Part shown: positions 1 through 64,000 of the stretch, piece by piece
Layout: every line of letters starts with the position of its first letter
Numbering within the stretch: the stretch's first letter is position 1
NCBI RefSeq assembly: GCF_000421265.1
Contig: NZ_ATWN01000003.1
Span: 372,001 to 436,000, forward strand
Source of the DNA: Thalassospira lucentensis MCCC 1A00383 = DSM 14000
Lineage (GTDB): Bacteria > Pseudomonadota > Alphaproteobacteria > Rhodospirillales > Thalassospiraceae
Direction: 5' to 3'
Length of the DNA stretch: 64,000 nt
Position numbers and translations under genes: made by a program
Notes under the pieces: model-generated
Told to the model about the DNA's origin: nothing
Databases searched by the model: none
Seen by the model: only the letters and a program-made list of their open reading frames with translations

Positions 1-966
1 GAAATGACCGGAACACAGACGGATGAAGGCAATGCGGTCGCGATGGTTCGGGTCAATATTGGCCTGAACCTTAAACACAAAGCCCGACACCTTGGTTTCA
101 GATGATTCAACCGTTCGCGTGGCGGCTTCTTGCGGGCGCGGGGTCGGCGCATTTTCGCCAATACCGCGCAGCAATTCACGCACACCAAAATTGTTAATCG
201 CCGAGCCAAAGAATACCGGCGTCAGGTGCCCTTCGCGGTAGCTTTCAAGATCGAACTCCGGGCACATCGCGCGGACCATTTCGATGTCTTCGCGCAGCTG
301 TGCGACGAGGTAATCTGGGACCAACTCATCCAATTTCGGATCATTCAGACCATTGATCTGGATCGAATCCTTAACAACATTGCCGCCCTTTTCCATGAAC
401 AGGATGCGGTCGTTGATCAGATCATAGCAGCCCTTAAAATCACGGCCAGAGCCAATCGGCCAGGTGACCGGCGACACATCAAGGGCGAGATCCTGTTCGA
501 TTTGGTCGATCAGTTCAAAGAAATCGCGGGTTTCACGGTCGATCTTGTTCACAAACGTCGTAATTGGCACATCGCGCATACGGCAAACTTCAAACAGTTT
601 GCGCGTCTGGGTTTCAATCCCCTTGGCGGCATCAATCACCATGACGGCGGAATCAACTGCAGTCAGAACCCGGTAGGTATCTTCGGAAAAATCTTCGTGG
701 CCCGGCGTATCAAGCAGGTTGTAGATGTTATCTTCAAACTCGAACGTCATGACGGCCGAAGACACGGAAATACCACGGTCCTGTTCGATCTTCATAAAGT
801 CCGAACGTGCGCCGCGCTGTTCCTTTTTCGCCTTAACCGCACCGGCCATCTGGATCGCACCCCCGAAAAGCAACAGCTTTTCCGTCAGGGTCGTTTTACC
901 CGCATCCGGGTGCGAGATGATGGCGAAGGTACGGCGACGCGATACCTGATGGTCAATCGTCGACAT
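1..966 (-). CDS. prfC: Peptide chain release factor 3 (RF3), partial
   Basis: RF3 is a translational GTPase that recycles RF1/RF2 from the ribosome after peptide release. The minus-strand reading frame starts at ATG 966 and runs off the left edge, so only about the first 322 residues are present. The N-terminus reads MSTIDHQVSRRRTFAIISHP. It is followed by the G1 P-loop HPDAGKTT, a switch I region (EQDRGISVSS), G3 DTPGHEDF and G4 NKID. The motif order and the RF3-type HPDAGKTTLTEKLL stretch separate it from EF-G. It is on the same strand as the permease gene upstream of it, but 111 bases lie between them and they are probably not co-transcribed. The C-terminal domains cannot be assessed. Confidence 0.95.
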   Translation of the reverse strand, partial: MSTIDHQVSRRRTFAIISHPDAGKTTLTEKLLLFGGAIQMAGAVKAKKEQRGARSDFMKIEQDRGISVSSAVMTFEFEDNIYNLLDTPGHEDFSEDTYRVLTAVDSAVMVIDAAKGIETQTRKLFEVCRMRDVPITTFVNKIDRETRDFFELIDQIEQDLALDVSPVTWPIGSGRDFKGCYDLINDRILFMEKGGNVVKDSIQINGLNDPKLDELVPDYLVAQLREDIEMVRAMCPEFDLESYREGHLTPVFFGSAINNFGVRELLRGIGENAPTPRPQEAATRTVESSETKVSGFVFKVQANIDPNHRDRIAFIRLCSGHF

Positions 967-1044
967 TCTTGATCCACTAATACTGATTTCGATTTGGCGC
1001 GCACTGTACCGATTTTTTGCGTGCGCGCCATCCCGAAATCGTCA

Positions 1045-1069
1045 TGACGGGTATGAATTCTGCCCGTCA
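1045..1069. repeat. Inverted repeat between permease and prfC
   Basis: A perfect 7-bp stem (TGACGGG / CCCGTCA) with an 11-nt loop lies 9 bases past the permease stop codon. No T-run follows on either strand, so an intrinsic terminator is doubtful. It could be a 3'-end stabilising hairpin or an operator in front of prfC. Confidence 0.4.
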
Positions 1070-1077
1070 CGACCGGT

Positions 1078-2112
1078 TCAGTGCACAATCTGGAACACCA
1101 GCCCGACAGCGAATGACCCGATCAGGGCATAGGCAAGATACAGCGCGAAAACCGGTTTCTTGACGAGTGCGAAGACCGCAATCGCAGCAGGAAGGGACGA
1201 TACACCACCCGCAACCAGAAATGCCATACCGGCACCGGCCTGCATACCCTGCCCGATCAGTCCACCGACCAGCGGCAGAGCGGCATACCCGTTCAGGTAA
1301 GCAGGAACACCGACAAGGGTCGCGATCAGGACGGGCAGAACGCCATCCCCGCCAACAGCAGCCGAAACTGTTTCAACCGGAATATAGGTAACCATCAGGC
1401 TTTCCAACAAAAACGCCAGGGCCAGCCACTTCCCCAGAAACAGGGTGGTTTTGATGGCATCCCGGCGAAATCTGTCCGTACGGTCCGGTTCCTGCCAGAA
1501 ACGCCATACCGGCGGCTTCGGGGACCGCATCTTACCCCCGCCGCAGCCGCCGTTTCCAATCCCTTCGCGCAAGGGGTCGGTCAGGAAACCAAGCCGGGTC
1601 AGCCAAAGCGTGGCAAAACCGCCAATCAAGCCAAGTGCAATCGCGGCAAGCAATTTGCCGACCGCAAATTCCATCCCAATGGTGCCAACAGTCAGCATGA
1701 ACATTGCCGGATCAATCACCGGGGACGCCAACCAGAACGCCATCACCGGCGCCAATGGAACGCCCATCGACAACAGGGCAGCAATCAACGGGATCACGCC
1801 GCACGAGCAGAAAGGCGACAATGCGCCAAATGCAGACGCCATCAGGACCATTTTCACAGGATGACCACTGAAAGCGCGCGCAATCAGGCTATCTGCCCCG
1901 GTTGCCCCGGCCCAAGCGGCAATCATCACCGACAACAGCAGGAACGGCGCAACCGATGCAAGCTGCTGCCCGGTAAAGACCAGACTGCCGGGTAATTGAG
2001 CAGGCACGACCACGGCCAGTGCCAACAATATTGCGACAATGGTGACCCAAACCCGGTCAAGGGACCTACCGGTTTCGGCAAACCGGCGAAGTTTCAATGC
2101 AATATCTGACAT
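1078..2112 (-). CDS. DUF318/YraQ-family permease in ars locus
   Basis: A predicted inner-membrane permease of about 344 residues with eight or more hydrophobic segments. Residues near position 100 contain FCSCGVIPL, the cysteine-containing signature of the DUF318 (UPF0718, YraQ/ArsP-like) family. A central cytoplasmic-looking loop holds a GNGGCGGG cysteine patch, a feature often seen with metalloid substrates. A longer frame reaches 2214 but would overlap the upstream repressor. ATG 2112 has AGGG 8 nt upstream and is preferred; ATG 2118 is too close to it. The gene follows an arsR gene in the same direction, with a copy of that repressor's operator directly in front. Some relatives export organoarsenicals; whether this one moves As(III), methyl-arsenic or something else cannot be read from sequence. 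Confidence 0.8.
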   Translation of the reverse strand: MSDIALKLRRFAETGRSLDRVWVTIVAILLALAVVVPAQLPGSLVFTGQQLASVAPFLLLSVMIAAWAGATGADSLIARAFSGHPVKMVLMASAFGALSPFCSCGVIPLIAALLSMGVPLAPVMAFWLASPVIDPAMFMLTVGTIGMEFAVGKLLAAIALGLIGGFATLWLTRLGFLTDPLREGIGNGGCGGGKMRSPKPPVWRFWQEPDRTDRFRRDAIKTTLFLGKWLALAFLLESLMVTYIPVETVSAAVGGDGVLPVLIATLVGVPAYLNGYAALPLVGGLIGQGMQAGAGMAFLVAGGVSSLPAAIAVFALVKKPVFALYLAYALIGSFAVGLVFQIVH

Positions 2113-2118
2113 ATCCAT

Positions 2119-2138
2119 ATCCCTAGTATAATAGTTAT
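2119..2138. promoter_or_regulatory. Second operator copy before permease
   Basis: ATCCCTA-N6-TAGTTAT has the same 7-6-7 layout as the perfect palindrome at 2487-2506, with an identical right arm and 5 of 7 matches in the left arm. It contains the Shine-Dalgarno AGGG of the permease gene, so bound repressor could block transcription through it or an internal promoter there. Confidence 0.5.
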
Positions 2139-2161
2139 GTTTAGGCAAAAAAAGGGATGGC

Positions 2162-2476
2162 TCAGACCATCTCTTCCTCCTGCCCGACATCAACCCCGAT
2201 GCAGCATTCATCAATCAGTGTTCCCAGCACGTTGCGCACCGCCAGGATCTCGGCGTGATTAACGACCTCGCGACCGTGTTTTTCCTGCCGAACCAGCCCA
2301 ACCTGAACAAGCCCACCCAGATGGTGGGCCAGTGTCGAGGCCGGAAGACCAGTATGGCGACCGATTTCACCGATATTCAATCCGGTTTCTCCCGCCCGCA
2401 CCAGCAGACGGAAAATGCCCAGACGGGCCGAATGGCCCAATGCGGCCAGGATAGGGGCAATGTCTGTTTCCTTCAT
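2162..2476 (-). CDS. arsR: ArsR-family metalloid repressor 1
   Basis: A 104-residue SmtB/ArsR winged-helix repressor. The recognition region is LPASTLAHHLGGLVQVGLVR (about residues 44-63), followed by the beta-wing EKHGREVV. A vicinal cysteine pair lies near the C-terminus (DECCIG, about 90-91), a plausible As(III)/Sb(III) sensing site. It lies immediately upstream of the permease on the same strand and is divergent from a second arsR. The ATG at 2476 has no Shine-Dalgarno. A TATAAT on the minus strand ends 7 nt before it, which fits a leaderless transcript. The perfect palindrome 2487-2506 overlaps this promoter, so autorepression is likely. The family call is secure; the ligand is inferred from cysteines and neighbours. 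Confidence 0.88.
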   Translation of the reverse strand: MKETDIAPILAALGHSARLGIFRLLVRAGETGLNIGEIGRHTGLPASTLAHHLGGLVQVGLVRQEKHGREVVNHAEILAVRNVLGTLIDECCIGVDVGQEEEMV

Positions 2477-2483
2477 GCCGCCA

Positions 2484-2489
2484 ATTATA
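2484..2489 (-). promoter_or_regulatory. -10 element of arsR1 (leaderless)
   Basis: Minus-strand TATAAT lies 7 nt upstream of the arsR1 ATG (2476), placing the expected transcription start at or within one base of the start codon. No good -35 hexamer is visible at 17-18 bp spacing. Confidence 0.5.
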
Positions 2490-2506
2490 ACTATACTTCT
2501 AGTTAT
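2487..2506. promoter_or_regulatory. ArsR1 operator, perfect 7-6-7 palindrome
   Basis: ATAACTA-N6-TAGTTAT is a perfect inverted repeat overlapping the arsR1 -10 element. Its size, AT-rich arms and location are typical of ArsR/SmtB operators. A degenerate copy precedes the permease gene at 2119-2138. Confidence 0.65.
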
Positions 2507-2600
2507 TTAAAGATGTTTTTCCCTCTCCATCAAGATGCTGATAATATTGAACATTCTGAAGGATCACGTCCCAAAACCCGCTTTGAAACAGAATTGTCAC

Positions 2601-2629
2601 TTGTCAAACAACAATTGTGTCGATATTTC
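2601..2629 (+). promoter_or_regulatory. Promoter of arsR2 operon (leaderless)
   Basis: TTGTCA at 2601-2606, a 17-bp spacer and TATTTC at 2624-2629 form a sigma-70-like promoter. The expected start point is about 2636-2637, which is the A of the arsR2 ATG. The -10 lies in the centre of the palindrome 2618-2635. Confidence 0.5.
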
Positions 2630-2635
2630 TCGACA
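2618..2635. promoter_or_regulatory. ArsR2 operator, perfect 6-6-6 palindrome
   Basis: TGTCGA-N6-TCGACA is a perfect inverted repeat covering the -10 region and ending 1 nt before the arsR2 ATG (2637). Its sequence is unrelated to the arsR1 operator, so the two repressors probably read different codes. Confidence 0.65.
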
Positions 2636-2636
2636 T

Positions 2637-2966
2637 ATGGACACAAATAATGCAATTGCCGCCCTTGGGGCTCTGGCACAGGAACACAGACTTTCGGCTT
2701 TCCGCTTGCTTGCCCAAATGGGTGAAACCGGCATGGCCGCAGGCGAACTTGCCCGCAAGGTCGGCATTCCGCACAACACCATGTCGTCGCATCTGGCAAC
2801 ATTGAGCAATGCGGGATTAATCAGCGCAACCCGTGACGGTCGATCCATGATCTATCGCATCGTGCCCGAAGTGATGCGCGGTCTTCTTGGGTTCCTGACA
2901 GATGATTGCTGCCATGGTCGTCCGGAATTATGTGGACTGACCGCCCCCTCCAAGGACTGCTGTTAA
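2637..2966 (+). CDS. arsR: ArsR-family metalloid repressor 2
   Basis: A 109-residue ArsR/SmtB repressor heading the resistance operon. The winged helix includes VGIPHNTMSSHLATLSNAGL, with wing TRDGRSMIYR. Cysteines cluster at the end: TDDCCHGRPELC near residues 88-97 and a terminal KDCC. This is the three-or-more-cysteine C-terminal arrangement seen in several bacterial As(III) sensors. The frame is open upstream to 2535, but the extra N-terminus does not look like ArsR; the family starts near MDTNNAIAALGALAQEHRL. The ATG at 2637 lacks a Shine-Dalgarno and sits 7 nt after a -10 hexamer, suggesting a leaderless mRNA. arsC follows 31 bases after the stop. It presumably represses arsC-acr3-gapdh-arsJ until arsenite binds. 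Confidence 0.9.
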   Translation: MDTNNAIAALGALAQEHRLSAFRLLAQMGETGMAAGELARKVGIPHNTMSSHLATLSNAGLISATRDGRSMIYRIVPEVMRGLLGFLTDDCCHGRPELCGLTAPSKDCC

Positions 2967-2997
2967 TTCATTCTTTCCCTGCAAAGGACAAAGTGAC

Positions 2998-3510
2998 ATG
3001 TCTGGTGGAACCTATAACGTGCTTTTCCTGTGCCGGGCCAATTCCGCGCGCAGCATCATGGCCGAAGCCATCCTGAAAAAAGAGGGGCATGACCACTTTT
3101 TCGGGTTTAGCGCAGGTTCCCACCCGCGCGGTGAAATTCATCCCTATACAGCAGATCTTCTGCAATCGCTTGACCATGACCCGTCAGAGTTTTCATCCAA
3201 GGAAATGGAAGTTTATTCCCAGAAAGACGAAGTTAAATTCGATTTCGTTTTTACCGTGTGTGACACCATGAACAACGAGGATTGCCCGATCTTTCCGGGA
3301 TCGCCGGTGACTGCCCACTGGGGCGTTCCTGACCCGGCAGCCGTTACCGGCACCGAAGCCGAAAAACGTCTGGCCTTTGCCGTTGCCTATCGGATGTTGC
3401 GCAATCGTATTTCGATTTTCACCAGTCTTCCGTTCCAGTCACTCGATCGGCTGTCATTGCAGCACAAGCTCGATGAAATCGGCCAGACCACATCAAGCGA
3501 GGACGCATGA
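2998..3510 (+). CDS. arsC: Arsenate reductase, LMW-phosphatase type
   Basis: A 170-residue protein of the low-molecular-weight tyrosine phosphatase fold that reduces As(V) to As(III) in the cytoplasm. The P-loop CX5R motif is at C12-R18 (FLCRANSARS). Further features are the general-acid region GVPDPA near residue 118 and extra cysteines in TVCDTMNNEDCP that may form the resolving disulfide. It is longer than the roughly 130-residue S. aureus ArsC and resembles the alphaproteobacterial ArsC often placed before acr3. The stop codon overlaps the acr3 start (ATGA at 3507-3510), so translation is probably coupled. As(III) made here would be exported by Acr3. Confidence 0.9.
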   Translation: MSGGTYNVLFLCRANSARSIMAEAILKKEGHDHFFGFSAGSHPRGEIHPYTADLLQSLDHDPSEFSSKEMEVYSQKDEVKFDFVFTVCDTMNNEDCPIFPGSPVTAHWGVPDPAAVTGTEAEKRLAFAVAYRMLRNRISIFTSLPFQSLDRLSLQHKLDEIGQTTSSEDA

Positions 3511-4586
3511 CCACCAAAGAAGATGCCCCGATGAACCTGTTTGAACGCTACTTAACCGTCTGGGTCGCGGCGAGCATCGTGGTTGGCATTGCCCTTGGTG
3601 AAATGCTTCCCGACCTGTTTCAGACCATTGGCAATCTGACCGCCTATGAAATCAATTTACCGGTCACCATCCTGATCTGGTTGATGATTGTGCCGATGTT
3701 GATGAAGGTTGATTTCAAGGCCCTTCATGAAGTGGGCAAACAGTGGCGCGGCATCGGGGTCACCCTTGGGGTGAACTGGCTGATCAAGCCCTTTACCATG
3801 GCGGCCCTTGGCTGGTTATTTATCGGGGTTCTGTTTCGCCCACTGCTGCCAGAGGCCGAAATTGAAAGCTATATCGCTGGCTTGATCCTTTTGGGCGCGG
3901 CCCCCTGTACGGCCATGGTGTTTGTCTGGTCCAACCTGACCAAGGGGGATGCGAATTTCACACTCAGCCAGGTTGCGCTGAACGATACCATCATGATTTT
4001 CGCCTTTGCACCGATTGTCGCACTTTTGCTGGGTATTTCAGCGATCACCATCCCGTGGGAAACGCTGACCATTTCTGTTGTTGCCTTCATCGTGATTCCA
4101 GTCATTGTCGGGCAGTTTTTGCGACAATTCGTCATGTCAAAGGGCATGACCGCGTTCGAGAAATTTGACGCCAAACTTAAACCGATTTCGATGTTTGCCC
4201 TGCTTGCGACACTGGTTCTACTGTTTGCCTTTCAGGGACAGCAGATCCTTGCCCAGCCCGTGATTATTGTGCTGCTGGCGGTGCCGATCATTCTGCAAAC
4301 CTATTTCATTGCTGCAATTGCCTATGTCGCCAACAAGGTTCTGGGCGTTGAGCATAAAATTGCGGCCCCATCAGCGATGATTGGCGCATCCAACTTCTTT
4401 GAACTGGCTGTTGCCACCGCCATTGGTTTGTTCGGGTTCTCATCAGGTGCGGCATTGGCAACCGTGGTTGGCGTGCTTGTCGAAGTACCGGTGATGCTGT
4501 CGCTTGTCGCGATTGCCAACCGATCACGTCATTGGTTTTCGGATGCAAAAACCACCACACCCCAAACTTCCGAGGTTTCAAAATGA
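3507..4586 (+). CDS. acr3: Arsenite efflux pump Acr3
   Basis: A 359-residue, ten-helix inner-membrane arsenite/H+ antiporter of the ACR3 (bile acid/arsenite/riboflavin transporter) family. The hallmark segment [16 protein letters not shown] contains the essential conserved cysteine, and [11 protein letters not shown] follows in the next helix. A second signature, [19 protein letters not shown], lies near residues 291-309. ATG 3507 overlaps the arsC stop and has GAGGA just upstream. ATG 3531, nearer the conserved [11 protein letters not shown], is an alternative start. The stop overlaps the next ATG (4583). It removes As(III) produced by ArsC, while the downstream GAPDH/ArsJ pair handles As(V) directly. 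Confidence 0.95.
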
Positions 4587-5623
4587 CCGGAAAAATGCGC
4601 ATTGGTATCAATGGATTTGGCCGTATGGGCCGCTTGGCCCTGCGCGCAGGATGGGGACATCCGAACCTTGAATTCGTGCATATCAACGAAATCAAGGGGA
4701 GTGCGAAAACCGCGGCCCACCTTTTGGAATTTGATTCCGTGCATGGCCGCTGGACCAAAGGCGTTGAATGCATTGACGATCAGGTCGTGATTGACCAGAC
4801 GCATAAAATCTCGTTTAGCGACAATCCGACACCGGGCGACACCGACTGGGCGGCATTTGGCTGTGACATTGTTTTGGAATGTACCGGCAAGTTTAAAACG
4901 CCAGAGACCATCCAGCCCTATTTTGATCAGGGGATCAAAAAGGTCATCGTGGCCGCGCCGGTCAAGGAAGGTGCGCTTAATATTGTCTATGGCGTGAATG
5001 ACGATCTGTATGATCCAACGCAACATGACCTTTTGACCGCGGCAAGTTGCACGACCAACTGTCTTGCACCGGTGGTCAAGGTCATTCACGAAAATCTTGG
5101 CATTGTGCATGGTTCAATCACCACCATTCATGATGTCACCAACACCCAGACCATTGTTGATTTACCGCACAAGGATTTGCGCCGCGCGCGATCCTGCCTG
5201 CAGTCACTGATCCCGACCAGCACCGGATCAGCAACCGCCATCACCATGATTTACCCGGAACTCGCCGGAAAACTGAACGGTATTGCGGTGCGCGTACCAC
5301 TTTTGAATGCGTCGCTGACCGATTGCGTATTTGAAGTGGCGCGTGACACCGATGTTGAAACGGTCAACCGTCTGATGCGCGACGCATCGGAAACCTATCT
5401 GGCGGGTATTCTGGGCTATGAAGAACGCCCGCTTGTCAGTGCGGATTACCTCAATGATTCACGGTCTTCGATCATTGATGCCGGATCAACCATGGTGATC
5501 GACAAACGTCAGGTCAAAGTTCTGGCGTGGTATGACAATGAATGGGGATATGTCTGCCGCATGGTCGATCTTGCCACCAAAGTTGCCCAAAGCATGCCCA
5601 GCCATAACGCCGGCGGAGCATAA
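4583..5623 (+). CDS. ArsJ-associated glyceraldehyde-3-phosphate dehydrogenase
   Basis: A 346-residue type I GAPDH in the ars operon. It has the Rossmann start [13 protein letters not shown] and catalytic cysteine C156 in AASCTTNC. Further family motifs are [30 protein letters not shown] and the C-terminal WYDNEWGY. In ars operons this enzyme uses arsenate in place of phosphate and makes 1-arseno-3-phosphoglycerate, which ArsJ exports. The product hydrolyses outside, so the pair removes As(V) without reducing it. The ATG overlaps the acr3 stop (ATGA at 4583-4586) and arsJ begins 1 nt after its stop. This tight packing supports an ars role over central glycolysis. An in-frame extension to 4532 lies inside acr3 and is rejected. 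Confidence 0.93.
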
Positions 5624-5624
5624 A

Positions 5625-6851
5625 ATGTCATCCGCGATCCGAAATTATGCACTGGTTACGGGTGCCTATTGGGGTTTCACCCTGACCGACGGTGCATTGC
5701 GGATGCTGGTTCTGTTGCATTTTTACGCACTGGGCTATTCGGCATTCGAGATCGCGCTTCTTTTCGTTCTTTATGAATTTGCCGGAATCATCACCAATCT
5801 GGTGGGCGGGTGGCTGGCACAGGTGCGTGGATTGCGCTTTACACTATTTGCCGGATTAATCTTGCAAATCGCATCGCTAACCGCACTGTCGTTTACCAAC
5901 CCTGATTGGCTTCCTGCTGTTTCGGTCGCCTATGTCATGGGACTTCAGGCGGCATCGGGTGTTGCCAAGGATCTAACCAAAATGTCGAGCAAGTCGGCAA
6001 TCAAGGTTCTTGTCCCGACCGAGGCAAAAGGTGCGCTGTTTCGCTGGGTAGCACTTTTGACCGGATCGAAAAACGCGTTGAAGGGCGTTGGCTTCTTTTT
6101 GGGCGGCGCGCTTTTATCATGGTTGGGATTTTCGGGTGCCCTTTTGGCCATGGCTGCCGGACTTGGCATCACGCTGATTGCCGTCGCTCTATCTCTTGGC
6201 GCGGAAATGTCGGGTCCGACCAATGCCCTCAAACCCAAATTTCGCGACATCTTTTCCCCGGACCGCAAGATCAACATTCTTTCAGCTGCACGTTTGTTTT
6301 TATTTGGCTCACGCGATATCTGGTTCGTTGTCGGCTTGCCTGTATTTTTGGCGGCTGAACTTGGCTGGAGCCACATTGAAGTTGGCACCTATATGGCAGC
6401 ATGGGTGATCGGGTATGGTTTCATCCAGGCAATTGCCCCCAAGATGCTCCGCGCACAAAGCCATGAACCCGATGGCCGAACCGCACGGCTGTGGATTGTT
6501 GCCCTGATCGCTGTCACGGTCGCGATTGCAAGTGCTGTTCAACAAGGTTTCGCTCCAGAATTTGCGGTTCTGGCCGGGCTCTTGGTCTTCGGGATTGTCT
6601 TTGCGATAAATTCATCGCTGCATTCCTATTTAATTCTGGCCTATGCCGATGGCGACAAGGTCGCGATGAATGTCGGGTTTTACTATATGTCCAATGCCAT
6701 CGGACGCCTTGCCGGAACGATCCTTTCCGGGGCGGCTTACTTTTATGGCGGGCTGGTTGGATGTCTTGTGACCTCAATTGCGTTTTTAACCATCAGTTGG
6801 ATCATCAGTGTGGCTCTACCGATCCATCAGACACCCGCACCGCAGAGTTGA
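5625..6851 (+). CDS. arsJ: Organoarsenical efflux MFS transporter ArsJ
   Basis: A 408-residue major facilitator of the ArsJ family, recognised from the N-terminus NYALVTGAYWGFTLTDGALR and the stretch LYEFAGIITNLVGGWLAQ in the first helices. About twelve hydrophobic segments are present. The central loop contains DLTKMSSKSAIK, which is strongly conserved in ArsJ. It is proposed to export 1-arseno-3-phosphoglycerate made by the preceding GAPDH. ATG 5625 is chosen because it starts 1 nt after the GAPDH stop; the upstream extension to 5532 is GAPDH sequence in another frame. It is the last gene of the operon. No clear intrinsic terminator follows. Confidence 0.93.
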   Translation: MSSAIRNYALVTGAYWGFTLTDGALRMLVLLHFYALGYSAFEIALLFVLYEFAGIITNLVGGWLAQVRGLRFTLFAGLILQIASLTALSFTNPDWLPAVSVAYVMGLQAASGVAKDLTKMSSKSAIKVLVPTEAKGALFRWVALLTGSKNALKGVGFFLGGALLSWLGFSGALLAMAAGLGITLIAVALSLGAEMSGPTNALKPKFRDIFSPDRKINILSAARLFLFGSRDIWFVVGLPVFLAAELGWSHIEVGTYMAAWVIGYGFIQAIAPKMLRAQSHEPDGRTARLWIVALIAVTVAIASAVQQGFAPEFAVLAGLLVFGIVFAINSSLHSYLILAYADGDKVAMNVGFYYMSNAIGRLAGTILSGAAYFYGGLVGCLVTSIAFLTISWIISVALPIHQTPAPQS

Positions 6852-7188
6852 ATAAAAATCTTCTTCGCAGATGCAAGATAAGCATATGAAAAGACTCATT
6901 TTCCAAATTCATCGAAATTTCATCATACAAAAACCCGTGACAAGACACTGCATATAGGGGTACGATTCCAATTAACGGTCAAGAACTAGACCGCAGGAGG
7001 AGTTCCCGAGTGCCGCGAGAAAGCGTCTTAAAACGAGAATTTTCGCCCCCCGGATCGCACATGCAACATGATGTGTCCGGCGGAAACTCCTACCGCCACT
7101 TCCATCTGAATATGAAAATTGATTGCGCGCCCTTCCATGATGGAACGGCGCGTTTTGCTTTTTTGGCACAATTGATGAGGTGATCGTA
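6852..7188 (+). ncRNA. Hairpin-rich intergenic segment before phoH, possible RNA
   Basis: There is no convincing gene in these 337 bases, but there is strong secondary-structure potential. CGGTC(N8)GACCG forms a hairpin at about 6976-6993. GGAGTT near 7000 can pair with AACTCC near 7088, enclosing CACAT(N8)ATGTG at about 7054-7071. A stem at 7126-7152 (CGCGCC / GGCGCG plus TTCCA / TGGAA) is followed by TTTT-GC-TTTTTT, a good intrinsic terminator. The layout fits either a free-standing RNA of roughly 200 nt or a regulated leader of phoH. I compared it loosely with 6S, SRP and tmRNA; none fits convincingly. The phoH Shine-Dalgarno lies beyond the terminator. Confidence 0.35.
7126..7163 (+). terminator. 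Intrinsic terminator upstream of phoH
   Basis: CGCGCC pairs with GGCGCG, with an inner TTCCA/TGGAA stem and a 3-nt loop, followed by TTTTGCTTTTTT. It ends 26 nt before the phoH start and so either ends a separate small transcript or attenuates phoH. Confidence 0.6.
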
Positions 7189-7944
7189 ATGGGTAAACGC
7201 GCAGCACGCCGTCGTAATCGTCCGCAACAGTCAGACAACAATGTCCATGACCTGTTTGATGAAAAAAACGCCGATTGGCACCCTCTCGAAACTTCCGAAG
7301 AGAAAGGACAACGCGACCAAAGTTTCCGTCGTCACATCCGGCCAAAAAGTGAAAACCAAGCAGCCTTGATGACGGCAATCGATGACTTTAACCTTGTGCT
7401 GGCACTTGGCCCTGCGGGAACGGGCAAAACCTATATCGCGGTATCCAAAGCAGTTGAAGCGCTTGATAAAGGCGAAATTGGCCGCATCGTTCTGGCCCGC
7501 CCGGCGGTTGAGGCGGGCGAAAACATCGGATTCCTGCCCGGTGACGTCGAAGCCAAAATGGCCCCTTATCTACGCCCGCTTTATGACGCACTTAATGATC
7601 GCCTCGGCACCAAACGACTTCGCACCTATATCTCGGACGGCACAATTGAAATCGCCCCGATCGGCTATATGCGTGGCCGGACACTCAATAATGCCTTCGT
7701 CGTGATTGATGAGGCGCAAAACTGCACTTATGGCCAGCTTAAGATGCTGGTGACCCGCCTTGGTTGGAATGCGACCATGATCCTGACTGGTGACCCGGAC
7801 CAGACCGACCTTTTGCCGGAAATGTCGGGCCTGTCGGAAATGTCAGACCGTCTGGAAAATGTCGAAGACATTGCCTGCGTCCGACTACGTGACAAGGACA
7901 TTGTCCGTCACCCACTGGTCGCAAGCATGTTGACCGTTCTTTAA
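7189..7944 (+). CDS. phoH: PhoH family ATPase
   Basis: A 251-residue cytoplasmic P-loop ATPase of the PhoH family. Walker A is GPAGTGKT (residues 74-81) and Walker B is VVIDEAQN. The family stretches RPAVEAGENIGFLPGD and GYMRGRTLNNAFVV are both present. The first 50 residues are basic and low in conservation. ATG 7189 has GAGG 8 nt upstream; a GTG at 7180 in frame is less likely. It stands alone, without the ybeY/miaB neighbours of the other alphaproteobacterial phoH, so it is probably a second paralogue. E. coli PhoH is phosphate-starvation inducible; the biochemical role (RNA-linked ATPase/helicase) is not settled, and no Pho box was recognised here. Confidence 0.9.
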   Translation: MGKRAARRRNRPQQSDNNVHDLFDEKNADWHPLETSEEKGQRDQSFRRHIRPKSENQAALMTAIDDFNLVLALGPAGTGKTYIAVSKAVEALDKGEIGRIVLARPAVEAGENIGFLPGDVEAKMAPYLRPLYDALNDRLGTKRLRTYISDGTIEIAPIGYMRGRTLNNAFVVIDEAQNCTYGQLKMLVTRLGWNATMILTGDPDQTDLLPEMSGLSEMSDRLENVEDIACVRLRDKDIVRHPLVASMLTVL

Positions 7945-7976
7945 CAAGATCCGACGCAGCAAACCAAAGAAGAAAA

Positions 7977-8005
7977 GGCGGGCCCGAAAGGGTCCGCCAC
8001 TTTTT
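7977..8005 (+). terminator. Intrinsic terminator of phoH
   Basis: A 9-bp stem (GGCGGGCCC / GGGTCCGCC, one G-T pair) with a GAAA tetraloop is followed by ACTTTTT. Confidence 0.85.
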
Positions 8006-8077
8006 ATATGCATCCCGGTTCCGCAGAAAATCTTGGCTTCGCGGCATTTCGCCGCCATGACCAAATGCTGTCAATAA

Positions 8078-8124
8078 AACATATATATTGACGAGCAATA
8101 CCCACCACACCCAATATATAGACA
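8078..8124 (+). promoter_or_regulatory. Tandem NrdR-like boxes over the nrdAB promoter
   Basis: Two AT-rich 16-bp sites begin exactly 31 bp apart (8078 and 8109). The second, ACCCAATATATAGACA, matches 12 of 16 positions of the NrdR consensus ACACAATATA(T/A)(T/A)GTGT; the first matches about 9. Three-helical-turn spacing is the norm for NrdR operator pairs. A possible -35 TTGACG (8088-8093) and a -10 around 8112-8118 overlap the boxes. NrdR is the ATP/dATP-sensing repressor of RNR genes. The assignment rests on motif and spacing only. Confidence 0.5.
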
Positions 8125-8139
8125 TCATGGTCCTTCACT

Positions 8140-8322
8140 TTGATCCCTGATCAGAGGAAGGCTAAGAGGGAATTCGGTGCGTTTGCCCTTACGCAACAAT
8201 GCCGGAGCTGCCCCCGCAACTGTAAGCGGTTAGCTTGCATCCAACGATGGTCACTGAAACGAATTTGCGTTTCGGGAAGGCCGGATGACAGCGCCATATC
8301 CGCGAGCCAGGAGACCTGCCGT
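8140..8322 (+). promoter_or_regulatory. Cobalamin (B12) riboswitch
   Basis: All the core elements of the adenosylcobalamin aptamer occur in order. They are GAGGGAATTCGGTGC (from about 8166), CCGGAGCTGCCCCCGCAACTG (8202-8222) continuing TAAGCGG, the GGTCACTG segment near 8249, GGGAAGGCCGG (8274-8284), and the B12 box GAGCCAGGAGACCTGCC (8304-8320). It lies in the 5' leader of nrdA on the same strand. Such switches normally turn expression off when cobalamin is abundant. Class I RNR operons under B12 riboswitch control are known, for example in Streptomyces, where a B12-dependent class II enzyme takes over. Confidence 0.95.
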
Positions 8323-8378
8323 GATGGAAATTAACGTTCTCGGGCGGGGTGTCCGGTGGAGCGCTTGTGACGCGACAT

Positions 8379-8403
8379 GCCGGCATGCCGGCTATTTTGC
8401 TTT
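8379..8403 (+). terminator. Candidate riboswitch expression-platform terminator
   Basis: GCCGG-CATG-CCGGC forms a compact stem-loop followed by TATTTTGCTTT, about 60 nt after the B12 box and 52 nt before the nrdA ATG. It fits a rho-independent terminator formed when ligand is bound. An overlapping alternative palindrome ATGCCGGCAT (8377-8386) could be part of the switch. Confidence 0.45.
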
Positions 8404-8454
8404 CGTCCTCGCATGCATCCGCTTGGCCCTTGCCCCAACATTTCGGGGTTTAAG

Positions 8455-11415
8455 ATGTCAGTTACTCAGCACGCGGAACGACCAGCCGTTTCCGATCCAT
8501 CACATTCTTCCACAACAGGCTATCAGGTGATCCGGCGCACCGGATCGGTCACAGCATTTGATCCGGCCAAAATCAAGGCAGCCCTGACCAAGGCGTTTCT
8601 TGCCGCCGAGGGCGAAACCGCATCGGGCTCACACCGCGTTCATGACAGCGTCGATGGGCTAACTGAACAGGTGGTTTCTGTCCTGCATCGGCGTGCAGCA
8701 CCCGGCCATACGCTTCAGATCGAAGACATTCAGGATCAGGTCGAACTGGCCTTGATGCGCAGCGAACATCATAAGGTCGCGCGCGCCTATGTTCTGTACC
8801 GCGAAGACCGTGCGCGCGAACGTGCCAAAGCCGATGCACGCAAGAAAAAGAAAACATCCGACACACCACAGCTTTCCGTCACCCAGCCCGATGGTCGCAA
8901 AACACCACTTGATTTTGACCGTCTTTCAACGGTGATTAAAGAAGCCTGCGGCACGCTTGCCGATGTCAGCCGCGATCCGATCATGACCGAAACCCGGCGC
9001 AATCTGTATGACGGGGTCACCCTTGGTGAATTGGCGCTGGCCCCGATCATGGCCGCCCGGACCCTGATTGAACGTGAACCCAATTACGCCTTTGTCAGTG
9101 CACGGTTGTTGCTTGATAAACTGCGGACCGAGGCCCTTGGTTTTGTTTCCGGTCGCCCCGAGCAGGCAACGCAGGCCGAAATGCAGGATCGCTATGCGAC
9201 CTATTTTCCCGCCGCCCTTAAAGCCGGGATCGACGCCGGGTTGATTGACGCGGAACTGGCAAAATTTGATCTGAAGAAAATCACCGCCGCGATCAAACCC
9301 GACCGTGATTTAAACTTTCAGTATCTCGGGCTGCAAACCCTATATGACCGGTATTTCCTGCATGTCAAAGGATCACGGTTTGAACTGCCCCAAGCGTTCT
9401 TTATGCGGGTTGCCATGGGACTTGCCATCCGTGAAATTGACCGCGAAGCCAAGGCGATTGAATTTTACAATCAGCTTTCGACATTCGTCTTCATGGCATC
9501 GACCCCGACCCTGTTTAATGCTGGCACCTGCCGCCCGCAACTTTCGTCCTGTTTCCTGACAACGGTGCCCGATGACCTTGATGGAATTTTCAAATCGGTC
9601 AAGGACAACGCGCTTTTGGCGAAATATTCCGGCGGACTTGGCAACGACTGGACCCCGGTGCGCGGACTTGGTGCGCATATCAAGGGCACCAACGGCGAAA
9701 GTCAGGGTGTCGTTCCGTTCTTGAAAGTCGCCAACGATACCGCCATTGCGGTCAATCAGGGCGGCAAGCGCAAGGGGGCTGTCTGTGCCTATCTCGAAAC
9801 ATGGCATATCGACATCGAAGAGTTCCTTGATCTGCGTAAAAACACCGGCGATGACCGGCGGCGCACCCATGACATGAACACCGCGAACTGGGTGCCTGAC
9901 CTATTCATGGAACGGGTGATGGCAGACGCCCCCTGGACCCTGTTTTCCCCCGACGATACGCCCGACCTGCATGATCTGTATGGCCCGGCCTTCAAAACCG
10001 CCTATGAAACGTATGAGGCGCGCGCCAATAGCGGCCAAATCCGCAATTTCAAAACCGTGCGTGCGGTTGATCTGTGGCGGCGTATGCTGACCATGCTGTT
10101 TGAAACCGGGCACCCGTGGATCACCTTCAAGGATCCGTGCAACATCAGATCTCCACAGGGCCATCGCGGGGTTGTCCATTCATCCAATCTGTGCACGGAA
10201 ATCACGCTTAACACATCACATGATGAAGTTGCGGTGTGTAACCTTGGCTCGGTCAATTTGGCGGCGCATGTGACGAAAGATGGCCTTGATCACGACAAGC
10301 TTGCACAAACGGTCAAAACCGCCATGCGTATGCTTGATAACGTGATCGACATCAATTTCTATACCATCCCCGAAGCCCGCTTTTCCAACCTGCGCCATCG
10401 TCCGGTCGGCCTTGGGCTGATGGGTTTTCAGGATGCGTTGCAGACCATGAAAATTGCCTATGCATCCGATGCGGCGATTGCGTTTGCCGATGAAAGCATG
10501 GAAGCCATTTCGTTCCACGCGATTTCGGCATCGGTCGATCTGGCTTCCGAACGTGGCCGTTATGAAAGCTTTGACGGGTCGCTATGGTCACGCGGGATTC
10601 TGCCGATTGACTCACTCGACCTTCTGGCCGAAACGCGGGCCGAATTTGACGTTGACCGTACAAGCCGCCTTGATTGGGAACCGTTGCGCGAACGGATTAA
10701 AACCATTGGGATGCGCAATTCCAACACCATGGCGATTGCCCCGACGGCAACCATTTCCAACATTTGCGGTGTGAGCCAGTCGATTGAACCGGCTTATCGC
10801 AACCTGTTTGTCAAATCGAACATGTCGGGCGATTTCACCGTGGTCAATGCCGCCCTTATCGCTGATCTGAAAGAACGCGGCCTATGGGACGACGTGATGA
10901 TATCGGACCTGAAATATTACGACGGCAGCGTCGGACAGATTGACCGCATCCCCGATGAGGTCAAAACGCTGTATGCCACCGCGTTTGAACTGGATTCATC
11001 CTGGCTGATCGAGGCGGCATCGCGCCGTCAGAAATGGCTTGATCAGGCACAATCGCTCAACCTTTATATCGCCAATCCATCGGGCAAAAAGCTCAATGAC
11101 CTATATCGTCTGGCGTGGTTGCGCGGGCTTAAAACCACCTATTACCTGCGGTCCAGTGCCGCGACCCATGTTGAAAAATCGACCCTGAAGGGTACCGATG
11201 GACGCTTGAATGCGGTGGCCAATGCCCCTGTTGCCGCCGCCCCGACGCCATCGGTGCAAACAACCTCACCTGTTCCTTCGCCATCTCCCAGTCAGACACC
11301 ATCCCGACCGTCGGCGGTGATCGATACCGCACCGACAGTTGATCCGATTGTCGGCGGGGAAGTCTGGGGCAAGGCGTGTTCCATCGACGACCCGGAATGC
11401 GAAGCCTGCCAATAG
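8455..11415 (+). CDS. nrdA: Class I ribonucleotide reductase large subunit
   Basis: A 986-residue catalytic subunit that reduces ribonucleoside diphosphates to deoxyribonucleotides. Two consecutive N-terminal ATP-cone domains are visible (VIRRTGSVTAFDPAKIKAAL near residue 23 and TPLDFDRLSTVIKEACGTL near 155), which makes it longer than E. coli NrdA. The catalytic barrel has the redox cysteines LSSCFL and AVCNLGSVNL, the active-site SNLCTE (N-x-C-x-E), the radical-transfer tyrosine pair in KTTYYLRS, and a C-terminal CEAC redox pair. A Pro/Ser/Ala-rich linker precedes the tail. ATG 8455 has GGGG 6-7 nt upstream; the 8377 in-frame start lies inside the leader hairpin and is rejected. Expression is governed by NrdR-like boxes and the B12 riboswitch. 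Multiple ATP-cones also occur in chlamydial class Ic NrdA. Confidence 0.95.
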   Translation: MSVTQHAERPAVSDPSHSSTTGYQVIRRTGSVTAFDPAKIKAALTKAFLAAEGETASGSHRVHDSVDGLTEQVVSVLHRRAAPGHTLQIEDIQDQVELALMRSEHHKVARAYVLYREDRARERAKADARKKKKTSDTPQLSVTQPDGRKTPLDFDRLSTVIKEACGTLADVSRDPIMTETRRNLYDGVTLGELALAPIMAARTLIEREPNYAFVSARLLLDKLRTEALGFVSGRPEQATQAEMQDRYATYFPAALKAGIDAGLIDAELAKFDLKKITAAIKPDRDLNFQYLGLQTLYDRYFLHVKGSRFELPQAFFMRVAMGLAIREIDREAKAIEFYNQLSTFVFMASTPTLFNAGTCRPQLSSCFLTTVPDDLDGIFKSVKDNALLAKYSGGLGNDWTPVRGLGAHIKGTNGESQGVVPFLKVANDTAIAVNQGGKRKGAVCAYLETWHIDIEEFLDLRKNTGDDRRRTHDMNTANWVPDLFMERVMADAPWTLFSPDDTPDLHDLYGPAFKTAYETYEARANSGQIRNFKTVRAVDLWRRMLTMLFETGHPWITFKDPCNIRSPQGHRGVVHSSNLCTEITLNTSHDEVAVCNLGSVNLAAHVTKDGLDHDKLAQTVKTAMRMLDNVIDINFYTIPEARFSNLRHRPVGLGLMGFQDALQTMKIAYASDAAIAFADESMEAISFHAISASVDLASERGRYESFDGSLWSRGILPIDSLDLLAETRAEFDVDRTSRLDWEPLRERIKTIGMRNSNTMAIAPTATISNICGVSQSIEPAYRNLFVKSNMSGDFTVVNAALIADLKERGLWDDVMISDLKYYDGSVGQIDRIPDEVKTLYATAFELDSSWLIEAASRRQKWLDQAQSLNLYIANPSGKKLNDLYRLAWLRGLKTTYYLRSSAATHVEKSTLKGTDGRLNAVANAPVAAAPTPSVQTTSPVPSPSPSQTPSRPSAVIDTAPTVDPIVGGEVWGKACSIDDPECEACQ

Positions 11416-11472
11416 GCAAAATGCACCGTCAAAAACCTCTGTGTGAACAGTATAAATTCGGGAACGAGAACC

Positions 11473-12633
11473 ATGCTTGACTGGGTTGAAAACGATACGT
11501 CTTCCGCCACTACCGATGCCGCTCAAAACGCTTCCCCGGCATCACATGATGTCGGGGCAACAGATCACGCACATACCGCCGATGCCACCGGCCTTGGTGA
11601 CATTGATCGCGGGGCGGCCCGTGTCACGGTCAGTGACAAGGCCATGATCAATTCACGTGCGGATGTGAACCAGCTTTTGCCGTTGAAATACGGCTGGGCG
11701 TGGGAAAAATACCTTGCGGGCTGTAACAATCACTGGATGCCGACCGAGGTTTCCATGCAGGCCGACATCGCGCTTTGGAAATCGCGTGATGGCCTGACCG
11801 AGGATGAACGCCGGATGCTTAAACGCAATCTGGGTTTCTTTGCCGCGTCTGAAAGCCTTGTTGCCAATAACATCGTGCTGGCGATTTACCGCCATCTGAC
11901 CAACCCGGAATGCCGACAGTATCTGCTTCGGCAGGCGTTTGAGGAAGCCGTCCACAGCCATACGTTCCAATATATCGTCGAAAGCCTCGGCCTTGATGAG
12001 GGTGAGCTTTTCAATATGTATCGCGAAGTGCCGTCGATTACGGAAAAAGCCGCATGGGCGCTACGCTATACCAAGCATCTCGATGACCCGGATTTTGCCA
12101 CCGGCACCCCGGAACGCGATCAGGATTTCCTGCGTGATCTGGTGGCCTTTTACGTCATTTTCGAAGGCATGTGGTTCTATACCGGTTTTGCGCAAATCCT
12201 GTCGCTGGGGCGGCGCAATAAGATGGTCGGCATTGCCGAACAATATCAGTACATCCTGCGCGACGAGAGCATCCATCTGAATTTCGGCATTGATGTCATC
12301 AACCAGATCAAGGCCGAAAACCCGCATCTCTGGACCGCAGGATTTCAGGACGAAATCCGTGGCATGATCCGCGAAGCCGCCGAACTTGAAGCCGCCTATG
12401 GCCGGGACACTATGCCAAACGGCTTTTTGGGGCTAAATGCGGCCCTGTGCGAGCAATATATGCATTTCATTGCCAATCGCCGCTGTGGCCAGCTTGGTCT
12501 TACCCCGGTCTTTGCCGAGGTCGAAAACCCGTTCCCATGGATGTCTGAGGCCATGGACTTGAAAAAGGAAAAGAACTTTTTTGAAACCCGTGTCATCGAA
12601 TATCAGAATGGCGGCGCGCTAAGCTGGGATTAA
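11473..12633 (+). CDS. nrdB: Ribonucleotide reductase small subunit, class Ic type
   Basis: A 386-residue ferritin-fold radical/metal-cofactor subunit. Metal ligands are E127 (AASESL), E158 and H161 (EEAVHSH), E231 (FEGMWF), and E265 and H268 (RDESIH). The position of the radical tyrosine (E. coli Y122) is phenylalanine, F165, in HSHTFQY; Y167 lies two residues on. From memory, C. trachomatis NrdB has E89, E120, H123, F127, Y129, E193, E227 and H230, and all these positions correspond at a constant offset of 38. This is the class Ic pattern, whose enzymes use Mn(IV)/Fe(III) instead of a tyrosyl radical. ATG 11473 has GGGAACGAG upstream; 11443 is an alternative. The C-terminus [11 protein letters not shown] resembles the NrdA-docking tail. 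A strong terminator follows. Confidence 0.93.
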
Positions 12634-12656
12634 CCCCACTGGCCCAGTAAACAGAA

Positions 12657-12687
12657 CGGCTGGCAAGTTACCTTGTCAGCCGTTTTT
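12657..12687 (+). terminator. Intrinsic terminator of nrdAB
   Basis: An 11-bp stem (CGGCTGGCAAG / CTTGTCAGCCG, one mismatch) with a 4-nt TTAC loop is followed by TTTTT. Confidence 0.9.
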
Positions 12688-12726
12688 GGCTCAGAACGAT
12701 CTGTGTGAAGCGCGGGATAGTTTGGC

Positions 12727-13743
12727 CTATCGGCCCATCGCAGCAATTTCACCGCTGTTTGACACCGGAATGCCATCCTGCCCAGCGCGTTTGGCGCGAC
12801 CGGTGTGCCAAAATTCAGGGTCTTCGGTATAGCCGCTGAACTCATCAAGGTGGATGTCTTCAGGGGGTTCCGGGTGGATAGTGATATCAAGATCGGGATA
12901 TTCCGCCCGGATGCTGTCCATCACCTGATGGCAAATGGTGTGTGATTCGCGCATCAACATGCCGCCATCCATGATTAGTTCAATTTCGGCAAAGCGGTGA
13001 ACGCCAGATGAACGGGTCCGCAGACGGTGAATGCCGATCACAGATGCATTTTTCATCGTCAGATCAATGATCCGCTGACTATCAGATTCGGGCAGTTCCG
13101 CATCCATCAGAACCTTGATCGAATGTCTGCCGACCTTGATCGCCGATACGACAAGGAACCCGGCAACCAGAACACCAATCACCGGATCGGCCCACAGGAA
13201 GCCCGACATGCCCAGAACAAGGGCAAGGATCACCGCCGCATTGGCTAGAATGTCGCTGGTATATTGCAACGAATCGGCTTCAACCGCGACCGAGCCCGAA
13301 ACGCGGGCTGCTTTGCGCTGGAGCAGGACCAGCCCAAAAGTCATGACCATCGATACCGCCATCATCCAGATGCCTTCGGTGGCAAAGCGAATCGGCTGGG
13401 GTTCGAACACGCGCGAAGATGCTTCGGCAACGACAAAAACAGCCGCCCCGATCATAAAGGCACATTGGAAAAGTCCGGCAAGCGGTTCGGCCTTGCCATG
13501 GCCAAAGCGATGATCATGGTCGGCCGGACGCCACGCGGATCGCACAGCCATGAAGTTGACAACAGCGGTACCAACATCAAGCATGCTGTCGACCATTGAT
13601 GACAGGAGACTAACAGAATCGGTCAGGAACCAGCCAACGGCCTTAATCCCGATCAGTGTTGCAGCAATGACAATGGAGGCCGTCGTTGCACGACGCGCCC
13701 ACATTTCTTTTTGTGCAATGTCAATGACGGGACATTGACTCAT
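12727..13743 (-). CDS. Cation diffusion facilitator (FieF-like) metal exporter
   Basis: A 338-residue inner-membrane CDF protein with six predicted helices and a cytoplasmic C-terminal domain. Transport site A aligned to E. coli YiiP/FieF gives D52, D56, Q160 and D164, so the usual histidine (H153 of YiiP) is glutamine in ADSLQYTSD. The second-site region DHRFGHGKAE is intact. The C-terminal dimerisation domain (about 210-300) is followed by an unusual 40-residue tail. Site A changes alter metal choice in this family, so Fe(II) or Mn(II) export should be considered beside Zn(II). AAGG precedes ATG 13743 by 9 nt. It is convergent with nrdAB; the Mn/Fe need of that enzyme makes the pairing suggestive only. 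Confidence 0.88.
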   Translation of the reverse strand: MSQCPVIDIAQKEMWARRATTASIVIAATLIGIKAVGWFLTDSVSLLSSMVDSMLDVGTAVVNFMAVRSAWRPADHDHRFGHGKAEPLAGLFQCAFMIGAAVFVVAEASSRVFEPQPIRFATEGIWMMAVSMVMTFGLVLLQRKAARVSGSVAVEADSLQYTSDILANAAVILALVLGMSGFLWADPVIGVLVAGFLVVSAIKVGRHSIKVLMDAELPESDSQRIIDLTMKNASVIGIHRLRTRSSGVHRFAEIELIMDGGMLMRESHTICHQVMDSIRAEYPDLDITIHPEPPEDIHLDEFSGYTEDPEFWHTGRAKRAGQDGIPVSNSGEIAAMGR

Positions 13744-13778
13744 ATAAACTGACCTTTAGCATTCAATTTCCGCAGTCT

Positions 13779-13800
13779 AACAGGCATTTTATAGCCTGTT
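13779..13800. promoter_or_regulatory. Palindrome upstream of the metal exporter
   Basis: AACAGGC-N8-GCCTGTT is a perfect 7-bp inverted repeat 36 nt upstream of the exporter start codon. It is a candidate operator for a metal-responsive regulator. No T-run follows in the exporter direction. Confidence 0.4.
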
Positions 13801-13949
13801 TGGACGCAATATGTAATGTCTATTGCCATATTTTCCGAGGTCACTGTGCCGCAAATAGCGCATATTTGATATTCCGCAAGGTTTCCAAGCCACATTCAAG
13901 CGATTATATCTCGCGTTCAGGCACATAAAACACAACCATAGGCCAACTG

Positions 13950-15932
13950 ATGATTGTAGAGATCGGACATTACGCGCTGATACTGTCCCTTGTGATGGCA
14001 GTCGCCCAGTCGACCATCCCGTTTGTCGCGGCATCACGCCGTGATCCGGTGCTGTTGATGGTTGCCCCGCGTCTGGCCATCACATGTTTTGCACTCGTCG
14101 CGGCAAGCTTCGTTGCACTGACCTATGCTTATGTGACGTCTGACTTTTCTGTTTTGAACGTTCTGGCCAACAGCCATACGTCCAAACCAATGATCTATAA
14201 AATCACCGGAGTCTGGGCCAATCACGAAGGGTCGATGTTGCTTTGGGTGATGATCCTGACCCTGTTTGGTGGGGCGGTTGCCGCCTTTGGCCGCAATTTG
14301 CCGCCAACATTGCTTGCGCGTGTTCTGGGCGTTATGGGGCTGATCGCGGCCGGGTTTATTTTATTCATCGTTCTGACTTCCAACCCGTTTGAGCGCGTTT
14401 TGAACCCGCCGCTTGATGGGGAAGGCATGAACCCGCTTTTGCAAGATCCGGGCATCGCCATTCATCCGCCCTTCCTGTATCTTGGCTATGTCGGGTTTTC
14501 GGTAGCCTTTGCCTTTGCCGTTGCCGCCCTGATCGAAGGCCGGGTTGATCCGGCGTGGGCGCGCTGGGTACGGCCCTGGACACTTGCGGCATGGGTCTTT
14601 CTGACCGCAGGTATTGGTCTTGGATCTTGGTGGGCCTATTACGAGCTTGGCTGGGGCGGATGGTGGTTCTGGGACCCGGTCGAAAACGCATCCTTCATGC
14701 CATGGTTGGCTGGAACTGCGTTGCTGCATTCCGCCATCGTTGTTGAAAAGCGCGATGCGTTGAAAAGCTGGACGATCTTTCTGGCAATTCTGGCATTTTC
14801 CTTCTCGCTTTTGGGCACCTTCCTTGTGCGGTCGGGTGCGCTGACATCGGTGCATGCCTTTGCCACCGATCCAACGCGCGGCGTGTTTATCCTGTTCTTG
14901 CTGTGTATCGCCGTTGGTGGGTCGTTAACGCTTTATGCGTGGCGGGCACCGACCCTTAAGGGCGGCGGGTTGTTCCAGCCAATTTCGCGCGAAGGGGCCT
15001 TGATTTTCAACAACGTGTTGCTGTCGATTGCCGCAGCTATGGTGTTGCTTGGCACGTTGTATCCGCTGTTGCTCGAAACCCTTACAGGTGAAAAGATTTC
15101 GGTTGGCGCGCCGTTCTTTAATGCGACATTCGTTCCGATCATGACGCCGGTGATTATTGCCATGGCATTTGGTCCGATGATGCCATGGAAACGAGCCGAT
15201 CTGTTTGCCGTGATGGGCAAACTCAAGATTGCCTTGTCGGTTGCTGCCGTGGTCGTACTGGTTACGCTTTGGCTTTCGGGTGGTCCAGCCTTTGCGCTGT
15301 TTGGCATGGGGCTGGCTGCGTGGCTGTTTATCGGCTCCATCCTTGAATGGGCGGGACGGATCAAACTGTTCCGGGCACCTTTTGCCACCAGCCTGCGCCG
15401 CATGCGCGATTTGCCGCGCTCTGCCCATGGCACCATGCTGGCTCATGCCGGGGTCGCGATTGTGGTTGCGGGGATCACCGGATCACAGGCATGGACACAA
15501 GAATCGGTGCAATCGCTTGGCATTGGGGAAAGTGCCCATATTGCCGATCATCGCTTTACACTGTCTGATATTCGCGAATATCAGGGACCGAATTTTGTTG
15601 CCCGTGAAGCCACAGTGACCATTACCACGCCGGGAGAACGCACCATTGTTTTGACACCGGAAAAACGTGTCTACACGGTCGAAGGCATGCCAACCACCGA
15701 GGCCGGAATCCGTTCGGGCTTTACTGGTGATATCTATGCCGTCATCGGCGATCAGGATGAAAGTGGCAAATGGATCACGCGCTTTTACGTCAAACCGATG
15801 ATCCCGTGGATGTGGGCCGGTGGCCTTGTCATGGTGTTTGGCGGATTGATGTCATTGTCTGATCGGCGCTATCGCATTGGTGCGCCGGTCCGATCCCATA
15901 AAGCATCCGCCAAACCAGCCCCCGCAGAATAA
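13950..15932 (+). CDS. ccmF: Cytochrome c maturation protein CcmF
   Basis: A 660-residue polytopic inner-membrane haem lyase component that, with CcmH and CcmI, attaches haem to apocytochrome c in the periplasm. The tryptophan-rich WWD signature (GGWWFWDPVENASFMPW) is at about residues 232-248. The conserved histidine segments ANHEGSMLLW and IHPPFLYLGYVG are present, and a periplasmic domain lies near 490-620. The length is normal. ATG 13950 follows AGG at a reasonable distance. ccmI begins 21 nt after the stop. The usual ccmE upstream and ccmG/ccmH downstream are missing at this site and must lie elsewhere. Confidence 0.95.
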   Translation: MIVEIGHYALILSLVMAVAQSTIPFVAASRRDPVLLMVAPRLAITCFALVAASFVALTYAYVTSDFSVLNVLANSHTSKPMIYKITGVWANHEGSMLLWVMILTLFGGAVAAFGRNLPPTLLARVLGVMGLIAAGFILFIVLTSNPFERVLNPPLDGEGMNPLLQDPGIAIHPPFLYLGYVGFSVAFAFAVAALIEGRVDPAWARWVRPWTLAAWVFLTAGIGLGSWWAYYELGWGGWWFWDPVENASFMPWLAGTALLHSAIVVEKRDALKSWTIFLAILAFSFSLLGTFLVRSGALTSVHAFATDPTRGVFILFLLCIAVGGSLTLYAWRAPTLKGGGLFQPISREGALIFNNVLLSIAAAMVLLGTLYPLLLETLTGEKISVGAPFFNATFVPIMTPVIIAMAFGPMMPWKRADLFAVMGKLKIALSVAAVVVLVTLWLSGGPAFALFGMGLAAWLFIGSILEWAGRIKLFRAPFATSLRRMRDLPRSAHGTMLAHAGVAIVVAGITGSQAWTQESVQSLGIGESAHIADHRFTLSDIREYQGPNFVAREATVTITTPGERTIVLTPEKRVYTVEGMPTTEAGIRSGFTGDIYAVIGDQDESGKWITRFYVKPMIPWMWAGGLVMVFGGLMSLSDRRYRIGAPVRSHKASAKPAPAE

Positions 15933-15953
15933 GCGTCACGACAGGAAATATTT

Positions 15954-17246
15954 ATGACCATCGCAATTGTTCTTGGCGCAGTTACCCTGCTGGTGGCGGG
16001 TTTTGTCTTGTGGCCGATATGGATAAACAGAAAACAAGCTCAGTCCGTTCGCAGTGACGCGAAAGAAAATCCGACTGATAAGAACACCGACAGCAAACCG
16101 GATACTGCACCCGATATACTCGGGGCTGATGATGAGATTCTGCGCGATCTGGCAGTTTATCAGGACCAGCTGTCTGAAATTGATCGCGATATTGACCGTG
16201 GTGTTCTCACGACTGAACAGGCCAGTGCCGCACGCATCGAAGTGCAACGACGTATCCTGAACGCAGATCAGCGCATCAAAGAACAATCGGCCGCCCAGAT
16301 AAACATCAAAGGGTCGCCCCGCCTGCGCCCATTGATTGCCGGGCTCGTCGCGCTGTTTTTGATCGGCGGGGTTGGACTTTATCTTGATCTTGGCAGCCCT
16401 GCCTTGCCCGATCACCCGATTGCCAGTCGAACGGCAGAAATCAATGCCGTCCGTCAGGCTGAGGCCATGGACCAGGACAGAAATGACGTTCTGAACCGGG
16501 CCGTAAGCGATCTTTCGCAAAAGCTTCTGGAAAACCCCGACAACATTCAAGGATGGGAATTGCTCGGTGCCAGCCTGATGGCGCTTGGCCGACCGGCGGA
16601 GGCCCAAACCGCCTTTCTTGAAGCGGTCAAGCTGTCAGGTCGGGATGGTGATTATCTGGCGATGTATGCCGAAAGTGTCATTCGCGCCGATAACGGCCAG
16701 ATTAATGCCATCGCACGTGGCGCGTTGACCGAGGCGGCACAGACGGAAAGTATCGACCCCAGAATTCAGTATTATCTTGGCCTTGGCGATATTCAGGACG
16801 GCAATTATCCCGCGGCCATTGACCGGTGGGTCGTCCTTGCCAACAACGCACCGGCCGATGCGGGATGGCTTCCAATGGTGGTATCGCGCATACAAGATGC
16901 CGCATTGGCGCAAGGCATTGACATTGAAGGGCGACTTGATGTCAAACCATCTCCCCCGATGATGGCCGGGCCAACCGAGGATGACGTCAAAGCTGCCGAG
17001 GAAATGACGCCGCAAGAACGTCAGGAAATGATCGCGTCCATGGTCAACAATCTGGCCGAGCGCCTTGAAGCCGAGCCAGAAAATCCGGAAGGCTGGGCGC
17101 GTCTGATACGGGCCTATAGCGTGATCGGGGACATGGATGCAGCGCAGGCCGCCTATACCCGCGCGACCACCCAATTTGCGGACCGTTCGGAACTGGTTGC
17201 GCGCTTCACAACACTGGCAGACGAGCTTGGTCTTCGCGTCAACTAG
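15954..17246 (+). CDS. ccmI: Cytochrome c maturation apocytochrome chaperone CcmI
   Basis: A 430-residue CcmI/CycH protein. An N-terminal helix (about 4-22) and a second helix (about 127-145) flank a cytoplasmic loop with a predicted coiled coil (DLAVYQDQLSEIDRDIDRG) that is the CcmI signature. The periplasmic part contains TPR-like repeats (NPDNIQGWELLGASLMALGR and a second copy ENPEGWARLIRAYSVIGD near 380). It binds the C-terminal helix of apocytochrome c and presents it to CcmF/H. It directly follows ccmF and ends in AT-rich intergenic sequence. Confidence 0.9.
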   Translation: MTIAIVLGAVTLLVAGFVLWPIWINRKQAQSVRSDAKENPTDKNTDSKPDTAPDILGADDEILRDLAVYQDQLSEIDRDIDRGVLTTEQASAARIEVQRRILNADQRIKEQSAAQINIKGSPRLRPLIAGLVALFLIGGVGLYLDLGSPALPDHPIASRTAEINAVRQAEAMDQDRNDVLNRAVSDLSQKLLENPDNIQGWELLGASLMALGRPAEAQTAFLEAVKLSGRDGDYLAMYAESVIRADNGQINAIARGALTEAAQTESIDPRIQYYLGLGDIQDGNYPAAIDRWVVLANNAPADAGWLPMVVSRIQDAALAQGIDIEGRLDVKPSPPMMAGPTEDDVKAAEEMTPQERQEMIASMVNNLAERLEAEPENPEGWARLIRAYSVIGDMDAAQAAYTRATTQFADRSELVARFTTLADELGLRVN

Positions 17247-17564
17247 GGGTTTACGAGGGGGTGCAATTTGATCATAAAAATTTTCAAATCCCCCTTCTAA
17301 CCGCCCTTAATGGATATTATGTATCATACTCACGAATAGGGATTTATACCCATACAGCACCCAAGCGCATTGATTTTCGCGTAAAAATGTGAGAATGAAA
17401 CTTAACACCAGCCCCAACCTAAATTAGGCACCACACATACATAAGCCAATTATTGCCAGAAACTGGTGGTTTTTAGTTGTTTCATTGACTAAAAAAACAA
17501 TCGTAATATGCCGTAGAGATGGGATTTTCTTTGAAAAAACCCCTCCAAAAGGATAATCGGGACA
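17247..17564. other. AT-rich gene-free interval
   Basis: These 318 bases hold no credible ORF. A G5/C5 inverted repeat (GGGGG near 17259, CCCCC near 17291) just after ccmI may act as a 3' hairpin but lacks a T-run. A small CCAG-AAA-CTGG hairpin with a following TTTTT occurs near 17456-17475. The promoter of the response regulator presumably lies in the last 100 bases; no confident -35/-10 pair was found. Confidence 0.5.
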
Positions 17565-18011
17565 ATGTCACCTGCGACAAGCGGCAAGGCAAATAACCTG
17601 CTTCTGATTGAAGACAATCCGGGCGACGCACGGCTTGTTCGCGAAGCACTAAGGGAATTTAAACACCCGGTCGAATTGCACCACGTCAAGGATGCAATGA
17701 CAGCGCTGCAGTTCCTGCAACAAGACGGCCCTTATCGCAATGCCCCGCGCCCACGGCTGATCCTGCTTGATCTGAATATGCCGCGTAAAGACGGGCGCGA
17801 AATGCTGCACGATATCCGCAATGATCCAAACTCTGCGTCCATCCCTGTGATCGTACTCACAACATCCGGGGCGGAACACGATGTCGACCTATGTTATGCT
17901 GCTGGCGCAAACTGTTATTTGCGCAAACCTGTCGATGTGACAGAGTTCATTGATCTTATGAAAATGATCGAATCATTCTGGCTGGGACTTGCCTTAACCC
18001 CCACGCCGTAA
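17565..18011 (+). CDS. CheY/Rcp1-like single-domain response regulator
   Basis: A 148-residue receiver domain without an output domain. The acidic pocket is IEDNPGD, the phospho-acceptor aspartate is in LLDLNMPRKDG, the conserved threonine is in VLTTS, and the lysine is in RKPVD. The insertion after the first acidic patch (NPGDARLVREALRE) and the NMPRKDGREML segment are typical of Rcp1-type regulators that partner phytochrome-like or PAS histidine kinases. No kinase is nearby. AAAAGGATAA precedes the ATG. The next gene starts 24 nt after the stop, so the two may share a transcript, but they have no obvious common function. Confidence 0.88.
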   Translation: MSPATSGKANNLLLIEDNPGDARLVREALREFKHPVELHHVKDAMTALQFLQQDGPYRNAPRPRLILLDLNMPRKDGREMLHDIRNDPNSASIPVIVLTTSGAEHDVDLCYAAGANCYLRKPVDVTEFIDLMKMIESFWLGLALTPTP

Positions 18012-18035
18012 ACCACGCGTGCCAGCGAGACTGCC

Positions 18036-20651
18036 TTGTCCCTGCAGACTTCTCGATATTCCCAATATATCCCGGCAAGTTTACGCTTTTGCTTTCGCGA
18101 GTTGCGCCAACCCGGCATCGGGCTTTGGTCGCTATTCGCGACATTGGTCTTTGCCATCACGGTTCTTGCTGTTTGCACCAACCTGACCCAGACCATCCGC
18201 GATGCCACCTTGCAATCGGCTCAGCAAACCATCGGCGGGGATATTTCACTGCGGTTGTTTCACCGCACCCCAACCCCGGAAGAAATCGCCTTTCTTGAAC
18301 GGTTTGGTCAGCTTAGCCTGACGGCAGAACAACGGATCATGGTTGCCTCCGAAAACGAAGGCACGTCAATCCTTGCCGAGATGAAGGCAGTTGACGGCAC
18401 ATATCCGCTGTATGGTGATCTGGTGCTGTCGTCAAATTCATCGATCAAGACGGCACTCGCCGCGCAAGATGGTATGCCCGGTACGATCGTCGCCAGCAAC
18501 TTTCTGGACACATTGCATCTGCGCCTTGGTGATCAGGTTACGCTTGGCGGGCAGGCTTTCATCATTCGCGATGTGATCAAAACCGAACCTGAACGCAGCT
18601 TCCGGCTTTTCTCACTCGGCCCTCGGATCATCATTTCAAGTAACGCCTTTCAGACTACCAACCTTGGCACGACACATAGTCAGGTTTACTGGTATGCGCG
18701 GCTGCGCCTTGATCCAAACAAACACGCCCAAAGCGGTCAGATCATTGAGGCAATAGAAACAAAGTTCCCCGATGCAGGATGGCGAATTGTCAATGCCACC
18801 AATGGAATTCCGGGGATTGAGCGCATCAATGATTTCGCGATGGCGTTTGTCAGTTTGATTGGCATTGCCATCTTTGTGATTTGCGCAACAGCGATGCAAA
18901 ATGCCCTGCGTGCTGATCTTGACCAACGCCAGCCGCGCTTTGCCGTGTTGCGCAGCATGGGCGCAACACGCCAACAGGTGTTAGGTGCCATTGCCGCGCA
19001 GATCGGGTGCGTTACCCTCCTCGCCTTGGTCACTGGCGGCGTGCTTTCGCTGATAATTGAATATTTTGCTGTGCCTGTTTTTGCAAATATGGCGGAGCTT
19101 GATATTGCGGTTTCTATGCCCGCATCCCTAAGCCGCTTTGGCGCTGTGGCGTTGTTTGTTGTTCTTCTCATCACTCTGATATCCATCAGCCCGCTAACCA
19201 AGGCCAGCATCACATCGCCAAGCGCATTGTTTCGCCATCAATTAGCGCGACACATGGCATTGCCCCAAACCAGCACGAAACCCCGTCAAACAGCGATTAG
19301 CGCACTGCTTTATGGCGCCATCATCACCGCACTGCTGTCGGTTTCAAGTAAACTAATCGGGTTTAGCTGGTTTTCAGTTGTCCTGATTGTCGGACTGATC
19401 TGTTGCCTGATGCTTTTTGCGGTGATTTCTGTCGGGCTACGTCGGGGTTGCCGATATCTTTCGACCCGACCTTACAACCTGCTGCCGTCAGTTCGATTGG
19501 CGTTGCGCAATATTGCCAGGCCCGGCGCGCCGACATTGACCGTCATGACATCAATCGGGCTGTCCGTGACCTGCCTGATGGCGGTCGTTTTATTTGCTAT
19601 TCAGGCTGGCCATCATCTGACGTCGACATTGCCAAGTGACACACCTGATCTGGTGTTTTTTGATCTGCCGCCAGAAGACGGCCCGTCTTTTCGCGCGACG
19701 GCAGAAGCCATGGCAGCGGTCACTGGCGTTGATCAAATGCCGTTTATGCATGGACGGGTCACCCATATCAATCAAACCCCGATCAGCCAGATTAATGTTC
19801 CCCAGCGATACCAGTGGTTCGTACGGGGCGACCGTGGTCTTTCATGGACGGATCATCCACATAAGGCAGCACAGGACAATCGCGTAGTCACAGGTGAGTG
19901 GTGGCGCACGGGGCATGATACAGGGCGTCTCGCATCACTGGATGCGGATATAGCGCATGCCCTTGGCATTACCGTCGGCGATCAGATCACCCTTAATATG
20001 CTGGGCAACCCGCAGCAGGTCACGATTGCAAATCTTCGCAAGATCGACTGGACACGCCTTGCGCTTGATTTCCCGATGGTCCTGTCGCCACCGACAGAAC
20101 CAATACCGCACGGGTTGATCAGTACCCTTGACCTGAGAAAGGTCACCGATACCAGGCTAGACAAAGCCAAGACAGTCACATCTGTTCAAAGCGCCCTACA
20201 GCAACAGTTTCCAAATGTGCCGACGATCCGAGTGCAAGACGTTCTGGTTAAGCTTGAAACGCTTTTTGATCAGGTGGTCATCGCGATGATGGCGTTGACC
20301 CTGCTGGCAACGGCGGGGGCATGTCTGGTGGTGGTCAGTGGCCTTATTGCGCTACGCCAAGGCACGGCACAGGAACTTGCAATGCTGCGTGCCCTTGGTG
20401 TGCGACCGCGTCAAATAAACAGTATTGCCGCATGGGAAACCGGCATTTCGGTGGCCAGCAGTGGCTTTGTCGGCATTTTTCTGGGCGGGGGGATCGCGAC
20501 TTTGGCTGCACATGCCATTGGGGCAGAGGTCATTGCGTTTCCGGGCATGGTGGCAGGGGGTGCTATCCTGATGGTCACGCTGCTCGGCTTTGGTGCCGGG
20601 GGACTTTTGCAGCGTTTGGCGCTGAGCAGGCAACAAGGTTGGCGCGGTTAA
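18036..20651 (+). CDS. FtsX/YbbP-type ABC transporter permease, orphan
   Basis: An 871-residue membrane protein with the double-FtsX architecture of YbbP-like permeases. There is a first helix (about 27-50), a large periplasmic domain, an FtsX domain at about 260-385 (ENRA-like segment QRQPRFAVLRSMGATRQQVLG), central helices near 425-470 and 500-525, a second periplasmic domain, and a second FtsX domain at about 750-865 (GTAQELAMLRALGVRPRQI). The only possible start is TTG 18036, with a weak GCGAG upstream. The cognate ATPase (YbbA/LolD-like) that normally adjoins such genes is absent on both sides. Lipoprotein or lipid extrusion is the family guess; substrate unknown. Confidence 0.82.
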   Translation: MSLQTSRYSQYIPASLRFCFRELRQPGIGLWSLFATLVFAITVLAVCTNLTQTIRDATLQSAQQTIGGDISLRLFHRTPTPEEIAFLERFGQLSLTAEQRIMVASENEGTSILAEMKAVDGTYPLYGDLVLSSNSSIKTALAAQDGMPGTIVASNFLDTLHLRLGDQVTLGGQAFIIRDVIKTEPERSFRLFSLGPRIIISSNAFQTTNLGTTHSQVYWYARLRLDPNKHAQSGQIIEAIETKFPDAGWRIVNATNGIPGIERINDFAMAFVSLIGIAIFVICATAMQNALRADLDQRQPRFAVLRSMGATRQQVLGAIAAQIGCVTLLALVTGGVLSLIIEYFAVPVFANMAELDIAVSMPASLSRFGAVALFVVLLITLISISPLTKASITSPSALFRHQLARHMALPQTSTKPRQTAISALLYGAIITALLSVSSKLIGFSWFSVVLIVGLICCLMLFAVISVGLRRGCRYLSTRPYNLLPSVRLALRNIARPGAPTLTVMTSIGLSVTCLMAVVLFAIQAGHHLTSTLPSDTPDLVFFDLPPEDGPSFRATAEAMAAVTGVDQMPFMHGRVTHINQTPISQINVPQRYQWFVRGDRGLSWTDHPHKAAQDNRVVTGEWWRTGHDTGRLASLDADIAHALGITVGDQITLNMLGNPQQVTIANLRKIDWTRLALDFPMVLSPPTEPIPHGLISTLDLRKVTDTRLDKAKTVTSVQSALQQQFPNVPTIRVQDVLVKLETLFDQVVIAMMALTLLATAGACLVVVSGLIALRQGTAQELAMLRALGVRPRQINSIAAWETGISVASSGFVGIFLGGGIATLAAHAIGAEVIAFPGMVAGGAILMVTLLGFGAGGLLQRLALSRQQGWRG

Positions 20652-20699
20652 CCAGCCGCCCGCTTATCTTGCAATGCTCATTACGAGCACCAACAAACA

Positions 20700-20735
20700 A
20701 AAAAGGCCGCCTGCACAAAACAGGCGGCCTTTTTA
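20700..20735. terminator. Bidirectional terminator between permease and atpC
   Basis: GGCCGCCTG and CAGGCGGCC form a perfect 9-bp stem with a 7-nt loop, preceded by A-run and followed by T-run, so it can serve both convergent transcription units. Confidence 0.92.
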
Positions 20736-20753
20736 AAATCGTAGAACCGACGC

Positions 20754-21158
20754 TTAGTTCGACAGGGCGGAAATCTGTGCCCGCGCAATTTCGAGCTCAC
20801 GCTCGGCATTGGCTTTGTCGTGTGCCGTGCTGGCGGCCTTAAGAGCAGCATCTGCTGCTTCAAGACGTGCCTGCGCGTCGTCGGCTTTCAAATCGGAAAC
20901 CGCAACCGCTTCTTCCGCCAGAATGGTGCAACGCTCGGGATTAACCTCTGCTACACCACCGGCGACGAAGATACGCTCGGAAACCTTACCACCTGCATAG
21001 ATGTCGATGACACCCGGACGAATGGTCGAGATCATTGGCGCATGCTTTGGCAGCACACCAAAATTCCCTTCCATGCCCGGAACAACGACCATCTCGACCG
21101 GCTCGGATTTGAGCAGGGCAGACGGCGAAACAAGTTCCAGTACAGTCGTATCAGTCAT
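20754..21158 (-). CDS. atpC: ATP synthase F1 epsilon subunit
   Basis: A 134-residue epsilon subunit of the F1 central stalk. The N-terminal beta-sandwich has the conserved LVSPSALLKSEPVEMVVVPG and EGNFGVLPKHAPMIS motifs. The C-terminal half is an alpha-helical hairpin rich in Ala/Glu (ADDAQARLEAADAALKAA) that can inhibit ATP hydrolysis. It is the last gene of atpHAGDC, 41 nt after atpD. Confidence 0.95.
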   Translation of the reverse strand: MTDTTVLELVSPSALLKSEPVEMVVVPGMEGNFGVLPKHAPMISTIRPGVIDIYAGGKVSERIFVAGGVAEVNPERCTILAEEAVAVSDLKADDAQARLEAADAALKAASTAHDKANAERELEIARAQISALSN

Positions 21159-21199
21159 GACAATCCTCGCTCCTTAGCCGGAGGGGGACCGAAACTGCC

Positions 21200-22651
<1,452 letters not shown>

Positions 22652-22670
22652 TTAACTTCCTGCGACCCGC

Positions 22671-23564
22671 TTACAAAGCCTCGGCGCCGGAAATGATTTC
22701 AATCAGTTCATTGGTGATCTGAGCCTGACGTGAGCGGTTGTATTGGATGCTCAGTCGGTCGATCATGTCGCCGGCATTGCGGGTTGCGTTATCCATCGCG
22801 GACATACGCGCACCGTGCTCGGATGCACTGCTTTCCAGCATGGCACCGAAAATCTGGACGCCAACATTACGCGGCAGCAAATCAGCCAAGATTGCTTCTT
22901 CGGACGGCTCATACTCATAAACCGCAGAAGAACCAGTGACTTCTTCTTCCTGCTCTTCAACATCTGCTCCCGCGAACGGAACCAGCTGCTGCGCTGTAAC
23001 AACTTGCGAAATAGCCGACACGAACTTGTTGTAGAAGATCGTGCAGACGTCAAATTCGCCTTCTTCGTAAAGCGCCAGAACCTTGTCAGCAACTTCGGAA
23101 GCCGAAGAGAAATTAATCCCCTTCTTACCTTCGATGCCGATATACCGGGCGACAATGTCGCCACCAAATTCACGCTTAAGCGCATCTGCGCCTTTACGGC
23201 CAACACAGATCAGCTTCACGGTTTTGCCTTCGGCCTTAAGGGCACGAATTTTAAGACGTGATGCTTTTACGATCGATGCGTTGAAACCACCGCAAAGGCC
23301 GCGGTCCGCGGTGAAGACGACGAGCAAATGCACGTCATCCTTACCAGTACCGGCCAGAAGCTTTGGTGCCCCTTGCACTCCACCTACCGCAGCTGCGAGG
23401 CGGCCCAGCATCGTCCCCATGCGATCAGCATAGGGACGCGCTGCTTCCGCTGCATCCTGCGAACGGCGGAGCTTGGAGGCAGCCACCATCTTCATCGCCG
23501 AAGTAATTTTCTTCGTCGATTTGACGCTGGCAATGCGCGAGCGCAGATCCTTCAAACTAGCCAT
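22671..23564 (-). CDS. atpG: ATP synthase F1 gamma subunit
   Basis: A 297-residue rotor stalk subunit. The N-terminal coiled-coil helix [20 protein letters not shown] and the [14 protein letters not shown] motif are typical, as is the C-terminal helix [20 protein letters not shown] ending [18 protein letters not shown]. The LCGGFN segment of the globular Rossmann-like domain is present. It lies between atpA and atpD in the usual order. Confidence 0.97.
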
Positions 23565-23594
23565 TGCGTTTCCTCCTTCGCCTAAAGTTCAAAC

Positions 23595-25126
<1,532 letters not shown>

Positions 25127-25127
<1 letters not shown>

Positions 25128-25684
25128 CACGCAACCCCTTTCATAGCGAGCTCGAGCTTCTGAAGTTTAGTCCGAAGCGAGGCATCAAAAACCCGGGAGC
25201 CGACCTTGACGATAAGACCGCCAAGAACCGCCGGATCAATTTTAAGGTCCACTTTTACAGTGGCGCCGACAACTTCTTTGAGAGCGCCGGTAACGGCTTC
25301 GATTTGCTCTTTCTTCAGCTCGGCTGCCGAAGTCACCTGAGCGGTCACTTCGCCATTATGAGCTGAGAGCATGGAAAGGTAGGAATTGATTACGCCCGGC
25401 AGGACAAACAGACGACGCTTCTGACATAGAAGCCCAACTGTCTTCTTGGTCACCTCGGAAACACCGAGTTTATCAAGAAGAGCAGCCATCGCTTTGGCCT
25501 GCATATCCCGGGAAATCACGGGACTACGGAGAACATTCCGGAGCTCATCGCTTGTTGCGATGGCTTGGTCGAGCAATTCAAGATCACTTTTGACAGCATC
25601 AAGCTGCTTAGCCGATTTGGCCAAGTCAAATAGTGCTGTGGCATAGCGCCCTTGGAGCCCGGTCGCGGCAGTATTTTGGGACAC
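25127..25684 (-). CDS. atpH: ATP synthase F1 delta subunit
   Basis: A 185-residue peripheral-stalk subunit (OSCP equivalent) linking F1 to the b-subunit stalk. The N-terminal helical domain starts [20 protein letters not shown] and the C-terminal family motif [20 protein letters not shown] is clear. The start is GTG 25684 with GAGGG about 9 nt upstream. It heads atpHAGDC. Fo genes are not in this window; in alphaproteobacteria they normally form a separate operon. Confidence 0.95.
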
Positions 25685-26182
25685 CGGTGAAAGCCCTCAA
25701 TTCTGGTTATGAGAACGACTCGGATACGTATAAAAAAATGGTTCCACGAAAGGGTTTCCTTCCGAGAAGCGAGCGTTTGGTATCACATGTCCTTTGCATG
25801 GGCAACCCCCGCGCAACCCCATTTGGACGGACTTTCTCATTCTTGCCTAAAGTTGTGGCAAAACCGCGCCTAATCACTGACGTTTCGCGACTTCTTACGA
25901 CTATTTTATAACAAGCTGTTTCCCGCACTCCGTGGATTTCCTCTTGGCAAAATCGCTTTTTAGGTACGATTCCCCCGACTTTCTGATGGGGGCTCCCGAC
26001 ATCCGCCTTACTTAAAAGGTCAGATTCCCCAAAAAATGTGTAATCGACTTCACATTTTAACGGGCAAAGCGTCTGTTTTGCGGATCAAGGCGCTTGCTCT
26101 GGGATCAAAATGAAGACGCCCAGACGAATAAGCAAACTGGTTTGCGACGTTGCCGACCGCGTCCACGGAAATGCAAATGCCG
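25685..26182. other. Gene-free interval upstream of atpH
   Basis: These 498 bases contain no supported gene. This region must hold the promoter of the atp operon (minus strand); a TATAAA lies near 25905-25910 on that strand, but no convincing -35 pairs with it. Small open frames here lack ribosome binding sites and family resemblance. Confidence 0.5.
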
Positions 26183-26821
26183 TTAGCTTGGCCATCCCGA
26201 AAGACCTTCGCGTTCATTCACCTCAATATAAGACGGCAGCGCGCAGATGCGATTGATGTAGCTGCGCAGCACCGGTCGGGCAGTCGCGGCACATCCCATA
26301 TGACGCGACCACCGCATTAACATGATCGCGAACATGTCGACCGTGCCAAATGTCGGCCCCATCAAATATGTTTGGCCCCGCAAAAGCCGTGTTTCGAAAT
26401 CGTCCCACACCGAGCTGATCCGTTTTTCAGCCAATGCCTTGACCGCAGCGGCACCTTTGGGGTCGCCATCCTTGGCCGCATATAGCCAGTCACGCATCGC
26501 TGGCATCAATGTATTGGCAATGTAAAGTGTCAGCTGCAGCCATTCAGCGCGTTGCGCCGTTTCTGGTTCTGGCAACAAGCCCGACCCCGGATGCCGTTCG
26601 GCCAGCAACATCATCAAAGCAACGGATTCACCGTATGGTGTATCATCTACGACAAGAGTCGGTACTCGACCCGTCGGATTGAGACGCAGATAGTCCTGAT
26701 TGCGTTGCTGATTGCTCTCAATGTCGACCAGTACCGCCTCAAACGGCACATCCAGCTCAATTAACATCCAATGCACTGCCATGCTCGCAGCACCTGGCGC
26801 ATAAAAAAGCGTGTAACTCAT
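26183..26821 (-). CDS. Glutathione S-transferase family protein
   Basis: A 212-residue two-domain GST. The thioredoxin-like N-domain has YAPGAASMAVHWMLIELDVP, the cis-proline loop GRVPTLVVDD and the glutathione-binding DTPYGESVAL. The helical C-domain includes the N-capping-box-like GPTFGTVDMFAIMLMRW. The N-terminal APGAAS resembles beta-class bacterial GSTs, although the usual CPGAC cysteine is replaced by alanine (YAPGAAS). AGGCAG precedes ATG 26821. Detoxification or thiol-redox role; substrate unknown. Confidence 0.88.
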   Translation of the reverse strand: MSYTLFYAPGAASMAVHWMLIELDVPFEAVLVDIESNQQRNQDYLRLNPTGRVPTLVVDDTPYGESVALMMLLAERHPGSGLLPEPETAQRAEWLQLTLYIANTLMPAMRDWLYAAKDGDPKGAAAVKALAEKRISSVWDDFETRLLRGQTYLMGPTFGTVDMFAIMLMRWSRHMGCAATARPVLRSYINRICALPSYIEVNEREGLSGWPS

Positions 26822-26854
26822 AATGTCTGCCTGAAAGTGAATGGGAGGTTAGGC

Positions 26855-27175
26855 TCAGATATGTGACCCGGTACCGTCGCCCTTTTGCACCCATGTCCGC
26901 GACCGATTGATCGCCATTTTTCCGGCGACCTCCTGATCAAGATCAAGGCCAAACTGATCGGCAAGCCGATAGAGTAGAATTAAGACGTCGGCAGCTTCCT
27001 TGCCAATCTCGGCGTGATCTTGCGCGACAACGGCTTCTTTAAGCTCTTCCATCTCAAGCATTGCACGATCAACCAGTGAGACCGGTGCGCTGACCGGCCC
27101 AAACGTTGCTTCGGCCCAGTCGCACATGCTGCGCTGCGTTTCTGCCTTCGATGAATTTGTTTTGTAATTATTCAC
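26855..27175 (-). CDS. MazG-like nucleotide pyrophosphohydrolase domain protein
   Basis: A 106-residue all-alpha NTP-pyrophosphatase-like protein. The metal-binding pattern is EMEELKEA followed by EIGKEAADVLILLYRLAD, the E-E...E-x-x-D arrangement of the MazG superfamily. The start LCDWAEATFGP-like segment (MCDWAEATFG here) resembles the dATP/dGTP-pyrophosphohydrolase branch also found in phages. The start is GTG 27175, with an ATG 16 codons in as an alternative. It may cleanse non-canonical or excess dNTPs. It is 33 nt upstream of the GST gene on the same strand. Confidence 0.75.
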   Translation of the reverse strand: MNNYKTNSSKAETQRSMCDWAEATFGPVSAPVSLVDRAMLEMEELKEAVVAQDHAEIGKEAADVLILLYRLADQFGLDLDQEVAGKMAINRSRTWVQKGDGTGSHI

Positions 27176-27239
27176 AAGAATTCATCCCATATAAAGTAAG
27201 TTGGCTGACGATGCTTTTAGCATAATTAATGAGAAGCAC

Positions 27240-28070
27240 ATGATCCATAGGCAGGACAGCAAAACCCATTGGCCGCTTCGCCGGGCGGCGCAATTGCTTG
27301 CCGTCATTGCGGGGTTGATCATGGCCCAAGCACCCGCACACGCCCGCACGCTGCTGATTGAAGGACTGTCAGAGCCGCCGCTTAAATGGCTTTCGGATAA
27401 GAACCCGCGCGGCATCGATGTCGATATCATGCGCGAAGTCTTGCGCGAAATGGACATCAAGGATTACGAGTTCCGCTTTGTCGATAGCGGCAAACGACTG
27501 CTTCACAATGCCAGGCTCGGTTACTCCGACATCGTTCTGACACTGTCACAGAATGACGAACGGTCAGCCTATCTGCTGTACCCTGATGAAAATCATCTGC
27601 TGCTGGATTGGCGCTTTGCCATTCGCGCCGACGACGTGCGCACCATTCACTTTGATCAATATTCCGATTTGCGCGCCTATCGGGTTGGGGCCGCTGCGGG
27701 CTATTCATATACCCCGACATTTTGGAATTCAGATCTGGATATCGAAACGGTTGCCCGAAATGATCTTTTGATTCCCATGCTACTTGAGAACCGGTTTGAT
27801 ATTGTCCCGGTCAATTATCTAAGCACTATCTATGAGACGATCCAAAATGGATCCCGCGCCAAAATCGCCTTTTTGAACAACCCACTTCGGCGGGCTGCTT
27901 ATTACAATCCATTTTCGCGCGCATCCGATTATCCAGACAAAGAGGTCTTTCTGGCCCAGTATGACGAAATCCTGCGTGACATGCGCCATGATGGCAGGCT
28001 GCTTACGATTTTTCGTCGCTATCTTGGCCCGGACGGGGTCGACTGGTGGAAATCGCAATACGGCAACTAA
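27240..28070 (+). CDS. Periplasmic solute-binding protein (family 3-like)
   Basis: A 276-residue secreted protein. The N-terminus has a long basic region then a hydrophobic stretch QLLAVIAGLIMAQAPAHA with cleavage likely after AHA. The mature part resembles polar-amino-acid-type binding proteins: KWLSDKNPRGIDVDIMREVL, RLGYSDIVLTLSQNDERSAYLLYPDE, and VGAAAGYSYTP. The frame is open to TTG 27201, but ATG 27240 with GAGAAG upstream is preferred. No ABC permease or ATPase is adjacent, so it may act as an orphan receptor. It is convergent with priA, 39 nt away. Confidence 0.75.
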   Translation: MIHRQDSKTHWPLRRAAQLLAVIAGLIMAQAPAHARTLLIEGLSEPPLKWLSDKNPRGIDVDIMREVLREMDIKDYEFRFVDSGKRLLHNARLGYSDIVLTLSQNDERSAYLLYPDENHLLLDWRFAIRADDVRTIHFDQYSDLRAYRVGAAAGYSYTPTFWNSDLDIETVARNDLLIPMLLENRFDIVPVNYLSTIYETIQNGSRAKIAFLNNPLRRAAYYNPFSRASDYPDKEVFLAQYDEILRDMRHDGRLLTIFRRYLGPDGVDWWKSQYGN

Positions 28071-28109
28071 GGGACCGTACTTGACGACATCGCCCCCAAG
28101 CAAGCCCGG

Positions 28110-30341
28110 TTACATGAAGCTATAGGGGTCGATATCGACCTGCACGCGCACACTGCCCGGCGTTTTGACTTTCGACAGCCACTCATGGATCAGGGCCTGC
28201 ATTTTTACCGTTTTATCCGCACGGATCAAAAAGCGCCGACGATAGCGCCCACGCAACAAGGATAACGGGGCGGGGGCAGGCCCCAGTACCATCAAACCAT
28301 CCCCGCGCGGGGCCGCCCGCCCGATCCGCCATGCGGCTTCATCGACTTCGTTTTCTTTTTTGCCACTTATAATAAGGGCTGCCAGTCGCCCATGCGGCGG
28401 CATGCCATGAGTCATGCGTTGCGATAGCTCTACCTCGTTAAAGGCATTTCGATCACCAGCAGCAATTGCCTTGATCACGCGATTTGCCGGATCGGCGGTT
28501 TGCAGCATCACGGTTCCCGGACGATCGCCACGTCCAGCACGCCCCGCCACCTGAGTTAGCAACTGATAACTGCGTTCAGCTGCGCGCAAATCCCCACCCG
28601 CCAAGCCAAGATCCGCATCAACCACCCCAACTAGGGTCAGCATAGGAAAGTGATAGCCCTTGGCCAAAATCTGGGTGCCGATCAAAAGATCGACCTCGTG
28701 ATTGTGAACCCTTTGGACCAGCTCGGCAGCCGCCTTTGGTCCCATGATATTGTCGGATGTCGCAACCTCAATCCGGATATTGGGGAATGTTTCGACCGCT
28801 TCTTCATAAAGCCGTTCGACCCCCGGCCCACAGGGGGCAAGCTTGCCTTCCTCGCCACAGGCGGGGCAGGCATCAGGTGCCTTTGCCTGATATCCGCAAT
28901 GGTGACATTGCAATTTGCCCCATGCACGGTGCTCCACGAGCCAAGCGGTGCAGTTAGGGCATTGAAACCGATGACCACAAGCCCGGCACAGGGTCAGCGG
29001 TGCATAACCACGCCGGTTTAAAAACAGCATCGCCTGCTCGCCATTGGCAAACGTTTCAGCCAGCCGTTTTTTCAAGGTTGGCGTAATCCAGCGCAGGCGT
29101 TCGGGTTTGTCTTGTCGAATGTCGATGACCTCAACACTAGGCAAGACAGCCGCCCCATGACGGCTGCCCAGTTCGACCCGGTAATAGCGCCCGGCATCAA
29201 CATTGGCCAAGGTTTCCAGCGACGGGGTCGCCGATGCCAGAACAATCGGAATATTGCCCAGATGCGCACGGGTGACTGCCATGTCGCGGGCATGATAAAT
29301 CACGCCATCTTCCTGCTTGAACGCATGTTCGTGTTCTTCGTCGACCACAATCAGCGCAAGATCGCGAAAGGGCAGGAAAAGTGCCGACCGCGCACCAACA
29401 ACCAGTTGCACAGAACCATCTGCCACCGCGCGCCATGTATCACGGCGGCGCGCCTGACCGACTTCGGAATGCCAAAGGGCTGGCACCACGCCAAACCGGT
29501 CGCGGAAACGTTGCAACCATTGGGCCGACAGGGCGATTTCCGGCAGCAGAACAACCACCTGCTTACCTTCGGCCAAGGCCGCGCGGATCGGTTCAAAATA
29601 AACTTCGGTTTTACCCGACCCGGTGATGCCATCGAGCAATGTACAGGAAAATCCACCTGCATCGACGCGTTCACATAATGCATCGGCCGCAATCGTTTGT
29701 TCATCGGACAGGTTCGGGCGCGGGATGGTCAAATCAGGGGCATCAAATGGCGACGGCGGTTTGACCATCAGACGCCGCACCGCCCCGGCTTCGACCAGCC
29801 CCTTGACCACGCTTGCCCCGGCACCGGTTTCGCGCAGGATATCCCCCTGCTCCATCGCGGGATTCTCAGCCAAGAACGCCAGAACACGTTTGCGCGGCGG
29901 GGTCATGCGCAAACCTGATGCGTCGAAATCGGCGTTCAGCGTAAAACGGAAAATCGGTTTGGGTTGTTCAAGCGCGTCAGGCACGCTCATGGCCATGCGC
30001 AGCACCGCCCCCTGTGGGGCCATGGTATAGGCCGACACCCAATCAATGAACTTTCGGGTGACGTCGGGCATGGGCTCGGCGGGAAGAACACCATAAATTT
30101 CGCGCAGCTTACTTGGTTCGACGTCGCCCTTGGCATCGCCCCAGACCACCCCGCGCTGGGTTTGACGGCCAAGCGGGATTTCCACAAAATCGCCAAATTG
30201 CACCGATATGCCTTCGGGCACGATGTAGTCATACGGCCCGGCAAGCGGCAACGGCGGAAGCACGCTTATGGTCTGGGCAGTCACCTGAAAGGCCGGATCA
30301 TCAGCAAACAGATTTCCAGATGTGGCCTTTGCCGCGCTCAT
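28110..30341 (-). CDS. priA: Primosomal helicase PriA
   Basis: A 743-residue superfamily 2 DNA helicase that reloads the replisome at stalled forks. The N-terminal 3'-end-binding domain includes [10 protein letters not shown] and GDFVEIPLG. Walker A is [12 protein letters not shown], the DEAH box variant is [12 protein letters not shown], and motif III is [10 protein letters not shown]. The zinc-binding insertion carries eight cysteines ([14 protein letters not shown] ... LQCHHCGY ... [16 protein letters not shown]). Helicase motifs V/VI include ILAKGYHFP and QVAGRAGRG. The length is normal. It is divergent from fsa. Confidence 0.96.
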
Positions 30342-30537
30342 ATATTATAAACCCCGTCGGAATGCCTTTCGGGCTGCTCGAAAAAACACCCTCGATGGCC
30401 CATGGCATAATAGAAAACGGTCCCACAGCTTGGATCAGGAACCGTCCATTGGATGGAGCCCGAACCTAGCAGCTAACCGCATCATCGAACAACGATCTTC
30501 AAACGACGATCTTCAAAAGGTCCGAATAGGAAATCCA

Positions 30538-31194
30538 ATGAAGTTTTTCATCGATACTGCTGACATTGACGCAATCCGCGAAATCGCCATGTCTGGCCTC
30601 GTGGATGGTGTCACCACCAACCCCTCGCTGGTAGCAAAAACAGGCCGACCGTTTCTCGAACTGATCAAGGAAATTTGTGACGTCGTCGACGGCCCGGTCA
30701 GCGCAGAAGTTGCTGCGACCGATTACGACACCATGGTCGCAGAAGGCCGCAAGCTGGCAAAGATCGCCGACAATGTCGTCGTCAAACTGCCGCTGACCTC
30801 TGATGGCCTTAAAGCTTGCCGTACCTTTACCGACGAAGGCATTAAAACCAACGTCACACTTTGCTTCTCGGTTGGTCAGGCCATTCTGGCGGCCAAAGCC
30901 GGTGCAACCTATGTTTCGCCGTTCGTTGGCCGTCTGGATGATATTTCGTCCGATGGTATGCAGCTGATTGCTGACATCGTTGATGTTTATGGCAACTACC
31001 CGAACTGGACCACCGAAGTCCTCGTTGCTTCCGCACGTGGCCCGCAGCATGTTGTCGACTCGGCCCGTCTTGGTGCCGATGTTGTCACCATTCCGCCGCA
31101 GGTTCTGACCCAGTTGACCAAGCATCCGCTGACCGACAAGGGCCTTGAAACGTTCCTTGCTGACTGGGAAAAAACCGGCCAGTCGATTCTGTAA
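30538..31194 (+). CDS. fsa: Transaldolase-like fructose-6-phosphate aldolase
   Basis: A 218-residue small transaldolase (FSA/TalC/MipB subfamily). It has the signature [25 protein letters not shown], the Schiff-base lysine in VVKLPLT, and [29 protein letters not shown]. The size matches the short decameric family rather than TalB. The upstream in-frame extension to 30322 is promoter DNA; AGGAAAT precedes ATG 30538. Whether it acts as transaldolase in the pentose phosphate path or as F6P aldolase cannot be told from sequence. The gene ends in a strong terminator. Confidence 0.93.
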
Positions 31195-31282
31195 TCTGGC
31201 CTGTCATCCGCCTGTTATCAGGTCTTTGTCCTGATGAGCGGATAAAAGCCGACATTGCGTTCGGTTTTTAACATGCATTTAA

Positions 31283-31316
31283 CCCGGCTGCCCGCATTGT
31301 GGCAGCCGGGTTTTTT
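31283..31316 (+). terminator. Intrinsic terminator of fsa
   Basis: A perfect 10-bp stem (CCCGGCTGCC / GGCAGCCGGG) with an 8-nt loop is followed by TTTTTT. Confidence 0.95.
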
Positions 31317-31342
31317 ATTTCTCACTGTACAAGCCGGAACCG

Positions 31343-32032
31343 ATGGAAAAGACAGCACTGCGCGCCGACGATGTCGCGACCTTTCTCGCCGAACATCCTG
31401 ATTTCTTCACTTCGCGCCCTGACTTGCTTGAAAGTCTTGCGTTGCCTGTCCGGGAAATGGGATCAGGTGTCGCCGACATGCAGCAATATGTCGTCGCGCG
31501 GTTGCGCGATGAACGCGAAAAGCTGCGCGGTGCCACCAGCGAACTGATCAATATTTCCAAATCCAACCTTGAAACCCAAAGCCGTATCCACCGCGCTGTT
31601 TTGGCCATTTTAAATGCACGCGGGTTTGAAACCTTTGTCGAAGCACTTCAGGACCTTGTGCCCGAACTGCTTGATCTTGATGCCATCGCATTGTGCTTTG
31701 AAGAATGCGACGAAGCGCCGGTGCCAAGCTGTGATGGCCGCGTGCGCCGCCTTGTTAAAGGGGCGGTTGATCAGGTTCTGGGCGACGAACAGGATGTCTG
31801 GCTTTTGCCCGACGATGCCGGGGATGAGGCCATTTTTGGTCCGAAAGCATCCGAAATACGGTCGGCTGCCATTGTGCGACTTGCGCCGTTTTATGGCGAT
31901 CCGGTTGGCATTGTTGCCTTTGGCGTCAAGGAGCCGGGATATTTCAGCCCGGCACAGGCCAATGACCTGATCATGTTTTTGGCATCCGTGATTGAATTTG
32001 GCGTGCGTCGATGGCTCACCCAAACGGTTTAA
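31343..32032 (+). CDS. DUF484 family protein
   Basis: A 229-residue cytoplasmic protein of the DUF484 family, which has a GAF-like fold. The N-terminal signature is VATFLAEHPDFFTSRPDLLESL, followed by a coiled-coil-prone helix (ARLRDEREKLRGATSELI) and a GAF-like domain ending FLASVIEFGVRRWL. DUF484 genes sit next to xerC across proteobacteria, as here, where the 3' end overlaps xerC by 22 nt. The function is unknown; the linkage suggests a part in chromosome-dimer resolution or a shared transcript only. Confidence 0.88.
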   Translation: MEKTALRADDVATFLAEHPDFFTSRPDLLESLALPVREMGSGVADMQQYVVARLRDEREKLRGATSELINISKSNLETQSRIHRAVLAILNARGFETFVEALQDLVPELLDLDAIALCFEECDEAPVPSCDGRVRRLVKGAVDQVLGDEQDVWLLPDDAGDEAIFGPKASEIRSAAIVRLAPFYGDPVGIVAFGVKEPGYFSPAQANDLIMFLASVIEFGVRRWLTQTV

Positions 32033-32961
32033 CCGCCCTCACCGTTCCGAGCGATGTGCGCGAAGCCATCGCAGATTGGCGCACGTGGCTTTCTGATGAG
32101 CGACGTGCGTCAGATCACACGACCGAAAACTATCTGGCCGATCTTTATGCTTTTCTCGGCTTTATCGGTGGCCATCTTGGCGATGTCCCAGACCTGAAGG
32201 CGCTTCTGCGCTTAAACCCGCGCGATTTTCGAAGCTGGCTGGCGCGGCGCAGCATGGATGGCATGGCCAAAACATCCACCGCCCGCGCCCTGTCATCGTT
32301 ACGCAATTTCTATCGGTTTCTTGATCGGTCAGGACGCGGACAGAATGCCGCCGTCAGTTCCATTCGCAATCCACGCCTGCCCCAAACCGCCCCCAAACCA
32401 CTTTCACCGGTCGATGCGTTGGCCGTTCTTGAAAATGCGGGTGTCTGGCAAGATGAACCTTGGCTTGCCAAGCGTAACCTTGCACTTTTCACGCTTTTAT
32501 ACGGCTGTGGCCTTCGTATTTCCGAAGCCCTTGATCTGAACGCCAATCAAAGCCCGACAGGGGACTCGATGGTCATCACGGGCAAAGGCAACAAACAACG
32601 CCTTGTCCCGGTTTTGCCGATTATCCGCGATGCGATTGAAGATTACCTGCGTGCTTGCCCCTATGCACCGCATGGCAATGACGCACTTTTTGTCGGCGCG
32701 CGTGGCAAAAGATTGGTCGCCCAGGTCGCCCAACGCGAAATGCGCAAGGTTCGCGATCTTTTACAATTGCCTGATACCGCAACTCCGCATGCGCTGCGCC
32801 ATTCCTTTGCCACCCATCTTTTGGCAGGCGGCGGTGATTTACGCACCATTCAGGATCTTTTGGGCCACGCATCACTTTCAACGACCCAACGCTATACCGC
32901 TGTTGATAGCGAACAATTGATGGCGGTCTACAACGGCACCCATCCACGCGCCCGGCGATAA
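32011..32961 (+). CDS. xerC: Tyrosine recombinase XerC
   Basis: A 316-residue site-specific recombinase that resolves chromosome dimers at dif with XerD. Catalytic residues are R169 (GCGLRISEAL), a lysine in GKGNKQRLVP, H260 and R263 (PHALRHSFATHLL), H286 (LLGHASLSTTQ) and nucleophile Y295 (QRYTAVD). The N-terminal SAM-like core-binding domain has DERRASDHTTENYLADLYAF. ATG 32011 lies inside the DUF484 gene. No integrase-type neighbours or att repeats are present, so it is the housekeeping recombinase. Confidence 0.93.
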   Translation: MAHPNGLTALTVPSDVREAIADWRTWLSDERRASDHTTENYLADLYAFLGFIGGHLGDVPDLKALLRLNPRDFRSWLARRSMDGMAKTSTARALSSLRNFYRFLDRSGRGQNAAVSSIRNPRLPQTAPKPLSPVDALAVLENAGVWQDEPWLAKRNLALFTLLYGCGLRISEALDLNANQSPTGDSMVITGKGNKQRLVPVLPIIRDAIEDYLRACPYAPHGNDALFVGARGKRLVAQVAQREMRKVRDLLQLPDTATPHALRHSFATHLLAGGGDLRTIQDLLGHASLSTTQRYTAVDSEQLMAVYNGTHPRARR

Positions 32962-33044
32962 CTTCGGCACATTATCGTCGAATGGAAACCATCCTGCTTC
33001 CGATGCGTTGGGACAATCATCACACAAAGCAGCAAGGAAATCTT

Positions 33045-33386
33045 ATGGCCCGAAACCCGATGAAACTGTTTCGAACTCGCCGCTTTGATGCCAGTCCCAA
33101 ACACCGGTCGGTCTACAGCGCCTATGAGATCGCCTATTCAGTGATCGACCTTCTGGCGGCGGTTTTATTCATTGTTGGCAGTATCCTGTTTTTGGATGAT
33201 GCAACGGTTTACGCAGGCACGTGGCTATTTATCATTGGCTCGGTGTTTTTTGCAGCACGTCCAGCCGTAAGGCTGGCACGCGAACTTCATCTTGCCGGGC
33301 TTGATGATAACGATGAAAGCCAAGGCTCCCATAAAAACATCCCTGCCAAAACCGCGACGGATCAGGCCCGCAACCCCACCGGGTAG
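33045..33386 (+). CDS. YrhK-domain membrane protein
   Basis: A 113-residue protein with a YrhK-like domain. Two hydrophobic helices (VIDLLAAVLFIVGSILF and AGTWLFIIGSVFFAARPA) are separated by a short turn, then a charged C-terminal tail follows. AAGGAAAT lies 5-8 nt before ATG 33045, which decides the start over 32982. Its function is unknown. It is downstream of xerC but has its own good ribosome binding site. Confidence 0.72.
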   Translation: MARNPMKLFRTRRFDASPKHRSVYSAYEIAYSVIDLLAAVLFIVGSILFLDDATVYAGTWLFIIGSVFFAARPAVRLARELHLAGLDDNDESQGSHKNIPAKTATDQARNPTG

Positions 33387-33492
33387 AAGGGTGAAGACGC
33401 TGAACGACCTGATTTGGGAAAAATTCACTTCGTCTTGCCGTTCTTTCCCCCTTACACTGCGCGCAAACAGTTAAAATGCCCGGAGAAAAATC

Positions 33493-34098
33493 ATGATCCT
33501 GCGATCCAGTGACCCGTCGCCATTTGGCCGGAAAGTTAAGATTGTTGCCAAGATGCTTGGTGTTTACGACCAATTGTCGGTCGAACTGTCGAACACCAAC
33601 GATCCAGCTGACAGCCTTCGCACGCAGAACCCGCTGGGGAAAATCCCGATCCTTATTCTTGATGATGGTCGCAAGATATTTGATTCACGCGTGATTTGTG
33701 AATACTTGGATGCGCAGGCCGATGGCGTGACCCTACATCCAACCGAAAGTGATGCCCGCTGGGATGCCCTTACCTTACAGGCACTGGGCGACGGCATTAT
33801 TGATGCCTCAATCCTGCAGGTCTATGAAACCCGCATGCGTACCGAAGACAAACGCGATGACGGCTGGATGTCCTATCAGGCGGACAAGGTCAAACGTGCA
33901 CTGGATCAAATTGACGCAAACCCACCGGCATTTGGTGCTGATCTTCATATCGGCCATGTCGGCATTGCCTGTGCACTGGGGTATCTTGACCTGCGGTTTG
34001 ACGGAAAATGGCGACAAACATACGGCAACCTCGTCACATGGCTGGATGAATTCCGGTCGCGTGTGCCTGCATTCGATGCGACCCAATTCAAAGGCTGA
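33493..34098 (+). CDS. Glutathione S-transferase family protein
   Basis: A 201-residue GST. The N-terminal thioredoxin fold reads MILRSSDPSPFGRKVKIVAK, which resembles the SSxSPFxRKVR start of a large bacterial GST group (YibF-like). The cis-proline loop GKIPILILDDG and the glutathione-binding FDSRVICEYLD follow. The C-domain has the usual HIGHVGIACALGYLDLR. Substrate unknown. It is followed by a likely terminator. Confidence 0.9.
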   Translation: MILRSSDPSPFGRKVKIVAKMLGVYDQLSVELSNTNDPADSLRTQNPLGKIPILILDDGRKIFDSRVICEYLDAQADGVTLHPTESDARWDALTLQALGDGIIDASILQVYETRMRTEDKRDDGWMSYQADKVKRALDQIDANPPAFGADLHIGHVGIACALGYLDLRFDGKWRQTYGNLVTWLDEFRSRVPAFDATQFKG

Positions 34099-34110
34099 TT
34101 TTTTAAATCA

Positions 34111-34139
34111 ACGCCGGGCGTCATGGGCTCGGCGTTTTT
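34111..34139 (+). terminator. Intrinsic terminator after GST gene
   Basis: ACGCCG pairs with CGGCGT, with further partial pairing inside and a TTTTT tail. Confidence 0.7.
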
Positions 34140-34197
34140 AACGCCAAATACGGTCCATTGACCATATTGATCCAACAAGCCCCGGAGACCCGATGAT

Positions 34198-34689
34198 ATG
34201 TCACGTCTAAACAGTGTTATCCGCCGCCTGCAGGCCCAACGCGATTGCCTGAATGCAGCGGCTGAAATGATCAAGGATCAGGACGGGATCGTGCTCGAAG
34301 TTGGCCTTGGCAATGGCCGTACGTTCGATCATTTGCGTGAAATCATGCCGGACCGGGAAATCTATGTGTTTGACCGGCAGATTGCCGCCCACCCGAAATG
34401 CATTCCCGATGATGACCATCTGTTCCTTGGCGATATTTTCGAAACCCTGCCAATGGCCGCGGAGCGTTTCAAAGGTAAAGTCGCCCTTGTGCATTCCGAT
34501 GTTGGCACCGGCGATGAAGACCTGAACGCCAAAATCGCAGCCTTTATCGGCCAGACCCTGCCGACGGCCCTTATGACTGGTGCCATTGTTGCGTCTGATC
34601 AGAAAATTGATGTTCCCAACACCATCGCAGAACCGCTGCCCGAAGGGGTCCCCAAAGACCGCTATTTCTTCCGCCGGTATCAAGGTTAA
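34198..34689 (+). CDS. Class I SAM-dependent methyltransferase-like protein
   Basis: A 163-residue Rossmann-fold protein. Motif I is VLEVGLGNGRTFDHLRE (about residues 32-48), followed by an acidic motif II (IYVFDRQ) and a post-I segment HLFLGDIFETLP. HSDVGTGDED near residue 100 is at the position of motif IV. The compact size and motif I fit a small SAM-dependent methyltransferase family of alphaproteobacteria. The substrate is unknown. GGAGACCC precedes ATG 34198. The next gene begins 15 nt after the stop, so the two could be co-transcribed. Confidence 0.75.
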   Translation: MSRLNSVIRRLQAQRDCLNAAAEMIKDQDGIVLEVGLGNGRTFDHLREIMPDREIYVFDRQIAAHPKCIPDDDHLFLGDIFETLPMAAERFKGKVALVHSDVGTGDEDLNAKIAAFIGQTLPTALMTGAIVASDQKIDVPNTIAEPLPEGVPKDRYFFRRYQG

Positions 34690-34704
34690 TCCTTTAATGG
34701 GGGC

Positions 34705-35538
34705 ATGACAGATCAAATGGACAAGTATCAGCTCTTTGAGCAATTGCATCTGCGTACCGGGGCGTTTGTCATCCCAAACCCCTGGGATGCAGGGTCCGCC
34801 CGCATCCTTGCCGCACTTGGGTATGAAGCATTGGCAACCTCCAGCGCCGGGCTGGCCTTTTCCATTGGCCAACAAGATTCTGCGGCACGTATTTCACGCG
34901 AAGCCATCTTGCAAAATGCACAAGATATCGTCAACGCAACCAACTTGCCTGTTTCCGCCGACTTGGAAAACGGTTTTGGTCCTGATCCAGAATCCTGCGA
35001 AAAGACGATTTCACTCGCAGCAAAAATCGGACTTGTCGGTGGCTCAATCGAAGACGCAACAGGTGATCCCAACAACCCGATTTTTGATTTCAACCTTGCT
35101 GTAGAACGCATTGCCGCCGCCGTCGAAGAATCCCGTAAACATCCTTTTATGTTAACCGCGCGCGCAGAAAACTTCCTGCATGGTAAACACGATCTGGATG
35201 ATACAATTCTTCGTCTTCAGGCCTTCGAAAAGGCGGGCGCAGATGTTCTTTATGCGCCGGGCCTGAATGATATCGCGGCAATACGAACGGTTTGCGCATC
35301 TGTCACCCGCCCGGTCAATGTTGTGATGGGGCTTTCCGGTCCGACCTACAGCGTCAGCGAATTAGAACAGGCAGGCGTCAAACGCATCAGTGTTGGCGGG
35401 TCGTTTGCCCGGGCGGCACTTGGCGGCCTCATGCGTGCCGCGCGCGAGGTAAAAGACCATGGGACTTTTACTTACGCCAAAGATGCGCTGTCTTCGTCAG
35501 AAGCTGAAAAATACATATTTACCCCACCCAAAAATTGA
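34705..35538 (+). CDS. Isocitrate lyase/PEP mutase superfamily protein
   Basis: A 277-residue (beta/alpha)8 enzyme of the ICL/PEPM superfamily. It opens FEQLHLRTGAFVIPNPWDAG. The Mg2+/substrate residues lie in LPVSADLENGFG, and IEDATGDPNNPIFD follows with the family glutamate-aspartate pair. LTARAENFLHG and FARAALGGLMRAAREV complete the barrel. The catalytic-loop KKCGH of true isocitrate lyases is missing, so it is more like 2-methylisocitrate lyase, oxaloacetate decarboxylase or phosphonopyruvate-type relatives. The exact reaction is unassigned. It precedes the glutamine-synthetase-like gene by 43 nt. Confidence 0.85.
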   Translation: MTDQMDKYQLFEQLHLRTGAFVIPNPWDAGSARILAALGYEALATSSAGLAFSIGQQDSAARISREAILQNAQDIVNATNLPVSADLENGFGPDPESCEKTISLAAKIGLVGGSIEDATGDPNNPIFDFNLAVERIAAAVEESRKHPFMLTARAENFLHGKHDLDDTILRLQAFEKAGADVLYAPGLNDIAAIRTVCASVTRPVNVVMGLSGPTYSVSELEQAGVKRISVGGSFARAALGGLMRAAREVKDHGTFTYAKDALSSSEAEKYIFTPPKN

Positions 35539-35581
35539 ATAACCCCTTCCTCGACACGGGGCATAGCGTTCAAGGCAAACA

Positions 35582-36970
35582 ATGAGCACACCAGAGACAC
35601 TTTCGCCAAGCGGTTCACAAATTTCCGAAGCCGAGGCCTTCCTTGCCAAATACCCGGATGTCGAAGCCATCGATATTATCCTGACCGACTTTCATGGGAT
35701 TGGCCGGGGCAAGACAATCCGGCGTCATGAACTTGAGTCCATCTATAAATCCGGGCGCGGCCTGCCAAGTTCGATTTTTGGACAGGATGTGACCGGCGAG
35801 GACGTTGATGATTGCGGGTTGGTGCAAACTGGCGGAGGGGGCGACGGTCGGTGCTGGCCGGTACCCGGGACGCTGGGTTATTTGCCTCATACGGGGCGCG
35901 GGCAACTTTTGATCAGCATGTACAACGAAGACCGCACGCCGCATGATGTGGACCCGCGCAATGTATTTGCAGCACAGGTAACCCGTGCCCGGAAACTCGG
36001 CTTCACCCCGATGGGGGCGTTTGAGCTGGAATTTTATTTGGTCGATCGCGAAGCCGACGCAGACGGGCTTTATCACCCGGCGTCCTATGCCCTGACCAAA
36101 CGCCGTAGCACCTTGCGCAATACCATGTCAGTCGATGAAATTGATGAGATGTCGCCGCTGTTTGATGCGATCTATGAAGGTGCCAAGCATCTTGATCTGA
36201 CACTCGAAACCCTGATTTCGGAATATGGCCCCGGCCAGTATGAAATGACGATCCGCTATCGCAATCTGATGCGGGCGGCTGATGACGTCATCATTGCCAA
36301 ACGCCTGATCCGCACCGTCGCACGGCGTTTTGGCACAGAAGCCGTGTTTATGCCAAAACCGTTTGGCACTGAAGCCGGGTCGGGCATGCATTTGCATCTG
36401 TCACTGGCCGATGATGCGGGCAACAACCTGTTTGCCGATCAGGCAGATGGATCGTTAAGCCCACTTATGCTGAATGCGATTGGCGGCATTCGCGGCTCGA
36501 TTGGCGAGACGATGTTGCTTTTGGCCCCGTTCATGAATTCATGGCGCCGGTTTGCGTCGGCGATGTATTCACCAGCATCCGATGACTGGGGTGTTGAAAA
36601 CCGTACGGTGGCATTGCGGGTTCCCGGCACACCGGGCAAAACCCGCCATTTTGAACATCGCATTGCCGGTGTGGATGCCAACCCGTATCTGGTGGCTGCC
36701 GTTACGCTGGGCGCAGCCCTTGACGGTATTGAAAGTAAAATCGATCCGGGCACGCCATGTACCGATGAAATCGGTCAGGCCAAAGCCCTAAATGACCTGC
36801 CGCGCCACTGGCTGGACGCGATTGATCAGTTTGGCGCCTCTGACTTCAACAAGCGCACGCTTGGCCCACGCTTCCATACCGCCTTTACCAAAATCAAGCA
36901 GGCGGAATATGAACATATGGCGCTTAAGGTATCAGCCGCAGAATGGGAATATTACGGATTTTCGATCTAA
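35582..36970 (+). CDS. Glutamine-synthetase-like gamma-glutamyl ligase (PuuA type)
   Basis: A 462-residue GS-family enzyme. Catalytic signatures include GAFELEFYLVD (metal ligands), EYGPGQYEMTIRYRN, VFMPKPFGTEAGSGMHLHLS and the arginine-rich NRTVALRVPGTPGKTRHFEHRIAGVDANPYL. The N-terminal domain has IDIILTDFHGIGRGKTIRRHEL. Compared with GlnA it lacks the adenylylation loop and the IPTNPKRS-like segment, and it resembles gamma-glutamylputrescine synthetase and related polyamine/amine ligases. Its amine substrate is not clear from sequence. A decayed copy of its 3' end lies about 470 bases downstream. Confidence 0.87.
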   Translation: MSTPETLSPSGSQISEAEAFLAKYPDVEAIDIILTDFHGIGRGKTIRRHELESIYKSGRGLPSSIFGQDVTGEDVDDCGLVQTGGGGDGRCWPVPGTLGYLPHTGRGQLLISMYNEDRTPHDVDPRNVFAAQVTRARKLGFTPMGAFELEFYLVDREADADGLYHPASYALTKRRSTLRNTMSVDEIDEMSPLFDAIYEGAKHLDLTLETLISEYGPGQYEMTIRYRNLMRAADDVIIAKRLIRTVARRFGTEAVFMPKPFGTEAGSGMHLHLSLADDAGNNLFADQADGSLSPLMLNAIGGIRGSIGETMLLLAPFMNSWRRFASAMYSPASDDWGVENRTVALRVPGTPGKTRHFEHRIAGVDANPYLVAAVTLGAALDGIESKIDPGTPCTDEIGQAKALNDLPRHWLDAIDQFGASDFNKRTLGPRFHTAFTKIKQAEYEHMALKVSAAEWEYYGFSI

Positions 36971-37035
36971 CCTATGTTCCCAGAAAAACAAATCTGTCCC
37001 CATTTCTCATTTTAGGTGTCTTTGTGATGCGATCA

Positions 37036-37260
37036 TCAGTAGCTCAGGTTCAAACCGAGCGCCCTGCTAAGGAAGAATGTAACGAACCCCAGGCATAGTA
37101 GTGCTAGCACGAAGATTGCGGCAACTTTGGCCCCCGCGAGCATTACCGCGCGCGTCCCGCCCTTTTCGCCTTGATCGTAATGCCACTTGATGGCGAAGAA
37201 CATGGCCGTCAGCAGTGCGACAACTTTAAACGTACCAAAGACGATAGGGACCCAATCCAT
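37036..37260 (-). CDS. Small two-helix membrane protein
   Basis: A 74-residue ORF with two hydrophobic helices (IVFGTFKVVALLTAMFFAI and KVAAIFVLALLCLGFVTFFL) joined by a charged loop KWHYDQGEKGGTR. ATG 37260 has GAGAG about 9 nt upstream; an in-frame start at 37281 is possible. I do not recognise a family. It sits between the glutamine-synthetase-like gene and its decayed partial copy, on the opposite strand. Confidence 0.55.
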   Translation of the reverse strand: MDWVPIVFGTFKVVALLTAMFFAIKWHYDQGEKGGTRAVMLAGAKVAAIFVLALLCLGFVTFFLSRALGLNLSY

Positions 37261-37424
37261 ACTAAAGACTCTCATTTGCATCAGCTTGATGCGTTATGAT
37301 CTCATCTTGGGCAAACATGTATTTCTCATTCTGCAACGCTGATATGTAACAGCAGGAGGCAGCTTTCTGACCTGTATCTTTGGTTCGGGAATGACCGCTT
37401 AGGACCGATTCCGAAAGGCCACGG

Positions 37425-37495
37425 GAACGAGAAATGGGAACTGAAGACTGAGGCGGGAGTGGGAATACTACGGATTTACGATTTGACCACCGTTC
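37425..37495 (+). pseudogene. Remnant of a second glutamine-synthetase-like gene 3' end
   Basis: The stretch encodes EWEYYGFTI-stop, against EWEYYGFSI-stop at the end of the intact gene (36937-36970). With one frame shift, LKTEA precedes it, against LKVSAA. Over 40 aligned bases including a dozen past the stop codon, about 32 are identical. No matching longer frame lies upstream. It is best read as the eroded tail of a tandem duplicate or a recombination scar. Confidence 0.6.
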
Positions 37496-37519
37496 CGGTC
37501 AGGGTGCCCTGACCGGGAA
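37491..37519. repeat. Strong palindrome near the remnant
   Basis: GTTCCGGTCAGGG and CCCTGACCGGGAAC pair almost fully, with one bulged base and a tiny loop. It lies 22 nt past the stop of the minus-strand gene at 37541. No T-run follows on either strand, so it may be a transcript-end stabiliser or a repetitive extragenic element; no second copy was noticed in the window. Confidence 0.5.
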
Positions 37520-37540
37520 CAGGATCGTCGGGAAACCCGA

Positions 37541-37867
37541 TTAAAAGACGCGCTTGGCCCGGGTGTTTGATCCTCTGGCCGAAAAGGCGACTTTGGGGCG
37601 GGCATCGATCATTTTCTGATCACGCAAATACGCCACTTCCAGATCGCGAGGATCGACAGTCATAAGACGTGCGTCGTCGGAGCGATCCGAGTTGGTGTTC
37701 AAATGCATCTGTGTGGAAACCCACTGCCACGTCGGATATGTGACTTTTTCGTCCTGCATTTCTTCGGTCATGACTTTATAAGACCCGGCAGGCAGAACTT
37801 CGGCCAGACCGCGCAAGCTAAACGGTCTTACAAAATTCAGAATTTTAGATGTTGTACGGTTTGTCAA
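37541..37867 (-). CDS. Conserved hypothetical protein of alphaproteobacterial type
   Basis: A 108-residue soluble protein. The N-terminal FVRPFSLRGLAEVLPAGSYKVMTEEM resembles a small family common in alphaproteobacteria that begins with a FxRPFxLxGxxExxPAGxYxVxTxEE pattern, followed by a WxxxxTxxHL-like segment (WQWVSTQMHLNTN). A low-complexity basic tail ends it. The function is unknown. Similar genes are usually solitary, as here. Confidence 0.65.
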   Translation of the reverse strand: MTNRTTSKILNFVRPFSLRGLAEVLPAGSYKVMTEEMQDEKVTYPTWQWVSTQMHLNTNSDRSDDARLMTVDPRDLEVAYLRDQKMIDARPKVAFSARGSNTRAKRVF

Positions 37868-38352
37868 AGTAGCTCCTACCGCGCAAAAGCGCGTTGGTTA
37901 GAAAAAACGAAAATAATTATTTCCGTCATTAATCAGGCGGGATTTCATTTCAGCCATGTGCAAGTCCGCGTCACCTTTTAGGTGCTTTAAAAAGGATGCT
38001 TTATTCCGCGACGATCAAAATAAAAATATCTGCTCACATGTGAAATACTAAAAACATATCCAGTATTCACTATATGAATATTTATCGATATTTTACAACG
38101 AACATATTTTTATATTTTGCTGCGTTGCGAAATTTATCAACGTTTCTGCCGAAAAGTCCGAATACCTCCCAAGCACCAAAACAATGCAACCAGGGCCATG
38201 CACCTTTTAAAGTTCGGGAATCCGTGCACGACGCCCCATTTCCTTGCTATCGCGGTCTAATGGCGATATTCAGGTTTCAAACTGTCATTAACTTGCAATG
38301 CTGGGCCCCGCTTCTTATCTCCGGCTTGCAACAGGCGAGATGAGACGACGCC
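37868..38352. other. AT-rich interval upstream of nadA
   Basis: These 485 bases hold no supported gene. The part from about 37990 to 38140 is notably AT-rich and includes a CACATGTG palindrome near 38034. Promoters for nadA (plus) and for the 108-residue gene (minus) must lie here, but none was identified with confidence. Confidence 0.5.
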
Positions 38353-39375
38353 ATGAATGAAATGATTACAATTGCCGAAGCTTCGGTGGACGCAATGTCG
38401 GAAATGCAGATTGATCCGACTTTGGATCTTGAGGCGGAAATAGCCCGCCTTAAGAAAGAAAAGAACGCGATCATTCTGGCCCATTACTATCAGGATGGGG
38501 AAATTCAGGATCTTGCCGATTTTGTCGGCGATAGCCTTGATCTGTCGCGCAAGGCGGCCGAAACCGATGCCGATGTCATCGTGTTTTGTGGCGTGCGCTT
38601 CATGGCCGAGGTTGCCAAGATTCTAAGCCCGAATAAAACCGTCCTGCTACCCGATTCCAAAGCGGGTTGCTCGCTCGAAGATTCGTGTCAGCCCGAACCG
38701 TTTCGCAAATTCCGCGAACAGCATCCTGATCACGTATCGATCACCTATATCAACTGCTCGGCCGAGGTAAAGGCAGCATCGGACATTATCGTAACATCGT
38801 CCAATGCCGCCGAGATCATTGATCAGATCCCGGCAGACAAGCCGATTCTTTGGGCACCTGACCGCCATCTTGGGGCATATCTTGCCAAGAAAACCGGTCG
38901 TGACATGACGTTGTGGAATGGTTCATGCATCGTGCATGAACAGTTTTCAGAACGCGAACTGATCCGTTTGCAAACGCAAAACCCGGACGCCAAGGTTGCC
39001 GCCCATCCGGAATGCCATGATGGCATTCTCAAACATGCCGATCATATCGGGTCCACCCGTGCCATTCTGGAATATGTAATCAACGGTCCGGATCAGAAAT
39101 ATCTGATCGCGACTGAACCACACATCATCCACCAAATGGAAAAAGCCGCCCCGCACAAGGAATTCATTCCCGTACCCGGTGCCGACGGATCGTGTGCGTG
39201 CAACAATTGCCCGTTCATGGAGCTTAATACGCTTGAAAAGCTGTATCTGTGTCTGGTCAATAATGGCCCGCAGATCGTCATGCCGGAAGATTTGCGCGTC
39301 GCAGCCGTCAAACCGCTTGAACGGATGCTGGAAATGTCAAAAGGCATTCCACTGAAAAAAGACGACGCGGCCTAA
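38353..39375 (+). CDS. nadA: Quinolinate synthase
   Basis: A 340-residue [4Fe-4S] enzyme condensing iminoaspartate with dihydroxyacetone phosphate to quinolinate, the first committed ring of NAD. Motifs are [41 protein letters not shown] and [13 protein letters not shown]. The cluster ligands are expected among the cysteine in SKAGC, that in NGSCIVHE, and those in CACNNCPFM. The length is normal. nadC follows after a terminator, and no aspartate oxidase gene (nadB) lies with them. Confidence 0.95.
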
Positions 39376-39389
39376 GCCGAACCATTTAA

Positions 39390-39418
39390 CAGCCCCGCAC
39401 ATTTTGCGGGGCTGTTTT
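39390..39418 (+). terminator. Intrinsic terminator between nadA and nadC
   Basis: A perfect 10-bp stem (CAGCCCCGCA / TGCGGGGCTG) with a CATTT loop is followed by TTTT. It suggests that nadC has its own promoter or depends on read-through. Confidence 0.85.
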
Positions 39419-39451
39419 CATTCCCACACGACTTCAAAACGGCTGCCCATC

Positions 39452-40291
39452 ATGACCGTCCTGACCCAAGCTGAAATTTCAGAATTCATCGACCGCGCCT
39501 TTGCCGAAGACATCGGCCCCGGTGACATCACATCGGATAATGTCGTGCCCGAAAATGCGCGCCTGCGTGTCGCGCTTGAAACCCGCGAGGATATCGTCGT
39601 CGCCGGGCTTGATATTGCGCTGGATTGTTTTCGTAAACTGGTCCCGGATGCCAAAATCACAAAGCACTGCGAAGACGGCCACGCCATCAAGGCAAAGGAC
39701 GTTTTGGCCGTGGTTGAGGGCAATGCCCGCGGCATCCTGACGGCGGAGCGCACAGCCCTTAACACCCTGCAGCACCTTTCGGGGATTGCCACCACCACGC
39801 GGACCTATGTTGCTGCTATGGGTGATACGACGACAAAGCTACTTGATACCCGCAAAACATTGCCGGGCTGGCGCAAGCTTGAAAAATATGCAACCCGTAT
39901 GGGTGGGGCCCAGAACCACCGCATGGGGCTTTATGACGGGGTGATGATCAAGGACAACCATATCGGCGTTGTCGGATCGATCACCAAATGTGTTGAGGCC
40001 GCACGGGCCGCCAACCTGCCGAAAATCGAAGTCGAATGCGACACCCTTGATCAGGTCCACGAAGCAGCAAGTGCCGGGGCAGATATCATCCTGCTTGATA
40101 ATATGGGCCCGGAAATGCTGTGCGAAGCGGTTGCCATCGTCGATGGCCGTTGCAAAACCGAGGCGTCGGGCGGTGTAAACCTTCAGACCATTGGCGCCAT
40201 TGCTGCCACCGGCGTTGATTATGTATCCGTCGGTCGGATCACCCAATCGGCCCCGGCGGTTGATATCGGACTTGATGTCGCGATCCTGTAA
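39452..40291 (+). CDS. nadC: Nicotinate-nucleotide pyrophosphorylase (QPRTase)
   Basis: A 279-residue enzyme converting quinolinate and PRPP to nicotinate mononucleotide with loss of CO2. Signature stretches are AFAEDIGPGDITSDNVVP, ERTALNTLQHLSGIAT, DTRKTLPGWRKLEKYA, GGAQNHRMGLYDGVMIKDNH, IEVECDTLDQ and EASGGVNLQTIGAIAATGVDYVSVG. The 39404 in-frame start lies in the terminator, so ATG 39452 is chosen despite a weak ribosome binding site. Confidence 0.95.
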   Translation: MTVLTQAEISEFIDRAFAEDIGPGDITSDNVVPENARLRVALETREDIVVAGLDIALDCFRKLVPDAKITKHCEDGHAIKAKDVLAVVEGNARGILTAERTALNTLQHLSGIATTTRTYVAAMGDTTTKLLDTRKTLPGWRKLEKYATRMGGAQNHRMGLYDGVMIKDNHIGVVGSITKCVEAARAANLPKIEVECDTLDQVHEAASAGADIILLDNMGPEMLCEAVAIVDGRCKTEASGGVNLQTIGAIAATGVDYVSVGRITQSAPAVDIGLDVAIL

Positions 40292-40309
40292 ATCGCGCGA
40301 GATGCTGGA

Positions 40310-40714
40310 ATGACAAAACCGGACATCATTAAAGTCATCGAAACGGCAAACTGGATTTTGCGCGATGGAGCCAAAATCCTGTCGGTACGCAGCCATGGTC
40401 GGGATCGGTTTTACCTGCCGGGTGGCAAAATTGATCCGGGCGAAACCGCCCATGACGCAATCATGCGCGAAATCAACGAAGAACTTGGCGTTGATCTGAT
40501 CCCTGACACCATCCGCGAGTTGGGCACCTTTGCCGGACAGGGGCACAAACAGCCCGACGGGGTAATTGTGCGCATGACGTGCTTTGTGGCCGACTATCGC
40601 GGCACACTTTCCCCGGCACGCGAAATTGCCGAGCTGCGCTGGCTCACCCCGTGTGAACGGAACCTCATGGCGCCCATGGGCCAAAAGATCACCGCTGCAC
40701 TGTTTGATATCTAG
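40310..40714 (+). CDS. Nudix hydrolase
   Basis: A 134-residue Nudix protein. The full Nudix box GGKIDPGETAHDAIMREINEELGV (GX5EX7REUXEEXGU) is intact, so pyrophosphohydrolase activity is expected. The lead-in DRFYLPGGKID and a later MTCFVADYRGTLSPAREIAELRW resemble the MutT-like/8-oxo-dGTP group, but substrates cannot be predicted. It starts 18 nt after nadC, suggesting co-transcription and possibly a role in NAD or nucleotide housekeeping. Confidence 0.9.
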   Translation: MTKPDIIKVIETANWILRDGAKILSVRSHGRDRFYLPGGKIDPGETAHDAIMREINEELGVDLIPDTIRELGTFAGQGHKQPDGVIVRMTCFVADYRGTLSPAREIAELRWLTPCERNLMAPMGQKITAALFDI

Positions 40715-40745
40715 GTTTCCAACCAGACAATCCCAAACGCCCCCA

Positions 40746-43370
40746 CTAACGCGGTGCGTCGCCGTCGGGCTCTCCGCCCGCATCGGGGATCGACCGGCCT
40801 GCGGCATCTGCATCGCGCGAAACATCCTTTGCCGCAGATGGCGGAGTGGCCTTCTTTTCAGCCCCTTCGCCAATCTCACCCGTATCATTGCCGTCATCTG
40901 ATGACGGGGTCGACGGGGCAGGTTCATCAAGCTTTTGGGCCTCAGGTCCGGGCTGTTTGCGTCCTTGACCAGCTTCGCGGATGGCATCGGTTAATTTGTC
41001 GATATCACGCAGATTAAGATCACGCTGCGGGAATGGGACTTCGACACCCTCGTCGCGGAACCGCTGCACCAATTCAAAGCGGATCGAGCTGGCAACCGCC
41101 AAAACATCCCCGATATCGCGCAGGAAATAGCGTAGTTCGAAATCAAGCGAACTGGCGCCGAAATCCATAAACACGACCTGTGGCGCCGGATAGCTCAGGA
41201 TCTCACGGCGCTTATCGGCCATCTCAATCAGGATTTCGCGAACCTTTTCTACATCCGACCCATAGGACACGCCAATTTTGATGATGCCACGTCCCGACCG
41301 CTCCTTAAGCGTCCAGTTCAGAACCCGATTGGAAATCAGTTCCGAGTTCGGGATCACGATGGAGGACCGGTCAAAGGTCTCGATCTCGGTCGCGCGCACC
41401 CGGATGTCTTTGACAAACCCCTGATCTGCGCCAACCACAATCCAGTCACCGACCTTGATCGGGCGTTCGACCAACAAGATCAGGCCAGATACAAAGTTAT
41501 TCACGATACTTTGCATCCCAAAACCGATACCGACCGAAATCGCACCGGCAATGATCGCAAGGTTGGACAAATCCAGACCAGCCGCCGAAATCGCCAGAAG
41601 CACTGCAAGGCAAATCCCGACATACCCGAAAATTGCCGAAACCGAATGCTGCAAACCTTCGTCAAGCTTGGTATTGGGCAAAACGCGGGTACTGAGCATG
41701 CGCTGGAAAAATCGCATCAACCCCAGCACAATGACAAACATCATCACCGCAATCAGGATCGTGCGCAGCGAAATGTTGAAGCCACCCACTTGAATTCCGA
41801 TAAAGGCCTGCCCGGCAACATCAATCAGATCCACCCAGGCAATGTCGGTAAAGATCATGACCGCGATCGGCACGGCAATGACGACCATCACCACATCAAT
41901 CGTCATCCTCAGCCAGAAATAAAGCGTGCCGTGCACCGCATTGGCACTTGCACTGTCATCACTGGTTTCGGGGGTGACAAGATAGGTATGCATCAACGCA
42001 CGGGCATAACCGCGCAGCAACCAGTAAGACGTCATGAACGCGCCCGCCATCATCAGGTTTTCGAGGATAAAACGCGCAAGCGCCACATAGCCGAGCACCA
42101 TCAAAAGCGGCAAGGCAATCGAAATCATTTTCAGACCCCGGCGGCTGCGGCGCTCAAGCTTGGCCCAGAATTCGTGTCGGTCACGCTCGTCATGTATCCA
42201 GAAAACCCCGAGCGAGGATACAAACAACAGGATCGAGATGATCATGACATTTGAAACGCTTTGCACCAACGCCAGATCAAGCGAGGTACCAAGCGTGGTC
42301 GCCCCTTGCAACAGGATCATGTCCCAGGCAAAGATCAAAGCGACCGCAAGAGAACACAAACCGACAACCCGCGCCCCGTGATCCGTCGTGCCGGACCGGC
42401 GCATGGACGGTGCAAAGGGCGAATGAATGCTGCGAATTGCCGCCCCAACAAACAAAAGAAACAGAGCTGCCCCAAAACATTGATGGATGAAATCACCAAT
42501 GCTTCCGCTTAACAAATCGGGCTGTCCATCAACCATCTGATAGGCAATCAAAAGCGCAATTCCCGGCACCATTGCAGTAAACAGGAACCGCGTTCCCGAC
42601 ACCAACGCCACCCGGTCCTCTGTCGGCATTGATTTCCAGCGCGACGGAATATAGCGCAGGACGATGACCTCGCCGCCAATCAGGGCCGCGATAACAACAA
42701 ACGCCAGCAAAACCAACCCCGGCGCAATTTCGCCAAGCTGGTCTTCGACCTTGCCATCAATTGCGAGGTTGGCGTATCGGGCCTGAACCATGCTGGGAAT
42801 GTGGAAAAGCTGGTCCCAGCCCTCTACCCAGACCTTGGCGTCTGTCGGCACACCGACCCGGCCCAGAATGCGACGGGTAAACCGTTCGCGTGCCAGACTG
42901 CTCAACTGATCGGAAATTTCGGTCGCCCGAAAATTGGAAAGCTCAATCTGTTTGATGACCCCACTGACATTGGCAATGTCCCTGTTGAGGCGATCACGCT
43001 CTTCGGCAACGGCCGGCACTTCGGACTGGCCTTCTGCCGGGGCTTCGCCCAGTTTGCTTTTGGCAGCTTTTATGCGTTCAAGCCGTTCGCTTGCGCGGCC
43101 CTGAAGCGTTCGGCCCGCTTCAAGAATGCGTTCTGTAATACTCCGTCCATCCACCAGTAAGCGGCTTGGCACATCGTTGTCATCGAGTTCTTTTTCGATA
43201 TCGTCAAGCTGTTTGGTCCAGTCAGCAATGCGGTCTTGTGCGTATTTGACCTCAAACCGCTGGGTTGCGGACTGACCTTCGTCGGCGTCTTGTGCCTGCA
43301 AGGGCGCGCTCGCAGCCAGCCAGACAAAACAGACTGCAAACCCGATAAGAAAACGACGTACTGAATTCAT
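40746..43370 (-). CDS. Large MscS-family mechanosensitive channel
   Basis: An 874-residue channel with a signal peptide (cleavage near LQAQDA), then a periplasmic coiled-coil region (about 30-190, DUF3772-like with TEISDQLSSLARERFTRRILG) and a membrane domain of ten or more helices. The MscS core near 640-800 includes AISVGIGFGMQSIVNNFVSG, the pore-proximal stretch, and VERPIKVGDWIVVG. A Pro/Ala/Asp-rich cytoplasmic tail ends it. It resembles the E. coli YbiO/YjeP/MscK size class more than MscS itself. It probably protects against hypo-osmotic shock, fitting a marine habit. It is convergent with the Nudix gene. Confidence 0.9.
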   Translation of the reverse strand: MNSVRRFLIGFAVCFVWLAASAPLQAQDADEGQSATQRFEVKYAQDRIADWTKQLDDIEKELDDNDVPSRLLVDGRSITERILEAGRTLQGRASERLERIKAAKSKLGEAPAEGQSEVPAVAEERDRLNRDIANVSGVIKQIELSNFRATEISDQLSSLARERFTRRILGRVGVPTDAKVWVEGWDQLFHIPSMVQARYANLAIDGKVEDQLGEIAPGLVLLAFVVIAALIGGEVIVLRYIPSRWKSMPTEDRVALVSGTRFLFTAMVPGIALLIAYQMVDGQPDLLSGSIGDFIHQCFGAALFLLFVGAAIRSIHSPFAPSMRRSGTTDHGARVVGLCSLAVALIFAWDMILLQGATTLGTSLDLALVQSVSNVMIISILLFVSSLGVFWIHDERDRHEFWAKLERRSRRGLKMISIALPLLMVLGYVALARFILENLMMAGAFMTSYWLLRGYARALMHTYLVTPETSDDSASANAVHGTLYFWLRMTIDVVMVVIAVPIAVMIFTDIAWVDLIDVAGQAFIGIQVGGFNISLRTILIAVMMFVIVLGLMRFFQRMLSTRVLPNTKLDEGLQHSVSAIFGYVGICLAVLLAISAAGLDLSNLAIIAGAISVGIGFGMQSIVNNFVSGLILLVERPIKVGDWIVVGADQGFVKDIRVRATEIETFDRSSIVIPNSELISNRVLNWTLKERSGRGIIKIGVSYGSDVEKVREILIEMADKRREILSYPAPQVVFMDFGASSLDFELRYFLRDIGDVLAVASSIRFELVQRFRDEGVEVPFPQRDLNLRDIDKLTDAIREAGQGRKQPGPEAQKLDEPAPSTPSSDDGNDTGEIGEGAEKKATPPSAAKDVSRDADAAGRSIPDAGGEPDGDAPR

Positions 43371-43534
43371 AGTTGATGTTCCATCATGATCCTTGAGGAA
43401 CGGGATTTGACCGTTTCTCCCGATTTGTAAACAGGTTACACTGAAGCCCAGAACGAATCACGCAACGTTTCGTTCCCGGCAACACGCCAACCACCATTCA
43501 AATTTGTGCGCCACAGCCACAAAGGGAACCAAAG

Positions 43535-44524
43535 ATGACGACATCGGGCCTGATCAACGCATTCGACGTCGCCCCAACCGGTACCGCGCAATCCATTGAC
43601 TGGGGCGAGCTTGCCACCAAAATACCCGCCCTTGACGACGGTCATTATCTTTGGGTTCACCTCGACTGGATGACAGAGGGGGTCCACGATTGGCTGATGG
43701 ATATTGCCGGCATCGACCCGACAATTGCCACCAACCTTGCCACCCGTGGCACCCGCCCGTCTGTGTTCTTCTATGATCATGGTTTTTCCATGAACCTGCG
43801 CGGGGTCAACTTGAATGCGGAAAACGATCCGGCCGACATGATTTCCGTTCGTTTCTGGCTGTCGGAAAACATCATCATCACATTGCGCAATCAACCGCTT
43901 AAGGCGTTTGACGATATCCGTAATGCCATTGCACAGGGGACTGCCCCGCGCAGTCCCGATGATTTCATCCTGACCGTTGCCGAACGGCTGGCCTATCGGG
44001 TTGAAAATGTCGTGCGTGACCTTGAAGAAGACGTCGAAGCCATCGAAGATGATCAGGAAACAGTGACCGAAGGTAAAACATTGCCCTTGCGCATGCGCGG
44101 GTCCGACATTCGCAACCAGCTGTCGCGCTTGCGGCGTCATCTTGCCCCACAACGCGACGCACTGGGCCAGTTTGTCGAGCACAAACCAAGCTGGTCGGAC
44201 AAACGGTTTAAACGACGTGCGCGCGCACTGGCCGACAAAACCATCCGTCTGGTCGAAGAATTCGACTCCCTGCGCGAGCGCATTCAGATCGTGAATGAAA
44301 ACCTGATGGCGCTTGAAACCGAACGGATGAACAGAACCATGTATTGGTTGACCGTCATTGCCGGACTTTTCCTGCCGATCAGTTTTGTCACCGGGCTGCT
44401 GGGCATCAATGTCGGTGGCATCCCGGCCGCCGACAGCCCATGGGGATTTGTCGGTGTGGTCGTTATCTTAAGCGCATTTGTCGCGCTGGAAGTCTGGTTG
44501 TTCAAAAAAATGCGGCTGATATGA
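43535..44524 (+). CDS. zntB: CorA-family zinc transporter ZntB-like
   Basis: A 329-residue 2-TM-GxN transporter. A long cytoplasmic N-domain and an alpha-helical stalk rich in Glu/Arg (VVRDLEEDVEAIEDDQETV) are followed by two C-terminal helices. The pore signature is GLLGINVGG: GIN rather than the GMN of CorA, which is typical of ZntB. ZntB-type proteins move Zn2+ (proton-driven in recent models). AAGGGAACC precedes ATG 43535. Cd2+ or Ni2+ transport cannot be excluded. Confidence 0.87.
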   Translation: MTTSGLINAFDVAPTGTAQSIDWGELATKIPALDDGHYLWVHLDWMTEGVHDWLMDIAGIDPTIATNLATRGTRPSVFFYDHGFSMNLRGVNLNAENDPADMISVRFWLSENIIITLRNQPLKAFDDIRNAIAQGTAPRSPDDFILTVAERLAYRVENVVRDLEEDVEAIEDDQETVTEGKTLPLRMRGSDIRNQLSRLRRHLAPQRDALGQFVEHKPSWSDKRFKRRARALADKTIRLVEEFDSLRERIQIVNENLMALETERMNRTMYWLTVIAGLFLPISFVTGLLGINVGGIPAADSPWGFVGVVVILSAFVALEVWLFKKMRLI

Positions 44525-44654
44525 ACAGATGATACCGCCCCGCCTGCGCATGGGCCGTGGCTGAATTGCACAGCACCTTGTTGCAATGCGGTACTGCTTG
44601 GCGCTATGACTTTGCCAACGCCCGCGTTTCTTTCACTGCAATCGAGATATGTTA

Positions 44655-45782
44655 ATGACTGACGGCCCGCTTTCACGTTACCGCGCGAAAATCACCAATG
44701 GTGAGCTGTCCCATGACCCGATGCAGGAACTCTGCGCGGAAAAGCTGCAAAGCCTCAAAAACGCCCTGTCAAACTATGAACCGGCAACCGGATCAGGTGG
44801 CTGGCGCGAACGGTTTGGCCTGACGCGCCGCCGCGATGAACCCACCCCGCCGTCCGGGCTTTATATCTACGGCGAAGTCGGACGGGGCAAATCCATGCTG
44901 ATGGATCTGTTCTATGAAACCATCGATATTGAACAAAAACGCCGCGTTCATTTTCATGACTTCATGCAAGACGTCCATAACCGCATGCACCGGTATCGTC
45001 AGCAAAAGGAAAAAGACGACGCCGATCCCATCCCGCCAATCGCAAAAGATCTGACAAATGACGCGTGGCTATTGTGTTTCGATGAAATGCAGGTCACCGA
45101 TATTACCGATGCGATGATTCTCGGTCGTTTGTTTGAACATCTGTTCGAACATGGTGTGGTGATCGTCACCACATCAAATCGCCAACCTGATGACCTTTAT
45201 AAAGACGGCCTTCAGCGGCAGAATTTCGTGCCGTTTATTGAGATGATCAAGCAAAAGCTTGATGTTCTTGAACTGGCGAGCGCGACCGATTATCGCATGC
45301 GCAACCTGACGGCGGCGGACGTTTTCGTTTATCCGATATCGCGCGATGATGCCCTGCCCAAAATCGACGAAATGTTCACCACCCTGACAGAAGGCGCACG
45401 CGTCGCCCCCGATAGCCTGACTGTTAAAGGCCGCAAGATCGAAATCTCGGCCGTCGGGGCCGGTGTTGCCAAATTCAGCTTTGAAGAACTGTGCACGCGC
45501 CCGCTTGGGCCGGGCGACTACATTGCACTTGCCACCCATTTCCATACCATTGTCATCGATTTCATTCCGAAATTGCCTGACGCACGTCGGGATTGGGCAA
45601 AGCGCTTTGGCACCCTGATCGATGCAATGTATGAACATAAAACCAAATTGATCTGTGCGATTGAATGCGACCCCACCGAGATTTATACCGACGGCGATTA
45701 TTCGTTTGAATTTCAGCGCACAGTGTCACGTATGACTGAAATGCGCAGTCAGGAATACCTCGATATGGCGCATCTGACCTGA
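44655..45782 (+). CDS. zapE: Cell division ATPase ZapE (AFG1 family)
   Basis: A 375-residue AAA-like ATPase. Walker A is GEVGRGKSMLMDLFY, Walker B is LLCFDEMQVTDITDAMIL, and the sensor-like VVIVTTSNRQPDDLY and GLQRQNFVPFIEMI segments are family hallmarks. Bacterial ZapE binds the Z-ring during division; mitochondrial AFG1 handles membrane protein turnover. ATG 44655 has GAG 8 nt upstream; ATG 44649 is two codons earlier and possible. Its position just before mdh-sucCDAB is common in alphaproteobacteria, although 683 bases separate them here. Confidence 0.92.
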   Translation: MTDGPLSRYRAKITNGELSHDPMQELCAEKLQSLKNALSNYEPATGSGGWRERFGLTRRRDEPTPPSGLYIYGEVGRGKSMLMDLFYETIDIEQKRRVHFHDFMQDVHNRMHRYRQQKEKDDADPIPPIAKDLTNDAWLLCFDEMQVTDITDAMILGRLFEHLFEHGVVIVTTSNRQPDDLYKDGLQRQNFVPFIEMIKQKLDVLELASATDYRMRNLTAADVFVYPISRDDALPKIDEMFTTLTEGARVAPDSLTVKGRKIEISAVGAGVAKFSFEELCTRPLGPGDYIALATHFHTIVIDFIPKLPDARRDWAKRFGTLIDAMYEHKTKLICAIECDPTEIYTDGDYSFEFQRTVSRMTEMRSQEYLDMAHLT

Positions 45783-47416
<1,634 letters not shown>

Positions 47417-47425
47417 GAACGCGAA

Positions 47426-47454
47426 ACGGGCTGGTCAGTGACCGGCCCGTTTTT
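47426..47454 (+). terminator. Terminator-like hairpin between mdh and sucC
   Basis: ACGGGCTGGTCA and TGACCGGCCCGT pair with one mismatch and are followed by TTTTT. It probably lowers mdh read-through into sucC or ends an mdh-only transcript. Confidence 0.85.
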
Positions 47455-47587
47455 CAATCATTGTAGTTTTTCAAACTTCAATGATCGCGGGCCTCGCAAT
47501 AAAGTCCCTCCCGCAAGTTACGGGGACATTGAAATCCCGATTTCTGACCCACAGGAAATCGTACGGAAGGCAAGAAAGCGACCTAAC

Positions 47588-48787
47588 ATGAATATTCATG
47601 AGTACCAGGCGAAAGAAATTCTTCGCAAATACGGTGTGACTGTGCCGAACGGCAAAGTTGCCTACACCGCCGAGGAAGCCATTGAAGCTGCCCAGTCCCA
47701 GGCTGGCCCGGTTTATGTGGTGAAATCCCAGATCCATGCAGGTGGCCGCGGTAAGGGCACCTTCAAGGAAGACAAAGCCGGCGATAAGGGCGGTGTTCGT
47801 GTTGTCAAAAGTGTCGAAGAAGTCGGCACCAACGCTGAACAGATGCTCGGTTCGACCCTGGTTACCCACCAGACCGGTCCGGACGGCAAAGAAGTCAAGC
47901 GCGTTTACATCGAAGAAGGCTGCGATATCGCACGTGAACTGTATCTTTCGGTTCTCGTTGACCGCGCTTCCTCACGCGTGATCTTCATGGCATCCACCGA
48001 AGGTGGCATGGACATTGAGGAAGTTGCAGAAGCAACCCCGGAAAAGATCGTCACCGTTGACATCGACCCGGCTGCTGGCTTCTCGGGCTTCCATGGCCGC
48101 AAACTGGCGTTCGCTCTTGGCCTTGAAGGCAAGCAGGTTTCCAAAGCTGTCAAGTTCATGTCAGCAATGTACCAGTGCTTCCTCGATACCGATGCTGCAA
48201 TGGTTGAAATCAACCCGCTGGTCGTGACCGGCGATGGTGACATCATTGCGCTCGATTGCAAAATGAGCTTCGACGACAACGCGCTGTTCCGTCATCAGGA
48301 CATCGAAGACCTGCGCGACGAAGACGAAGAAAATCCGGCCGAACTTGAAGCTGCCAAGCACAGCCTCAACTACATCAAGCTTGATGGCACCATCGGCTGC
48401 ATGGTCAATGGTGCAGGCCTTGCCATGGCAACCATGGACATCATCAAACTTTATGGTGGTGCACCGGCAAACTTCCTCGACGTTGGTGGCGGCGCAACCA
48501 AAGAACGCGTTACCACGGCCTTCAAACTGATCTTGTCTGATCCGAATGTCGAAGGCATTCTGGTCAACATCTTTGGTGGCATCATGCGGTGTGACGTGAT
48601 TGCAGACGGCGTTGTGGCAGCAGCCCGCGAAGTCAGCCTGAACGTTCCGCTGGTCGTTCGCCTCGAAGGTACCAATGTCGAACTTGGCAAGAAGATCCTC
48701 GAAGAATCGGGTCTGCCGATTGTTTCGGCTGATAACCTTGCCGATGCCGCCGAGAAGGTGGTCAAAGCTGTGAAGGAGGCCGCGTAA
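47588..48787 (+). CDS. sucC: Succinyl-CoA synthetase beta subunit
   Basis: A 399-residue ATP-grasp subunit. It begins [17 protein letters not shown], with [17 protein letters not shown], the nucleotide-binding [21 protein letters not shown] and the CoA-side GGGATKERV and [18 protein letters not shown] 47588 is chosen; the 150 in-frame bases upstream do not match the family. sucD starts 2 nt after its stop, so the subunits are translated together. Confidence 0.97.
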
Positions 48788-48789
48788 CT

Positions 48790-49665
48790 ATGGCTGTTCT
48801 CGTCGATAAAAACACCAAAGTTATCTGCCAGGGTTTCACTGGTTCGCAGGGTACCTTCCACAGCGAACAGGCTATTGCCTATGGCACGAAAATGGTTGGC
48901 GGCGTTACCCCGGGTAAAGGCGGCACCAAGCACCTTGACCTGCCGGTTTTCAACACCGTTGCCGAAGCGAAACACGTTACCGAAGCAAATGCCTCGGTCA
49001 TCTATGTTCCGCCGCCCTTTGCTGCTGATGCAATTCTTGAAGCCATCGATGCGAAAATCGAACTGGCTGTCTGCATCACCGAAGGCATTCCGGTTGCCGA
49101 CATGGTTCGCGTCAAGCGTGCGCTCGAAGGTTCTTCGACCCGCCTGATCGGTCCGAACTGCCCGGGTGTCATCACCCCGGATGAATGCAAAATCGGCATT
49201 ATGCCCGGTCACATTCACCGTCGCGGTAAAATCGGTATCGTGTCGCGTTCAGGAACCCTCACCTACGAAGCAGTTGCACAGACCACGGCCGCTGGCCTGG
49301 GTCAGTCGACCTGTATCGGTATTGGTGGTGACCCGGTCAACGGCACCAACTTCATTGATTGCCTCGACCTGTTCCTGCGGGATCCGGAAACCGAAGGCAT
49401 CATCATGATTGGTGAGATCGGTGGTACTGCAGAAGAAGAAGCATGTGAGTTCCTGAAAGCTTCGGCTGTCAAGAAACCGGTTGCTGGCTTCATCGCGGGT
49501 GTGACTGCACCTCCGGGTAAACGCATGGGCCATGCCGGTGCGATCATCTCCGGCGGTCAGGGCACTGCGGATGCGAAAATGGAAGCAATGCGCAGTGCTG
49601 GCGTACTTGTAGCTGATTCGCCTGCGAGCCTCGGTTCGACCATGCTGAAGGCGTTGAAGGGCTAA
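48790..49665 (+). CDS. sucD: Succinyl-CoA synthetase alpha subunit
   Basis: A 291-residue subunit that binds CoA and carries the phosphohistidine. CoA-binding [18 protein letters not shown] opens the protein; [18 protein letters not shown] and [11 protein letters not shown] follow. The active-site histidine lies in [26 protein letters not shown], within the end of sucC, serves as the ribosome binding site. Confidence 0.97.
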
Positions 49666-49694
49666 TCTGGGTAGTCAGAGGAAAGGCAAGGGGG

Positions 49695-49721
49695 GGCGTG
49701 GTCCTTCTTGGGGACCATGCC
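49695..49721 (+). repeat. Intercistronic hairpin sucD-sucA
   Basis: GGCGTGGTCC and GGACCATGCC form a 10-bp stem (one G-T pair) with a 7-nt loop, ending 14 nt before the sucA ATG. There is no T-run. A role in mRNA stability or in setting sucA translation is plausible. Confidence 0.6.
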
Positions 49722-49735
49722 TTCCAAGACCACAA

Positions 49736-52648
49736 ATGAAACCTCAAGATCTCGATACGATTCTGAACGAGTCGAACGCAACCTACATCGCTGAACTTTA
49801 TGCGCGCTACACGGAAAGCCCGACTGCGGTTGACCAAAGCTGGGCAGAGTTCTTTGACGGGTTGCAGGACGACGCCTCCGCACTCCTCGCAGAAATGCGT
49901 GGGCCAAGCTGGCAACCACGGGAAACCACGGTTGTCGGCGGCATGGAGGGATACGACGTCTCACAAGGGTATGCCGAACGTCCGGTCCAAGCGGCCTATG
50001 CGCCGGCAGCCTATTCCGCACCTGCTGGTGGGTCGGTTAATTCCGACGCCATTCGTGCGGCAGCCAATGACTCTATTCGCGCACTGATGCTGATCCGATC
50101 CTTCCGTGTGCGCGGACATCTGGAAGCAAATCTTGATCCGCTGGGCCTTGCCCCGCGTGAACCACATCCGGAACTTGATCCCAAGACCTATGGCTTTACC
50201 GAGGCCGATCTGGACCGTCCGATCTTCATCGCCAATGTACTTGGCCTTGAGACCGCGACCATTCGTCAGATCGTATCGATAGCACGCAAAACCTATTGCG
50301 GGTCCATCGGTATTGAATTCATGCACATTCAGGAACCTGACCAGAAAGCATGGATTCAACAGCGTATTGAAAGCATCGGGAACCAGACTCAGTTTACCGC
50401 ACGCGGCAAGGAAGCCATCCTTGACCGCCTGATTGCTGCCGAAGGGTTCGAAAACTATCTGCACACCAAATATGTCGGTACCAAGCGTTTTGGTATTGAT
50501 GGTGGTGAATCCCTGATGCCGGCAATGGAACAGATCCTCAAGCGCGGGAGCCAGCTTGGCATCCGCGAGGTTGTGTTCGGTATGCCGCACCGTGGTCGTC
50601 TGAACGTTCTTGCCAACGTTATGAGCAAGCCGTTCCGTGCGATCTTCTCGGAATTCATGGGCAATCCGTCAAAACCGGACGACGTGATGGGCTCAGGTGA
50701 TGTTAAATATCACCTCGGGACATCCGCCGACCGCGAATTTGATGGCAATGTTGTTCACCTCTCGTTGACGGCAAACCCGTCACACCTTGAGGCGGTCAAC
50801 ACGGTTGTCCTTGGTAAGGTTCGTGCCAAACAGTCCCAACGCAAAGACACCGAACGTGAGCAGGTTATGGGTATCCTCCTGCATGGCGATGCGGCCTTTG
50901 CCGGTCAGGGCCTTGTGGCAGAAACCTTCGATCTGTCGCACCTCAAAGGCTATCGTACCGGCGGTACGATCCACTTTGTGGTCAACAACCAGATCGGGTT
51001 CACGACCAAACCAACAGATTCACGCTCTTCGCCTTATTGCTCGGACATTGCCAAAGTCGTTCAGGCTCCGATCCTGCACGTCAATGGCGACGATCCCGAA
51101 GCAGTGGTCCATGCGGCACGTATCGCGACTGAATTCCGTCAGGAGTTCAAACAGGACGTCGTCATCGACATGTTCTGCTATCGCCGCTTTGGCCATAACG
51201 AAAGTGACGAACCGGCATTCACCCAGCCCAAGATGTATGACGTGATCGGCAAACATCCGACCACCAAGGACATCTATGCCAAACAGCTGATCAAGGAAGG
51301 TCTTCTGACCGAAGATCGCATCAAGGAACTGGACAAATCGTTCCAGGATTATCTTGATGACGAATTCAAGGCGTCGGAAAATTACCGTCCGAACAAGGCT
51401 GACTGGCTTGAAGGTAAATGGTCGGGTCTTGCATCCTCGCACGGCGAAGATGCGGACTGGACCGGTGATACCGGCGTTGCCGACGATCTGCTGGCCGAAG
51501 TTGGTCGTGCATTGTCGACCCCGCCAAGTGACTATGACATCAACCGCAAAATCCTTCGTCAGTTGAAGGCCAAAGCCAAGATGTTTGAAACCGGCGAAGG
51601 TATCGACTGGGCAACTGCCGAAGCCATGGCATTCGGAACTTTGATGTGCGAAGGCACACCTGTTCGTCTGTCTGGTCAGGATTGCCAGCGCGGAACGTTC
51701 TCGCAACGTCATGCCAAGCTGATTGATCAGACCAACGAAGCAAAATACACCCCGCTCAATAACATCCGCACCGGTCAGGCCGAGCTTGAGGTTCTCAACT
51801 CGCCGCTGTCCGAAGCAGGTGTTCTTGGCTTTGAATATGGTATCACCCTTGCAGAACCGCATTCGTTGGTTCTGTGGGAAGCCCAGTTCGGTGATTTTGC
51901 CAACGGCGCACAGGTCATCATTGACCAGTTCATCAGCTCGGGCGAAGCCAAATGGCTGCGTATGTCGGGTCTGGTGATGCTTCTGCCGCACGGTTACGAA
52001 GGCCAGGGTCCAGAACATAGTTCTGCACGTCTGGAACGTTACCTGCAGCTTTGTGGTGAAAATAACATGCAGGTGGCGAACGTCACGACACCAGCAAACT
52101 ATTATCACATCCTGCGCCGTCAGATCCGCCGTTCGTTCCGTAAACCGTTGATCCTGATGACGCCGAAATCGCTTCTGCGTCACAAACAGGCTGTATCCTC
52201 GCTGTCCGAATTCGGCACGGGGACCAAATTCCTGCCGGTGATCAGCGAAAGCGGAAAAATGGTCGCTGACAGCAAGGTCAAACGCGTCGTTCTGTCGTCG
52301 GGTAAGGTCTATTACGACCTTCTCGCCGAACGTGAAAACCGTGGCATCGAAGATGTTGCGCTTGTGCGTGTCGAACAGCTTTATCCGTGGCCAGAACAAG
52401 AACTTGCCACGGAACTGGCCAAATATCCGAATGCTGATGTTGTCTGGTGCCAGGAAGAATCCGAAAACATGGGTTCGTGGTACTACGTCGATCGTCGTAT
52501 CGAAGGCACACTTGCCAGCATCAAACACAAGACGGGTCGTCCCGTCTATGTCGGTCGTGCAGCATCCGCTTCGCCGGCAACGGGTCTTCTTAAGGCCCAC
52601 TTGCGTGAACAGGCCGAACTTGTCGATGCGGCACTAAGCGTCAAATAA
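49736..52648 (+). CDS. sucA: 2-oxoglutarate dehydrogenase E1 component
   Basis: A 970-residue thiamine-diphosphate decarboxylase of the OGDH complex. The N-terminal TYIAELYARYTESPTAVDQSW segment is the E2-interacting family start. VVFGMPHRGRLNVLANVMSK and GDVKYHLGTSADR form the active site. The ThDP motif runs from GDAAFAGQGLVAETFDLS to VVNNQIGFTT. Later blocks RHKQAVSSLSEF and VWCQEESENMGSW close it. The length is normal. Confidence 0.97.
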   Translation: MKPQDLDTILNESNATYIAELYARYTESPTAVDQSWAEFFDGLQDDASALLAEMRGPSWQPRETTVVGGMEGYDVSQGYAERPVQAAYAPAAYSAPAGGSVNSDAIRAAANDSIRALMLIRSFRVRGHLEANLDPLGLAPREPHPELDPKTYGFTEADLDRPIFIANVLGLETATIRQIVSIARKTYCGSIGIEFMHIQEPDQKAWIQQRIESIGNQTQFTARGKEAILDRLIAAEGFENYLHTKYVGTKRFGIDGGESLMPAMEQILKRGSQLGIREVVFGMPHRGRLNVLANVMSKPFRAIFSEFMGNPSKPDDVMGSGDVKYHLGTSADREFDGNVVHLSLTANPSHLEAVNTVVLGKVRAKQSQRKDTEREQVMGILLHGDAAFAGQGLVAETFDLSHLKGYRTGGTIHFVVNNQIGFTTKPTDSRSSPYCSDIAKVVQAPILHVNGDDPEAVVHAARIATEFRQEFKQDVVIDMFCYRRFGHNESDEPAFTQPKMYDVIGKHPTTKDIYAKQLIKEGLLTEDRIKELDKSFQDYLDDEFKASENYRPNKADWLEGKWSGLASSHGEDADWTGDTGVADDLLAEVGRALSTPPSDYDINRKILRQLKAKAKMFETGEGIDWATAEAMAFGTLMCEGTPVRLSGQDCQRGTFSQRHAKLIDQTNEAKYTPLNNIRTGQAELEVLNSPLSEAGVLGFEYGITLAEPHSLVLWEAQFGDFANGAQVIIDQFISSGEAKWLRMSGLVMLLPHGYEGQGPEHSSARLERYLQLCGENNMQVANVTTPANYYHILRRQIRRSFRKPLILMTPKSLLRHKQAVSSLSEFGTGTKFLPVISESGKMVADSKVKRVVLSSGKVYYDLLAERENRGIEDVALVRVEQLYPWPEQELATELAKYPNADVVWCQEESENMGSWYYVDRRIEGTLASIKHKTGRPVYVGRAASASPATGLLKAHLREQAELVDAALSVK

Positions 52649-52654
52649 CTTTAC

Positions 52655-52680
52655 CGGACGGGCGAGGAATCGCCCGTCCG
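52655..52680 (+). repeat. Intercistronic hairpin sucA-sucB
   Basis: CGGACGGGCGA and TCGCCCGTCCG form a perfect 11-bp stem with a GGAA tetraloop starting 7 nt after sucA. No T-run follows, so it is more likely a 3' stabilising or processing element than a terminator. Confidence 0.7.
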
Positions 52681-52753
52681 ATACGTTCATTTAGAATTCA
52701 TTCGCATCACGGCAGGCCCACACTGCCTGATTGAAAAAACGGTCGAGGAAAAA

Positions 52754-54028
52754 ATGGCGACTGAAGTTAAAGTTCCCGCACTGGGCGAGTCTGTATCCGA
52801 AGCCACAGTGGCGAAATGGTACAAAAAAGTTGGTGATGCTGTTGCAGCCGATGAACCGATTGTCGAACTTGAAACCGACAAAGTCACGGTTGAAGTCAAC
52901 TCACCGGTTGCCGGCGCGATTGCCGAACTGGTTGTTGGCGAAGGCGACGAGGTTGAAGTTGGCGCCCTGATCGCCATGATCACCGAAGGTGCTGAAGGTT
53001 CAGCTGCGGCGGAACCAGCCAAGGACGAGGCACCAGCCGAGAAAAAAGAAGAAGCACCGGCGAAGAAAGAAGAAGCCAAACCGGCTCCTGCTGCTGCGCC
53101 TGCTTCGACGACCGCATCAAACAGCGACCATCCATTGGCCCCTGCTGTTCGTAAACTGGTCGAAGACAAAAATCTTGATCCGTCAAAAATTCCGGCTTCG
53201 GGCAAAGACGGTCGCCTGACCAAGGGCGATGTTCTGAACTTCCTTGAAGGCGGCGGATCGGCATCGCGTTCTGCAGCCCCGGCGGCGGCACCTGCCCCGG
53301 CAGCACCGAAGCCTGAGCGTGACCTGCGCGACGGTGAAGAACGTGTCAAAATGTCCAAGTTGCGCCAGACCATCGCGCGCCGCTTGAAAGAAGCCCAGAA
53401 CACTGCGGCCATGCTGACCACTTATAACGAAGTGGACATGACCAACCTTCTGGCATGCCGTAACAAATACAAAGAAGGTTTTGAGAAGAAACACGGTGTG
53501 AAGCTTGGCTTCATGTCCTTCTTCATCAAAGCCTGCACCACGGCACTCAAAGAGTGGCCTGCTGTTAATGCCGAAATCGACGGCACCAGCTTCATCTATA
53601 AAAACTACTGCGATATCGGCGTTGCTGTCGGCACCCCGCAGGGTCTTGTTGTTCCGGTTATCCGTTCAGCAGAAGAAAAGAACTTTGCTGATCTGGAAAG
53701 CACCATTGTCGATTTCGGCAAGCGTGCGCGTGACGGAAAACTCGGCATGGATGAAATGAGTGGTGGTTCGTTTACCATTTCGAACGGTGGTGTATTTGGG
53801 TCGCTTCTGTCGTCCCCGATCCTCAATGCACCGCAGTCGGGTATCCTCGGCATGCATAAAACCCAGATGCGCCCGGTCGCAATCGACGGCAAAGTCGAAA
53901 TTCGTCCGATGATGTATCTGGCACTGTCCTATGACCACCGTGTCATTGACGGCCGCGAAGCGGTTTCGTTCCTGGTACGCGTCAAGGAATGCATCGAGAA
54001 CCCAGAACGCATTCTGCTCGACATCTGA
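52754..54028 (+). CDS. sucB: Dihydrolipoyllysine succinyltransferase (OGDH E2)
   Basis: A 424-residue E2 core. There is one lipoyl domain with lipoyl lysine K43 ([14 protein letters not shown]). An Ala/Pro/Lys/Glu linker (about 80-125) leads to the E3/E1-binding domain [19 protein letters not shown], then a second linker, then the catalytic domain from about 195. The acyltransferase motif is SYDHRVIDG, with H395 and D399. It lies between sucA and lpd. Confidence 0.97.
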
Positions 54029-54052
54029 TCAGACAAAAGGATCAAAGAACTC

Positions 54053-55459
54053 ATGAGTGAGAACTACGACGTTGTCGTGATCGGTGGCGGTCCTGGCGGT
54101 TACGTTTGCGCCATCCGCGCCGCACAGCTTGGTCTTAAGGTTGCCTGCGTTGAAAAACGCGGCACCCTTGGCGGCACCTGCTTGAATGTCGGGTGCATTC
54201 CATCCAAAGCCCTGCTGCATTCCTCGCACCTGTTTGAGGAAGCAACCGAGCATTTCGATACCCATGGCATCGAAGTCAGCAAGCCAAAGGTCAACATCGA
54301 AAAGATGATGGCCCGTAAGGACAAGGTTGTTGACGGAAATGTCAAAGGTATCGAGTTCCTGTTCAAAAAGAACAAGATTACCTATGTCAAAGGTGCTGGC
54401 GAAATTACGTCACCGACCACCGTTAAGGTTGCTCTTCTTGATGGTGGCGAAGAAACCATCACCGCCAAGAACATCGTGATCGCCACGGGTTCGGAAGTTA
54501 CCCCGTTGCCGGGTGTTGAAATCGATGAGAAAAACATCGTTTCGTCGACCGGTGCACTGGTTCTGCCGAAAGTGCCGAAAAAGATGGTTGTTATCGGTGC
54601 TGGCGTGATCGGGCTTGAGCTTGGTTCTGTCTGGCGTCGTCTTGGTACCGAAGTGACCGTGATCGAATTCCTTGATCGTATCCTACCGGGCATGGACGGT
54701 GAGCTGGTCAAACAGACACAGCGCATCTTCGCCAAACAGGGTCTTGAATTCAAACTGGGCCACAAGGTTACCGGTGCGAAATCAACCAAGTCTGGTGTGA
54801 CTTTGACTGTTGAACCATCCAAGGGTGGCGACGCAGAAGAAATCAAAACCGATGTCGTTCTGGTCGCGATTGGTCGCCGTCCGTTTATCACTGGCCTTGG
54901 TCTTGATAAAGCTGGCGTCGAGCTTGACGAACGTGGTCGGGTTAAAACCGACGAACACTTCCAGACCAATGTTGGTGGCATCTTCGCCATCGGCGATGCA
55001 ATCGCCGGTCCGATGCTGGCTCATAAGGCCGAAGAAGACGGTGTAGCCCTTGCCGAAATGCTGGCTGGCGAAGAAGGCCATGTCGATTACGACAAGGTCC
55101 CGGGTGTTGTTTACACTTGGCCGGAAGTTGCAGCTGTTGGCAAAACCGAAGAGCAGCTGAAGGAAGAAGGCGTTGACTATAAAGTCGGCAAATTCCCCTT
55201 CACCGCCAATGGTCGCGCCAAGGCAATGGAAAGCACGGAAGGTTTCGTCAAAATCCTCGAAGACAAGAAAACGCACCGTGTTGTCGGCGCGCATATTGTC
55301 GGCCCGGCTGCTGGTGACCTGATTGCCGAAGTGGTTCTGGCGATGGAATACGGCGCATCCGCCGAAGACATCGCACGCACCTGCCACGCCCACCCGGCTC
55401 TTGGCGAATCCGTCAAGGAAGCAGCGCTGGACGCGGACAAACGCGCAATCCACATGTAA
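54053..55459 (+). CDS. lpd: Dihydrolipoamide dehydrogenase (E3)
   Basis: A 468-residue FAD-dependent disulfide oxidoreductase that reoxidises dihydrolipoyl E2. FAD-binding [20 protein letters not shown], the redox pair C43/C48 ([16 protein letters not shown]), NAD-binding [20 protein letters not shown], and the C-terminal interface His-Glu ([15 protein letters not shown]) are all present. A terminator follows, closing the TCA operon. Confidence 0.97.
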
Positions 55460-55484
55460 TCTTATCCGTCATAGGATAATTGAA

Positions 55485-55516
55485 ACGGTCGTCCTTGCGG
55501 GCGGCCGTTTTATTTT
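55485..55516 (+). terminator. Intrinsic terminator of the TCA operon
   Basis: ACGGTCGTCC pairs with GGGCGGCCGT (two G-T pairs) around a TTGC loop, followed by TTTATTTT. Confidence 0.85.
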
Positions 55517-55598
55517 GTCTGATGGATAAATTGGCCCTGCCAAACACCGGCTTATTTTGTATGATGATTTAACTTTTCCAGCCTGAGGATCGCATCCC

Positions 55599-56045
55599 AT
55601 GACTTTATCGATCGGACTTGTTGCCCACGACCGTCGAAAACGCGAAATGGCAGATTGGCTGGAAACCCATAAGGCACAGTTCACGGGCTCGCGGATTTTT
55701 GCAACCGGCACCACGGGTCGCGTTCTTCAGGAACGGTTTCCCGATCTTGATATTGTCGCCTTGAAAAGCGGGCCCTTTGGTGGAGATCAGCAACTTGGAT
55801 CGATGATTGCACATGGCGAATTGCAAGCAATGTTCTTTTTCACCGACCCGATGACGCCCCAACCCCATGATGTTGATGTGCGCGCCTTGATCCGGCTTGC
55901 CAACATGTATGAAGTTCCGATTGCGTGTAACCGCAGTACAGCCGACCTTCTGATCAGCAATCCGAATTTTGAAGAAATCTGCGAACAATATCGCGGTCAT
56001 TCCCCAGAACAGGCTTTTGCCGATTACACCAATCGCAAGGTTTAG
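55599..56045 (+). CDS. mgsA: Methylglyoxal synthase
   Basis: A 148-residue enzyme converting dihydroxyacetone phosphate to methylglyoxal and phosphate, a bypass used when sugar phosphates build up. The phosphate-binding and catalytic residues are clear: H10-D11 (VAHDRRK), TGTTGR, the catalytic D63 in KSGPFGGDQQLG, and H90 in PQPHDVDVRAL, matching E. coli H19-D20, D71 and H98. AGGAT precedes ATG 55599. It is convergent with darG, whose stop is 4 nt away. Confidence 0.95.
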   Translation: MTLSIGLVAHDRRKREMADWLETHKAQFTGSRIFATGTTGRVLQERFPDLDIVALKSGPFGGDQQLGSMIAHGELQAMFFFTDPMTPQPHDVDVRALIRLANMYEVPIACNRSTADLLISNPNFEEICEQYRGHSPEQAFADYTNRKV

Positions 56046-56049
56046 TGAT

Positions 56050-57090
56050 TTACGCGCAGTTCAGTAAACCATCTTCCTGCAAGCGCCCGTAAGCCACACG
56101 TATTGTTTCATTGCTGAAGATGTTTCTTTTGTTCTCGTTCCAGCTGTTCATCTCTTTGATTACCATCTCAAGCGGATAGCAATTCTCATGATGTGCCAAC
56201 CAATGAACAGAAGATAGCAGCTCCAGACCGTAAGGGCTTTCATAGCCCTGCACCAGTTTACCTAAACGATCAATAATACGATCTGCTGCATCGTTAGAAT
56301 TAAGATACTCATCTGCAGCAGCATATCCGCTTGGTGTTACATGTGCCTGTCTATCGCCAGTTTGAAAACCGGCAATCATCTTATGATACTCAAAAGCGAG
56401 AAAAGCTTTCTTCAACGATTCTGAGTACGGTCCGTGCAAATTCCGTGAGAACTTCAGGTTAAAATTCACACCGGTAGCCTGCAAAAAATACACTATTTTT
56501 TGCAGCGAAATTCTATCGAATGATCCATCAAAATATCGCTCTAAGTCACCCAGACATTTGAGAAGCACTGCCCGCTCAAATGTCATTGCAAACTTAGGGT
56601 GACTATACTCCGGTTCATCGAACGCTTCTTTTGGATAAAATACCCGGACGTCAACATTTGAGACTTTCTCGAGCTTTTCGATGATTAACGGTTTTACATC
56701 AGACCAATCCAACCCGCCATTTCCGCATCCTAGCGGCGGAATCGCGATAGATTTTATGCCATAATTCTCAATCGCCTCGACGAGAGCATCCAAACCGCTC
56801 TCAACATAATCCAGCTTGGATTTAGCTCTCCAGTGATCTTTAGTCGGAAAATTGACCAAAAACCTCGGCCCATCTGTCGAGAAAAGTTGTTTTGTATCAA
56901 AAACAAAAACTTCGCCGGGCCTTAAGCCATTTGCAGAGCACAATTTTTTGTATTCTTTGTAGTTGTCTGGCCAACGCTTCTTAAACTCAAGAGCAACACC
57001 TTTTCCCATCACTCCGACACAGTTAACCGTGTTCACGAGAGCATCCACTGCCTCGGAAAACATGTCGCCTTTTTTGAATAAGATGGTCAT
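56050..57090 (-). CDS. darG: DarG antitoxin: DNA ADP-ribosyl glycohydrolase macrodomain
   Basis: A 346-residue antitoxin that removes ADP-ribose from DNA and also binds the toxin. The N-terminal macrodomain (about 1-150) has GDMFSEAVDALVNTVNCVGV, MGKGVALEFKKRWPDNYKEY, VNFPTKDHWRAKSKLDYVE and SIAIPPLGCGNGGLDW, the DarG-type set. The C-terminal part (about 165-346) has the partner segment SLQKIVYFLQATG and LHGPYSESLKKA seen in other DarG proteins. ATG 57090 overlaps the darT stop (ATGA); the longer frame to 57132 is rejected. The region is visibly AT-richer than its neighbours, which suggests horizontal acquisition. Confidence 0.92.
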   Translation of the reverse strand: MTILFKKGDMFSEAVDALVNTVNCVGVMGKGVALEFKKRWPDNYKEYKKLCSANGLRPGEVFVFDTKQLFSTDGPRFLVNFPTKDHWRAKSKLDYVESGLDALVEAIENYGIKSIAIPPLGCGNGGLDWSDVKPLIIEKLEKVSNVDVRVFYPKEAFDEPEYSHPKFAMTFERAVLLKCLGDLERYFDGSFDRISLQKIVYFLQATGVNFNLKFSRNLHGPYSESLKKAFLAFEYHKMIAGFQTGDRQAHVTPSGYAAADEYLNSNDAADRIIDRLGKLVQGYESPYGLELLSSVHWLAHHENCYPLEMVIKEMNSWNENKRNIFSNETIRVAYGRLQEDGLLNCA

Positions 57091-57803
57091 TGGTAGTAGC
57101 ATCCGGGTTTTACGTATATTGGGATGTTCCAAGCTGAGACATCCATCATATGATTGAGCTTATCTCTCATCACCTCTGATTTGACAATCAAGCAATCTAT
57201 TAGACCAAGTGGGACTGCGGAACGAACCAAAAATTCAGCCATGCGCTTTTGGCTTCGTGTCATCCGTTCCGGTGGACGATCCATACTTTTGAACCATTGG
57301 CAAACACCATTATAACCAAGCTCTTCGATTCTACCTTTGTAAGGATACTCGTCAAACATATCCCAATGAACATGTGCTTCCAAACAATCTAAGTCACCAC
57401 ATAGAGTTGGCAATGGTGCATTTGAGTTTAAGGCGAAGTCACTAAAACAGAAATCCCGCCCGCTATCGCGGAAACTTTCAACCCTTGCAACCAGAAACAC
57501 CCTATCATCTTCGCAAGCGGGCCCTAAATTATCGCCTGAGGGAGACATCAGCTCTACATTCCCCTTGGAAATTGTATACGTGAATGATGTAATCGGGGAA
57601 AAATAGAATGGTACGTAATCGTTAACAACACCGCCATCAGGCATCTGAAAAAGCGGACTTCCTCTTCGGTCAACGATACTCTGATAGGAAGCTTGATGAC
57701 ACAGCTGAGGCTTCTCGTGATTTTTTGAACGCACCTCTCCGTCAACCAAAAATATTTCGATATCTTGGTAGTACACTTGGCGAAAAATAAATCTATCCGG
57801 CAA
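57087..57803 (-). CDS. darT: DarT toxin: DNA ADP-ribosyltransferase (DUF4433)
   Basis: A 238-residue toxin that uses NAD+ to ADP-ribosylate bases in single-stranded DNA and so blocks replication. Family blocks are IVDRRGSPLF, VVNDYVPFYFSPITSFTY, the glutamate of the C-terminal helix in KRMAEFLVRSAVPLGLIDCL and a Tyr-rich end (VKPGCYYQ) that resembles the usual WYY/WYF ending. The N-terminal position usually written ITHxxNL reads QVYYQDIEI, so the common histidine is tyrosine. The PITS segment is closer to DarT with PLSPM than to PRSxML types. The only start is TTG 57803 with GGGG upstream, directly after a stop codon. A TTG start may keep toxin synthesis low relative to the antitoxin. Confidence 0.85.
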   Translation of the reverse strand: MPDRFIFRQVYYQDIEIFLVDGEVRSKNHEKPQLCHQASYQSIVDRRGSPLFQMPDGGVVNDYVPFYFSPITSFTYTISKGNVELMSPSGDNLGPACEDDRVFLVARVESFRDSGRDFCFSDFALNSNAPLPTLCGDLDCLEAHVHWDMFDEYPYKGRIEELGYNGVCQWFKSMDRPPERMTRSQKRMAEFLVRSAVPLGLIDCLIVKSEVMRDKLNHMMDVSAWNIPIYVKPGCYYQ

Positions 57804-57910
57804 ATTAGACCCCAGAATTTTAGAAAAAATGACGTGACATCGCCACTTGTAATTACATTATCAAACAACCCACTGAAACCAACCATAGCAATTTCTAGGT
57901 CATTCTCTAT

Positions 57911-58837
57911 ATGAATCTCGCCTATGAACTGACCGCCGCCATCTTTCCGATCTTTGCCGCCATTCTGGTTGGGGCGGCACTAAAACGCTATCTGATCACC
58001 GGGGCGGATATCTGGGCCGGAATTGATCGGCTGACCTATTATCTATTGCTGCCGTCGCTTTTGATTGTCGAGATTTACCGGGCGGATTTCTCAAGCGGTA
58101 ATGCTGGTACAGCTGTTACCGTCACTCTGTTTGCGACCCTTGGTCTGTCAGCAGTATTGTTGCTGTTGCGCCCAGTGATTACACGCAATACACCCCTGTT
58201 CACGTCGATTTTCCAAGGATCAGTTCGCTATAACAGCTATGTGCTGCTCGCCGTTGCCGATGCGTTTTACGGCAGTGCGGGGCTTGCACTGGCCATTGTC
58301 TTTATCGCTGTGATGGTGATTGCCACCAATATGCTCGGTGTTGTGGTTCTAAGCGCGTTTAGCGGGGGCAAAAGCAACCTGAAACGCATCTTGGGCGGGA
58401 TTGTCAAAAACCCGATCATTCTGGCTGCCGGGGCCGGGGCCGTCCTGAATATCAGTGATATTCACGTGCCGGTTCCAATCGAAAATACGGCGGCTCTGTT
58501 CAAGACCGCAGCCTTGCCGCTTAGCCTGCTGTCCGTTGGGGCCGGATTGCGCTTTGTGCTGGATAAGCAGGCGTTAGGCGCCATTGCATTGGCCACCACC
58601 ATCAAGCTTGCCGTCCTGCCGCTGATTACCGGCGTTTGCCTGTATCTGGCCGGTATCGATGGCATGGTTTTGGCCATGGGGGTTCTGTATGCTGGCATGC
58701 CGTGTGCTGGGAATGCCTATATCCTCGCACGTCAGTTGAATGGCGATCCCGATGCCATGGCGTCCATTATCACGCTTGAGACGTTACTCTCCGCCTTCAG
58801 CGTCGCTGTCATCGCCGGTGTATTGAGCATCAATTGA
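57911..58837 (+). CDS. AEC family transporter (auxin efflux carrier type)
   Basis: A 308-residue ten-helix inner-membrane carrier. It starts ELTAAIFPIFAAILVGAALKR, and contains the internal proline-rich crossing typical of the AEC family (NPIILAAGAGAVLNISDI) and the closing LYAGMPCAGNAYILARQLNGDPDAMASIITLETLLS. Bacterial members move dicarboxylates or other organic acids; the substrate here is unknown. Its last 54 bases overlap antisense with the rluA-type gene. The ribosome binding site is weak. Confidence 0.88.
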   Translation: MNLAYELTAAIFPIFAAILVGAALKRYLITGADIWAGIDRLTYYLLLPSLLIVEIYRADFSSGNAGTAVTVTLFATLGLSAVLLLLRPVITRNTPLFTSIFQGSVRYNSYVLLAVADAFYGSAGLALAIVFIAVMVIATNMLGVVVLSAFSGGKSNLKRILGGIVKNPIILAAGAGAVLNISDIHVPVPIENTAALFKTAALPLSLLSVGAGLRFVLDKQALGAIALATTIKLAVLPLITGVCLYLAGIDGMVLAMGVLYAGMPCAGNAYILARQLNGDPDAMASIITLETLLSAFSVAVIAGVLSIN

Positions 58838-59587
58838 GGCGGCATGCGCGGCATACTCGCCGTCATAGCCACACGCCGCCAAACCAGCACGCATCAGTTC
58901 CGGCGGTGGGGCATCGACAATCACCGGATCACGTTCGGCATGGAACGGCACAGTGATTTGACGCGATAGCAACATCAACGTTGGTGGTTCGCCAAAGATC
59001 GGCGGTTCATCGCCACGCCCGTAGAACGGATCCCCAATCACCGGATGACCGATGTGGTCGAGGTGGACGCGCAGCTGATGGGTACGCCCGGTATGGGGTA
59101 CAAGTTCCAGCCATGTGATATCGGCCCCATCGGCGTCCTTGCCACGCCCGAGCACCTTGTACTCGGTCTTGGACGGTTGGCCGTCTTCGTGGACCAGCAT
59201 GGTCCAGCCGCTTTCATCGTTGGTTTTCCCAATCGGGGCATCAATGAAGCCATGATCATCGGCCATCGCACCACGCACCACCGCCCAATAGGATTTACCG
59301 ATCAGTTTCTCGGTAAACAGGCGGGTGATTTTTTTCGATGATTTTGGATGACGGCACAGCAACAGGCAGCCCGCCGTATCACGGTCCAGCCGATGGGCCA
59401 AAGTTGGTTCGGGCTGAATGCCAAATTTCAAATCAGGCAAATAGGCATCGACATGGAAATAGGTCTTCGGCCCACCATGAGACGCCAGTCCCGGCGGCTT
59501 GTTCAGCACTATGATGTTTGAATCACGATGCAATACATGCGCGATGAGGTCTTCGGCGATCGGGTGAAGCATGGCGTGGCCTTTCAT
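58784..59587 (-). CDS. RluA-family RNA pseudouridine synthase
   Basis: A 267-residue pseudouridine synthase. The catalytic aspartate lies in AHRLDRDTAGCLLL. IIVLNKPPGLASHGG opens the fold, and LVPHTGRTHQLRVHLDHIGHPVIGDPFYG is the motif III region. No S4 domain is visible, so it is like RluA/RluC C-terminal-only or TruC-type enzymes. Of three ATGs, 59587 has AGGGGCAG in front. The 3' end overlaps the AEC gene tail to tail. Confidence 0.92.
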   Translation of the reverse strand: MKGHAMLHPIAEDLIAHVLHRDSNIIVLNKPPGLASHGGPKTYFHVDAYLPDLKFGIQPEPTLAHRLDRDTAGCLLLCRHPKSSKKITRLFTEKLIGKSYWAVVRGAMADDHGFIDAPIGKTNDESGWTMLVHEDGQPSKTEYKVLGRGKDADGADITWLELVPHTGRTHQLRVHLDHIGHPVIGDPFYGRGDEPPIFGEPPTLMLLSRQITVPFHAERDPVIVDAPPPELMRAGLAACGYDGEYAAHAASIDAQYTGDDSDAEGGE

Positions 59588-59717
59588 ATCTGCCCCTGCT
59601 TTACCCCATCCAGACATTTGCAGCAATGATCATGACGTTTGATCCACACTCCCCTGATGTGCGTAACAAGAAGAGATCACCAATACCGTGTGACACTAAC
59701 ATTTGTCGGGAAACGCC

Positions 59718-60521
59718 ATGATTGCGATCCGAAAAACTTTGCCTGCCTCTTTGACTGTTGCCACGATCAGTCTCCTGACCGGGCTGCTGATCAGCGCCAA
59801 TGCCCGTGCTGATGACATTGCCGGGCCAAATGCAACAGGGAAGGTTGCGGAAATCTCAGCACTGACGTCTGCATTTGACAGTCCACAGACCTGTCGGAAC
59901 TTTGACCCGATTGAGCGGTACGGCAATGAACTGCGGTTTCAGATCCGGCGTAATGATGCCCCGGTCGGCAGTCACATCGTCCAATTCCATCGCTTCACCG
60001 ACGGCATTCAGGTCGTCGCCCAAAGTAACATCGATATCTCCTTCCTTGGCTTTAACGCATACAGTTTCCGCTACCGATCTGAAAGCCTGTGGCAGGATGG
60101 CAAACTTGCAGCACTTTCGGTCAAGGTTGACGATGATGGCGAACAGACAACAATCAACGCGAAACAAGACAACGGACAGTTGCTGGTAACCGGCCCTGAC
60201 GGTGAAAAGGATCTTCCCGCCGGGGTTTTCCCAACAGACCACTGGAACTGTGGTGTTTTAAACAGCACATCTGTTCTCAACACGCTGACCGGCAATGCCA
60301 ACGATGTGACAATTCAGGCCAAAGACCGCGAACAACTGCGCACGACCAGCGGGACACTCATGGCAACGCATTTCACCTATAGCGGCGATCTCATCACCAA
60401 CGCATGGTACGATCAGGACGGTCGCTGGGTCGGGTTGCAGTTTGAGGCAAATGATGGATCGACCATCATCTATCGCTGCATGAATTGTATGACCAGAACC
60501 GGACAAAAGGATCGGGGATGA
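59718..60521 (+). CDS. Exported DUF6134-like protein
   Basis: A 267-residue secreted protein. A signal peptide (LTVATISLLTGLLISANARA, cleavage after ARA) precedes a beta-rich domain with FQIRRNDAPVGSHIVQF and a second half with DHWNCGVLNSTSVLNTLTG, the pattern of the DUF6134 family. The C-terminal CMNC is a cysteine pair that could form a disulfide. ATG 59718 has CGGG upstream. Its stop overlaps the SDR gene start (ATGA at 60518-60521). Its function is unknown; it probably acts in the periplasm on a lipid or lipoprotein, judging from the neighbours. Confidence 0.7.
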   Translation: MIAIRKTLPASLTVATISLLTGLLISANARADDIAGPNATGKVAEISALTSAFDSPQTCRNFDPIERYGNELRFQIRRNDAPVGSHIVQFHRFTDGIQVVAQSNIDISFLGFNAYSFRYRSESLWQDGKLAALSVKVDDDGEQTTINAKQDNGQLLVTGPDGEKDLPAGVFPTDHWNCGVLNSTSVLNTLTGNANDVTIQAKDREQLRTTSGTLMATHFTYSGDLITNAWYDQDGRWVGLQFEANDGSTIIYRCMNCMTRTGQKDRG

Positions 60522-61285
60522 TAAAAAGCTTCAAAACCATCTGGATTGTCGGCGCATCTGCCGGCATTGGCGCGACCTTAGCGGAAAAATTCCAGAATTG
60601 CCCAACAGATGCCGACCAAAAAGTCATCATTTCGGCGCGAAATGCAGACTCCTTGCAAAAACTGGCAGACGACAAACCCGACATGAAAGCCGTGCCGCTA
60701 GACATCACCGATGTCGATGCAGTCAAGGCGGCCGTGGAGGCAATCGAAGATGAGTTTGGTCTGCCTGACCTGGTCGTTCTGGCAGCGGGTATCTATTCAC
60801 CAATGGCGGTTGGCGCATTTAGTGCTGCAACCATCAAGGATCACGTTGAAACCAACTATATGGGCATCGTGAATTGTCTGGAGCCGTTATTGGCCAAAAT
60901 GCGTGCCCGCAAATCGGGCGAGATCGCGGTTATGGCATCTGTTGCCGGATATCGCGGGCTGCCAAATGCCGGGGCCTATGGCCCGACCAAGGCGGCATTG
61001 ATCAATTTGTGTGAAACACTACATGCCGAGCTGGAAGGAAGTGGCGTTTTATTGCGTCTGGTCAATCCGGGTTTTGTCAAAACGCGCCTGACCGAAAAGA
61101 ATGATTTCGACATGCCCCATTTACAAACACCGCAGCAGGCTGCCGATTTCATGTATCGTGAGCTCTGTGAAAGCAATGATTTTGAAATCGCTTTTCCACC
61201 GGCTTTTGTGCGTCAGTTAAAACTTGCGCGTATTTTGCCCTATCGGATCTATTTCAAACTGATGCGCAAAATGGTGAAAAAATGA
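60518..61285 (+). CDS. Short-chain dehydrogenase/reductase
   Basis: A 255-residue classical SDR. The cofactor-binding motif is GASAGIGATLAEKF, LAAGIY holds the NNAG-equivalent, and the catalytic set includes the serine in MASVAGYRG and the YGPTK (Y-x-x-x-K) motif. The C-terminal helix is basic and amphipathic (FVRQLKLARILPYRIYFKLMRKMVKK), suggesting membrane association. The ATG overlaps the preceding stop and its own stop overlaps the next start, so the three genes are translationally coupled. SDRs of this type occur beside CFA-synthase/DUF3833 genes in many proteobacteria. Confidence 0.88.
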   Translation: MIKSFKTIWIVGASAGIGATLAEKFQNCPTDADQKVIISARNADSLQKLADDKPDMKAVPLDITDVDAVKAAVEAIEDEFGLPDLVVLAAGIYSPMAVGAFSAATIKDHVETNYMGIVNCLEPLLAKMRARKSGEIAVMASVAGYRGLPNAGAYGPTKAALINLCETLHAELEGSGVLLRLVNPGFVKTRLTEKNDFDMPHLQTPQQAADFMYRELCESNDFEIAFPPAFVRQLKLARILPYRIYFKLMRKMVKK

Positions 61286-61728
61286 CCGACACAACCGACC
61301 GTCAACGCCACTTGGTCGCGGCCTATAGTGCTTATTATGAAAACCTGTCGCCTGACACTGTCGATCAGTTATCAAGCATGGTCACGGCCGACTTCGCGTT
61401 CACAGATCCGTTTACAACCGTGCGCGGCCCCGACAAGGTTTGTGCCTATTTGGCCAAAACCTTTAGCGAAACCGAAAACCCAAAATTTGACGTCACACAC
61501 ACGGCCTTTGACGGTGATATGGCTTTTCTGCGCTGGACATTTAGCGCAAGAATGCGGGTGATTGGTCAGTGGGATATCACCGGGATGACAGCGCTAACAT
61601 TCAATGAAGACAAAAGCTTACTAACATCGCATGTCGATCATTGGGATGCCTCGCAAAACTTCTATGCCAAAATCCCGGTACTAGGTTGGTTTATTCGGCG
61701 GCTTGCACGGCGGGTTGCGGCTTTGTAA
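61282..61728 (+). CDS. NTF2/SnoaL-like fold protein
   Basis: A 148-residue NTF2-like protein. LVAAYSAYYENLSPDTVDQL, FTDPFTTVRG and AFLRWTFSARM fit the alpha+beta barrel of the SnoaL/NTF2 family, and the C-terminus ends in an amphipathic basic helix (WFIRRLARRVAAL). Such proteins bind or isomerise small hydrophobic ligands. It is coupled by ATGA to the SDR gene. Its 3' end overlaps the DUF3833 gene by 38 bases on the opposite strand. Function in lipid modification is inferred from the neighbourhood only. Confidence 0.8.
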   Translation: MTDTTDRQRHLVAAYSAYYENLSPDTVDQLSSMVTADFAFTDPFTTVRGPDKVCAYLAKTFSETENPKFDVTHTAFDGDMAFLRWTFSARMRVIGQWDITGMTALTFNEDKSLLTSHVDHWDASQNFYAKIPVLGWFIRRLARRVAAL

Positions 61729-62239
61729 AGAACAGCGTCACTTCGCCAATCTCAAACCCCCACTTTTTCACCCGAGCACGGTTGACCAGAACGCCGTCGG
61801 GTTGCAAAAACATCCAGTCATCAAAACTCACCCGCCACGACCCGTCACCTACTTTTAAATCCATGTCGTATGACCAGTTAAGCGCATTGCCATACTGACT
61901 GCCGATGGCATCGCCAATAATGTCGTCCGCCTGACCCTGATAGGAATGATCGCCTGTTTTGCGAATGGTCCAGACGCGCTGGTCTTTTTCGCCGTCGTCA
62001 TAGAGAAACCGCTCGTCGAGTGTCAGAACATCGTTTTCGATGGTCCCGGTGATGTCGACGGTAAATTGACGGCGCAATTTCCCAAACCGATCCTCAAAAA
62101 TCCCCCAGGCCCGGCTTTCGCCTTCGAAATAGTCGAACACATCGAAGCGGGGTTGTTTTTGCGCAAAATCCTGCGGTTTCATCGACCCACATCCGGTTAG
62201 CACCACGATAAAGAACAGCACCATAGAATTTCGCAGCAT
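61691..62239 (-). CDS. DUF3833 lipoprotein
   Basis: A 182-residue lipoprotein. The signal VLFFIVVLTGCGS has a lipobox with C17 as the lipidated cysteine. The DUF3833 pattern runs through FDVFDYFEGESRAWGIFEDRFGKLRRQF, LDERFLYDDGE and WTIRKTGDHSYQG, with MFLQPDGVLVNRARVKKWGFEIGEVTLFF near the end. DUF3833 genes recur with CFA-synthase-like, SDR and MFS genes. The MFS gene lies 33 nt upstream on the same strand. Confidence 0.87.
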   Translation of the reverse strand: MLRNSMVLFFIVVLTGCGSMKPQDFAQKQPRFDVFDYFEGESRAWGIFEDRFGKLRRQFTVDITGTIENDVLTLDERFLYDDGEKDQRVWTIRKTGDHSYQGQADDIIGDAIGSQYGNALNWSYDMDLKVGDGSWRVSFDDWMFLQPDGVLVNRARVKKWGFEIGEVTLFFTKPQPAVQAAE

Positions 62240-62272
62240 CAGCTTGCTCCTGTTGTTTTTAAAGACCCAAGA

Positions 62273-63607
62273 TCAAACGTTGCGGCGTAACAGGCGCCGA
62301 CGAATGGCAACCTGATGTGATGCGTCCAACGGAAAACCCCACATCATCCCGATTGCTCCTGCTTTCAATACGATAGGGATCACCGCATAGATCAGCACTA
62401 GAACAATCAATGCCAAAGAATTATCAGAACGCCCCTCGGTCAAACCAAACGCCCCCAGAATGGGCAGGGCAATGCCCGCAGCCAACGCCATGGCAAGCTT
62501 GTTGGTCATGTTCCAAAGTGCAAACAAAAGGGCCGTGCGGCGCTTACCAAACCGGAAGCGATCCCAGTCATCAACGTCGGCCTGAATGGCGGGCGGCAAG
62601 GCGAGATCTGCCCCCAATGCCGCCCCGGTAAAAATACAAATCACGGCAAAGCCAATCGCATCCCCGGCATCAAGCATAGGGACAAACATAAACGCCACGA
62701 TCGCAAGCACCATTGCGGCACACCAGATGCGGTGTTTCCCCATCCGGGCGGCCAAGGCCACCCACAGCGGAATGGCAAAGATGGCGGCAGCAAAATAAAG
62801 CAGGATCAGAAGGTTTTCGGTTTCCTGATCAAGTTTGAGGTAGTAGCGCACAAAAAGCGGGAAGCAGACCGCAGGCAACCCGGCCGCCAGACCATTGATC
62901 ATCCATGCAGACAAAAGACGTACGAACAAACCGTTCTGACGCAGGCTTCTGATACCAAGGCGCACTGTAGCCTGAAGGCTGTCAGGATTGCCGCCATCAG
63001 ATGTTCTATGCTGCGCAACACGGTCAGGAACCCGCCAGATCATAAGGGCAATAAAGATCGCCCCAAGAATGATTGTCACGATGGCAAGCGTTTCAATTTC
63101 ACCCGCCCGACTGGAATGGGTCATCACAACGGGTATTCCGCCCGCAAGGACAATGCCCAGCAATCCCGCCCCTTCGCGCATGGCGGTTATTGAGGTCCGT
63201 TTTTTATAATCACCGGAAAGATCTGCCCCCCACGCAAGATAGGGCACCTGAAACAAGGTCCAGCCAAGAAACAGGATACTGGCCCATAAGAACAAGTAAC
63301 CCGCACTCGGGCTTGGCGGCGGTGTAAACAGGAACCAAAGCCCGATGCCCGCAACCACCGCACCGATGCCGACCCATATTTTGCGTTGGCCACTACGGTC
63401 CGAAAGCCACCCCGCCAGCGGATCTGTCATCATGTCGATAATGCGCACCAACAATAAAACAGCACCCGTGATGCCAAGCCCAATGCCAAGATCGTCGCCA
63501 TAGTAGCTTGGCAACAACACGTAAGCCGGAATTGTCGGCACGGCTGCCGCCATCGCCGGAAGTGCATATAAAACCGATGAAAGTTTGCTGGTATCAGGAT
63601 GGGACAT
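62273..63607 (-). CDS. MFS transporter, GPH/MelB-like
   Basis: A 444-residue twelve-helix transporter. It has DMMTDPLAGWLSDRSGQRKIW, the glycoside-pentoside-hexuronide signature after helix 2, and PYLAWGADLSGDYKKRTSI after helix 4, matching GPH family symporters. Members near CFA-synthase genes are thought to move lipid-related compounds, but no substrate is shown. ATG 63607 lies within the CFA-synthase gene (14-nt overlap); a TTG at 63622 is an alternative. It appears to be in one operon with the CFA-like gene upstream and DUF3833 downstream. Confidence 0.88.
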   Translation of the reverse strand: MSHPDTSKLSSVLYALPAMAAAVPTIPAYVLLPSYYGDDLGIGLGITGAVLLLVRIIDMMTDPLAGWLSDRSGQRKIWVGIGAVVAGIGLWFLFTPPPSPSAGYLFLWASILFLGWTLFQVPYLAWGADLSGDYKKRTSITAMREGAGLLGIVLAGGIPVVMTHSSRAGEIETLAIVTIILGAIFIALMIWRVPDRVAQHRTSDGGNPDSLQATVRLGIRSLRQNGLFVRLLSAWMINGLAAGLPAVCFPLFVRYYLKLDQETENLLILLYFAAAIFAIPLWVALAARMGKHRIWCAAMVLAIVAFMFVPMLDAGDAIGFAVICIFTGAALGADLALPPAIQADVDDWDRFRFGKRRTALLFALWNMTNKLAMALAAGIALPILGAFGLTEGRSDNSLALIVLVLIYAVIPIVLKAGAIGMMWGFPLDASHQVAIRRRLLRRNV

Positions 63608-64000
63608 TGTTGGGGTGCTCAATCACAAACAAACCAACGTTGATCGAACCCTGCTCGAACCCGGTTTCGCAATAGGCGAGGTAATATTCCCACATGCGTT
63701 TAAACCGCTCGTCAAACCCCTGTTTGGAGATGTCCTGCCATGCGTGTTGGAAACGGCGATGCCATTCAGCCAAGGTGCGGGCATAGGACTGGCCAAAGAA
63801 TTCAGAATGTTGCAAATACAGGCCAGCATCATTCACCGCTTTGACCAGTGCGGTCGGGGACGGCAACATGCCGCCCGGGAAGATATAGCGCTGAATGAAA
63901 TCAGCCCCCTTGCGGTAGGTTTCAAACCGGTCATCATCAATTGTGATGATCTGCAAAACTGCCTTGCCGCCGGGGCGCAGTCGTTTTCGGATCATGTCGA
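63594..64000 (-). CDS. Cyclopropane-fatty-acyl-phospholipid synthase-like, C-terminal part
   Basis: About 135 codons of the C-terminal region are present; the 5' end is outside the right edge. LRPGGKAVLQIITIDDDRF and FIQRYIFPGGMLPS are hallmarks of CFA synthase and its paralogues, followed by the GFEQGSINVGLFVIEHP end. The methyltransferase adds a methylene or methyl group to unsaturated fatty acids of phospholipids. In the neighbourhood of SDR, NTF2-like and DUF3833 genes, it may belong to the branch linked to singlet-oxygen/sigma-E regulons and furan fatty acid synthesis (UfaM-like); this needs the missing N-terminus. Confidence 0.85.
   Translation of the reverse strand, partial: DMIRKRLRPGGKAVLQIITIDDDRFETYRKGADFIQRYIFPGGMLPSPTALVKAVNDAGLYLQHSEFFGQSYARTLAEWHRRFQHAWQDISKQGFDERFKRMWEYYLAYCETGFEQGSINVGLFVIEHPNNVPS

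Follow-up and report, generated by a model that had tools for sequence, protein, structure and literature searches.

Previous studies placed the arsR gene of Cupriavidus metallidurans CH34 (Rmet_0333) among the leaderless regulators (passages of PMC7563307), and its transcription start was mapped 0 bp upstream (passages of PMC9045368). In acuR-acuI-dddL of Rhodobacter sphaeroides, passages of PMC3017554 describe an autorepressor gene in first place whose leaderless mRNA starts exactly at the AUG, an inverted repeat with an N6 centre that overlaps the promoter, later genes that carry Shine-Dalgarno sequences, and conservation in other bacteria; translation of the leaderless acuR was about 7.5% of that of the gene after it. 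The same passages cite lambda cI and Tn1721 tetR as leaderless repressors, in agreement with a preliminary description of the DNA analyzed here, which had named these two as precedents, and the arsR of C. metallidurans is a closer one. Leaderless genes are also enriched in the transcription category in bacteria (passages of PMC3160421). By titles and abstract openings, our literature searches returned no report of a leaderless arsR in Alphaproteobacteria or Thalassospira and no paper describing such a fused layout as conserved among these arsR genes; the passages found of the start data for Magnetospirillum (PMC8547445) contained no arsR, and those for N. gonorrhoeae (PMC3032703) were silent on leaderless arsR.

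Here we analyzed 64,000 nucleotides of Thalassospira lucentensis MCCC 1A00383 = DSM 14000 (NZ_ATWN01000003.1, positions 372,001 to 436,000; the window), in which 160 bp separates two divergent ArsR/SmtB-type genes, ArsR1 on the minus strand and ArsR2 on the plus strand. From sequence comparison we think it quite probable that both are negatively autoregulated ArsR-type repressors translated from leaderless mRNAs.

Materials and Methods

The genus set comprised 29 genomes of the family, all of one genus, with readable upstream regions for 20/20 ArsR1 loci and 27 ArsR2 loci; left out were L041 (contig begins within the gene), L047 (another ArsR2-like gene) and L069 (no ArsR1 ortholog). At the class level we used the best-scoring loci outside the genus, 28 of ArsR2 and 29 of ArsR1 relatives; L227 and L239 were dropped (no ATG by the rule), which left 27 ArsR2 and 28 ArsR1 relatives, and two of these 28, L257 and L260 (= L218 and L231), were also in the ArsR2 set and were dropped from the feature score. 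The phylum search gave upstream regions of 22 further alphaproteobacterial and 23 non-alphaproteobacterial loci. The rule for choosing a start, the ATG nearest the start of homology, picks wrongly for at least L289. In this ArsR2 relative an in-frame ATG abuts the palindrome and a second ATG, preceded by GGAGG, lies 12 nt on, a possible case of two starts.

The background was 464 kb of one genome, that of the window (the window and 20 stretches), with a home-made, crude start caller; 290 starts had a gap of at least 60 nt before them, and 246 were used for feature comparison. From the same genome, 30 of 34 TetR and 30 of 71 LysR matches were sampled. Three features were scored: a dyad at the ATG, TANNN[TC] 6-8 nt before the ATG, and a TTG-type -35 at 34-37 nt.

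Results

Structure of the divergent pair

The anatomy of the locus is given in Table 1. ArsR2 is the first gene of an arsC-acr3-gapdh-arsJ run. Both proteins belong to the winged-helix HTH, ArsR/SmtB family, with PF12840 and PF01022 above cut-off in each, and for NF033788 (cut-off 55) ArsR2 scored over the cut-off (64.4) and ArsR1 just under it (51.4). The nearest solved structure for both was the ArsR 6j05 (E 1.7e-22 for ArsR2, 7.4e-12 for ArsR1), which we take to be an Acidithiobacillus ferrooxidans protein. Vicinal cysteines near the C terminus, putative As(III) or metal ligands, align with those of 6j05 as CC in ArsR1 and CC...C in ArsR2, so that ArsR1 is without the more distal Cys of ArsR2. 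ArsR2 is 100% identical in a T. lohafexi record.

Table 1. Features of the divergent arsR locus (window positions).
Feature	Position	Strand	Remark
ArsP_1-type permease, 3' of ArsR1	1078..2118	-	PF03773 above cut-off
ArsR1, ArsR/SmtB-type repressor, 104 aa	2162..2476	-	HTH_20 and HTH_5 above Pfam cut-off
Spacer TGGCGGC, -10 to ArsR1 ATG	2477..2483	-	7 nt, without Shine-Dalgarno
-10 TATAAT of ArsR1	2484..2489	-	
ArsR1 operator-like palindrome ATAACTA-N6-TAGTTAT	2487..2506		perfect 7-bp arms, 6-bp centre
-35-like TTTAAA of ArsR1	2506..2511	-	16 nt from -10; sole -35-like hexamer there
-35 TTGTCA of ArsR2	2601..2606	+	17 nt 5' of -10
ArsR2 operator-like palindrome TGTCGA-TATTTC-TCGACA	2618..2635		perfect 6-bp arms
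-10 TATTTC of ArsR2	2624..2629	+	exact 6-bp centre of the palindrome
ArsR2, ArsR/SmtB-type repressor, 109 aa	2637..2966	+	C-terminal CC...C; NF033788 above cut-off
arsC-like low-molecular-weight phosphatase-fold arsenate reductase	2998..3510	+	Shine-Dalgarno-like AAGGA
acr3, arsenite efflux	3507..4586	+	TIGR00832 above cut-off
gapdh, ArsJ-associated glyceraldehyde-3-phosphate dehydrogenase	4583..5623	+	NF033735 above cut-off
arsJ, organoarsenical efflux	5625..6851	+	NF033734 above cut-off

The preliminary description had placed -10 hexamers 7 nt before both ATGs and TTGTCA 17 nt from TATTTC, which is exact to the base; the ATG of ArsR1 lies at 2476-2474 on the minus strand, and TCGACAT separates the ArsR2 -10 from the ATG at 2637-2639 on the plus strand. 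Its statements that neither gene has a Shine-Dalgarno and that both operators are perfect palindromes over the promoter were likewise borne out: the longest match to an extended Shine-Dalgarno core near either ATG is 3 nt (4-5 nt for arsC, acr3, gapdh and arsJ), and one palindrome arm of ArsR1 has 3 bp in common with its -10. Thus both genes combine a spacing that would place +1 at the ATG, an AUG start and no Shine-Dalgarno. The TTTAAA/TATAAT pair of ArsR1 matches 10/12 consensus bases; the TTTAAA of the genus ArsR1 genes is not a good -35, and several class-level relatives (L232, L236, L238, L248) have TTGACA or TTGAAA here, overlapping the left arm. TATTTC, without the final T, is weak as a -10 against the E. 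coli consensus, and the ArsR2 promoter was not among the 2 sites that an E. coli-type promoter scan returned over 2.5 kb, where chance alone predicts 1.7.

Downstream of ArsR1, we observed a terminator-like hairpin with a T run between this gene and the permease (2171-2156, minus) and a half copy of the ArsR1 operator, ATAACTA-N6-TAG, directly before the permease start (2138-2123, minus). Most of the 20 ArsR1 loci have a similar block ahead of the permease gene, which suggests a separate permease promoter under putative ArsR1 control. The permease may start at its second ATG, at 2112, as the first ATG is absent in some relatives.

Conservation within the genus

An ArsR2-like match was present in 29/29 genus genomes and an ArsR1 ortholog at E < 1e-30 in 20. 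The ArsR1 -10 (TATAAT in 14, TATATT, TATATC and TATGAT in 2 each) was located 6-9 nt before the ATG in 20/20 orthologs, at 6 nt in 15, 7 nt in 2, 8 nt in 1 and 9 nt in 2. There were 18 distinct spacer sequences among the 20; the spacer therefore drifts in sequence and hardly in length, which fits the prediction of a start-site constraint, and the longer spacers of 8-9 nt in 3/20 count against a leaderless start. In 20/20 orthologs an upstream ArsR1 start is ruled out, since the reading frame is closed by a stop 6-45 nt before the ATG and holds no ATG, GTG or TTG in between.

The arrangement TTG(-36)-17-TA(-13)-7-ATG was identical in 27/27 ArsR2 orthologs, and the different ArsR2-like gene of L047 has the same layout. 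In three of the 27 the frame is closed by a stop at -24 or -27, and the ATG is therefore the ArsR2 start in these three. In a diverged clade of five the -10 is TATTAT, TATTCT or TATCTT, with T at the last position. The arm pair at -15/-6 is G-C in 18/27, C-G in 5/27 (the diverged clade) and unpaired in 4/27, and such a swapped pair is the behaviour expected of an operator. The ArsR2 palindrome, which overlaps the promoter and is conserved with compensating changes, is thus a predicted operator. Its dyad pairing covers the A of the ATG in 26/27 and the T in 23/27 orthologs, so that it reaches into the start codon in most of them, but imperfectly in the window.

Shine-Dalgarno matches of at least 5 were found at 0/27 ArsR2 and 0/20 ArsR1 genes of the genus vs 52/246 background starts. 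At least two of the three features were present in 27/27 genus ArsR2 and 0/20 genus ArsR1 genes, although the -10 is present in 20/20 of the latter, because their -35 is TTTAAA and the operator ends farther from the ATG; the ArsR1 case therefore rests on the -10 spacing.

The back-to-back pair had been called striking. The pair is real, with an ArsR1 operator-like palindrome 5' of ArsR2 in 19/27 genus loci; it is less striking than supposed, because relatives of ArsR1 and of ArsR2 often share the layout, partner or not, and the remaining 8/27 loci keep the ArsR2 layout without a neighbouring ArsR1 operator. A message that seems to start at the first codon, with the operator within the same few bases, looks like the family's usual design and not a peculiarity of this locus.

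Relatives beyond the genus

Among 385 alphaproteobacterial genomes, ArsR2 relatives were found in 174 and ArsR1 relatives in 112 (E up to 1e-15, each tally taking in some hits that match the other query too), and the phylum search found relatives in 160/398 genomes. In the 60 nt before the ATG, exact TTGAC was located at 34-36 nt in 13/14 occurrences in the 27 class ArsR2 relatives and at 34-37 nt in 14/18 occurrences in the 28 class ArsR1 relatives, vs 2/13 occurrences at that distance in the 246 background starts. The palindrome arms vary (TGTCGA/TCGACA, TTTCGA/TCGAAA, ATTTCAA/TTGAAAT in a Kiloniellaceae locus, AATTCAT/ATGAATT in Salipiger), and yet the right arm in each case lies directly against the ATG.

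At least two of the three features were present in 16/27 class ArsR2, 13/22 further alphaproteobacterial, 14/23 non-alphaproteobacterial and 12/26 class ArsR1 relatives, vs 3/246 background, 1/28 TetR and 1/27 LysR starts of the window genome (p 1e-11 to 3e-34, genus ArsR1 excepted, values to be read no further than as large differences, given the crude start caller and the shared ancestry of the relatives). The leaderless design thus appears to recur across Alphaproteobacteria and outside. It is not universal: 11/27 class-level ArsR2 relatives fall below two features, L201, L202 and L298 have no such layout, and L249 and L327 have a Shine-Dalgarno leader. L249, an ArsR1 relative with the palindrome, then a longer leader with AGGAGGT, then the ATG, is a natural leadered counterpart.

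Background of the window genome

A 5-bp-arm dyad ending at the ATG was present at 17/246 background and 7/27 LysR starts, which is not rare, and we therefore did not accept a palindrome by itself as evidence; the case draws its strength from conservation and from the features in combination. Leaderless spacing was not significantly enriched in the window genome among HTH_20 matches, a set that includes non-ArsR proteins (5/27 vs 4/30 TetR and 1/30 LysR, pooled p 0.27). The HTH_20 matches L100, L105, L107 and L119 (spacing 6-7, with a -35) look better than the TetR ones, a choice made post hoc.

Similar spacings were seen at other ArsR-type genes of this genome. L011 combines TTGACA and a palindrome with TATTCT, the last 6 nt ahead of the ATG; its seven close copies (L261-L266, L269) keep TTGAC and TATNNT 6-7 nt before the ATG, and the distant copies L267 and L268 have no TA hexamer there. 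L016 has TATAGT 7 nt before the ATG, all six of its close orthologs (L270-L275) carry TATAGT or TATACT at the same distance, and some of 11 distant relatives (L270-L286 set) do likewise. The HTH_5 matches L007 and L009 have TATGAT and TAGCAT, respectively, 6 nt before an in-frame ATG.

Discussion

The preliminary description held that both genes look leaderless. By comparison, the promoter spacing, the start codons and the lack of a Shine-Dalgarno hold, and the start site itself is deduced from them; leaderless transcription of both genes is likely and well supported in this way. Transcripts that begin farther upstream, with a leader without Shine-Dalgarno and with the palindrome only an operator between promoter and ATG, would agree with the weak consensus match of the ArsR2 -10, and other promoters would fit in the 160-bp intergenic region. 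However, TTGAC/TTG is fixed 34-37 nt before the ATG across the class, the TA of the ArsR2 -10 is invariant (27/27), the sequence farther upstream has no conservation by eye, and the promoter scan found no other site in the gap, so we regard a distant upstream start as unlikely.

We give still less credence to the idea that the real start codons are elsewhere and that misannotation accounts for the spacing. The window ArsR2 does have TTG and ATG codons in frame upstream, at -36, -54, -90 and -102, but orthologs of the genus (20/20 ArsR1 and 3/27 ArsR2) have in-frame stops with no start between, 11/27 class-level ArsR2 relatives have an in-frame stop within 30 nt, and the next in-frame ArsR2 start codon downstream, TTG codon 24, falls within the HTH match, whose first residue is 13. 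It is similarly improbable that leaderless starts are so common in this genome as to make the pair ordinary: Alphaproteobacteria do have leaderless genes, 171 of them in S. meliloti (passages of PMC3616915), but among the 290 gap-preceded starts only that of ArsR1 has a TATAAT whose end lies 5-9 nt ahead of it, and no genome-wide peak of -10 elements (TANNNT) at leaderless distance was present, so that by this test leaderless spacing is no general habit of the genome.

With leaderless starts at both genes as the preferred reading, we propose the following mechanism. RNA polymerase would bind a promoter whose -10 is contained in, or partly shared with, the palindrome on which the repressor acts as its own regulator, and the first transcribed base would be the A of the ATG or one no more than about 3 nt from it. 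A repressor dimer on the palindrome would cover the -10, plus the start codon in most ArsR2 orthologs, and would prevent transcription for as long as it is not released by As(III) or a related metalloid. The AUG-initial mRNA would be translated without a Shine-Dalgarno, the downstream effector genes having Shine-Dalgarno-like sequences, and by analogy with acuR of Rhodobacter the sensor may be made sparingly relative to the effectors.

More tentatively, and with slightly less than even confidence, we suggest that leaderlessness is ancestral and selected across a Pseudomonadota arsR lineage as a fused promoter-operator-start module, in which the -10 is the operator centre, the right arm enters the AUG, the arm bases follow repressor specificity, the distance to the AUG is fixed, and synthesis of the sensor never depends on a Shine-Dalgarno. 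A leaderless arsR itself is already known, and the modest new point is the apparent wide conservation of leaderlessness in this arsR lineage. What was a curiosity about single leaderless repressors thereby becomes a rule that can be tested over a widespread family. Should arsR-type sensors prove leaderless throughout the phylum, the benefit can be asked about, whether a lower level of sensor than of effectors, as measured for acuR, or continued synthesis under stress. The layout also bears on start-codon annotation and on arsR-based biosensors, in which an added strong ribosome-binding site would shift the native set-point.

Compared with known systems, as far as the passages cited above describe them, the arsR of C. 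metallidurans resembles ArsR1 and ArsR2 in its leaderless mRNA, measured there and deduced from sequence here, and differs from the Thalassospira pair as a single ars operon of a betaproteobacterium. acuR is a close functional precedent, since it shares the autorepressor as first gene, the N6-centred repeat on the promoter and the Shine-Dalgarno sequences on later genes; it differs in belonging to the TetR family, in responding to acrylate, and in being one gene rather than a divergent pair. Lambda cI and Tn1721 tetR are also repressors with leaderless mRNAs, whose protein families and signals are unrelated to those of ArsR1 and ArsR2.
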